37,784 bases of DNA from Granulosicoccus sp. (GTDB taxonomy: Bacteria > Pseudomonadota > Gammaproteobacteria > Granulosicoccales > Granulosicoccaceae). Positions 1 through 37,784 of the stretch are shown piece by piece. The notes under the pieces are model-generated. The model did no database searches, was not told the DNA's origin, and saw only the letters and a program-made list of their open reading frames with translations. The stretch lies in contig JALZVU010000151.1 in NCBI GenBank assembly GCA_023301795.1, positions 1 to 37,784 of the forward strand. The letters are read 5' to 3'. Both the position numbers and the translations under genes were made by a program. The stretch's first letter is position 1; the number at the start of each line of letters is the position of its first letter.

Positions 1-1010
1 TCCAGAGGCACGCCAGCCGCTATCTGCATACCTACAGCTGCAAAGGCCCGACCCGAATGCAGCTCGTCGTTATCCGTGTAGAAAACCGCCACACCCGGTG
101 CCTGATAGCCTTCTGCTGCGACGCTGACAAATCCCGCATCTTCCATCACGCCACGGATACGACGCCCTAGTTCGGCTTGTCGTTGTTTTGCCAGCTCAAA
201 GCCAAAACCATCGATCTCATTCATTACATCGCGGAAGACGATGAGCCCGTCGGTAGGCATGGTTGCATGATACGCGTGCTTGCCATCGAGGTAGGCCTCC
301 ATAATCTGTGACCATTTTTTCAGATCAATCGCAAAGCTGTCACTGGTGGTGGATTGCATCACCGTGTGAGCGTGCTCGCTAAGCATCACAACACCGGCGC
401 AAGGGGTTCCACTCCAGCCTTTCTGAGGCGCAGTAACCAGCACATCGACACCCGTGGCCTCCATGTCGATCCACGCGGTGCCAGAGGCAATACAATCGAG
501 AATGAAAATACCACCGTACTCGTGAACCGCGCTGGCCACAGCCGTCAGGTAGTCATCAGGCAGTATCATGCCAGCTGACGTTTCTACGTGCGGCGCGCAC
601 ACAATATCTGGTTTTTCCTTGGCAATTCGCGCTACTACCTCATCGATCGGTACCGGTGCGAAAGGTGACTCAGGACCATCGCTAACGGCTCGTGCGTTTA
701 GAACATCATGGCTGGACGGCAATTTACCTGCGTCAAAAATCTGTGACCAGCGGTAGCTGAACCAACCATTGCGGATAACCACGCATTTTTTATCACGACA
801 CAATTGGCGTGCAACCGCCTCCATACCGAAACTACCACTGCCTGGAACGATGACGGCACGGTGCGCCTTGTACACTGACGTCAGAGTTCCGTGGATGTCG
901 CGCATTGTTTGTTGAAACAAAGCTGACATATGGTTGACTGAACGATCTGTGTAGACCACTGAGTATTCCAGTAAGCCGTCCGGATCAACGTTATCTAGTA
1001 GTCCTGCCAT
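1..1010 (-). CDS. PLP-dependent class V aminotransferase (partial, 3' end outside window)
   Basis: The minus-strand frame opens with ATG at 1010 and stays open to base 1, giving 336 residues of a family that usually runs to about 380-400, so the C-terminus is missing. It belongs to fold-type I, class V (alanine/serine-glyoxylate aminotransferase group), cytosolic enzymes that transfer an amino group to an oxo acid such as glyoxylate. The cofactor-binding loop VPGSGSFGMEA lies at residues 55-65, the aspartate expected under the PLP ring is D172 (in FILDCIASG), and the Schiff-base lysine is K197 in TAPQKGWSG. The N-terminus fits the start choice (MAGLLDNVDPDGLLEYS). It diverges from the membrane-protein gene at 1082 across a 71-bp gap. 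The amino donor cannot be told from sequence. Family assignment is firm; substrate is open. Confidence 0.88.
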   Translation of the reverse strand, partial: MAGLLDNVDPDGLLEYSVVYTDRSVNHMSALFQQTMRDIHGTLTSVYKAHRAVIVPGSGSFGMEAVARQLCRDKKCVVIRNGWFSYRWSQIFDAGKLPSSHDVLNARAVSDGPESPFAPVPIDEVVARIAKEKPDIVCAPHVETSAGMILPDDYLTAVASAVHEYGGIFILDCIASGTAWIDMEATGVDVLVTAPQKGWSGTPCAGVVMLSEHAHTVMQSTTSDSFAIDLKKWSQIMEAYLDGKHAYHATMPTDGLIVFRDVMNEIDGFGFELAKQRQAELGRRIRGVMEDAGFVSVAAEGYQAPGVAVFYTDNDELHSGRAFAAVGMQIAAGVPL

Positions 1011-1081
1011 GGGTGTAATCTCTATACCGGTGTGGCCATAAACAATACCACTTCTGCCGCTAAATCTTAAACAAAGCCCCA

Positions 1082-1666
1082 ATGACAAAACTGTTTCGTT
1101 CTAGCCCTGTTCTCATGTTGCTCTTTTGCACGGGAAGCCTGCTGGGTCACCTGTATCTACTTAACAAAACCCAGGTCGATTGGCTTGGGACACCCATCAG
1201 CCAGTTGAGCGGGCCCGGCAGTGCATGGCAGCATGGGGTTACGCTAGCGCTTTTTGCCGCAGCGCAAGCGTTGCTTGCTGTGATGATAAATCAACCGGGC
1301 GCGTCTCTGTTAACGCGTTGCATACAATTCATGGCGGTTATAAACGCGTTGCTAATCATAAGCTTGGCCTACTTTTTCACCCTCAACGACACTTCAATAC
1401 ACACAGCTATGTTAGTCGTGATCGCGTCAATTACAGGCACCATCATGGCCTGCCTTTTAGCGCGGCAGAAAAATCGACAGAAAAAGACAACAACCCTGCT
1501 CAACGGCGTATTTCTAGCCGCCTGGCTAGTGCTAGTGCCCGTCTTTCTGGTGATTGACGCAGAGGCTATTGGTGCCTACCAACGCTGTGTGGGCGCTGTC
1601 TTTATGGCATGGTTATGCGCCATAGCTCTCTTTCCATTGCACTACAATGCCCACCCAGACTCGTAA
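1082..1666 (+). CDS. DUF998-like six-helix membrane protein
   Basis: A 194-residue, strongly hydrophobic protein with about six predicted transmembrane helices (roughly 9-27, 48-68, 78-102, 105-126, 136-157 and 165-186). The stretch between helices 1 and 2, VDWLGTPISQLSG, resembles the short polar motif (D..xPISxLs) typical of the DUF998 family, whose function is unknown. The start is the first ATG after the divergent aminotransferase. It sits 24 bp upstream of the erythronate-dehydrogenase-like gene and may be cotranscribed with it, but nothing in the sequence links their functions. Being a membrane protein is well supported; the DUF998 label is from recognition and moderate. Confidence 0.6.
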   Translation: MTKLFRSSPVLMLLFCTGSLLGHLYLLNKTQVDWLGTPISQLSGPGSAWQHGVTLALFAAAQALLAVMINQPGASLLTRCIQFMAVINALLIISLAYFFTLNDTSIHTAMLVVIASITGTIMACLLARQKNRQKKTTTLLNGVFLAAWLVLVPVFLVIDAEAIGAYQRCVGAVFMAWLCAIALFPLHYNAHPDS

Positions 1667-1690
1667 CACGACAACAGCAAGGTTAGCAGC

Positions 1691-2725
1691 ATGAATGTTC
1701 TGATTATCGGCGCCGCAGGCATGCTCGGGCGTAAATTGAGTCATCAGCTGAATGCGCAGAAAATGTGTGCCGGACAGGCTATTGGGCAGCTGGATCTGGT
1801 TGATGTCGTACCGCCACAGCCACTGGATAGTGCCACATCGGACGATGCCACCGGCAGTGATGCACAAGCGCGCAATGTAGTATCCGCAATCCGTGATCCA
1901 TTAATCATCACTCAAGCTGCCGACCTCACAGCACCCCATGTGGCCCAACAGCTCATCGCTGCGCGCCCCGATGTTATCTACCATCTAGCGGCTATCGTCT
2001 CTGGCGAGGCCGAACAAGACATGGACAAAGGCTACCGGATCAATCTGGATGGCACGCGCGCACTACTCGAAGCCATCCGCAGCGAGCATGAAAAAGACGG
2101 TTATTGCCCCACGTTCATTTTCACCTCATCAATTGCTGTGTACGGTTCACCGTTCCCGGAGACCATCAGCGACGAGTTCCACCTGACCCCGTTAACTAGC
2201 TACGGCACGCAAAAAGCCATGTGTGAGCTGTTGTTGGCCGACTATCATCGGCGCGGCATACTGCTAGGCGTGGGGTTGCGACTACCGACCATTTGCATTC
2301 GACCCGGAAAACCCAACGCAGCAGCATCCAGTTTCTTCTCTGGCATCTTGCGCGAACCTATCAACGGCCAACCCGCTATCCTGCCTGTGGCAGATACTGT
2401 ACGGCACTGGTTTGCCAGTCCGAAAGCGGCCGTTGGATTTCTGATTCACGCAGCAACGCTTACCCGAGAACAAATCGGGCCGCGCTGCAACATGAACCTG
2501 CCAGGGCTGAGCGCTACAGTTGCAGAACAAATAGAGTCGCTGCGCAATGTTGTTGGCAGCGAGGCTGTGGCGCTGATTCGTCGTGAGAATGATCCTGTGG
2601 TTGCAACCATTGTGGCAGGCTGGGCCGAATCATTTGATGCCCAGCGTGCAATGGCACTCGGGTTTGCAGCAGAGAGCTCTTTTGACGACATAATCCAGGT
2701 TTATCTGGATGATGAGATGGCTTGA
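1691..2725 (+). CDS. denD: NAD-dependent epimerase/dehydratase-fold enzyme, D-erythronate dehydrogenase-like
   Basis: A 344-residue extended short-chain dehydrogenase. The N-terminal Rossmann signature GAAGMLG is at residues 7-13, the active-site serines are in FTSSIAVYG (144-152) and the YxxxK pair is Y171/K175 in SYGTQK. Overall pattern, including the RPGKPNAAASSF segment, matches DenD, which oxidises D-erythronate at C2 with NAD in a four-carbon sugar-acid catabolic route. The other genes of that route (a DenTK-type kinase, an isomerase, an aldolase) are not in the window, so the substrate is inferred from similarity only; another sugar-acid or nucleotide-sugar substrate is possible. The start is supported by AAGG at 1679-1682, eight bases before ATG. 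Confidence 0.65.
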   Translation: MNVLIIGAAGMLGRKLSHQLNAQKMCAGQAIGQLDLVDVVPPQPLDSATSDDATGSDAQARNVVSAIRDPLIITQAADLTAPHVAQQLIAARPDVIYHLAAIVSGEAEQDMDKGYRINLDGTRALLEAIRSEHEKDGYCPTFIFTSSIAVYGSPFPETISDEFHLTPLTSYGTQKAMCELLLADYHRRGILLGVGLRLPTICIRPGKPNAAASSFFSGILREPINGQPAILPVADTVRHWFASPKAAVGFLIHAATLTREQIGPRCNMNLPGLSATVAEQIESLRNVVGSEAVALIRRENDPVVATIVAGWAESFDAQRAMALGFAAESSFDDIIQVYLDDEMA

Positions 2726-2844
2726 GACAACACTGGCACCAACTGGCCTTAGCTGCGTACAAGAACCATCAGGCTTGGCATCATGCATAATCCCCAATCG
2801 CAGATCGCACCGCGCGCTGCTTCATCGAATCTCAATTTTTTACA

Positions 2845-4485
2845 ATGAATCGTAAAACAGCTGTTGTTATCGGCTCAGGCATCGGCGGAATTGCCTGCGG
2901 AATTCGCCTGCAAAGCCTGGGATTTGACACAACCATAATTGAAAAACTGGATTCGCCAGGTGGGCGTGCTCTTGTGCACAGGGCCGAAGGCTTTGTGTTT
3001 GATATGGGCCCCACGGTGCTCACTGTTCCGCATTTCATCGAAGAGCTGTTCGCGCTGGAGCGCGACAAGGCCATGTTAGGGCAGCCCGATTTCCCAGTCG
3101 AGATTCTGGATGAAAGCAAACGTGTAAAAGAGGGCATCAGTGGCGGCCCCCACACCAGCCGATATGTCGAGCTGCGCCCTATCCTGCCTTTCTACCGAAT
3201 TTACTTTCAGGACGGCACTCACTTCGATTACGACTGCGATCCCGAAAACACGCGCAGGCAGATTGCTGAACTTGCCCCCGAAGACGTTGAGGGCTATGAC
3301 CGTTTTCATGCTGCCGCCAAAAAGATTTTTGACCGTGGCTTTATAGAACTGGGTTATACCTATTTTGGCAACGTGTCGGCCATGATGAAAGTCGTGCCTG
3401 ATCTGTTCAAGCTGAATGCCGTGCGCACATTGTTCTCCTTCGTCAAACAGTATTTCAAAAGCGACAAGATGCGCCGAGTGTTCAGTTATGAGACGCTGCT
3501 TATTGGTGGCAATCCGCAAAAGGTACCGGCAATCTACGCCATGATCCATTTTGTAGAGAAAACCTGGGGCGTACATTTTGCCATGGGCGGTACGGGCAAA
3601 CTTGTTGAGGGTTTTGCAAAAAAGTTTGAAGACCTGGGAGGCACAATTCGTTATGGGGTTGAGGTCAACAAGATTGACGTCGAAAAACGTGACGGCAAAT
3701 CAACTGCCACAGGGATCACGCTTGCTACCGGTGAAACACTGAACGCCGATGTTGTGGTCTCCAACTCAGACTACGCCAATACGTATTTGAAGCTAATTGC
3801 ACCGGAGCACCGCAAGATCAACCGGGATTCGCTCGTCAAATTCAGAAAGCAAAGTATGTCGCTGGTAGTTATCTACTTTGGCTATAGTCGACGCGACGAT
3901 GACCCACCGTTGCAGCATCACAACATTGTCCTGGGGCCGCGCTACGAAGAGTTGCTCACTGACATCTTTGAACGCAAAATCCTGTCTGAAGATTTCTCGC
4001 AGTATCTGCACCTCCCCACCATCACTGACCCCAGTCTTGCCCCTGAAGGCCATCATGCAGCCTACACACTGGTGCCGGTGCCCAACAATCTGAGCAAGAT
4101 TGATTGGGAAGAAAAAGGCGATGCCTTTGTCGAAAAGGTATTAACGTCACTGCATACACAAGGGCATATTCCTAATCTGATGGAGCGGATTGTGTATAAG
4201 AAATACATCACGCCTGCGTATTTTGAAAACACCTTGAACGCCTACGTCGGTAACGGTTTTGGCGTAGAACCTGTGCTGGTACAGTCAGCCTACTTTCGCC
4301 CGCATAACCGTAGCGAAGATGTAAAAAACCTGTACCTGGTTGGACAAGGCACGCAACCTGGCGGCGGTACGCCTTCAGTGATGATGTCTGCCAAGATGAC
4401 AGCACGTGTTATTGCAGAAGATTACCGTATTCATACCGACGTAGTTAACGGCGTACCCGACGAACCTGTGCCTGAGAGCGCTTGA
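2845..4485 (+). CDS. CrtI-family FAD-dependent carotenoid desaturase-like oxidoreductase
   Basis: A 546-residue flavoprotein of the phytoene desaturase (CrtI/CrtN) superfamily. The N-terminal dinucleotide-binding motif [13 protein letters not shown] (about 8-20) is followed by an acidic strand end (IIEK) and SPGGRA. The C-terminal family signature [15 protein letters not shown] precedes the last FAD-contacting helix. CrtI enzymes introduce double bonds into C30/C40 isoprenoids at the membrane. No phytoene synthase (crtB), crtE or cyclase is in the window, so the true substrate may be a made-elsewhere carotenoid or another polyprenyl chain. The stop is 6 bp before the ATG of the dehydrogenase gene, so the two are probably one transcript. 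No Shine-Dalgarno is visible upstream of the ATG. Family is confident; reaction is not. Confidence 0.75.
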
Positions 4486-4491
4486 TAGCTG

Positions 4492-5472
4492 ATGCAGGAC
4501 GAGACAACGGCGAATAGCTTCTGGATAAGCAGCGCAGGCAACGGCGAACTCAAACAGTCGCCACTGCCCCCGCCGGCTGATGGTCAGATACGTGTCAAGA
4601 CGCTGTTTACCGGCATCAGCCGCGGAACCGAGACTCTCGTATTTGCTGGGCGAGTGCCCGCGTCCGAACATCAAAGAATGCGCGCACCTTTTCAGGAAGG
4701 GGAATTCAGCTTTCCGGTTAAATACGGATACATCAATGTGGGCCGTGTTGAGCACGGCCCCAAATATCTGCAGAACAAAACGGTATTCAGTCTGTATCCA
4801 CATCAAACTCACTTCAACATTGATGCAGATGCTGTGACCGTACTGCCCGATAATATCCCCGCAGACAGAGCTGTATTAACCGCTAACATGGAAACAGCCA
4901 TCAATGCACTCTGGGATGCCCAACCTCAGATCGGTGACAAAATTAGCGTTGTAGGCGCTGGCGTATTAGGTGCTCTGGTTGCCTATCTTGCATCAGGTAT
5001 CACAGGCTGCGAGGTAGAGCTTGTCGATATTAACAGCCAGCGTGCATCGTTAGCCAAGGACTTGGGCCTTGCGTTTGTTCAGCCCGAAAGGGCCGCAACC
5101 CAACGCGATCTTGTTATTCACACATCGGCCTCGCAAGAAGGGCTTAACACGGCAATCTCACTAGCGGCCTTTGAAGCGACTGTGCTTGAGCTGAGCTGGT
5201 ATGGCAGCAAACAACCGGCGATAAGTCTGGGCGGTGCCTTTCATTCACAACGCCTGCAGATCAAAAGCTCTCAGGTGGGCCATGTAGCAGCGAGCCAACG
5301 AGCACGCTGGAGCTATCAACGCCGATTGCAACTGGCTATGACACAGCTGGCAGATTCTCGACTGGATGTGCTGATCAGTGGCGAGAGCCATTTTTCACAA
5401 TTACCTGAAACACTGACATGGCTGAGTGAGGCAGGCAACACATCGTTGTGTCATAGAATTACGTACGATTAA
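4492..5472 (+). CDS. Medium-chain (zinc-type) alcohol dehydrogenase, BchC-like
   Basis: A 326-residue medium-chain dehydrogenase/reductase. The N-terminal GroES-like part carries TGISRGTET (about 39-47) in place of the usual catalytic-zinc cysteine segment, and no structural-zinc cysteine cluster is visible, so zinc use is doubtful despite the family name. The nucleotide-binding motif is VVGAGVLGALVA, followed by an acidic residue in VELVDIN, which favours NAD(H). The closest pattern I recognise is the BchC/threonine-dehydrogenase-like branch. It lies 6 bp after the desaturase and 26 bp before the PTPS homologue, all on the plus strand, so an operon is likely. It would oxidise or reduce a hydroxyl in the same pathway; the substrate is unknown. 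Confidence 0.7.
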   Translation: MQDETTANSFWISSAGNGELKQSPLPPPADGQIRVKTLFTGISRGTETLVFAGRVPASEHQRMRAPFQEGEFSFPVKYGYINVGRVEHGPKYLQNKTVFSLYPHQTHFNIDADAVTVLPDNIPADRAVLTANMETAINALWDAQPQIGDKISVVGAGVLGALVAYLASGITGCEVELVDINSQRASLAKDLGLAFVQPERAATQRDLVIHTSASQEGLNTAISLAAFEATVLELSWYGSKQPAISLGGAFHSQRLQIKSSQVGHVAASQRARWSYQRRLQLAMTQLADSRLDVLISGESHFSQLPETLTWLSEAGNTSLCHRITYD

Positions 5473-5484
5473 CCATTATTCAAT

Positions 5485-5490
5485 AAGGAG
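5485..5490 (+). promoter_or_regulatory. Strong Shine-Dalgarno (AAGGAG) deciding a TTG start
   Basis: AAGGAG ends eight bases before the TTG at 5499. It fixes the PTPS homologue at TTG rather than the internal ATG at 5529, which would cut off the first beta strand. It is one of the best ribosome binding sites in this part of the window. Confidence 0.75.
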
Positions 5491-5498
5491 ATTTTCAC

Positions 5499-5903
5499 TT
5501 GTACAGTCTTAACGTTAGAGAACATTTCATGATCGCCCACAGCTTCAAGGGCGAGGTGTTTGGACCTGCACAAGGCCTGCATGGAGCAACCTACATTGTT
5601 GATCTGGAAATGCGCCGCAAAGAGCTGGATGATGATGCTCTAGTGGTGGATATCGGCCTGGCAAGTCAGTCACTGGCCGCAGTACTAGCCGACCTGAACT
5701 ACAAGAATTTGGACGCCGTACCTGAGTTCACCGGTAAAAACACCACCACAGAATTTCTTGCAGCCGTAATCTACGAACGCATTGAAGCCAAGATTGCTGC
5801 CGGTGATCTGGGCGGTGCGGCTAAGGGTCTGGATGCGTTGAAGGTGACACTGCATGAGTCACATGTTGCATGGGCAGCCTACGAACGCGATCTTAATATT
5901 TAG
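5499..5903 (+). CDS. 6-pyruvoyltetrahydropterin synthase / QueD homologue with altered active site
   Basis: A 134-residue T-fold protein, close to the family length. Conserved features are H14 in MIAHSF, H28 in GLHGA, D51 in VVDIG, NTTTE (81-85) matching the family NPTSE, and E120. Compared with E. coli QueD, several key positions differ: the catalytic cysteine four residues before the second histidine is A24, the third zinc histidine (LHGH) is A30, and the catalytic Asp-His pair (LDHH) is N67-Y68. An added HESHVAW block (119-125) could supply new ligands. It is therefore unlikely to make 6-pyruvoyl- or 6-carboxytetrahydropterin by the standard mechanism. From memory the same GPAQxLHGAT signature occurs in a Streptomyces PTPS homologue next to a GTP cyclohydrolase II gene. 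Start is TTG with a strong ribosome site. Confidence 0.85.
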
Positions 5904-5988
5904 GAGCCTTTCAGGGCGTGCCGGTGACACACTGACATCGGCCTCACCCACGTCAGTCCTCCCCCTTTGATCCTGGTTGAAAATATTC

Positions 5989-7074
5989 ATGAGTCAGCAA
6001 CATGTCACGCTCGTCTATCCGGGAGATCTGAATACCCGCACTGGCGGATATCTCTACGACAAGAAAATTGTTGAGGGCCTGCGCAGCTCTTCCGGCAACA
6101 CAGGTAAGTGGCAGGTATCACTTGTCTCTTTGAATGGAGACTATCCGTTTCCCAGTGATGCTCACTTAACAGCGGCCAATGCTGCGTTTGCTGCAATAGC
6201 TGACAATAGCCTTGTTGTTGTCGACGGACTGGCCTATAGCGTGATGCCCGATGTGGTTGCACAGCATGCAAAACGATTACGGCTGATTGCGCTCATCCAT
6301 CATCCACTTGCACTGGAGACTGGCTTGTCAGACACTCAGTCGCAAGCGCTGGAACAACTGGAAACCGAGGCGCTGAAACATGCACATCACATCATTACCA
6401 CCAGTGTGCTAACAGCCAATTCGCTGAGCACTTACGGCGTGCCTGCGAGTAAAGTTACCGCTGTTCTACCAGGTACCGACAGCGCACCGCTGGCAATGCA
6501 ACAAAAGACGGCTGATTTCAATTTACTCTGCGTGGCAACGCTAACACCGCGTAAGGCTCACAACGTTCTGTTTGATGCACTGGCAACGTTAACCGAGCTG
6601 CCGTGGCACTTTTACTGCGTGGGTAGTCCTGATCGTGATGTTCCTACTGCGCAGGCTTTATTAGCACAGCGCACAGCACTCGGACTGGAAGAACGTATCA
6701 CTTTCATCGGTGAGCTAGACGACACCGAGCTGGAATCGTACTACCACCAGGCCAACCTTTTCGTACTCAGTTCCTATCATGAGGGCTACGGCATGGTGCT
6801 ATCTGAAGCCATTGCACGTGGGCTACCCATTGTCTGCTCGAACGCCGGGGCCATGCCCTTCACCGTACCCGACGGTGCTGGACTGCTGGTGCCACCAGGC
6901 AATGCTCAGGAACTTAGCGCAGCACTAAAGATTTTCATGACAGATGCAACGTTACGAGAGCAGTTAATAAAGACGGCTGTGAAAGCCCGTGATCATCTTC
7001 CCGACTGGCAATCAGCGGCTGATAGTTTCGCCACAGTGCTTGTCAACATAAGTAAAGAGACATCCCTAGCATGA
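5989..7074 (+). CDS. GT4-family glycosyltransferase
   Basis: About 361 residues with the GT-B architecture. The N-terminal acceptor half begins VTLVYPGDLNTRTGGYLYD, where the Gly-Gly loop is typical of GT4. The C-terminal donor half contains CVATLTPRKAHNVL, FIGELDD and the nucleotide-sugar motif HEGYGMVLSEA with the E-x7-E pair. Such enzymes transfer a sugar from a nucleotide-sugar with retention of configuration. I chose ATG 5989; an in-frame TTG at 5977 is the alternative, and neither has a clear ribosome site. The gene follows the PTPS homologue by 85 bp and overlaps the methyltransferase through ATGA, so translation is likely coupled. Its acceptor is presumably the cluster product. Confidence 0.83.
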   Translation: MSQQHVTLVYPGDLNTRTGGYLYDKKIVEGLRSSSGNTGKWQVSLVSLNGDYPFPSDAHLTAANAAFAAIADNSLVVVDGLAYSVMPDVVAQHAKRLRLIALIHHPLALETGLSDTQSQALEQLETEALKHAHHIITTSVLTANSLSTYGVPASKVTAVLPGTDSAPLAMQQKTADFNLLCVATLTPRKAHNVLFDALATLTELPWHFYCVGSPDRDVPTAQALLAQRTALGLEERITFIGELDDTELESYYHQANLFVLSSYHEGYGMVLSEAIARGLPIVCSNAGAMPFTVPDGAGLLVPPGNAQELSAALKIFMTDATLREQLIKTAVKARDHLPDWQSAADSFATVLVNISKETSLA

Positions 7075-7964
7075 GCCAGTCTGATCAGATATCTGAGACC
7101 AATGAAGGGTTTTCAGAAACGTGGCTAAGCCTGCGTGAACCTGCAGATCACGCAGCTCGCAGTCAATCGCTGGATAAACAGCTTGCTGCATGGGCCGAAC
7201 AACACAGCGAATTGTCTGTTGTGGAGTTGGGTGCTGGTACCGGATCAAACCTGCGCTACCTGATGCCGCAGCTTGGCCACCACCAGCATTGGCACCTGCT
7301 GGATTACGATGCCAATCTGTTAAGTCACTTGCCCAGAATTCTTGCACCGTGGGCCGAGGCGCAACAGGCAAACATCAATGTGCAAGACGATAAACTACAC
7401 ATCGAACACAGCAACTTCAGTGCAACCGTATCAACTCAGGTTATTAACCTGGCCGAAGAGCTTCATCAAATTGCCATGGATGACGTCAACCTGATCACAG
7501 CTTCTGCCTTGCTTGATCTGACATCAGCAGTGTGGCTGGATCAACTGGCAACGCTTACCATACAGAACAATTGCGCGTGCCTGTTTGCACTCAATTACAA
7601 TGGCAAGATTCATTGGCAGCCTGTGCTTGAAGCCGATGCAAAAGTGAGTGTGCAACTGAACGAGCATCAACTTAACGACAAAGGTTTTGGCAAAGCACTG
7701 GGACCAGAGGCAGGCCACTATTTTGCTCAAGCACTTGAGACACAAGGCAGACACGTTTCAAAGGAGATAAGCAACTGGGTGATAGAACCGCAGTCGCAAG
7801 CTCTTCAACATGCCATCGTTGATGGCTGGGCACCGGCAGCTACCGAGCAGGACAACAACGCAGCTGCCGTCATAGAGCAATGGCGCGTATCAAGAAAACA
7901 GGCGATTGATGAAAAAACGTCCAGCCTTACGGTTGGCCACGTGGATGTGTTGTCTATGCCGTAG
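7071..7964 (+). CDS. Class I SAM-dependent methyltransferase
   Basis: A 297-residue protein. Motif I is VVELGAGTGS at residues 50-59, followed by an acidic strand end in WHLLDYD that would hold the SAM ribose. Motifs further on are less typical and I cannot name the acceptor. Its ATG overlaps the glycosyltransferase stop (ATGA at 7071-7074), a sign of translational coupling and of a shared pathway. It ends 41 bp from the convergent RibD-like gene, with no convincing terminator in the gap. O- or N-methylation of the sugar or heterocycle made by the cluster is the obvious but unproven role. Confidence 0.78.
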   Translation: MSQSDQISETNEGFSETWLSLREPADHAARSQSLDKQLAAWAEQHSELSVVELGAGTGSNLRYLMPQLGHHQHWHLLDYDANLLSHLPRILAPWAEAQQANINVQDDKLHIEHSNFSATVSTQVINLAEELHQIAMDDVNLITASALLDLTSAVWLDQLATLTIQNNCACLFALNYNGKIHWQPVLEADAKVSVQLNEHQLNDKGFGKALGPEAGHYFAQALETQGRHVSKEISNWVIEPQSQALQHAIVDGWAPAATEQDNNAAAVIEQWRVSRKQAIDEKTSSLTVGHVDVLSMP

Positions 7965-8005
7965 CTCAGTACGCCACCCCATTGCTATTGCCAAAAATTA
8001 TGTTC

Positions 8006-9061
8006 CTAAAAAATCCGCTTTACTGACGGTTGCGGCTTGGGCAGGGTACCGCGCGCATCGGTGGCCATTTCTGCATCGCCGGCCAAACCGGTGTCAGACT
8101 TTGCAACACTGACATCAAAGTCCCAGAGAATATCTTCACCCATCTGGTACATAGCAAACGGTGGACGGTGCGCATCTGCCAGCACATCAATACCAGGGAG
8201 CTGCAACGCACCAATACCCTTTCCCGCCAACAACGGAGCTACAGCGATGTGCAATCTATCCAGCACATCAGCCCTATAGAACCTGCTCACCGTAATTCCA
8301 CCACCTTCGATGAACAAACGTTGCAGGCCACGCTCAGCTAACAGATCGATGATTGCCTGCACGTTAAGTTGCTCATCAGTATTCGGCACCACCCAACGTT
8401 CGACCTGATGGGAAGAACTGCCCTGCTCGTTTTTCAGTTGTGGCCCGAATGCCAAGGCACGTTCGCCAAGATCTGCTGACGACTGATGAATAAGGATGGT
8501 TTTGGCTTGTCCGTCATCGAATATCCCTAACGGTTGGTGTATTCGCGCTTGAGAATCAATCACTACACGCACAGGGTTCTTGCCAGCCACTGCGCGAGTC
8601 GTCAGCTGCGGGTTGTCAGCCATCGCTGTTCCTGCACCCACGATGACGGCATCGCTCAGGGCACGCAGGCAGTGCAGGTGCTTACGATTTTCTTCGCCGG
8701 TGACATAAAACGAGTCGCCACTGCGAGCCGCAATTTGAGCATCAATGCTCTGCCCCAGATGCGCCACTGTTCGCAGGCTTTTATCAGTGCCACCCAACAC
8801 AGGCAGATACAAATCGAACATGGCGTGGAAAATAGCTGGAATTTGCGGAGAACGACACCATTGGTCATTAGAATCCAACCATAAACAGCTGTTGTCACTT
8901 AAAACTTCTGATGCCACAACCCGCTGCATTTGACGATCAAATGTCAGAAAAGGCGCATGACGAGCGTCTGGTGCCTCCAATAGATTTCTCGCTGCAAGCA
9001 AGAATTGCCAGGCGAGCTTTTCAGCGTTTGAGTACGACAATGTTGAAAGCGATTCGATCAT
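8006..9061 (-). CDS. RibD C-terminal-type pyrimidine reductase (dihydrofolate reductase fold), no deaminase domain
   Basis: A 351-residue protein with the RibD reductase domain at about residues 97-325. The substrate/NADPH motifs are LGQSIDAQIA (102-111), VTGEENRKHLHCLRA (120-134), VGAGTAMADNPQLTTR (141-156) and LFIEGGG, followed by APLLAGKGIG. In riboflavin synthesis this domain reduces the ribosyl chain of an aminopyrimidine phosphate with NADPH. The N-terminal deaminase domain of bifunctional RibD (HxE, PCxxxxxxPPC) is absent; instead there is an unrecognised region of about 95 residues and a 25-residue tail. It is divergent from the GTP cyclohydrolase II gene across 405 bp. Together they could make a 2,5-diamino-6-ribitylaminopyrimidinone without deamination. 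Confidence 0.85.
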   Translation of the reverse strand: MIESLSTLSYSNAEKLAWQFLLAARNLLEAPDARHAPFLTFDRQMQRVVASEVLSDNSCLWLDSNDQWCRSPQIPAIFHAMFDLYLPVLGGTDKSLRTVAHLGQSIDAQIAARSGDSFYVTGEENRKHLHCLRALSDAVIVGAGTAMADNPQLTTRAVAGKNPVRVVIDSQARIHQPLGIFDDGQAKTILIHQSSADLGERALAFGPQLKNEQGSSSHQVERWVVPNTDEQLNVQAIIDLLAERGLQRLFIEGGGITVSRFYRADVLDRLHIAVAPLLAGKGIGALQLPGIDVLADAHRPPFAMYQMGEDILWDFDVSVAKSDTGLAGDAEMATDARGTLPKPQPSVKRIF

Positions 9062-9466
9062 GCCTGTTTGATATGAATACCTTGTCTCTAGTTTGAACTA
9101 TTCATGAATGAAGGTGATCGAACGAATCGGCGTTATTCATCATTCAATAACCAGGTGCAGCCCGACAATCTGCTCATACCGACTTCACGGGCTAATTTAC
9201 GACGTTCGATGACATGTTTGACGCCTCTTTAAAGGGGACAGTACTAGCCACGCTGTATTACCGTTTATACAGATCCTGACGATTTGGAACAAAGCGCAGG
9301 CTGGAACCCACTTCACAGAAGCCGAACAATCCACTGTTTTCGACGGCTACTCTGCGACAGGCAGCACCTTACTGCACTAAACCGTGCGAGCGGCTTGTCA
9401 GGCTGGGTTGGCCTGAGTAGATACAATTGACGTATATAACCTAAATTGAAAAAGACCGACAGCACC
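9062..9466. promoter_or_regulatory. Divergent regulatory region between RibD-like reductase and GTP cyclohydrolase II genes
   Basis: These 405 bp hold no supported gene. Visible symmetric elements are a 10-bp palindrome ATTCATGAAT (9100-9109), an inverted repeat GTTATT-N8-AATAAC (9132-9151) and a hairpin TCAGGC-N7-GCCTGA (9398-9416). A TATAAC at 9435-9440 could be a -10 for the rightward gene but lacks a good -35. I looked for an FMN riboswitch (RFN element) and do not see its conserved blocks. Confidence 0.45.
9132..9151. promoter_or_regulatory. Candidate operator, inverted repeat GTTATT-N8-AATAAC
   Basis: Six-base perfect arms around an eight-base spacer, 71 bp upstream of the RibD-like start in the divergent region. 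The size and symmetry suit a dimeric regulator, but no regulator gene is nearby and chance cannot be excluded. Confidence 0.3.
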
Positions 9467-10681
9467 ATGATCAAGGACCCATCAGGCGAATACAACCGTT
9501 CCGACGCGCATATTGATGCAGAGCGTTGTATTGCTGAATTGCAACGTGGCAGGGCCGTGGCGCTCACCAATGACTCTGAAGGTCATCGCAATATGCAAGG
9601 ATCCCATCGCGTGATCCAGCTCATCGAGACGATTGATAGCAACTCACTCGAGGAGCTGATCAGCGTGCACAACTGCCAGCTTGTTCTCTCTCGCGCCAGA
9701 GCGCAAACACTGGATCTGCTGGTCGACAGCAGCGCCGTCTGCCTGGAGCTGGCGCCCGATACCGCCGCGCAGACTCTCTACGCCTGGGCCGGACTCAGCC
9801 CTGATGCGCACACAAATCACCAGCCAGATGCGGTCGGTGAACATTCTGCGCACGCTTCTGAATTTATTGGAGGCGTAGGTGCGGCTTCTGGCGCTGAATC
9901 CGGAGTACTGCCTGAAAGCCACACTACCAGCATCCAGTTTGCTAACGCGGCGCTGAATCTTGCCCACAGCGCTCATGCTCTGCCTGCATTCATTATGTAC
10001 GCTGTAGATGAGGTGCCTGCCAATCTTCTGGCCGTGAATGTTCTCACTGCAACAACGTATGCAGATCAAGGCGGCGAGCTCATTGTATTAAGCAGCGCCC
10101 GCATACCATTGGCCTCTGCGGAAAGCGTAGAGCTGACTGTTTTCCGAGAACGCCATGGCATTGCTGAACACGTCGCTATCAAAGTCGGCGAACCTGACTT
10201 TTCCAACACGGTGACCGTCAGGCTCCACTCGTCATGCTTCACAGGCGATATCCTTGGCAGCATGAAATGCGACTGTGGCGAGCAACTCCAACGCGCAATA
10301 TCCACAATGGCCGAAGGTGATGGCGGCGTGGTTCTTTATGTGTCACAAGAAGGTCGTGGCATTGGCCTGGCGAGCAAATTACTGGCTTATCAGCTCCAAG
10401 ATCAGGGTCTTGATACTATCGAGGCTAACCAGCACTTGGGGTTTGGCTCCGATGAAAGGCGCTATCCGGCAGCTGTTACCATGCTTGAGCAACTGGGCAT
10501 CAACACCATTCATTTGATGACAAACAACCCGCTTAAAATTGAGGCATTGCGCCAGCACGGTGTTAACGTCGTTAGTCGAGTTCCGTCGCCGGCAACCGTC
10601 AACGTGCACAATGCCCGGTATCTGGAGACCAAACGCGAACGCGCAGGCCACCTGAGTACGTGCGATTCCTCTACCGCATGA
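9467..10681 (+). CDS. ribA: GTP cyclohydrolase II with degenerate N-terminal DHBP-synthase-like domain
   Basis: About 404 residues (ATG 9467; an in-frame TTG at 9446 is possible). The C-terminal 200 residues are a complete GTP cyclohydrolase II: zinc cysteines C257, C268 and C270 in SSCFTGDILGSMKCDCG, then QEGRGIGL, AYQLQDQG and TNNPLKIEAL. It opens GTP to a diaminopyrimidinone ribosyl phosphate, releasing formate and pyrophosphate. The tyrosine in AYQLQ, equivalent to E. coli Tyr105, is kept; in a Streptomyces paralogue a methionine here leaves the formyl group on. The N-terminal 200 residues follow the DHBP synthase frame (ELQRGRAVALTND) but lack its acidic DxxREnEGD cluster, so DHBP synthase activity is not expected. 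The same layout is known to me from alphaproteobacterial RibA. The next gene starts inside the stop (ATGA). Confidence 0.88.
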   Translation: MIKDPSGEYNRSDAHIDAERCIAELQRGRAVALTNDSEGHRNMQGSHRVIQLIETIDSNSLEELISVHNCQLVLSRARAQTLDLLVDSSAVCLELAPDTAAQTLYAWAGLSPDAHTNHQPDAVGEHSAHASEFIGGVGAASGAESGVLPESHTTSIQFANAALNLAHSAHALPAFIMYAVDEVPANLLAVNVLTATTYADQGGELIVLSSARIPLASAESVELTVFRERHGIAEHVAIKVGEPDFSNTVTVRLHSSCFTGDILGSMKCDCGEQLQRAISTMAEGDGGVVLYVSQEGRGIGLASKLLAYQLQDQGLDTIEANQHLGFGSDERRYPAAVTMLEQLGINTIHLMTNNPLKIEALRQHGVNVVSRVPSPATVNVHNARYLETKRERAGHLSTCDSSTA

Positions 10682-11466
10682 GTTTACTCGCAGCCATAAG
10701 CATTGCGCCACTGCCCTCACAGGCACCACGCGGCGCACTCAATTGCCTGGCCATTGCCAGTGCGGTGCTTATTGCAGCACTTACAACACTGTACCTGCAA
10801 CATCCATCATTCAGTCTGGCAGGCGTAGTAGGTTCCTCGATCGTCTGGCTAGTGATTGCCGCCATCATCTGGCGCTCATTGGCCCATCATCCACATTCGC
10901 AGTTCGGTCAAGCCAACATGGTTACCACGGCACGGGCTGTGTCAACGGCACTGCTGGCAGGATTTATTCCGGTTGCCGAACAGATCAGCTCACCGATCTG
11001 GCTGTGGGTTATCGCCATCACTGCCACCATCACCTTGTGTATGGATGGGCTTGACGGCTATCTTGCTAGAAAAACAGGGCTTTCATCAGCATTTGGTGCC
11101 CGTTTTGATATGGAAACCGATGCCTTGCTAGCGTTAGTGATTACATTATTTTTATGGCAATCCCAGAAGCTTGGCATCTGGGTGCTTGGGCTAGGCGTTA
11201 TGCGTTATGCCTTCCTGGCGACAGCACACTGGTGTGCGCCATTGCGAGCACCGCTCTACCCTTCATCACGAAGAAAAACGGTTTGCGTCATACAGGTGGG
11301 AGCATTGTGTCTAATGCTCTGCCCCTGGCTTTCCGCCGACCAGGCTGTTGTAGTCGGCACGCTTGCATTGCTATCGCTTAGCTTTTCTTTTGCCGTTGAT
11401 GTCTGGTGGCTGCTACGCCAATCTTCAGTAAATGAACCAGCAGCCATTACTAAGCCCGAGGCTTGA
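10678..11466 (+). CDS. CDP-alcohol phosphatidyltransferase family membrane protein
   Basis: About 262 residues. I start at ATG 10678 because it overlaps the GTP cyclohydrolase II stop as ATGA; an upstream in-frame GTG at 10660 is possible. The family motif DGxxAR-x8-GxxxDxxxD is complete: D123, D126, G127, A130, R131, G140, D144 and D148 (DGLDGYLAR then GARFDMETD), and NMVTTAR precedes it. Six or so hydrophobic helices surround it. These integral membrane enzymes displace CMP from a CDP-alcohol, usually CDP-diacylglycerol, with an alcohol or sugar phosphate. Translational coupling to a GTP cyclohydrolase II is odd for phospholipid metabolism and suggests that a product of this cluster becomes phospholipid-linked. 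The 3' end overlaps the convergent flippase-like gene by 17 bp. Confidence 0.83.
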   Translation: MSLLAAISIAPLPSQAPRGALNCLAIASAVLIAALTTLYLQHPSFSLAGVVGSSIVWLVIAAIIWRSLAHHPHSQFGQANMVTTARAVSTALLAGFIPVAEQISSPIWLWVIAITATITLCMDGLDGYLARKTGLSSAFGARFDMETDALLALVITLFLWQSQKLGIWVLGLGVMRYAFLATAHWCAPLRAPLYPSSRRKTVCVIQVGALCLMLCPWLSADQAVVVGTLALLSLSFSFAVDVWWLLRQSSVNEPAAITKPEA

Positions 11467-12403
11467 ACACAAGAAACACAAGACCCGGCAAACATCCCAA
11501 CAACGACACCAGTGCATAGATAACGCTGGTGGCAATTCCTGCCTCTGAGCTCAAGCCTGCAATTGGCCACAGAATGGCGGCCGATGCCTCTCGGATGCCC
11601 CAGCCACCTATCGAGAGTGGAATAAGCATACTGAGCAGCACCAACGGCACTAGAGTTACCACCGCTGACAGACTCAACGGAGCTTGCACAGCATAGGAGC
11701 TGAACAGAAACACCAGCATGTAGCTGATGACTATGGCCAAGCTGAGCGTACCTTGAACAAGCCACTGCCTGTCTGACCACCACGCCACATGAAACGCAGG
11801 GCCAAAATCCAGAACCGTGCGGGTAATCCAGTCAGGTGCAAAACGGATGATAACGTAGATAGAAAAAGCTGCCAATACCACTAAACCCATAGTGACACTC
11901 AATACGCGCATGCCGAACTCAGGAACACCTGAGCGCATGAATATGGGCCACATCAGCCACCCGACAATGGCGATCACTAACAACGCAAGCTGGCCGGCTA
12001 ATCGCTCTAACACCACTGCGTGTACCGCCACACTGAGCGTTTTTGTCTCACGGTTCCGATACACCCTGGCAGCGTCCCCGGTTACCCCACCAGGCAAGCT
12101 GAGATTGGCAAAGGTGGCCAGATAATATTCAACAATCGCTCTGCTGGTGCTCAGATGCTGACCCAGCCGGTTGGCCGTCACCTTCCAGCGAATCGCCGAC
12201 AGGATAACTTGAACCTGCACAACGACAAACGCTGGCAACAGCCAGCGCCAGTCAGTTTGCTTGAGCTGCTCCAAAGCCTTGCCCATATCAATGAACCACG
12301 CAACCCCCACGAGAATGGCAATGGCCGCGCTGACTCTGAGAAATCGGGTGAGTCTGGGCGGGAAGCGTTTTAGCAAACCCGCCAAAGCGTGATGGCGCGG
12401 CAT
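11450..12403 (-). CDS. UPF0104 / lysylphosphatidylglycerol-synthase TM-domain (flippase-like) protein
   Basis: About 317 residues with about eight transmembrane helices. The family pattern is visible in DWRWLLPAFVVVQVQV, SAIRWKV, NLSLPGGVTGDAARVYR and ERLAGQLALLV. The frame stays open to an ATG at 12502, but ATG 12403 (MPRHHALAGL) fits the family N-terminus and avoids overlap with the YceI gene. The same fold forms the flippase part of MprF and is found in many envelope glycolipid clusters, where it is thought to move lipid-linked products across the inner membrane. Placed next to a CDP-alcohol transferase and downstream of a glycosyltransferase, it is the natural exporter candidate here. It follows yceI by 28 bp on the minus strand. 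Confidence 0.78.
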   Translation of the reverse strand: MPRHHALAGLLKRFPPRLTRFLRVSAAIAILVGVAWFIDMGKALEQLKQTDWRWLLPAFVVVQVQVILSAIRWKVTANRLGQHLSTSRAIVEYYLATFANLSLPGGVTGDAARVYRNRETKTLSVAVHAVVLERLAGQLALLVIAIVGWLMWPIFMRSGVPEFGMRVLSVTMGLVVLAAFSIYVIIRFAPDWITRTVLDFGPAFHVAWWSDRQWLVQGTLSLAIVISYMLVFLFSSYAVQAPLSLSAVVTLVPLVLLSMLIPLSIGGWGIREASAAILWPIAGLSSEAGIATSVIYALVSLLGCLPGLVFLVFKPRA

Positions 12404-12431
12404 GGCCGACGAACAGCAGGCTAGACTCAGA

Positions 12432-13034
12432 TTATTTGTCTTGTATTGCTTCGGTTTCAATAATGAGCTGAACAGCATCACCCACAAGCGCATTGGCCAC
12501 ACCGTAGGTCATACCGTATTCGCTTCTATCCAGCTCGGCCGAAGCTGAAACACCCAATGTAAAGCGCTTGTGCCCAAACGGGTATTTGTCGGCCTTGTTC
12601 AATTGCACGCTCAGCACCAATGGCTGGGTGGTGCCTAGCAGGCTAAGCTCACCGGTAATTTCGCCCGCGCCGGTATCGTCGATGGTTGCGGATTGTGCAG
12701 TAAACGTCATCTGGGGGTGCTTTTTGACACTCAGAAAATCCTTGCTCTTCACGTGTTTGTCACGTGCATCATTTGCGGTATTGACGCTTGCTGTAGCCAC
12801 ATCAATCGTCATATCACTGACCGTATTGGTTTGTTCATCAAAGCTGAATGAGCCGGACACGTCAGTAAACCAGCCCAGTGTCTTGGCAAAGCCAATGTGA
12901 TCGATCATAAAAGCCACGGTGGTGTGCGCCGGGTCGAGCGTGTAGCGCTCTGCAGCAGCAACAACGGCGGACACACTTGCCAGCAATGAGACACTAACTG
13001 CAAGCACAGCGGCGGTAATTTTTTTCTTGAACAT
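12432..13034 (-). CDS. YceI-family periplasmic lipocalin-like protein
   Basis: About 200 residues. ATG 13034 (MFKKK) is preferred to an upstream in-frame ATG because GGAG stands five bases before it and it gives a clean signal peptide (positively charged start, hydrophobic core, cleavage near VVAAAE). The mature protein has the YceI pattern: YTLDPAHTTVAFMIDHIGFAKTLGWF, then DISV-type strands, KSKDFLSVKKHPQMTF and a final GDAVQLIIE strand. Keyed motif segments are at residues 30-52 and 95-112. YceI proteins are periplasmic beta-barrel binders; one structurally solved member holds a polyprenyl chain. That is suggestive next to a CrtI-like desaturase and a flippase-like protein, but ligand binding here is inference. 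It probably shares a transcript with the flippase-like gene. Confidence 0.85.
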   Translation of the reverse strand: MFKKKITAAVLAVSVSLLASVSAVVAAAERYTLDPAHTTVAFMIDHIGFAKTLGWFTDVSGSFSFDEQTNTVSDMTIDVATASVNTANDARDKHVKSKDFLSVKKHPQMTFTAQSATIDDTGAGEITGELSLLGTTQPLVLSVQLNKADKYPFGHKRFTLGVSASAELDRSEYGMTYGVANALVGDAVQLIIETEAIQDK

Positions 13035-13124
13035 ACTCGCTCCATTAAGGTGAGATAGTGCGTGTGTCAGCATAGCTATGAATGCTGTTTTATCGACAAA
13101 TCTGGCAATACTACAACCCTGCCA

Positions 13125-13862
13125 CTACTGACAGGCTTTGAGAAAACGTTGCACCGACATCGCCATGCCATACTCCAGCGCATCAGCCGTAAGCCCATGT
13201 CCAATCGACACTTCAGCAAGGCTGGGTATTCGTGCTACCACTGGCGGTAGATTGGCCACCGTCAGGTCATGTCCTGCATTCACTCCCATTCCCATAGCCA
13301 ACGCGGCATCGGCTGTGGCGCCTAACAACTCAAGCTCGCGCTGCATCGCAGCATCATCAGCATACGTGGCACCGTAAGGACCGGTATACAACTCGATACG
13401 ATCACAACCGGTATCACGAGCCCACGGTACTTGTTCAACGTCCGCATCAGCAAATACCGATACACGCATACCACCTGACTTCAATCGTTCAATAATCGGC
13501 GTCAGCATATTGTGATGTTGACGAAAATCCCAACCATGATCCGATGTGGCCTGCGCTGGATCATCCGGCACCAGGGTAACTTGCTCCGGCTTGTTCTCTT
13601 CCACAAGCTTGAGAAAATCCTCTGTTGGATAGCCCTCAACATTAAATTCACAGTTTGGAAATTCAGTGTCAATCAATGCACGCAGTTCTGCCACATCCGT
13701 AAAGCGCGTGTGTCGCTGATCCGGGCGTGGATGTACCGTTATCCCTTGGGCACCATTGCTCAGGGCAATACGGGCAAAGCCTGTGACACTGGGCCAAGGC
13801 AGATCACGTCGATTACGCAGCCCGGCTACAGCATTTAAGTTAACTGACAGTTGTGAAGACAT
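13125..13862 (-). CDS. pdxJ: Pyridoxine 5'-phosphate synthase
   Basis: A 245-residue TIM barrel of the normal PdxJ length. It condenses 1-deoxyxylulose 5-phosphate with 3-amino-2-oxopropyl phosphate to pyridoxine 5'-phosphate in the cytosol. Recognised segments are [15 protein letters not shown] at the start, [13 protein letters not shown] (phosphate and catalytic histidine region), [19 protein letters not shown] and, near the C-terminus, NAGHDLT and [11 protein letters not shown]. It is the last clearly housekeeping gene before ectC and lies 90 bp upstream of yceI on the same strand. In E. coli pdxJ follows recO; that is not so here. No terminator is visible after it. Confidence 0.95.
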
Positions 13863-13966
13863 GCTTGAGGGAGATTAGTTCGCGATGGCAATATCTGAGT
13901 ATACGCATGTCGATTTGGAATCGGATGTATTGCTTTAAGAAGCGTCAGTCCCACGAATTGCCTGGC

Positions 13967-14350
13967 TCACAGTAATGGGTAGGACCCCTCAGCATCGTGG
14001 GTCTCCTGACCAGTGAGCGCCGGCGTAAATACACAGACTAGACGCAGATCAGTGACCGCCCGCATGTGGTGCCTGTCGTGCTTGTCCAATGTGTACATGG
14101 AGCCAGGCATCAGCCGAAACTCCTTGCCGGTGGCAATATCACGAACAATGGCCTCCCCTTCTATCACCAGATTAGCCTCAATGTGGTTTTTGTATTCCAT
14201 TTCCAGCTCTTGCCCAGCCGCAAGCGTTGTCTGGGTTAGCGTGAAGCCGACGCCGTCATCCTTCAACAAGTAACGGGCACTTGTCCAGACCCCTTCCTTC
14301 TCGGCATACCGTCCAGAAGATTTAAGCTCATCCAGATTCCTGACAATCAT
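13967..14350 (-). CDS. ectC: Ectoine synthase (stand-alone)
   Basis: A 127-residue cupin matching EctC over its whole length: MIVRNLDEL at the start, EMEYKNHIEANLVIEGEA in the cupin core, GSMYTLDKHDRHHMRA, and CVFTPALTGQE near the end. EctC cyclises N-gamma-acetyl-diaminobutyrate to the compatible solute ectoine. The partner genes ectA and ectB are not adjacent and not in the window, so this is an orphan copy. A strong ribosome site, GGAGG (plus-strand 14355-14359), precedes ATG. It is divergent from an SRPBCC gene with 70 bp between them. Whether the partner genes lie elsewhere, or whether it works on imported precursor or another substrate, cannot be seen here. Confidence 0.88.
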   Translation of the reverse strand: MIVRNLDELKSSGRYAEKEGVWTSARYLLKDDGVGFTLTQTTLAAGQELEMEYKNHIEANLVIEGEAIVRDIATGKEFRLMPGSMYTLDKHDRHHMRAVTDLRLVCVFTPALTGQETHDAEGSYPLL

Positions 14351-14420
14351 CGCGCCTCCGTAAATTATATAAAGTAGAGTGGTTAGACTACTAATTTACT
14401 ATTCGTAGAGCACATTAGCC

Positions 14421-14834
14421 ATGAGTATCGAAGACAGCATTACCATCGAGCGTAGCCCGGAACATATTTTTGCCATCTACAAGGACGTCAATAGCTGGGC
14501 TCAGTGGGACCCGGATATTGAAGCTGTCGGCATGGAAGGTGAATTTACTGCAGGCACCACCGGCTGGTTAAAGCCTGTGGGCGCGCCCAAGACCGCCACC
14601 GTCATGGTGGAAGTCAATGAACCCACATCCTTCACTGTGGAGTCAAAGCTGCCGTTTTGTATCCTGCGTTTCGAGCACGAGCTCAATGTCGTTAGCGACG
14701 GCACTGTAGCCACTCATCGAGTGATTTTCACAGGCGCTCTGGCACCCGTATTCTCCAGAATCATCGGTGGGAAGATTCGCAAGGGAATACGCGGCACCAT
14801 GGAAGGCTTGAAGCACTACGCCGAGGCTTCTTAA
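14421..14834 (+). CDS. SRPBCC (START/Bet v1-like) domain protein
   Basis: A 137-residue single-domain protein. The opening SIEDSITIERSPEHIFAIY is the usual first strand and helix of the SRPBCC fold, VNSWAQWDPDIE is the conserved loop, and the long C-terminal helix ends GTMEGLKHYAEA. Such proteins form a hydrophobic pocket for lipids or polyketide-like ligands; many are annotated as cyclase/dehydrase or polyketide_cyc2. No catalytic residue can be assigned. It is divergent from ectC and convergent with the nitroreductase gene. No ligand can be proposed from the sequence. Confidence 0.75.
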   Translation: MSIEDSITIERSPEHIFAIYKDVNSWAQWDPDIEAVGMEGEFTAGTTGWLKPVGAPKTATVMVEVNEPTSFTVESKLPFCILRFEHELNVVSDGTVATHRVIFTGALAPVFSRIIGGKIRKGIRGTMEGLKHYAEAS

Positions 14835-14868
14835 AGGGGCCGCGACTGGCGCGATCTCATCCAAGACA

Positions 14869-15606
14869 CTATTTGACCATCAATTGCCGCTTATTCAAAA
14901 AGCCTTTCATGTGCGGCCGTGATTCTTTGCCAACAAGTGCCTTCATCTCCTGACTCCATGAGCTGTCCTTCTTACCGCTGGTACGGCTCTTGTAGTACTC
15001 ACGCACAGTCTCGTCGTACTCTGCCATCGGACCGTTGAACTGCTCAGTGTCATACTGATCGTGCATCAGTACAGCCTCTAGCGGCATACGTGGCTTTACT
15101 TGCGGATCCTGCGCCGGGTGACCCAGACACAAACCGAACACTGGATACACGTGATCAGGTAAGCCCAGGAGTTCGCTGACTTCAGCAGGATTGTTACGCA
15201 AACCGCCGATGTAACAAATACCCAAACCGAGTGACTCCGCGGCTACAACGGTGTTCTGGGCAGCCAGTGCGACGTCAACTGTGGCAATAATGAAATGCTC
15301 TGTCATTCCCGGAGAAAACTCTCCTGCCTCTTTCTCGCAGGCTATTCGTGGCCGATTCAGATCAGCGCAGTACACCAGAAACGCACCAGCAGAGGCTACG
15401 TAAGGTTGCCCGCCTGCCAGCGCCGCCAACTTTTCCCGCTTGGCAGTGTCGTGAACCTGAATAGCGGTAACTGCCTGTACGTTACTAGAGGTGGCAGCCG
15501 CCTGGCCGCATTTTACTAACGTATCAACCACGGACTGTTCAACGGGTTCATCGGTAAATTTACGAATAGAGCGATGCGAAAGCAGTAGTTCAATGGTGTT
15601 ATTCAT
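14869..15606 (-). CDS. NfsA-like NADPH-dependent FMN nitroreductase
   Basis: About 245 residues from ATG 15606 (MNNTIELLLSHRSIRKF); the frame continues upstream, but the family start and length (NfsA about 240) favour this ATG. The FMN phosphate-binding HRSIRKF motif is near residue 11, followed by SSNVQAVTAIQV, GLGICYIGGLRNNP and FGLCLGHPAQ, all in NfsA order. NfsA reduces nitroaromatics, quinones and chromate by two-electron steps with NADPH. The C-terminal segment DETVREYYKSRTSGKKDSSW is typical of the subgroup. It lies 163 bp downstream of apbE on the same strand, so it could be on the soe transcript, though the gap makes this uncertain. Confidence 0.85.
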   Translation of the reverse strand: MNNTIELLLSHRSIRKFTDEPVEQSVVDTLVKCGQAAATSSNVQAVTAIQVHDTAKREKLAALAGGQPYVASAGAFLVYCADLNRPRIACEKEAGEFSPGMTEHFIIATVDVALAAQNTVVAAESLGLGICYIGGLRNNPAEVSELLGLPDHVYPVFGLCLGHPAQDPQVKPRMPLEAVLMHDQYDTEQFNGPMAEYDETVREYYKSRTSGKKDSSWSQEMKALVGKESRPHMKGFLNKRQLMVK

Positions 15607-15769
15607 AGGGTGTGTCGTTAAGTTTGTGTATCCGGTTCCGGTAGAACCACGGGGTAGATATTGGAACAATCACGCTCAGCAGACTACACCAGCAGCTCTT
15701 CTACATCAAACCTCTGAACAAAAGCTCACCAAGCCTTCGCCACGACCATAGCCACCCAAAGTACAAGCT

Positions 15770-16672
15770 TCAACGCTGACACCAGTACACGACATCTTGC
15801 TCATCGAGAAACTGTTCGGCATCGGCACCTTTTAAAATGGCAAGCGTGGATAAAATACCGGCTTGCAAGCAAGAATCACCTGCCACAGTGATTGACGCTG
15901 GCGCATTGAGCGCAGGCCAGCCGGTATGCGGATTAAGCACATGGCCAAAGCGGACACCGTCTTTGAGCAAATAGCGCTGAGCGTCGCCACTGGTTGTCAA
16001 AGCCCCGCGTTGTAATTGCAAGGAGGGCTGTTGTCTAGCGCCTTTATCTGCGGTATCAACAGCCGCTTCAATACCAACACGCCATGCCGGCTGAGAGTTG
16101 GGTGCTCGGGTGGCATGTAGATCACCACCAAAATTTATCAGACACGGTATCGAAGTGGCGGCAGAACTAACAAGTGCTGCACACCGGTCCACCGCATACT
16201 CTTTACCAATACCGCCCAGATCAATCTGCATGCCATCAGGCAGAGTAAAGTCAGGATTGTTCCAACGTACCTTTTGCCACCCTATGTGTGGCAGAAGCGC
16301 ATCAACATCTACCGGTTCTGGTATCTGGTCAGAACCATCGAAATTCCAGAGTGTGCGCAGCACACCCGATGTAATATCGAACAGCCCCTCCGACATATCA
16401 AAACAGGTTTGCGCAAAGTCGAGCATGCGCGCCATCTCAGCATCAACGCGCACTGAACGCCCACCGCTATTATTGATCCGCCACACAAGGTTATCGTTTT
16501 TATAACGGCTCAAGGCCTGCTCAATACGCATGGCCTCCTTCAGTGCAAGCTTAACCAGCCCGGTTGCCATCTCTCTGGATGGATGCTCTACGTGCACTTC
16601 GCAGGGACTGGCCATAGCGCGAAATTCGCCTACCCAGAACGAGCCGCGCTGATGGATGCACAACTCAGACAT
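15770..16672 (-). CDS. apbE: FAD:protein FMN transferase (ApbE), apparently without signal peptide
   Basis: A 300-residue ApbE-family protein. Recognised segments are FRAMASPCEV, ALSRYKNDNLVWRIN, IDLGGIGKEYAVDRC, INFGGDLHA, TTSGDAQRYL and HVLNPHTGWP, which together cover FAD, magnesium and catalytic sites. ApbE moves FMN from FAD to a Ser/Thr of a target protein. Most ApbE proteins are exported lipoproteins; this one has neither a signal peptide nor a lipobox, so it should act in the cytosol. It begins 15 bp after soeC and is probably the last gene of the soe operon. The soe proteins do not show the usual S/T-G-A-S/T-type target motif on inspection, so its substrate is unclear. Confidence 0.88.
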   Translation of the reverse strand: MSELCIHQRGSFWVGEFRAMASPCEVHVEHPSREMATGLVKLALKEAMRIEQALSRYKNDNLVWRINNSGGRSVRVDAEMARMLDFAQTCFDMSEGLFDITSGVLRTLWNFDGSDQIPEPVDVDALLPHIGWQKVRWNNPDFTLPDGMQIDLGGIGKEYAVDRCAALVSSAATSIPCLINFGGDLHATRAPNSQPAWRVGIEAAVDTADKGARQQPSLQLQRGALTTSGDAQRYLLKDGVRFGHVLNPHTGWPALNAPASITVAGDSCLQAGILSTLAILKGADAEQFLDEQDVVYWCQR

Positions 16673-16687
16673 TAGATGCCCAAACGC

Positions 16688-17620
16688 CTACGTGCGCCGC
16701 GCACCGTGATACAGATTAACCACGTGGCGGGCTTCGGCAAAAAACAACCATCGCTCAACAAATACACCTGCATAGGCACTTATTGCCGCCAGCACCAGAG
16801 TACCCAAACCAACATTTCCCAAAAGGCCTGTCACTAGCACTATAGGCAACACAAAGGCCAGCCCAATACTGATAAATCGAAGCCAGATCAACTTTGCTCT
16901 GGCTACCTGAAACCCGAATTCCTTGGTATGAAATGTATCGCTGGCATGGCCCACATCAAGCAGCTTCACCGTTGCTCTGGTAAACCCTAATGCCGTATTG
17001 ATACTGGGCCCAGCGGGTTGTCCTATCCAATAGTAATAAACAATTTTAACGAGTGCTGCCACCACAAGAATCACCGACGCCAGCCCTAGCAAACGACCCA
17101 CATCCAATCCTTGCTGAGCAAACATCACAGCCAGAATAAGCGCACCCACAAGCAAACCCAGGAGCACATAGTTAACCGGCGTGAGCGGCGTATGCCATTG
17201 GCGAATGGTTTTCAACGAAGCATAAATCATAGCCGTGCATACCAGAATGACAAGCGCCATCACCGCCATGAGAACAGCGAAAAAAGCAGTAGTTGTTGAG
17301 TTACCGGTAAAAAATTCAAACGCAAGCCAGATAATACTTACCGGATAGAACAACACGGCAAACACCGCCTCACGTGATAGCCATGATGTTTTAAAGCGCG
17401 TAAACGAGCGCCATGCGTTTTTGGGATTGGCCAGATGAAACGTGGATGAAATGAGGCCAGCAGTGACAAGCACAAGCCCCACGATGCCCATTGAGGTAAT
17501 TTGATCAGGGCTGATAGAACCAGAAAGATTAGCCAGATTCGCAAAAGCCAGAATAAACAGCAGACCGTATCCGGCACCTGCAGTCACCGTAAAAAAGATG
17601 ACAGAAATAGCCGGGTGCAT
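16688..17620 (-). CDS. soeC: Sulfite dehydrogenase membrane anchor, DmsC/NrfD-type
   Basis: A 310-residue protein with about eight transmembrane helices. The start HPAISVIFFTVTAGAGYGL and the segment STFHLANPKNAWRSFTRFKTSW are typical of the DmsC-type anchor family, which takes up or donates electrons at a quinone site and holds a molybdoenzyme on the inner membrane. The ATG overlaps the soeB stop (TAATG at 17618-17622). Order A-B-C and the subtype of the catalytic subunit identify it as SoeC, the quinone-reducing subunit. It differs from NrfD in length and helix number as far as can be judged by eye. Confidence 0.8.
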   Translation of the reverse strand: MHPAISVIFFTVTAGAGYGLLFILAFANLANLSGSISPDQITSMGIVGLVLVTAGLISSTFHLANPKNAWRSFTRFKTSWLSREAVFAVLFYPVSIIWLAFEFFTGNSTTTAFFAVLMAVMALVILVCTAMIYASLKTIRQWHTPLTPVNYVLLGLLVGALILAVMFAQQGLDVGRLLGLASVILVVAALVKIVYYYWIGQPAGPSINTALGFTRATVKLLDVGHASDTFHTKEFGFQVARAKLIWLRFISIGLAFVLPIVLVTGLLGNVGLGTLVLAAISAYAGVFVERWLFFAEARHVVNLYHGARRT

Positions 17621-18345
17621 TAGCGCGCCCCCTTGCCAAGATCATTGAACGCATCTTTCTGGCGCTTCATCCATTTTCCAATGAGTGATGCACTAGAGCC
17701 ACCTTCTTTCTTTTCAACAGTCGGTGCTGGCGGACGCTGGCGAGGTGGCAGGTATTTGTTGACAGGGTTATAACCAACTTCAGGCATCATTGAATAGCCG
17801 CTGCGCTCACGCACCAACGTGCTCACTTGTGAGTTGGGGTCGTCAAAGTCTCCAAAAAACCGCGCGCTCGTTGGACACGTCATGACACAAACCGGCTTCC
17901 GTTCTTCCTTGGGCAAGTTCTCGTCATAGATACGATCAACACACAGCGTGCATTTCTTCATCACGCCCTGATCTTCGTCCAGCTCACGAGCACCGTACGG
18001 ACAAGCCCATGCACATAGATTACAGCCCATGCATTTGCTTTGATCTACCAGCACAATGCCGTCCTCTTCGCGCTTGTACGACGCACCCGTGGGGCAAACT
18101 GTAACGCACGCTGCATCATCACAATGCATGCATGACATAGGCGCGTTTACAGTCTTGTTGTTCGGATATTCGTCTACTTCATAGTGGCGAATGCGATTGA
18201 ACCAGACACCACTTGGCTGCTCGCCGTAGGGGTCGTAATCGGTTAACGGGCCAGTAGTACCCGACGTATTCCACTGCTTACAGGCAACGGCGCACGCGTG
18301 ACAACCCACGCAAGTATCAAGATCAATGACCAGACCGAGCTTCAT
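17620..18345 (-). CDS. soeB: Sulfite dehydrogenase iron-sulfur subunit (four-cluster ferredoxin)
   Basis: A 241-residue protein of the DmsB/NrfC type. Four sets of cysteines for four [4Fe-4S] clusters are seen: CVGCHACAVACK (15-26), CMHCDDAACVTVCPTG, CMGCNLCAWACPYG and, split, CTLC with CVMTCPTS. It wires electrons from the molybdenum site of SoeA to the membrane anchor. There is no Tat or Sec signal, so the complex faces the cytosol. The ATG overlaps the soeA stop (ATGA at 18342-18345) and its stop overlaps the soeC start, giving a fully coupled three-gene unit. The last 40 residues are charged and rich in proline and lysine, with no cluster motif. Confidence 0.85.
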   Translation of the reverse strand: MKLGLVIDLDTCVGCHACAVACKQWNTSGTTGPLTDYDPYGEQPSGVWFNRIRHYEVDEYPNNKTVNAPMSCMHCDDAACVTVCPTGASYKREEDGIVLVDQSKCMGCNLCAWACPYGARELDEDQGVMKKCTLCVDRIYDENLPKEERKPVCVMTCPTSARFFGDFDDPNSQVSTLVRERSGYSMMPEVGYNPVNKYLPPRQRPPAPTVEKKEGGSSASLIGKWMKRQKDAFNDLGKGAR

Positions 18346-21260
18346 CGCTTGTCTCCGCTGTTAAGGTGTCCGCGCTTTAGTGCGTCCTCCATAGATCGTT
18401 CCAGATTTATGGGGGTATGAGTGTGGTACGTCAGCGTTTCAGCCGACGCTTTCATACCAGGCAATCGCTTGATGGTATCGAACTCTGGGTAGGTGCCTGT
18501 CTCGCCCGGCGCCGCCAGATAGACATTCACTTTCAAGTCGTACCACGCCGCCTGACCTGTTACCGGATCAGAATTAGTTAATCCGCGCTCGCCTTCTTTG
18601 GGGGGTAGCAATTCAGATATCAGGTGATTGACCAGAAAGCCCTTCTGCGACTCGGGAGCATCTTTCGAAAGACCCCAGGCCCCGCTTTGCTTACCAATGG
18701 CATTCCATGTCCAAACGGTGTCAGGGTTGCAGCCTTCCATTAGTTTCAGCTGGCAGCGGATCTTGCCATGATGGCTCTCTACCCATACCCACGAGAGATC
18801 AGGAATGCCCATCTGCTCACCACGCTCACGGTTCATGTACAGATAGTTTTGCGCCATGATTTGACGTAGCCATGCGTTCTGGGAATCCCAGGAGTGATAC
18901 ATGAACATGGGCCGCTGATTAATCGCGTGAAAACCGTATTTGTCGTTATCAACGCGCTGTTCTTCCAACGGCACATACCAGTCTGGCAACGGATCAAAAT
19001 ACTTCACCAGACGCTCCTTGTCTTCGTCATGGGTTGGTAGAGGCCCGTCATACAGCCCTTGACCCGCCAGACGAAACTTCTGCAACACCTCGGAATACAG
19101 CTCCATGACAATGGGGCCGCTGTGCCCATTAAAGCCAACACTCTTGGCCCATTCCAGATAATCCTTGTTGGCAAAGCGATAGTAGTGTTGTTCAGGCGGT
19201 AACTTGTGTTCGAAAAAGCAATCGTTATCCATGTAGGCTTGCCACTGATCCTGATTGGGCGCACCCACCATGTGCTCATCACCGTTCTCACCACGCCAGC
19301 CAGCGAGAAAACCAATACCCGGAGCCTTCTCAAAGTTCGTGATGAAGTCTTTGTAATCGCTGAATTTAGCGGAACCATCAGGCTTGGTCAGCGCTGGAAA
19401 TTTAAGGCGTGACCCGATGTCCACCAGCACCTCCTGCCAGGCACGAACATCACGGTCTATTTCAATCACTGGCTGACGGATGGAATCACAGGCTGCGTGT
19501 GGCTCAGAGATAGGCCTGTCGAGCATGGAGATGGTGTCGAAACGCTCGAGAAAAGTAGTGTCAGGTAAAACAAGATCCGAGAAGTTAACCATTTCAGAGT
19601 GAAACGCATCGCTGGTGACAATGAACGGCAACTTGTAGTCGCCATGCTCATCTTTCTCGCGCAGCATGTCCTGAATTTCAGCAGTGTTCATGCTGGAATT
19701 CCATGCCATGTTAGCCATGAACAGAATTAGCGTGTCAATAGGATAAGGGTCACCCTTAACCGCATTGTTGATAACCATGTGCATCATGCCGTGAGCAGCA
19801 ATCGGCGCCTCCCACGAGTAGGCTTTGTCGATACGCAGTGGCTCACCATTGTCATCTACCACCAGATCCTCAGGCCCCATGGGAAAACCCAACGGAGGAG
19901 ACGCCAGCGGGGTGTTCGGTGCCATCGCCTTCGCAGGCTTTATTGGCGGCGCTATATGTTTGGGAAACGGCGGCTTGGCCAGGTGCGATCCGGGGCAGTC
20001 CACAGCACCCAGCATTATTTGCAGCAAATGAATTGAACGGCACGTCTGAAACCCGTTGGAATGGGCAGAGATGCCGCGCATGGCGTGCATGGCCACGGGC
20101 CGACCAATAAATTTATCGTGCTTACGCCCCGTCCAGTCTGTCCATGGCGTATCGATAGTGATGGTTTCCTTGAACGCCACATGCGCCATTTCCAGCGCCA
20201 GGCGTTCGATTGTTGCAGCATCAATACCGACGGTACCGGCAACCGCCTCTGGTGCGTACTCGTCACTCAGGTATTTCTCAGCCAACAGCGTCATCACGGT
20301 TTTAACGTTGACCCCGTCTACCTCAAAATCCCCAAATAACGCTGCTTCAATGTCATCGTTGTGGGCTGAATCGTTCCAGCTGGCTGTGCTATCAGTGGCC
20401 TGATCCCAGATCAGTAGCTCACCTTCCTCATCACGCAGCAACAAGCCATCTTTAGACGTACCTGGTGCATTGATGACCAGTTGTGTTGAATTGGTGTAGC
20501 GAGTCAGGAAATCCCAATCGAACTGCTCGTTCTTAAGCAACACATGGGCAAACGACAATGCCAGCAATCCATCAGTGCCCGGACGGATGCCAATCCATTC
20601 ATCGGCAATGGCCTGATAACCAGTACGCACCGGATTGATGGCAACAAACTTGGCACCGCGACGCTTGAGTTTTTCCAGACCAATCTTTATCGGGTTTGAT
20701 GCGTGATCTTCAGCAACACCCCACAGCATAAAATACTTGGCGTGGTCCCAATCCGGATCACCAAACTCCCAGAACGACTGGCCAGTCATGTAAAGGCCGC
20801 CAGCGGCCATGTTCACCGAACAGAAACCACCGTGAGCGGCCCAGTTTATGGTGCCAAACTGCGATGCCCAGAAACCTGTCAGAGCCTGCATCTGGTCACG
20901 ACCCGTGAAAAAAGCCAGACGCTTGGGGTCTGTTTCACGAATTCGGCGCAGGCGCTCGGTAAGTAACTCCAGCGCCTTGTCCCACGAAATGGGCTCAAAT
21001 TCGCCTGCCCCACGCTCGGTTCCGGGCTTTCGCACCAGCGGCTGGGTTAGCTTGGCCGGAGACTTCTGCTTCATGATGCCCGCGTTACCTTTCGCGCAGA
21101 GCACACCTTTATTAACCGGATGCTTGGGGTTACCCTGAATGAAGCGTATTTCGTTGCCTTCCAGCGTCACTTTTATGCCACAGCGACAGGCGCACATGTA
21201 GCAAGTGGTAGTTTTGACCGTTTGCTGGTCATGATTTTCGAATTCTGGCAGTGCTGACAT
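18342..21260 (-). CDS. soeA: Cytoplasmic sulfite dehydrogenase molybdopterin subunit
   Basis: A 972-residue member of the DMSO-reductase family. The N-terminal [4Fe-4S] site is C20, C23, C27 and C55 (CYMCACRC, then GVLCAKG). Conserved stretches include AFFTGRDQMQALTGFW, HGGFCSVNMAAGG near the molybdenum site, HDKFIGRPVAMHAMRGISAH, MANMAWNSSMNT and DLVLPDTTFLERFD. These match the SoeA subgroup, which oxidises cytosolic sulfite to sulfate and passes electrons to quinone, rather than DmsA or PsrA. The lack of a twin-arginine signal agrees with a cytosolic Soe complex. Other sulfur-oxidation genes (sox, dsr, apr) are not in the window, so sulfite may come from organosulfonate or thiosulfate breakdown encoded elsewhere. 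Identification is by pattern recall and should be confirmed by phylogeny. Confidence 0.82.
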   Translation of the reverse strand: MSALPEFENHDQQTVKTTTCYMCACRCGIKVTLEGNEIRFIQGNPKHPVNKGVLCAKGNAGIMKQKSPAKLTQPLVRKPGTERGAGEFEPISWDKALELLTERLRRIRETDPKRLAFFTGRDQMQALTGFWASQFGTINWAAHGGFCSVNMAAGGLYMTGQSFWEFGDPDWDHAKYFMLWGVAEDHASNPIKIGLEKLKRRGAKFVAINPVRTGYQAIADEWIGIRPGTDGLLALSFAHVLLKNEQFDWDFLTRYTNSTQLVINAPGTSKDGLLLRDEEGELLIWDQATDSTASWNDSAHNDDIEAALFGDFEVDGVNVKTVMTLLAEKYLSDEYAPEAVAGTVGIDAATIERLALEMAHVAFKETITIDTPWTDWTGRKHDKFIGRPVAMHAMRGISAHSNGFQTCRSIHLLQIMLGAVDCPGSHLAKPPFPKHIAPPIKPAKAMAPNTPLASPPLGFPMGPEDLVVDDNGEPLRIDKAYSWEAPIAAHGMMHMVINNAVKGDPYPIDTLILFMANMAWNSSMNTAEIQDMLREKDEHGDYKLPFIVTSDAFHSEMVNFSDLVLPDTTFLERFDTISMLDRPISEPHAACDSIRQPVIEIDRDVRAWQEVLVDIGSRLKFPALTKPDGSAKFSDYKDFITNFEKAPGIGFLAGWRGENGDEHMVGAPNQDQWQAYMDNDCFFEHKLPPEQHYYRFANKDYLEWAKSVGFNGHSGPIVMELYSEVLQKFRLAGQGLYDGPLPTHDEDKERLVKYFDPLPDWYVPLEEQRVDNDKYGFHAINQRPMFMYHSWDSQNAWLRQIMAQNYLYMNRERGEQMGIPDLSWVWVESHHGKIRCQLKLMEGCNPDTVWTWNAIGKQSGAWGLSKDAPESQKGFLVNHLISELLPPKEGERGLTNSDPVTGQAAWYDLKVNVYLAAPGETGTYPEFDTIKRLPGMKASAETLTYHTHTPINLERSMEDALKRGHLNSGDKR

Positions 21261-21570
21261 AGAGTAACGGGTTTCCTGGCGGACTCGACCACGGACAAAA
21301 ATACGACAAGAGAACTATCTGCCGACCATACGAAAAATTCAGTCCGAGCAGTTACTATGGCGATAGGCAGAGGGATAAGCCATTCAAAAATATTTGCTGG
21401 GGTATAAGAAAAATCATCACAGTAGCCATGCGCACGATAACCAGCCTTATGCTGTAACCTCAAAACCATCCACAAGGTTTGCTGGCGGCGGCCGATTTCC
21501 TATAATACCGCCAGCTAGCGCCATTTCGGCCTGCCTACCTTACAACATTCATCTGGAGCATCCACTCACT
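21261..21570. promoter_or_regulatory. Divergent intergenic region between soeA and the NDUFA9-like gene
   Basis: 310 bp with no supported gene. It must hold the soe promoter (leftward) and the promoter of the rightward SDR gene. The only good element I see is TATAAT at 21501-21506, described separately. No clear symmetric operator stands out. Confidence 0.4.
21479..21506 (+). promoter_or_regulatory. Candidate sigma-70 promoter for the NDUFA9-like gene
   Basis: Perfect -10 TATAAT at 21501-21506 with a weak -35 (TTGCTG at 21479-21484, 16-bp spacer). It lies 64 bp upstream of the ATG at 21571. The -10 is strong; the -35 is poor. Confidence 0.4.
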
Positions 21571-22518
21571 ATGTCTACTCGTCGCGTTACCTTGCTGGGC
21601 GGTTCCGGATTTGTCGGTTCCCAGCTAACCTACCGCCTGGCAGAAGACTTTGACGAGGTTGTTCTTCTGACTCGCCGAGCAAGCCGCGTGCGCAGATTGA
21701 GAACCCTGGTCAATGTCACGATCAAGGAGGTCAATGTTCACGACGCTGATGCACTCAACAAGGCATTAGCAGGCTCTGATGTGGTCATTAATCTCGTTGG
21801 CATCCTGAACGAAGGTGGCAACAAGGATGAGAGCAGCTTTCGCAATGCACACCTGGGCCTTACTGAAAAAGTACTTGAAGCCTGCAAGCTCAACGCTATT
21901 CCCCGCTACCTGCACATGAGTGCACTCAACGCTGATACTGAAAAAGGTTCCAGCGAGTATCTGCGAACCAAAGGCATGGCTGAGGATATGGTGAAAGGCG
22001 CATCGCCCGATCTGAACTGGACAATCTTTCAGCCGTCCATCATTTTTGGTGAGCACGACGCTTTCTTCAATCGATTCGCCAGCTTGCTGCGCATGCTGCC
22101 TGTTTTTCCATTGGCCGTGCCCGAAGCAAAAATGTCGCCGGTGTTCGTTGGTGATGTCCGTGACGTGATGATCGGTTCTATCAGCGACTCTAGCGCCAAT
22201 GGCGCAACCATTGAACTGTGCGGCCCCAAGGACTACACCCTGAAAGAGCTGGTGGAATACACAGCCGTTGTCGCCGGCATGACTCGCAAAGTCATTGGCC
22301 TGCCCGACTGGGCCTCCAGAATGCAGGCACGCGTTATGGAGTTTGTTCCGGGCAAGCCATTTTCACGAGACAACTACCTGTCATTGCAAACCCCAAGCGT
22401 ATGCTCAGACGGTTGCACTCGACAAACCACATCGCTGGATGCTGTGGTGCCACGCTACCTGGGTGAAGCAGACTGGGCTGGACGTCTTCAAAAGCGACGT
22501 ACTGCTGCTAGACGCTAG
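21571..22518 (+). CDS. NDUFA9-like NAD(P)H-binding SDR (atypical short-chain dehydrogenase)
   Basis: 315 residues from ATG 21571 (MSTRRVTLLGGSGFVGSQL); GGAG at 21555-21558 supports this start although the frame runs upstream. The nucleotide motif GGSGFVG is at residues 10-16, followed by DEVVLLTRRASR, in which arginines suggest NADP. SDVVINLVGIL and YLHMSALNAD match the complex I NDUFA9 subunit group, but the canonical YxxxK is not obvious, as in other atypical SDRs. Bacterial members are often stand-alone and are linked to quinone or respiratory functions by homology only. It is divergent from soeA and 186 bp upstream of the ABC importer. Confidence 0.78.
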   Translation: MSTRRVTLLGGSGFVGSQLTYRLAEDFDEVVLLTRRASRVRRLRTLVNVTIKEVNVHDADALNKALAGSDVVINLVGILNEGGNKDESSFRNAHLGLTEKVLEACKLNAIPRYLHMSALNADTEKGSSEYLRTKGMAEDMVKGASPDLNWTIFQPSIIFGEHDAFFNRFASLLRMLPVFPLAVPEAKMSPVFVGDVRDVMIGSISDSSANGATIELCGPKDYTLKELVEYTAVVAGMTRKVIGLPDWASRMQARVMEFVPGKPFSRDNYLSLQTPSVCSDGCTRQTTSLDAVVPRYLGEADWAGRLQKRRTAARR

Positions 22519-22528
22519 TAGATACACC

Positions 22529-22611
22529 AGCATCACAAATTCATTACCAAGACGCTGCGCAGGGAATAGCGGCAGCGCTCTTGAGTGTCTAGTTTCCACT
22601 AGCATCACAAA
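22529..22611. repeat. 11-bp direct repeat AGCATCACAAA upstream of the ABC transporter
   Basis: AGCATCACAAA occurs at 22529-22539 and again at 22601-22611, 72 bp apart, in the intergenic region before the solute-binding protein gene. The spacing is about seven helical turns, which could suit a regulator binding in tandem, but it may be chance. Confidence 0.3.
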
Positions 22612-22704
22612 CCTGACCAGATAGTCGTGCACAAAATAATCTGATAGACGCTTCAATGCATGTAACGGTAGCGTCCGTGTCTATTGAAACAACTTCAGAT
22701 TATT

Positions 22705-23787
22705 ATGAAAAGGGAACTATTTTTGGACCAGGGAAATAGACAATCTGCAGCTATTAGTTGCAGCAAACGTCAGAGCATCAAACATCTGGCACTGCTAGGT
22801 GCTGCAGCAGGTTTACTGCTGGCGAGCGCCTCTAGCGTTATCGCTGACACCAAGGTTCAGTTCGCCCTTGACTGGAAATTCGAAGGCCCCGCTGCCGGCT
22901 TCTTCGCAGGTATCGATAATGGACACTTCGACAATGAAGGCCTGGATGTAGAGATCTCGCCCGGACAGGGCTCATTGGCTGCTATCCCTAAAGTGGCCAC
23001 CGGTGCTTTCCCTTTTGGCTTTGCCGATATCAATTCACTGGCTCAGTTTCTTGACCAGAACCCCGGCGCACCGGTAACGGCGATCATGATGATCTATGAC
23101 AAACCACCGTTCGCGGTAATTGGTCGCAAATCTCAAGGTATCAACGAACCTAAAGACCTGCAGGGCAAAACTCTGGGAGCACCACCACCTGATGGCGCCT
23201 GGGCACAGTTTCCAGCCTTTGCCTCTGCTGCCGGACTTGACATGGGTGCCATCACTGTTGAGCCTGTGGGCTTCCCTACTCGCGAGCCAATGCTTGCTGA
23301 AGGCAAGGTAGATGCGGTAACCGGATTTTCGTTCTCCTCGTTCCTGAATCTGTTACGGCTGGGTGTCCCTGAAGACGATATTTCCACCATTCTCATGGCA
23401 GATCATGGACTGGAACTCTACGGAAACGCCATCATCGTTAACACCGATTATGCGAGTGCCAACCCAGAGCTGGTCAAGGGCTTTCTTGCAGGCGTTGCGG
23501 CCGGTTGGAACGACGTGTTTGCCGACCCCGCTGCGGGCGCTAAGATGGTAGCGGCTCGTAACCCGGCAGCCGATGTAGAGCTGGAACAAAGGCGTTTACA
23601 ATTGGCTATTGATAACAACATCCGTACCGAGTACACCTTGGCTAATGGTATGGGCGGAATTGATATGGCACGTATGGAGAACGCCATCGAGCAACTCCAG
23701 CAGAACATCGACTTTCAGAAAGCACCCGATATTGCTCTGTACTTTGACAGTAGCTACTTGCCTGAAAACAACTTCACCATCGAGTAG
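22705..23787 (+). CDS. NitT/TauT (NMT1/THI5-like) ABC transporter substrate-binding protein
   Basis: About 360 residues from ATG 22705; an in-frame TTG at 22684 is possible and neither has a good ribosome site. A signal peptide with an unusually long n-region precedes the hydrophobic core LALLGAAAGLLLASASS and a likely cleavage after VIA (before DTKVQF). The mature part follows the NMT1 fold: FALDWKFEGPAAGFFAGI, GTLGAPPPDG-type motif (here KTLGAPPPDGAW), GFPTREPMLAEGKVDA and MADHGLELYGNAI. Such proteins deliver pyrimidines, sulfonates, riboflavin or similar small molecules to the importer. No TPP or FMN riboswitch precedes it, and no catabolic gene adjoins, so the ligand is unknown. Confidence 0.82.
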   Translation: MKRELFLDQGNRQSAAISCSKRQSIKHLALLGAAAGLLLASASSVIADTKVQFALDWKFEGPAAGFFAGIDNGHFDNEGLDVEISPGQGSLAAIPKVATGAFPFGFADINSLAQFLDQNPGAPVTAIMMIYDKPPFAVIGRKSQGINEPKDLQGKTLGAPPPDGAWAQFPAFASAAGLDMGAITVEPVGFPTREPMLAEGKVDAVTGFSFSSFLNLLRLGVPEDDISTILMADHGLELYGNAIIVNTDYASANPELVKGFLAGVAAGWNDVFADPAAGAKMVAARNPAADVELEQRRLQLAIDNNIRTEYTLANGMGGIDMARMENAIEQLQQNIDFQKAPDIALYFDSSYLPENNFTIE

Positions 23788-23886
23788 TTTGTGCGCAAAA
23801 TCGATAACGACCACGCTGCACCGATAACATCCGGTGCAGCGTCATCTGGCGCAAGTGCAACACATACCGACTCAAGCACACAACGC

Positions 23887-24684
23887 ATGGAAAATGCGCT
23901 TATAGATATTCGTGCGGTGAGCCACACGTTTCAAACGGACAGCGGTCCACTGCAAGTGCTAGACAAGCTTGACCTGTCTATTGCTGAAGGTCAGTTTACC
24001 GCTGTAGTGGGCCCTTCAGGTTGTGGCAAATCGACGCTGACAAGACTGGTGGCCGGCCTGCTTAAACCAGACAGCGGCGAGGTCTGGTTGCATGGTGAGC
24101 TTGTAAAAGGCCCTAGAGCTTCCGTGGGCATGGCCTTTCAGAATCCGGTACTACTTGAATGGCGCTCCATTCTTCGCAACGTTATGTTGCCACTGGAGAT
24201 CGTGCCGGAGCGCGTGCCGGCTGCTGAACACGAAGAGCGAGCGCGCTCACTATTATCACTGGTAGGCCTTGAGGGATTCGAAGACAAAAAACCCTCTGAG
24301 CTCTCAGGCGGGATGCGCCAACGCGCATCCTTGTGTCGCGCTCTTATTCACAAGCCTGACGTTATCATCCTTGATGAACCGTTCGGTGCACTGGACGCAT
24401 TCACACGCGAAGATCTGTGGCAGACCATGCACGCCTTACGCGCCACCGAGCCTTTCACAGCCTTGCTCATCACGCACGATCTACGTGAAAGTGTCTTTCT
24501 GGCTGACGAGGTTGTTGTGCTCTCTGACAGACCAGCACGAGCTCAGTACACACTATCGGTGCCGACCAGTAGCCACGAGCGTACTTTGGATGATCTGTAC
24601 ACCACAGAGGCCGTTGAGATGCTTGCCATACTACGACAACAGATTCAGCTAGCCCAAGGCCGGACACCCGCTTCACACTCATGA
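23887..24684 (+). CDS. NitT/TauT-type ABC transporter ATP-binding protein
   Basis: About 265 residues from ATG 23887 (MENALIDIRAVSHTF). A GTG at 23791, three bases after the binding-protein stop, would add 32 residues rich in Ser, Ala and Thr; that extension is unlike the family, but the 99-bp gap left by the shorter start is long for this operon. Walker A is GPSGCGKST, the Q-loop lies in AFQNPVLLEWRS, the signature is LSGGMRQR, Walker B is VIILDEPFGALD and the H-loop is LLITHD. It powers uptake by the adjacent permease. The stop overlaps the permease ATG (ATGA at 24681-24684). Confidence 0.9.
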   Translation: MENALIDIRAVSHTFQTDSGPLQVLDKLDLSIAEGQFTAVVGPSGCGKSTLTRLVAGLLKPDSGEVWLHGELVKGPRASVGMAFQNPVLLEWRSILRNVMLPLEIVPERVPAAEHEERARSLLSLVGLEGFEDKKPSELSGGMRQRASLCRALIHKPDVIILDEPFGALDAFTREDLWQTMHALRATEPFTALLITHDLRESVFLADEVVVLSDRPARAQYTLSVPTSSHERTLDDLYTTEAVEMLAILRQQIQLAQGRTPASHS

Positions 24685-25442
24685 TCATGCGCAAGGTACT
24701 GGTGCCGATATTTGCCATCGTTGTCTTTCTGGTTTTCTGGGAGCTTCTGGTGTGGGTCAATCAATGGCCCAACTACAAAATGGCTTCGCCATCTGATCTG
24801 TGGCCCGCTTATGTCAAGTACGACACCCTGTTTTTCACCTATGGATGGCAAACACTCTGGCGGACCGTAGCCGGTCTGTTATTAGCAGTTGTGCTTGGTA
24901 CAGCGCTGGGCGTTCTAATGGGTGTGTCACGGACAGCGCGTGATGCTCTGTATCCCTTGCTAGTAGGTTTTAACGCGATTCCAAAAGCCACAGTGGTGCC
25001 CATCATGGCGCTGATGTTTGTCGGCCAACATGATCTCAACACCATACTGCTGGCATTCATGATTTCTTTTTTCCCGATTGCCGTGTCGGTATCTATTGGC
25101 CTGAGCACCCTGGAACCTGAGTATCGCGATATTCTGCGAGCACTGGGCGCATCCAAATTAATGATTTTCCGCAAAATTGCTTTGCCTAAAACATTGCCTG
25201 AGTTTTTTGGTGCGCTAAAAGTTTCAGTTACGCTTGCGTTTATTGGCACCAACCTTGTCGAAATCATTGAGCCCCACGGGCGCGGGCTTGGCCATCTGTT
25301 TGATAGCGCCAAAATCAGTTCAGATTATCCGCTGATGTTTGCGGTGCTGATTGTATTGGCGTTAATGGGAATTTTGCTTTACTACGTTGTGGTGGCGCTG
25401 GAACGAATATTTGCCGGATGGGCTGAGCGTGGTGCTGATTAG
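24681..25442 (+). CDS. NitT/TauT-type ABC transporter permease
   Basis: A 253-residue inner-membrane permease with about six helices. The start overlaps the ATPase stop by ATGA. The coupling (EAA-like) loop is seen in EYRDILRALGASKLMIFRKIALPKTLPEFFGALK, at about residues 148-181, with the GAS-x-G-like ALGAS core. The arrangement binding protein, ATPase, permease is complete, so one homodimeric permease is expected. The gene ends 76 bp before a strong terminator. The family covers sulfonate, nitrate, taurine and pyrimidine importers and cannot be narrowed here. Confidence 0.9.
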   Translation: MIMRKVLVPIFAIVVFLVFWELLVWVNQWPNYKMASPSDLWPAYVKYDTLFFTYGWQTLWRTVAGLLLAVVLGTALGVLMGVSRTARDALYPLLVGFNAIPKATVVPIMALMFVGQHDLNTILLAFMISFFPIAVSVSIGLSTLEPEYRDILRALGASKLMIFRKIALPKTLPEFFGALKVSVTLAFIGTNLVEIIEPHGRGLGHLFDSAKISSDYPLMFAVLIVLALMGILLYYVVVALERIFAGWAERGAD

Positions 25443-25518
25443 TAGAGTAAAACTACTGCGTGGCAAGTCGATACATATAAAGCTCTAAGCAAGACTAGGA
25501 GTATTGCTGACTGAAAAC

Positions 25519-25545
25519 AACGCTCCCGCAGGAGCGTTTTTTATT
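25519..25545 (+). terminator. Rho-independent terminator of the ABC transporter operon
   Basis: AACGCTCC (25519-25526) and GGAGCGTT (25531-25538) form a perfect 8-bp stem with a CGCA loop, followed by TTTTATT. It lies 77 bp after the permease stop and 81 bp before the pirin start. Confidence 0.9.
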
Positions 25546-25625
25546 GTTGATGCTCACAAAATGCGTCGTTTTTGCGGATACCTGTATCCTTAGGCGCTAT
25601 CAAAGATCCCTCGGAGCGCCACACC

Positions 25626-26543
25626 ATGTCCATTCGCCCCATCAAGTCAGAGTCCCAGGCACAGCCAACCATGGAAGGCGCTGGTGTGCATCTACATCGC
25701 GTATTTGGCTTTGGCGATACCTCCCAAACCGATCCGTTTCTGATGATGGATGATTTCAGGAACGATGATCCCGCACAGTATTCAGCAGGCTTCCCATGGC
25801 ACCCGCATCGCGGCATTGAAACTATTACCTATGTGCTTGCAGGCTCCGTGGAGCATGCCGATAGCCTTGGCAACACCGGCTTGCTTGGACCCGGCAGTGT
25901 GCAATGGATGACTGCCGGTAGCGGCATCTTGCATCAGGAAATGCCCAAGGGTGATAGTGCCGGACGCATGCACGGGTTTCAGCTGTGGGCGAATTTGCCT
26001 GCCTCTTTAAAGATGAGCTCACCACGCTATCAGGATATTGCAGGCAAAGAGATAACAGAACTACAGGATGATGATGGTGTGATTGTTCGCGTTATTGTCG
26101 GTGACTGGCGCGGTAAACGAGGACCAGTGGATGGTGTTGCTGCCGACCCACAATTTCTTGATATCTCAGTACCTGCCAACACACGCAAGGTTATTCCTAT
26201 CGATGCTTATCGGAATGCCTTTGCCTATGTGTTCGAAGGGTCAGCTTCATTTCGTGATGCCTCGAATCCTATTGGCATTAAGGTAGAAAAAGAGCTTAAC
26301 GGCGAAGAAATTTTCCTGCGTGACCGCTCCGGCAATCGAACATTGGTCATGTTCGATACCGGCGATGAGATCGTTGTTCAGACACGCGATGAAGGCGTAC
26401 GGTTTTTATTGATGTCTGGAAAAGCTATTCGTGAACCAGTTGCCTGGCACGGACCCATTGTGATGAATACGCAACAAGAGATTCAGCAGGCAATGAAAGA
26501 CCTTAATGATGGGAGCTTTATCAAGCAACCCACACAAGGCTGA
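25626..26543 (+). CDS. Pirin-family bicupin protein
   Basis: 305 residues from ATG 25626 (MSIRPIKSESQAQ); the frame is open further upstream to 25572 but the family start fits this ATG. The N-terminal cupin carries the metal ligands: two histidines in FPWHPHRGIET, a further histidine in SVEHADS and a glutamate in ILHQEMP. MHGFQLWANLP and YQDI also follow the pirin pattern. Pirins are iron-binding cytosolic proteins; some have quercetinase activity and others modulate enzymes, so a role cannot be stated. It stands alone between the terminator and a convergent oxygenase gene, whose stop is nine bases away. Confidence 0.88.
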   Translation: MSIRPIKSESQAQPTMEGAGVHLHRVFGFGDTSQTDPFLMMDDFRNDDPAQYSAGFPWHPHRGIETITYVLAGSVEHADSLGNTGLLGPGSVQWMTAGSGILHQEMPKGDSAGRMHGFQLWANLPASLKMSSPRYQDIAGKEITELQDDDGVIVRVIVGDWRGKRGPVDGVAADPQFLDISVPANTRKVIPIDAYRNAFAYVFEGSASFRDASNPIGIKVEKELNGEEIFLRDRSGNRTLVMFDTGDEIVVQTRDEGVRFLLMSGKAIREPVAWHGPIVMNTQQEIQQAMKDLNDGSFIKQPTQG

Positions 26544-26551
26544 TACGCCCC

Positions 26552-27589
26552 CTACTCTCCTTGAACCACACCTTGGCTTTGGGCATAGGATATTGGCGGG
26601 TACTTAGGCGGGTTGTTGTCATCGCAACAGCTCGCTATGCAGCTCATCACATAGTGTGGGTTAGCGTTGAAGAAAAACGGAATGGAGTAGCGCGACTGAT
26701 TGCCCGTGTTGTTGTTAGCAAAATGGCGCGTGCTCAAGAACCTGTCGTTTGTCCATTGCTTTAGTAGCTCACCCGTATTGACGATGAACGAGTCCTGTAC
26801 CACTGGCGCCTTGACCCACACTTTGCGACGCTCACTGAACACTGTTAGCCCTGGTTGGTCTTGAGCGAGTATGGTGAAAAACGATGTATCCACATGCGGT
26901 GCAATACCAAAGGCGTTGTCTGCATTTTCCTCAACCGGAGGATAATGCGTCATGCGCAGTCGAAACAAGGGATCGACAAAAGCTTCATTGAAAAAATCTA
27001 CCGGCATACCTAGCGCTCTGGCATAGATGGGCAACATTCGCTTTCCCAACTGCTCCATTTTGTGCGCATACAGCTCAACCTGCTGGCGAAATTCTGGCAA
27101 GACGTTTGTGTCTGGCCATTGATTGTCATCCATGCCCAGTTGATCATCACACTTGACGATGAATGCCTCATTAACATTGCCCGTTTGACGCGCTGGCAGT
27201 TTTCGGTTTTTTAGTGGCAGGTATCCCATGCCACCAACTGGCCAATCTGGCCGGTCCATCAATATTTGATTCTTTGTCTCAACAGGCATGGCGTGGAACT
27301 GCCGTATCTGACTGAACGTGTCCTCCAAATCCTGAGTGGCAATGTGGTGCCCCGTGATTGAGAAAAAACCGGTTTCCTCACACGCTACTCGTAGCTGCTG
27401 AGCTATCTTGTCCAGCGCATCCTCTGAGCCACTGGAGAAGTACTCATTGAGATCGATAAGCGGAATGTCATCGGCCAGGGCATCCTCAGGCGTGGATGTG
27501 TCCCATTGCTCAGATTCGTCACGCAGCTGCTGCTCTTTGGCAGTAGCGTCGAAAGTTTTGGTGGTTGTGGTAGTACCAGAGGTCGGCAT
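26552..27589 (-). CDS. 2-oxoglutarate/Fe(II) oxygenase, isopenicillin N synthase-like
   Basis: A 345-residue enzyme of the IPNS/flavonoid-hydroxylase-like group. IPLIDLNEY (42-50) and ETGFFSITGHHI (72-83) form the N-terminal DIOX_N domain. The iron ligands are H232, D234 (APHVDTS) and H289 (STRHF), and R300 with S302 (RYSIPFF) would bind 2-oxoglutarate. It hydroxylates or desaturates a small molecule in the cytosol. The N-terminal 40 residues are low-complexity (Thr and acidic). There is no biosynthetic cluster next to it, so the substrate is open. It is convergent with pirin. Confidence 0.85.
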   Translation of the reverse strand: MPTSGTTTTTKTFDATAKEQQLRDESEQWDTSTPEDALADDIPLIDLNEYFSSGSEDALDKIAQQLRVACEETGFFSITGHHIATQDLEDTFSQIRQFHAMPVETKNQILMDRPDWPVGGMGYLPLKNRKLPARQTGNVNEAFIVKCDDQLGMDDNQWPDTNVLPEFRQQVELYAHKMEQLGKRMLPIYARALGMPVDFFNEAFVDPLFRLRMTHYPPVEENADNAFGIAPHVDTSFFTILAQDQPGLTVFSERRKVWVKAPVVQDSFIVNTGELLKQWTNDRFLSTRHFANNNTGNQSRYSIPFFFNANPHYVMSCIASCCDDNNPPKYPPISYAQSQGVVQGE

Positions 27590-27730
27590 TTTTGAGTGTT
27601 CCAGCTAGTTGCCTTAACTTTAACATTATTCAATTGTGCCAAGCCAAGTGCGGTGGTAATGGCTACTCAGCGTACTACTGCCAAACAAAAAGCGGGCGCG
27701 CCAACACACCAGAAAATCGCAGGCTCACTA

Positions 27731-28357
27731 TCATAAGATAAATTCGAGAATGTCTGTCAGTGCCGTTACCCTATTCTGGCCTTTTGACTGTTCAGAATAT
27801 TCATGGGGATCGTAGAAAATCGAATCCATGCCTGCGGCTTTTGCAGCCTCTAGACCCACCTCACTATCTTCAATAACCAAGCAGTTCTTTGGGTCTGCTG
27901 CGTATGCTTTTGCCGCATGTAAAAATAACGCAGGATCTGGCTTCCAGGCGTTAACTTCGTAGGCACTGAATATCCCAGTCTGAAAGAAGTGGGAAAGCCC
28001 ACACGTCTCCAGCGACCTCTTTGTCTTCTCAACGGGTGCATTCGACGCAATGCATTTAGCCGTTGCGATCTGTTCAAGCATTACGGCAACACCATGGCTG
28101 GGCGTGATCATGGATGCCGACAGGATTTCTTCCCGCTCACGGTACAGATCAAGGCATCTCACAGGAACTGCACCAGGCATGCGTCTTTCTATGTCATCGA
28201 ATATTCCAGCCAGGCGCATACCTTTGTATCGTGCTGTTACCTCGCAGACGCTTCGATCCGCTAGCGCTGGAATGACATCAATCAGGGCCTGCGATGCACA
28301 GTCTTCACTTTGCACCAAGGTTCCGTCCATGTCGAAGATGATGAGTTTGTATTTCAT
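27731..28357 (-). CDS. HAD-superfamily phosphatase, phosphoglycolate phosphatase/beta-phosphoglucomutase-like
   Basis: About 208 residues from ATG 28357 (MKYKLIIFDMDGTL), which places the catalytic FDMDGT motif at the N-terminus as usual; upstream codons in the same frame are unlikely to be translated. Motif I aspartates are D9 and D11, motif II lies in CIASNAP, the motif III lysine region is in VEKTKRSLE or further on near WKPDPA, and motif IV is IEDSEVG. A cap domain sits between motifs I and II, as in subfamily IA. These act on small phosphoesters; specificity cannot be read off. It lies just outside the cassette array and is on the same strand, but I see no full attC next to it. Confidence 0.83.
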   Translation of the reverse strand: MKYKLIIFDMDGTLVQSEDCASQALIDVIPALADRSVCEVTARYKGMRLAGIFDDIERRMPGAVPVRCLDLYREREEILSASMITPSHGVAVMLEQIATAKCIASNAPVEKTKRSLETCGLSHFFQTGIFSAYEVNAWKPDPALFLHAAKAYAADPKNCLVIEDSEVGLEAAKAAGMDSIFYDPHEYSEQSKGQNRVTALTDILEFIL

Positions 28358-28696
28358 ACGGGTGATTCTAGTAGGCTTTTTTCGTATTCTAAATGCGATC
28401 TGATTGAACTGCACATTCTGTGCGTGGCGAGGGGGTGATACAGAATTCGCGCTTGCTGCATACCACCATTAGACCTGTATCGCTGATAAATACAGTGCCG
28501 TTTTGCCGCCCAAAACGTGCCTACAACGAAAGTAGAATAGGTCGAGCATAACTAGGCAGTCTAAAGCTAATAACGCAGCAACTGACGACCCCCCGCTGCT
28601 CACTTAACACGATTTAGTGCGAACATAGAGACTCCTCAGCGAATACTCGGCGCCCAGTATAAACTCAACTTGATAGCGAGGCGCATGGCAGTATTC
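28358..28696. other. Intergenic region at the left edge of the cassette array
   Basis: 339 bp with no supported gene. The only structure I see is a 40-bp stretch (28451-28490) resembling one half of the attC sites further right, described separately. The rest, between that stretch and the S66 peptidase stop, shows no hairpin or promoter that I trust. Confidence 0.5.
28451..28490 (-). other. attC remnant (one half only)
   Basis: On the plus strand GCTTGCTGCAT at 28451-28461, then ATTAGACCTG and CGCTGAT-like sequence, closely parallel the end of the attC at 31642-31742 (GCTTGCTGCAT, GTTAGACCTG, CGATGAT). The other half, with TAACATC and CATCAGGAACACT, is absent to the left. It sits 3' of the S66 cassette, where its attC should be, so that site is probably truncated and inactive. 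Confidence 0.6.
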
Positions 28697-29629
28697 TTAG
28701 CACACAACGGGGTCTATCCTTAAGGTACCTTCTTTGGTATCAATAGTGGCAACCGATCCCAAAGGAAGCGCATATTGATCAGTGTCTCCATTTTCATCGG
28801 TGAGATCATGTCCGGCGTAGATCCCCCCCAGCACAGGAACGTTGAGCATCCCAAGACGGTCATTTAAAACGTCTATGATATTCCACCCACGATCGGTGTG
28901 ATCTCGCAAGCACTCAAAAGAGCCAAGTACTACACCAACAATTCCATCAAGAGCACCAGAGCGAATCAACTGTGTAAGAAAACGATCAACTGTCCCTAAC
29001 CCACCAGTTCGATTATGCTCAAGAAATAGGATAGCCCCTTGCATTGATGGCATACGAACACCAACAGCATTCGCAACCATTCGAAGATTGCCACCGATTA
29101 TTCTACCTTTCGCACTACCTGCAAAACTGACACCCGCTGATACAGCCATTGTATTAGCTCTCACAGTTATTGAATCTGTACTCATCAAAAGCTGTTTGAT
29201 CGAGCTTCTTGCTTTGCTTCCCCAAAGGCATCCGTGAATACCACCTAGCTGACAGCGCTCTAGAAGTGATAAGTGTAAGTTTGTAATATCGCTAAAACCG
29301 ATTAATGGCTTCGGATCAGAACGAACAGCTGCGAAATCAATTTCGTCAGCTATTCGATACGCACCAGCACCACCTGCTGTGGTTAGAATTGCTCTAACCT
29401 TTGAGTCTCTAAATGCACTATTGAGATCGTCGAGGCGGTCTGCATCAGAGCCTGCCATGTAACCGCATTGATCTAAGACATGTTGCCCTGTATCGCACCG
29501 AAGGCCCCAACTCTCTAACACTTTCATGTTTTCAACAATGGCAGATTTTGGAGGATAGCTAGCTGGCGACACCAAGCGAACCAAATCACCCTGTTGAAGT
29601 TTTGGAGAGTGGCGAAGCCCGTTTTTCAT
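28697..29629 (-). CDS. S66-family LD-carboxypeptidase / MccF-like serine peptidase (cassette gene)
   Basis: A 310-residue S66 peptidase. The Ser-Glu-His triad is complete: S113 in IGFSDIT, E204 in LFLEHNRTG and H274 in YAGHDLTDE, with spacing close to that of characterised LD-carboxypeptidases. The oxyanion region TTAGGAGAYRI (83-93) replaces the more usual TRGGYG pattern. Family members either trim the muropeptide L-Lys/mDAP-D-Ala bond in the cytosol or, like MccF, cleave microcin C-type peptide-nucleotide antibiotics and so give immunity. No signal peptide is present. As an integron cassette, a resistance-type function is plausible, but sequence alone does not separate the two. Its own attC is only a remnant. 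Confidence 0.85.
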   Translation of the reverse strand: MKNGLRHSPKLQQGDLVRLVSPASYPPKSAIVENMKVLESWGLRCDTGQHVLDQCGYMAGSDADRLDDLNSAFRDSKVRAILTTAGGAGAYRIADEIDFAAVRSDPKPLIGFSDITNLHLSLLERCQLGGIHGCLWGSKARSSIKQLLMSTDSITVRANTMAVSAGVSFAGSAKGRIIGGNLRMVANAVGVRMPSMQGAILFLEHNRTGGLGTVDRFLTQLIRSGALDGIVGVVLGSFECLRDHTDRGWNIIDVLNDRLGMLNVPVLGGIYAGHDLTDENGDTDQYALPLGSVATIDTKEGTLRIDPVVC

Positions 29630-29762
29630 AGTTTCATTTCTAATGCCAGCGCACTGCTTGAAGAAAATACCATCTTAGCCTAAACGATCAATGGCATAAC
29701 TTTGAATTAAGGTTACCATCCGAATAGAACCTCTCGAAGATTTACGGAAAGCTTGTCAGTAG

Positions 29763-29864
29763 GTATAACATTTGCCGTGAACCGCAGTGGAAAAGTGAGC
29801 GGGTTGTAAGCGGAGCCTGCGTTCCGATTGCTTGTCCGCTGTCAGCTCCATGGCTGCGTTAGAT
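29763..29864 (-). other. attC recombination site 1
   Basis: 102 bp. On the minus strand it opens with ATCTAAC (RYYYAAC, plus-strand 29858-29864) and closes with GTTATAC (29763-29769), one base off GTTRRRY. It shares the block GGTTGTAAGCGGAGCCTGCG with attC 4 (17 of 20 identical) but is otherwise the most divergent of the four. It follows the DUF2314/DUF2185 gene 3' end by 71 bp. The 306-bp gap 29630-29935 holds this site and nothing else I can support. Confidence 0.83.
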
Positions 29865-29935
29865 TTGCGTCGCTGATACCTGCATTTCGTCTAGCAATTT
29901 GTAGGACTTAAAGGCCTATAAATCAGTCTTACATA

Positions 29936-30550
29936 CTAATCATGAAGCTCAACAAATTCGTCATTCTTATCCTTAATAAATGCAACGTCATAGTTTCTAT
30001 CAAGTAGCGCTACACAGCTATCATCCTGCCTGAGAACCGCGCCCAGCGACACTATAGACGTATTCGCGGCATTTTCCATGTACTCGTCAGTTTCAGTGCC
30101 AGTAGTAAATCTCCAACCACTATCATCGTCATCGTCTGGTTCTTCTCTATACAGATAGCCGACAGGTTCTCCATCGTGGAGAATGTTATTGGTTACGAAA
30201 CACTTTTTCATGTATTTATCTGTAACGGATGGAATTGGATCGTCTAAGTCAGTATTTATGATGTGGCATTCGCTAAATGTGACTGGATCTTGGTACTTCA
30301 AGGTGTCGATATATTGTGGGTCATTGTCTAACCGCCCAGTAAATACGCTATTGGATATATCTGATATAAGAATCCACATTCTCTCAGCTCTCGGGGCTTC
30401 AGGATCATCAGATTGGAATCGAAATATGCATTTAGCAAAATTGCCCTTCTGGAGCTTAGAAACTACATCTCCGGAAGGCTTGTGGAATGTATAGGGGAAT
30501 TCATCAGCAATCTTCTGTGCGTCTTCAAGTTCCCAGTTTTTAGATTGCAC
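29936..30550 (-). CDS. DUF2314-DUF2185 (Imm33-like) two-domain protein (cassette gene)
   Basis: A 204-residue acidic cytosolic protein starting at GTG 30550. Residues 22-100 resemble DUF2314 (FHKPSGDVVSKLQKGNFAKC, ERMWILI). Residues 116-200 resemble DUF2185/Imm33, with the typical CFVTNNIL, GYLYREEPDD, DSGWRFTTGTE and SLGAVLRQDDS segments. Imm33 domains are found among immunity proteins of polymorphic toxin systems. No toxin gene is paired with it in this cassette, so it may be an orphan immunity or simply a protein-binding regulator. The name rests on recognition of short motifs; function is not established for either domain. Confidence 0.7.
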   Translation of the reverse strand: MQSKNWELEDAQKIADEFPYTFHKPSGDVVSKLQKGNFAKCIFRFQSDDPEAPRAERMWILISDISNSVFTGRLDNDPQYIDTLKYQDPVTFSECHIINTDLDDPIPSVTDKYMKKCFVTNNILHDGEPVGYLYREEPDDDDDSGWRFTTGTETDEYMENAANTSIVSLGAVLRQDDSCVALLDRNYDVAFIKDKNDEFVELHD

Positions 30551-30663
30551 TATAGGTCCCTAGTTAGAGGTTTGTTGCTTGGAAATATGCACCCAGTGGA
30601 TCGCTAGCGTGGTGCAATCTTACCGATGCGATTCTAAGCGCTTGCAAAATAAAGGGCCAGTAA

Positions 30664-30763
30664 ATCTAACATCTACCATCAGGAACACTGAAGGCTAACG
30701 CACGTTCTGGCGTAGCCAGGGTGTGTGGCAGGGTCCGGTGATTGCTGCATGGCTCCGTTAGAC
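30664..30763 (-). other. attC recombination site 2
   Basis: 100 bp. On the minus strand it starts with GTCTAAC (plus-strand 30757-30763) and ends with a perfect GTTAGAT (30664-30670). It belongs with attC 3: both share CATCAGGAACACT, CACGTTCTGGCG and TTGCTGCATGGCTCCGTTAG. It touches the FRG gene stop (two bases away), and the start of the previous cassette gene lies 113 bp to its left. Confidence 0.87.
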
Positions 30764-30764
30764 G

Positions 30765-31514
30765 TCAGCATATTTTGCCCACCGGCTGCAAATGTATTAG
30801 ATCTTCCAATGCCTTTTTGCATACTGATTCTACCGATGGTGCTAGCTGCACTGCAGATATGCCCATAAGTGATAGTTCTCGCATTACACGTGGTCGCTCT
30901 TGGACAGGCAATACGTATTTTTTTAAGAATTCAAGACCATTAACTTCGCAGGTGCGAATATGTGCTTCTGCATCTTTTTGATTTGTCCATGTGAAAAGCC
31001 CCTGCTGCATCGCGAGCTTGTGATTGCCTACTAGTCTCGTTTGCAACATGGAGACATGCGGTCGATGGTCAGCAAAATCACTTTGCCTCTCGTATACTTC
31101 CGACCAATGTTTCTGATCAAATGAGTATATCGCTACGTTTTTACTTTGTGGCTGGAAATGATTAACAGATTCATAAGCGAAAAACGCTGCAATGTATGGT
31201 GACCACGACCAATCAATCAGTGGTGTAGGAAAGCCGTTATGCTGTAGGAATGCTAGGGCCTCGGCCAGACCATCCGGTGTCTTTGTGTTCCAGGCTTGTC
31301 CCGACCATGCTTCTACTCCCTCAAGAACTTGAGGCACGACTACATTTGTATATGTTTCAAGTTCGCTGGGACCACCCACTAACGGTGTTCTATGTAAGGA
31401 AGATGAGAGTTTCCAATCCGAATTGCTTTGCCCACGATAAATGAGCATATTATCATTAGAAATATCGACAGACGCTTGGGCTTTGTATTGGTCCCACCCA
31501 ATAGATGTTTCCAT
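30765..31514 (-). CDS. FRG-domain protein (cassette gene)
   Basis: A 249-residue protein with an FRG domain. The N-terminal motif is YRGQSNSDWKL at residues 26-36 (the F/Y-R-G that names the domain), with SSLHR after it; GFPTPLIDWSWSPYIAAF (94-111) matches the family G-hP-T-R-LLDW(T)-SP-xxAxxFA block. FRG domains occur in many mobile and defence-associated proteins; their activity is not settled. No second domain is recognised. It is one cassette by itself. A role in phage defence or stress is possible but not shown by this sequence. Confidence 0.78.
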   Translation of the reverse strand: METSIGWDQYKAQASVDISNDNMLIYRGQSNSDWKLSSSLHRTPLVGGPSELETYTNVVVPQVLEGVEAWSGQAWNTKTPDGLAEALAFLQHNGFPTPLIDWSWSPYIAAFFAYESVNHFQPQSKNVAIYSFDQKHWSEVYERQSDFADHRPHVSMLQTRLVGNHKLAMQQGLFTWTNQKDAEAHIRTCEVNGLEFLKKYVLPVQERPRVMRELSLMGISAVQLAPSVESVCKKALEDLIHLQPVGKIC

Positions 31515-31641
31515 TGTTTTTCTAAAAATGTTTTTTGTAGTTTATCAGGATACTATAGCTAATAAGTAGCCCCTACCTTCTGGCTCGAACAATCAACTGC
31601 GCAACGACCTGTTTTTGGGCTTGAAGAAATATTTCCCTGAC

Positions 31642-31742
31642 GACTAACATCGCGCATCAGGAACACTTGACGCTGACGCACGTTCTGGCGCTAACCAGGT
31701 TGTGTGGCAGGGTCCAGTGCTTGCTGCATGGCTCCGTTAGAC
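31642..31742 (-). other. attC recombination site 3
   Basis: 101 bp. Minus-strand GTCTAAC (plus-strand 31736-31742) at the start; GTTAGTC (31642-31648) at the end, one mismatch to GTTRRRY. CACTTGA and TCCAGTG near the two ends pair with one mismatch, giving the expected folded-strand structure. The 346-bp gap 31515-31860 consists of this site and flanking sequence without a gene. Confidence 0.87.
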
Positions 31743-31860
31743 CTGCGTCGATGATAATTGTGGCGCTATTTTAACGTCCGCTAAGTGCGACGGGAGTGCT
31801 AGTAACCAACAATCTATAAAATACTACTGCGAATCCTTGTATGAAATGGCCAGCTTGATC

Positions 31861-32592
31861 CTATATCTTTTTTTCAACACCATATTCATCCCAATCATTC
31901 CAACCCGGGAACCTCATTGGAGCTACTGAATCAATATTTTGAAGATATTGTCCCCAATGTTCTAGTTTTTCATGTAAACCAGCGACAAACGCTTCCGGCT
32001 CTTTATAAGTAAAACCAGCTCCTTGAACTTCTGCAACTAGCCGCGGTGGCAACACTGTAAATCCCATGTAGTTTAATGAATAGTTCATAGAGTGCAGCAG
32101 AGCTTGAATTTCGCCACCGGCTCTACCATTTTCTGTAAACGTGTTATTCGGTGCTCCTGATGTCACAGAACAGACTGCTCGTTTTCCAAGAAAATAACCT
32201 TTGTCATAGCGCTTTTTGCTCGTATAGAGACCTCCAGCAATGAACACTCTGTCTAACCATCCCTTCAGAATTGCTGGTTGTTGATGCCACCATAGAGGAA
32301 ATTGAAATATAACCAAATCGCAGCGTTCTAAGCGATCTATTTCTCGTTGTACGTCAATTGGAAGTGAATCTGTCTTATAAGAATGCCGTTGTTCAGATAG
32401 CGGCTCAAATACTTCTATATTTACTCGAGAAGTGTAGTGCTCTGCCTTCTCGACAGGGTCAAATTGTTCCGCATATAAATCTGATACCTCAACTACAGCA
32501 CCAGATTTTTCAAAAGTTTCAATCGCTTTATCTTTTAAAGCACTGTTGAATGATCTGGGCTCAGGATGGCAAAAAACAATCAATACATTCAT
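31861..32592 (-). CDS. Flavodoxin-fold NAD(P)H quinone oxidoreductase (NQO1/MdaB/KefF-like; cassette gene)
   Basis: A 243-residue protein of the flavodoxin_2 family. MNVLIVFCHPEPRSFNSAL holds the flavin phosphate-binding start, DLVIFQFPLWWHQQPAILKGW (with the conserved PLWW) lines the flavin ring, and CSVTSGAPNNTFTENG is the second flavin loop. Keyed positions are about 1-19, 93-112 and 137-152. Such enzymes reduce quinones by two electrons with NAD(P)H, limiting redox cycling and oxidative stress. As a cassette gene this may give tolerance to electrophiles or quinones. It ends 118 bp from attC 3, which carries its recombination site. Confidence 0.85.
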   Translation of the reverse strand: MNVLIVFCHPEPRSFNSALKDKAIETFEKSGAVVEVSDLYAEQFDPVEKAEHYTSRVNIEVFEPLSEQRHSYKTDSLPIDVQREIDRLERCDLVIFQFPLWWHQQPAILKGWLDRVFIAGGLYTSKKRYDKGYFLGKRAVCSVTSGAPNNTFTENGRAGGEIQALLHSMNYSLNYMGFTVLPPRLVAEVQGAGFTYKEPEAFVAGLHEKLEHWGQYLQNIDSVAPMRFPGWNDWDEYGVEKKI

Positions 32593-32696
32593 GATGATAA
32601 TTTTATTACTTACAAAGAGTATTTTGTCAGCTTATCGCCGGACACGAAAACTAAGCCCTTACCCTCGCAGACTCTTGCTTAAAAGTCCATCAGTAG

Positions 32697-32798
32697 GTCT
32701 AACATCTGCCATCAGGAACACTGGATAGACGAACAGGTTGTGGGCGGAGCCCGCGTTCTGGTTGACTGTCCAGTGCTTGCTGCATGGCTCAGTTAGGC
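32697..32798 (-). other. attC recombination site 4
   Basis: 102 bp. Minus-strand GCCTAAC (plus-strand 32792-32798) begins it and a perfect GTTAGAC (32697-32703) ends it. CACTGGA (32719-32725) and TCCAGTG (32769-32775) are perfectly complementary arms. The left arm matches attC 2 and 3 while the middle (GGTTGTGGGCGGAGCCCGCG) matches attC 1, so the site is mosaic in appearance. It lies 33 bp beyond the antitoxin stop. Confidence 0.87.
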
Positions 32799-32831
32799 AT
32801 GGACATGAGTTGCCCTGCTGCGCTACCCCTA

Positions 32832-33137
32832 CTACGCAGCCTTGTTGTCATCTTTTGGAATTGCATGCAAGCGAAGACCAAGAGCACCTACAACTTTTAA
32901 TATTGTTGCTAGCTCAGGATTACCATCCGCTGATAGTGATTTATACAAACTTTCTCTACCAAGACCTGCGTCTCGTGCTAACTGGGACATACCTTTAGAT
33001 CGTGCGATGTCCCCGAGCGTTGCTGCAATAACTCCAGGGTCACCGTCTTCGAGCGCAGCCTCCAAGTAGGCCGCCATCTCCTCTCTTGAGGAAATATGCT
33101 CGCTTGGATTCCACTCACTAGTTTGTGTTTTGTTCAT
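32832..33137 (-). CDS. Antitoxin, addiction-module antidote family with HTH (cassette gene)
   Basis: About 101 residues from ATG 33137 (MNKTQTSEWNPS); GAGG seven bases upstream supports it over the longer open frame. The pattern YLEAALEDGDPGVIAATLGDIA, then SKGMSQLARDAGLGRESLYKSLS and GNPELATILKVVGALGL, is that of the Xre-type probable addiction-module antidote family. The segment MSQLARDAGLGRESLYKSL is the helix-turn-helix. It would neutralise the adjacent toxin and repress the promoter. It is 10 bp downstream of the toxin stop, the reversed toxin-first order seen in HigBA-like modules. Confidence 0.88.
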   Translation of the reverse strand: MNKTQTSEWNPSEHISSREEMAAYLEAALEDGDPGVIAATLGDIARSKGMSQLARDAGLGRESLYKSLSADGNPELATILKVVGALGLRLHAIPKDDNKAA

Positions 33138-33147
33138 CGCATTACCT

Positions 33148-33438
33148 CTAAATATTTTCAGCAAGCTCATGAGCTTGTTTTATGTCACGCTGCTGGCTGG
33201 ATTTATCACCACCAGCAAGAAGCAAGACAAATTCCTCTCCCCGTTTCATAAAATAGATTCGATACCCGGGACCGTAGTCTATTCGCAATTCAGACAACCC
33301 CTTCCCAATTGGCTCTGCATCGCCGGGGTTACCGAGTGAAAGCCTTCGGATACGGATATCAATCTTCGCCTTTGCTCGAGGGTCTTTAAGCCTCTTGAAC
33401 CAGCGGGCATACTGATCAGTCTGGCGGATTTCAATCAT
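33148..33438 (-). CDS. RelE/ParE-superfamily toxin, addiction-module killer protein (cassette gene)
   Basis: A 96-residue basic protein typical of the Gp49/HigB-like RelE group. Family segments are QYARWFKRLKDPRAKAKI, IRRLSLGNPGD, GLSELRIDYGPGYRIYF and LLLAGGDKSSQQRDIKQA. Members usually act as ribosome-dependent mRNA endonucleases and arrest growth unless bound by their antitoxin. It is the first gene of the pair, 8 bp after a -10 box, so its leader is very short. Toxin-antitoxin cassettes are common in large chromosomal integrons and are thought to stabilise the array. Confidence 0.9.
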   Translation of the reverse strand: MIEIRQTDQYARWFKRLKDPRAKAKIDIRIRRLSLGNPGDAEPIGKGLSELRIDYGPGYRIYFMKRGEEFVLLLAGGDKSSQQRDIKQAHELAENI

Positions 33439-33445
33439 AATCTAG

Positions 33446-33474
33446 ATTGTATCCTTTAGGATACGCCCAGTCAA
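33446..33474 (-). promoter_or_regulatory. Near-consensus sigma-70 promoter of the toxin-antitoxin pair
   Basis: On the minus strand TTGACT (plus-strand 33469-33474) and TACAAT (33446-33451) are separated by exactly 17 bp. The -10 lies seven bases upstream of the toxin ATG at 33438, so the transcript is almost leaderless. It reads into the array and may also drive the downstream cassettes. Confidence 0.75.
33449..33464. promoter_or_regulatory. Palindromic operator GTATCC-TTTA-GGATAC
   Basis: A perfect 6-bp inverted repeat with a 4-bp centre, lying inside the promoter and overlapping the -10 box. Its position fits autorepression by the antitoxin or the toxin-antitoxin complex. Confidence 0.75.
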
Positions 33475-33569
33475 GCCTTGTTCAGCGCGCCACCAATCTC
33501 GTTTTAAACCCGTCGCTGTATCGAAGTCAGAATTGAAACTGCCAAACCTCGAAAGTGACAAATCGACAT

Positions 33570-33576
33570 GCCTAAC
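33570..33576 (-). other. Candidate right-end core site of the array (GTTAGGC on minus strand)
   Basis: A single GTTRRRY-type core (plus-strand GCCTAAC) 132 bp upstream of the toxin start, the same distance at which the other cassettes meet the next attC. It is not followed by an attC body. It may be what is left of attI or an attC, or a non-specific insertion point. The rest of 33475-33729 contains no gene or repeat that I can support. Confidence 0.35.
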
Positions 33577-33729
33577 ACTAGACTTAGCAGTCACTCTGAC
33601 GCAAAACAACACGTCACACTGAAACATACCCCTCCGAAAGTACTCTGCCGTAGGTCAACTTCCAGCTGAAACCGACCACTCGTCACTCAGTCTCCCAGTC
33701 AGTAATTTAACCAACCACTAATACAAACA

Positions 33730-35421
33730 TCATTCCCGCGCAGGCTTATCGTCACTAAAATTCAACGTCACAAATTTAGGAAACCCCTGCCACCAAAGCC
33801 CCTTGATACGCTTACCGTCTTTTGAAACTTTGCCACTAAACCTACCATCGACATCATCTGAGCGAAATTTGAATTTCCGGCCATTCAAGCTGGCAGTGTC
33901 AACGGCGATCGCCTCGTTGTGTTGATCGGGGGAATACAATTCAATAACAGCCAGCTCACCGAACCCTGTGATCTTTGCGTACACAAGCAACCCATCTTCG
34001 CCGCCTATATAGGCCCACCAGTAGCCATGCATGCTGGCTAAATCACCTTGCATGGTGTCTTCCAGAATTTCGTTTAATCCGCTGGGCATTTGCTCAGAGA
34101 ACGTCATTGTCAGCTTGTATACTGTCTGATCTCCGGTCCCTTGACTCCAGCTGCCTCGCATTTCACGATCTTCCACAGTGCCCTCGTAGGTACCCGGCAC
34201 TGTCGGAAACACCGCAGAAAATTCATTGCCCACCACACTGGACTTAGCGGACAGTACCGCCTGATTACTCTGATCGATGCTGTAGAGAGCCACTTGCCCG
34301 TTAGGATCGATGTAGAACACCAGGCGCAATTTTTTCTTGCCGCTTACCAGCTCACCAGACCAGTACCCTGCCATAGATTGAAAATCACCCTCCACTGCCA
34401 TCTCATCAGAGACTGCTGCACTGTTAGCTAGAAAGACGCGTACCGTCTGATTTTCTGGATCCACTTGCAAGTCAGTGCGAAAACCCCCTGTGCCACCATC
34501 GTGACCTAGAACGGTGGCATTAATCCCCCAACCCAGGCCTTGACCCTCCATTCGCGGTTTTGCCACTTCCGCCATCGAAGTTGCCAAGCCTTCAGGAACA
34601 TCGGCGTCCCAATGCGCAGTGCCGAAACGCAACAGATCCTCCGCAGTGGAGATCATGCCACCCGCACCCACCAGTGAACTCAACCCCCAATGACTAACCA
34701 ATTTCCCAGCTACGTGGGGTGACGCCATTCGTTTGCGCGTAGATTCTGGTAATTGTGCAAAACTCGTAAGCACATCAGTACTTGTCATACCCAACGGATC
34801 TAGAATCTTGGCTTTCAGCAAATCACGATATGACTGTCCGTATATCTGTGTGACCACATAGCCTAAAATTCCGAAGCCATAGTTGGAATAGCTGTACTCG
34901 CCCACAGCATCCAGCTTTTTGGCCTGAAAATTTAACAGACTGTTTTGCAGTCGCTCCTCATCGTAGTGAGCATAGGGGTTCTGTTTGTCAGCGCCGTCAA
35001 ACAAATCCACCGGCAGTCTGGGTAATCCCGATGTGTGAGTGGCAAGCTCGCTCAGTGTTATGGAGTGAAAGGGGCTGTTTTTCTTGAATTCAAGGTCGCT
35101 CAGATGCATTGATACCGCATCATCAAAGCCAGCTCGATTCTCCCTTACTGCCTCAGCAAGCAAAATGGCCGTAAACACTTTGGTGATCGAACCAATCTCG
35201 AAAATCGTTTTTTCATCAGGCAGCAATCCACCTTCGCGAGTCTTCCCTGAGGAGGCGTATTCAGCACGATTATCCGCATGGTACGCAATTACCACCCCTT
35301 CTGAGGGCTGCTGCAAAATTGCATGATGCTTGTCAGCTTCGCTTTGAATCGACTGCGCCAATGCATTGTTCATAAGCAGGAAACAATAGGTGAGCAAGAT
35401 CAGTCTGTATTTCTTCGGCAT
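33730..35421 (-). CDS. Secreted serine hydrolase (class C beta-lactamase fold) with duplicated C-terminal module
   Basis: A 563-residue protein with a signal peptide (LILLTYCFLLMNNALAQ, cleavage near residue 22). The beta-lactamase/penicillin-binding domain (about 30-335) has all three motifs: SITK (S78, K81), YSN (Y178-N180) and HDGG (H307-G310). Two similar beta-rich modules follow, at about 345-440 and 459-555; both begin GD-x2-SM-x-GYW, contain LYS-x-DQ and end with a G-x-W-x-QG turn. Family members include D-aminopeptidases, esterases and lipid-directed hydrolases as well as beta-lactamases, so resistance should not be assumed. It probably acts in the periplasm or outside the cell. It lies right of the array and lacks an attC. 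Confidence 0.85.
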   Translation of the reverse strand: MPKKYRLILLTYCFLLMNNALAQSIQSEADKHHAILQQPSEGVVIAYHADNRAEYASSGKTREGGLLPDEKTIFEIGSITKVFTAILLAEAVRENRAGFDDAVSMHLSDLEFKKNSPFHSITLSELATHTSGLPRLPVDLFDGADKQNPYAHYDEERLQNSLLNFQAKKLDAVGEYSYSNYGFGILGYVVTQIYGQSYRDLLKAKILDPLGMTSTDVLTSFAQLPESTRKRMASPHVAGKLVSHWGLSSLVGAGGMISTAEDLLRFGTAHWDADVPEGLATSMAEVAKPRMEGQGLGWGINATVLGHDGGTGGFRTDLQVDPENQTVRVFLANSAAVSDEMAVEGDFQSMAGYWSGELVSGKKKLRLVFYIDPNGQVALYSIDQSNQAVLSAKSSVVGNEFSAVFPTVPGTYEGTVEDREMRGSWSQGTGDQTVYKLTMTFSEQMPSGLNEILEDTMQGDLASMHGYWWAYIGGEDGLLVYAKITGFGELAVIELYSPDQHNEAIAVDTASLNGRKFKFRSDDVDGRFSGKVSKDGKRIKGLWWQGFPKFVTLNFSDDKPARE

Positions 35422-35571
35422 TTAAACATCCAAGTAATGCACGCAACGGTTTTATAGTAAACCGGAAATACGGACGGGCATGTTGTCAATGAGATTACCC
35501 CACAGCAATCAAACAGCCCTCTAGATCTCTAAATAGCCTGTGCCTCTAAAGACCAGATTGCCGCTCAAGCC

Positions 35572-36642
35572 TTAAGACGACGTTGCATCCAACGCAGCCA
35601 GGTACGCATTAAGCCGCTCGCTACGCTCATTAGCAGGCAGATCAGCTGTAACCTTTGCAACCTCATAGAATGTCATGAGATCTTCTCCAGCTTCAAGATA
35701 CATTGCATAAAATGCGGGTACGAATCGGCGGTAGGTAGATACCGCTACCAACCTTGCATTATTCAGGTCACGCTTGAACCAGTTGTCATAACCTGCGAAT
35801 CCACTCCAGTCCACCTTAAGCGCTTCATAGTCAGTGCGCATCTGATCGAACACAGCAGCCTTTTGCTCCCGCATGGTTTGCTCGTCAATTTCTTGAGCAA
35901 ATGTATCCTGAAGTGCACGACGAGTTCCTCTGAGCAGCTGTACAAAATCCGCACCACGCGCAAGCGAGGCATCGTATTGTTCAATACGCTCAGTCTCACC
36001 ACGCTGCTCCAACCATTTACGGGTACCTACCTGCTCGACAAACGAGGCAAAGGCTTCATTAAAGTTGCTGTCATCTTTCACATACAGCACTTGATGAGCA
36101 AGCTCATGAAACAGAGTGCCTACGTAACGTACATCGCTACCGCGCAGCATGGTGTCCAGAACAGGGTCATCAAACCATCCCAGTGTGGAGTATGCCGATG
36201 CCCCGCCAACGACAACATCGTAATTCTGTTCCACAAGTCCGGCAGCGTATCCATTAGCATCCTCTTCGGCAAAATAACCTCGGTAGCTGACACACCCTGC
36301 CACTGGGAAACACCAGGTTTTGGGGGTCACGGAGAACTCTTCTGCTGCCACAACATTCCAGGTAACAGCCGTTCGCCCTGTTTCTACAAATGTGCTGTAG
36401 CTGTCGTTATCAGGCAGGCCTAGCTCCTCTGATGCAAACTGCCGTGCCGTTACCAAGGTCTGGAGTTTTTCCCGCAACTCAGGGGAGGTATCTGGACTTT
36501 CAATAACCTCCGCTATGGGCTGACGAGCATTCATCAGTTTTAGATGTCCCCCCACAGCCTGAGAGTAATAACCAATAGTGCTGCAGCCGGTTAAAGGCAC
36601 AAACACACCCAAGAATAGCACTGCGCGAATTCGAGAAATCAT
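35572..36642 (-). CDS. Lipoprotein zinc aminopeptidase-like protein (PF10023/COG4324 type)
   Basis: A 356-residue protein with a lipoprotein signal; the lipobox is LTGC with C20 as the lipidated residue. The zinc-binding helix is FHELAHQ (H179, E180, H183) and E196 in NEAFASFVE is the likely third ligand, the gluzincin pattern. GYYSQAVGGHLKL after the lipobox and YFAEEDANGYAA also fit the family called putative aminopeptidase. It would sit on the periplasmic side of a membrane. Its substrate has not been established for the family as far as I know. It is divergent from cca with 51 bp between starts. Confidence 0.82.
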   Translation of the reverse strand: MISRIRAVLFLGVFVPLTGCSTIGYYSQAVGGHLKLMNARQPIAEVIESPDTSPELREKLQTLVTARQFASEELGLPDNDSYSTFVETGRTAVTWNVVAAEEFSVTPKTWCFPVAGCVSYRGYFAEEDANGYAAGLVEQNYDVVVGGASAYSTLGWFDDPVLDTMLRGSDVRYVGTLFHELAHQVLYVKDDSNFNEAFASFVEQVGTRKWLEQRGETERIEQYDASLARGADFVQLLRGTRRALQDTFAQEIDEQTMREQKAAVFDQMRTDYEALKVDWSGFAGYDNWFKRDLNNARLVAVSTYRRFVPAFYAMYLEAGEDLMTFYEVAKVTADLPANERSERLNAYLAALDATSS

Positions 36643-36693
36643 GGTCGAGAGTGTACCATCGTTGAATATGAATTCTGAACCAGAGCAACGACA

Positions 36694-37784
36694 TTGAATA
36701 CCTATCTGGTGGGCGGGGCTGTCCGCGACAAACTACTCGGCCGTACCGTTGTTGACTGTGACTGGGTCGTGGTAGGCAGCACCCCCAAAGCCATGCTGAA
36801 TGCCGGCTACAAGCCGGTGGGCAAAGATTTCCCCGTGTTCCTGCATCCGAAAACGCATGAAGAATATGCACTGGCCAGAGTCGAACGAAAGACAGGTGCG
36901 GGCTATCACGGTTTCGACTTTATCACCGACTCCACGGTGACCCTTGAGGAGGATCTGAGCCGTCGCGATCTAACCATCAATGCCATGGCCAGCTCCGACG
37001 CCGGCGAGCTTATCGACCCCTACAACGGCAAAAGTGATCTAGAGAATCGGCTACTCAGACATGTTTCTGATGCGTTCATTGAAGATCCCGTTCGTGTGTT
37101 GCGCGTCGCAAGATTCATGGCCCGTTTTGCACACCTTGGTTTCACAGTGGCAGATGAGACCAAGGTGTTGATGCACTCCATGGTGAACAATGGCGAGGTC
37201 AGCAATCTGGTGGCTGAGCGCGTCTGGCAGGAAATGGAAGGTGCGCTGGCAGAACAGACGCCGCGAGCTTTTTTCGACACTCTCCTAGAGTGTGGGGCGC
37301 TGGAAGTCATCCTGCCTGAAGTTGCAGCACTGCACGGTATTCCACAAAAAGCTCAATGGCATCCAGAAATTGATAGCTACATTCACACCATGATGGTGCT
37401 TGAACAATGTGCCCTGTTAACTGATGAACCAAGCCCTCGATTCGCAGCCGTTTGTCACGATCTGGGCAAGGCCACCACGCCTGTGGATATTCTGCCAGCG
37501 CACCACGGCCATGAAGAAAGAGGCGCGAAGATCACCGAAGAACTGTGTGCACGTTTGAGAGTGCCCAAAAAGCCACGCGACCTTGCGATCATGACAGCGC
37601 GTTATCACACGCACTGCCACCGTGCTGACGAATTGAAAGCCACCACATTCGTCAAGACACTTCAGGCGCTGGATGTGATTCGTAAACCAGACAGATTCAA
37701 GGATTACTTGCTGGTGTGCGAAGCAGACAAAAAAGGCAGACTGGGATTTGAAGACAGACCCTATCCAAATGCAGCATTTATGGC
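36694..37784 (+). CDS. cca: CCA-adding tRNA nucleotidyltransferase (partial, 3' end outside window)
   Basis: The frame runs from TTG 36694 to the window end, 363 residues of an enzyme that is about 410 long in E. coli. It adds or repairs the 3' CCA of tRNAs. Visible motifs are YLVGGAVRD (4-12), the catalytic DCDW aspartates D21 and D23, SRRDLTINAMA, the DPVRVLRVARFMARF neck and an HD-domain signature AAVCHDLGK, as in the E. coli multifunctional type. An in-frame stop at 36676-36678 excludes an upstream start; the ATG at 36668 is in another frame. No good ribosome site precedes TTG. An ATG start for the N-terminus MNTYLVGG is thus replaced by TTG. Confidence 0.93.
   Translation, partial: MNTYLVGGAVRDKLLGRTVVDCDWVVVGSTPKAMLNAGYKPVGKDFPVFLHPKTHEEYALARVERKTGAGYHGFDFITDSTVTLEEDLSRRDLTINAMASSDAGELIDPYNGKSDLENRLLRHVSDAFIEDPVRVLRVARFMARFAHLGFTVADETKVLMHSMVNNGEVSNLVAERVWQEMEGALAEQTPRAFFDTLLECGALEVILPEVAALHGIPQKAQWHPEIDSYIHTMMVLEQCALLTDEPSPRFAAVCHDLGKATTPVDILPAHHGHEERGAKITEELCARLRVPKKPRDLAIMTARYHTHCHRADELKATTFVKTLQALDVIRKPDRFKDYLLVCEADKKGRLGFEDRPYPNAAFM

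Follow-up and report, generated by a model that had tools for sequence, protein, structure and literature searches.

A PTPS-IV protein without the catalytic residues of QueD and the gene cassette around it in Granulosicoccus and other bacteria

The window analysed in the present work, a stretch of 37,784 nucleotides of Granulosicoccus DNA, contains a gene whose product is almost certainly a member of PTPS-IV, the SCO6650 clade of the PTPS proteins. The protein is of a kind already described, with a solved relative, and the gene is ordinary for its subfamily. What is new is comparative: a cassette of neighbouring genes that is wider than in the account of PTPS-IV given in the portion of PMC5445326 consulted, and evidence from sequence searches that, in most of the carriers examined, argues against a role in F420 synthesis or as QueD. 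The most far-reaching interpretation of these results, to which a probability of roughly 0.3 is assigned, is that PTPS-IV acts independently of zinc on a ribitylamino-pyrimidine, or on a pterin derived from one, in an undescribed GTP pathway of Proteobacteria, Actinobacteria and Gemmatimonadota, whose product would be a pterin-like compound that is methylated, glycosylated and linked to the membrane.

Subfamily, fold and active site of the protein

When the sequence is re-read, the open reading frame has the coordinates, frame and residue numbering that an earlier note on this DNA had given it, running on the forward strand from a TTG start at 5499 to a stop codon at 5901-5903 and encoding 134 amino acids, and the ribosome-binding site claimed for it is indeed present 8 nucleotides ahead of the TTG (Table 1). 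Membership of the PTPS superfamily, with its T-fold, is indicated by the Pfam PF01242 profile (85.5 bits against a cut-off of 22.4, E 3.6e-24), by an AlphaFold2 model with a mean pLDDT of 94.5, and by a Foldseek TM score of 0.95 between this model and the PDB chain 3d7j_A. The protein scores 40.3 bits with the QueD NCBIfam model TIGR03367, below the curated cut-off of 89.25, and 33.9 bits with the 6PTHBS subfamily NCBIfam model, below the cut-off of 125.5; in an alignment of relatives, each of the 49 members matches this pair of models alone at E 0.001. The motifs of the other PTPS subfamilies are absent from the window protein. Where PTPS-I (QueD) has CxxxHGH, it reads A24-Q-G-L-H-G-A30; the CxxxxxHGH of PTPS-II is excluded by the lack of a Cys anywhere in the 134 residues; and the ExxHGH of PTPS-III is not found, with Q25 at the Glu position and HGA for HGH.

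The portion of PMC5445326 consulted describes PTPS-IV as a subfamily of COG0720 (cluster-node 62, 561 sequences) with the signature FGPAQ, and with neighbours that include PF00925 (GTP cyclohydrolase II, written FolE2 there) and PF01872 (RibD_C). All of these are found in the window too, the signature as F21-G22-P23-A24-Q25 and the two neighbours at 9446-10681 and 8006-9061 respectively. The unusual single gene that the earlier note had implied is thus a member of a described subfamily, for which the structure 3D7J was released in 2008.

A phmmer search of the PDB identifies 3d7j_A, the structure of SCO6650 from Streptomyces coelicolor (E 6.7e-51), which is 62% identical to the window protein, shares its T-fold and its FGPAQ, HGA, LNY and HESHVAW stretches, and has the same residues at every questioned position. 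The model superposes on this chain with an rmsd of 1.0 Å and a Z score of 23.1 over 132 residues, in agreement with the earlier statement that the fold is intact, and no difference between the two proteins that is relevant to mechanism was found; the next structural matches are ordinary PTPS and QueD chains, with Z of about 14-16. In the paper devoted to it, SCO6650 is said to have neither an active-site zinc nor the catalytic triad, and to show no PTPS activity. Other T-fold enzymes, namely DHNA, FolX, QueF and uricase, work without zinc and bind a purine or pterin through a Glu. These metal-free families share the fold class of the window protein as distant matches (Z about 8-10, 4-18% identity), and the zinc-dependent GTP cyclohydrolase I is matched too (Z about 8); the distant match to the metal-free families is no indication of function.

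The comparison of the window protein with E. coli QueD requires that the residues which are retained be separated from those which are lost. In the alignment, H14, H28 and E120 are the counterparts of His16, His31 and Glu110 in QueD, with which the protein also shares its fold. Unlike QueD, it lacks the Cys, the third zinc His and the Asp-His pair, since A24, A30 and N67-Y68 replace Cys27, His33 and Asp70-His71, as the earlier note had proposed. The conservation of these positions was evaluated in an alignment of 89 distinct PTPS-IV sequences and 20 other PTPS sequences. H14, A24, H28, A30 and E120 are each invariant in the 89 PTPS-IV sequences, so that both the retention of the three canonical residues and the two Ala substitutions extend to the whole set. 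Further residues are fixed in PTPS-IV: R7, H9, M11, D72 and W125 occur in 89/89, and S121 and H122 in 88/89. Tyr68 itself is not a feature, because its position is merely hydrophobic (Y in 38, F in 26 and L in 24 of the 89). The canonical set varies as well: the 20 other PTPS sequences have HGH in every case, but the Cys in 16, the Asp in 15, the His of the pair in 18 and the Glu in 14, so that HGH alone is constant among them. The alignment of homologues that the earlier note had set as a check therefore gives substitutions that are clade-wide. The candidate explanation that the missing residues are supplied at shifted positions was rejected, since the HG of HGH falls in the same column in the 89 PTPS-IV and the 20 other sequences and there is no replacement Cys.

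The HESHVAW stretch had been described as a new block. It is not new as a segment, because it aligns to the canonical strand that bears Glu110; in PTPS-IV, an insertion of some 11 residues (G102-D112) directly precedes it. The proposal that H119 completes a zinc site fails, because this position has His in just 47 of the 89 sequences (and Asn in 29), and H119 is for this reason no general metal ligand. A zinc site could also have been rebuilt with H122 or H9 in place of A30, in which case a PTPS-like reaction would proceed with other acid-base residues. The presence of H14, H28 and H9 in 89/89 sequences and of H122 in 88/89 is favourable to such a site, but SCO6650 has the same residues and is reportedly without active-site zinc or PTPS activity, H119 is unconserved, and the counterparts of the Cys and of the Asp-His pair are gone, so that a rebuilt site is considered improbable.

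The loss of canonical residues might alternatively be an artefact of gene decay. This was ruled out, in accord with the earlier judgement that decay is unlikely, by the fixation of A24 and A30 in 89/89 relatives, by the intact predicted fold (mean pLDDT 94.5), and by the ratio of substitution rates. Between the window gene and L002, the relative nearest to it, dN is 0.115 and dS 1.26, and between L002 and L003 the values are 0.020 and 0.66; among the nine pairs that involve the window gene, dS is unusable in two by NG86 and in five by YN00. The PTPS-IV gene is under purifying selection, with dN/dS near 0.1.

Table 1. Features of the PTPS-IV gene and of the surrounding cassette, in positions of the window
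Feature	Position	Strand	Evidence
MDR-type dehydrogenase without GHE zinc motif, distant BchC resemblance, cassette member	4492..5472	+	PF00107 E 1.1e-5, below cut-off
Ribosome-binding site AAGGAG	5485..5490	+	ends 8 nt before PTPS-IV start; direct sequence
PTPS-IV protein (SCO6650 clade), 134 aa, TTG start	5499..5903	+	PF01242 E 3.6e-24; 3d7j_A E 6.7e-51
FGPAQ signature codons F21-Q25, A24 at place of catalytic Cys	5559..5573	+	F 89, G 89, P 88, A 89, Q 87 (n=89)
H28-G29-A30 codons (HGA for HGH, one zinc His lost)	5580..5588	+	H, G, A each 89/89; HGH 20/20 other PTPS
N67-Y68 codons (Asp-His pair lost)	5697..5702	+	N67 82/89; position 68 Y38 F26 L24
HESHVAW codons (119-125), retained Glu120	5853..5873	+	E120 89, H122 88, W125 89, H119 47 (n=89)
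GT4 glycosyltransferase, cassette member, start uncertain	5989..7074	+	PF00534 E 2e-31
Class I methyltransferase-like protein, start overlaps GT4 stop	7071..7964	+	PF08242 E 9.5e-6, below cut-off; VELGAGTG motif
RibD-like reductase, RibD_C domain, no deaminase domain found	8006..9061	-	PF01872 E 3.7e-35, sole Pfam match at E 0.001
GTP cyclohydrolase II with retained zinc cysteines and catalytic Tyr; start uncertain	9446..10681	+	PF00925 E 1.4e-53
CDP-alcohol phosphatidyltransferase, motif intact, start uncertain	10660..11466	+	PF01066 E 1e-15; DGLDGYLARKTGLSSAFGARFDMETD
Flippase-like membrane protein (LPG_synthase_TM), a possible and less constant member	11450..12502	-	PF03706 E 3.5e-40

The gene cassette and its distribution

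The genes that surround PTPS-IV in the window encode proteins in which the characteristic motifs that were sought are intact, namely the CDP-alcohol motif, the zinc cysteines of GTP cyclohydrolase II (GCHII), the glycine motif of the methyltransferase and the nucleotide motif of the MDR dehydrogenase. The last of these reaches 45 bits with the bchC model (cut-off 291), and the GHE zinc motif was looked for in it and is absent. The GCHII has C, C, C, Y, D and R at the positions of E. coli RibA residues 54, 65, 67, 105, 126 and 128. Besides the cassette reductase, the genome has a second RibD_C protein on another contig (C277), and at least two RibD_C proteins occur in 16 of the 18 genomes searched. 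One GCHII was found in the window genome; a second may sit in an assembly gap, because contig C277 ends 0.9 kb from the ordinary RibD. A promoter and terminator scan gave counts at the shuffled level, and no operon boundary is therefore claimed.

The constancy of the cassette was evaluated in a scan of species genomes that yielded 123 relatives, of which the best 80 are used for all counts of loci out of 80 given here. Of these loci, 79 contain the MDR dehydrogenase, 76 the GT4, 74 the methyltransferase, 62 the RibD-like reductase and 55 the CDP-alcohol transferase, while 12 contain GCHII and 9 the flippase-like protein. The profiles were made from the window neighbours and their hits and were thus built from the same loci that were counted. 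No cassette family member occurs in 14 control loci around QueC, which at 8.9-14 kb are shorter than the majority of PTPS-IV loci. Where MDR, PTPS, GT4 and methyltransferase are all present (79 loci), their order and strand are the same in 78. Among the 56 loci of at least 18 kb the five-gene core, which consists of these four and the RibD-like gene, is complete in 49, and GCHII is present in 9 of the 56. The larger gene set is not obligatory beside PTPS-IV, because two Halochromatium loci with full flanks (L054 and L064) have the MDR and PTPS-IV genes alone.

A draw of 60 genomes, 11 of them with a match, supplied nine actinobacterial loci, which were analysed in the same terms: they contain the MDR gene in 9, GT4 in 9, the CDP-alcohol transferase in 7, the methyltransferase, the flippase-like gene and GCHII in 6 each, and the RibD-like gene in 4. 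The RibD-like protein is accordingly not found in every actinobacterial locus; in L170, the 316-residue open reading frame that separates GCHII from the flippase-like gene matched no family. The 18 linked GCHII proteins other than that of the window have the catalytic Tyr in 14 cases, Met in 3 and Leu in 1, and the four without Tyr all belong to actinobacterial loci (L043, L170, L171, L173). The first intermediate may consequently differ between groups. SCO6655, the GCHII linked to SCO6650, reportedly has Met in place of the catalytic Tyr, a position at which the window enzyme has Tyr. A formyl product (FAPy) was considered for the window enzyme and rejected, since this Met-for-Tyr replacement is absent from the window and present in 3 of the 18 linked proteins. 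In the literature SCO6655 is listed as a GTP cyclohydrolase II.

The distribution of PTPS-IV itself is patchy. Of the 19 genomes in the window's genus, 11 have a match; the figure for its family is 12 of 40, where the twelfth match is 44% identical. The cassette pathway looks dispensable, or accessory, given this patchiness in the genus. A search of one open-access library for the cassette as such returned no paper, and the MDR, GT4, methyltransferase, CDP-alcohol transferase and flippase-like members are not named in the account of PTPS-IV in the portion of PMC5445326 consulted.

Several other genes were observed near the cassette. A large protein with a marginal Sulfatase match (26.7 bits against a cut-off of 25) lies about 2.6 kb upstream in many loci, for example at L042:5925-8177 (-); it occurs near the CDP-alcohol transferase and may be part of the cassette pathway. 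In 25 of the best 80 loci, a member of its family is found no more than 6 kb from PTPS-IV. YceI occurs in 35 of these 80 loci; both families are frequent, and neither is claimed as a member. Directly upstream of the cassette in the window, at 2845-4485 (+), lies a CrtI-family phytoene desaturase gene (530 bits), which is probably unrelated because it occurs in 1 of the 80 loci. The window also contains an NAD-dependent epimerase family gene at 1691-2725 (+), with 361 bits for the NCBIfam D-erythronate dehydrogenase model (cut-off 325), and three consecutive open reading frames at 16688-21260 (-) that, judged by reading alone, resemble a molybdopterin oxidoreductase, a ferredoxin subunit with four clusters and a membrane anchor subunit.

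Candidate functions of PTPS-IV

The retained Glu of PTPS and QueD anchors the 2-amino-4-oxo end of a pterin. If GCHII and a reductase are present and a deaminase is absent, then a 2-amino-4-oxo ring would persist, and PTPS-IV could plausibly bind such a pyrimidine or pterin because the Glu that anchors this ring is kept. The chances that PTPS-IV has an enzymatic role in a GTP-derived cassette pathway are judged to be about even, and by analogy with other T-fold enzymes its action would most likely be independent of zinc. The protein would then have given up the Cys-Asp-His triad and one of the three zinc His residues while keeping the anchoring Glu. In the pathway envisaged, GTP would be opened by the cassette GCHII, where one is present; the RibD-like reductase, which is without a deaminase, would convert the ribosyl to a ribityl group and leave the 2-amino group in place; Glu120 would allow PTPS-IV to hold the aminopyrimidine or a pterin derived from it; modification of the side chain would fall to the MDR dehydrogenase, the methyltransferase and the GT4; and the product would be attached or moved at the membrane by the CDP-alcohol transferase and the flippase-like protein. 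The order of the steps and the product are guesses, though the combination of sugar transfer, methylation, oxidation and a CDP-alcohol step in the predicted gene functions suggests that the product would be decorated and perhaps membrane-linked. It counts against this pathway that GCHII lies nearby in only 12 of the best 80 loci; elsewhere it would be provided by riboflavin synthesis, or the pathway would start differently. A changed reaction or substrate, to which the earlier note had pointed, fits the gene neighbourhood and the reported lack of PTPS activity in SCO6650.

It must also be considered whether PTPS-IV is a catalyst at all. It may instead be a non-catalytic pterin- or pyrimidine-binding protein, which would serve the cassette enzymes as a carrier, sensor or subunit and would need just the anchoring Glu. 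The absence of the catalytic Cys and of one zinc His from 89/89 sequences in which Glu120 is fixed is consistent with such a role, as is the adjacency of the MDR and PTPS-IV genes even where the other genes are missing (L054 and L064), but the conservation of R7, H9 and D72 (89 of 89) and of S121 and H122 (88), in addition to H14 and H28, seemingly exceeds what the binding of a ring requires. A purely binding function is thus regarded as rather unlikely, and the zinc-independent enzyme remains the reading preferred here.

The early steps to the F420 chromophore resemble the functions of GCHII and RibD-like proteins, and the cassette partners of PTPS-IV would to this extent suit a role in cofactor F420 synthesis. 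Such a role was tested through CofD in 40 genomes, which comprise the window's own genome and those of 39 of the best 80 loci. CofD-family matches occur in 4 of them, which favours the role where they are found, but the other 36, including the window's own genome, have none. The search reaches distant CofD members, since E. coli is among the 10 of 14 control genomes that it matched. The statement that PTPS-IV acts in F420 synthesis is made from unpublished data in the part of PMC5041015 consulted (section 7), and it counts for the role; in view of the CofD result, an F420 function is nevertheless very improbable. The assignment to PTPS-IV stands, because F420 is a stated role of the subfamily and not a sequence criterion for it.

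The replacement of QueD by PTPS-IV in the synthesis of preQ0 and queuosine was considered as well. In 14 of the 40 PTPS-IV genomes, full-length QueC is present and PTPS-IV is the sole PTPS, and no PTPS-like open reading frame was found in the 14 QueC regions of these genomes. A sample of 100 genomes of one family (that of G016) allows a comparison with QueC genomes without PTPS-IV: any other PTPS is absent from 5 of 6 genomes with PTPS-IV and QueC, versus 28 of the 78 that carry QueC but not PTPS-IV (Fisher p 0.03, without control for kinship). The latter figure also implies that QueC can occur without QueD independently of PTPS-IV. In the window genome, PTPS-IV is the one PTPS, but the QueC match is partial, covering 58 of 210 positions in a 642-residue frame at 25.7 bits (Pfam cut-off 22); the Granulosicoccus genomes G001-G003 are without any QueC match; and CxxxHGH is absent from the window protein. 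QueC without QueD is a wider puzzle for which PTPS-IV does not account. The replacement of QueD by the window protein is given a minimal chance, slighter even than that of F420, although PTPS-IV may still act as QueD in the lineages of the 14 genomes.

Two observations on PTPS proteins in these genomes may be recorded separately. The 28 QueC genomes mentioned above have no PF01242 match, and another protein may make the substrate of QueE in them, or their pathway may differ. In addition, some genomes have three PTPS/QueD domains fused in one open reading frame of about 370-430 residues (L091:1117-2409 (-), L093:86-1228 (+), L092, L096 and L097), which in certain cases adjoins QueC (e.g. G025 C57). 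In the five that were read, HGH is present in each domain, and the Cys ahead of it in 5/5 middle, 1/5 first and 0/5 third domains.

These results provide a structure that was solved without a known chemistry with a multi-gene neighbourhood common to several phyla, whose partners can now be tested. For most of the genomes searched, the CofD result argues against F420, which is the sole statement of a function for PTPS-IV that was found in print. Should the pathway exist, it would yield a new metabolite derived from a pterin or a pyrimidine.
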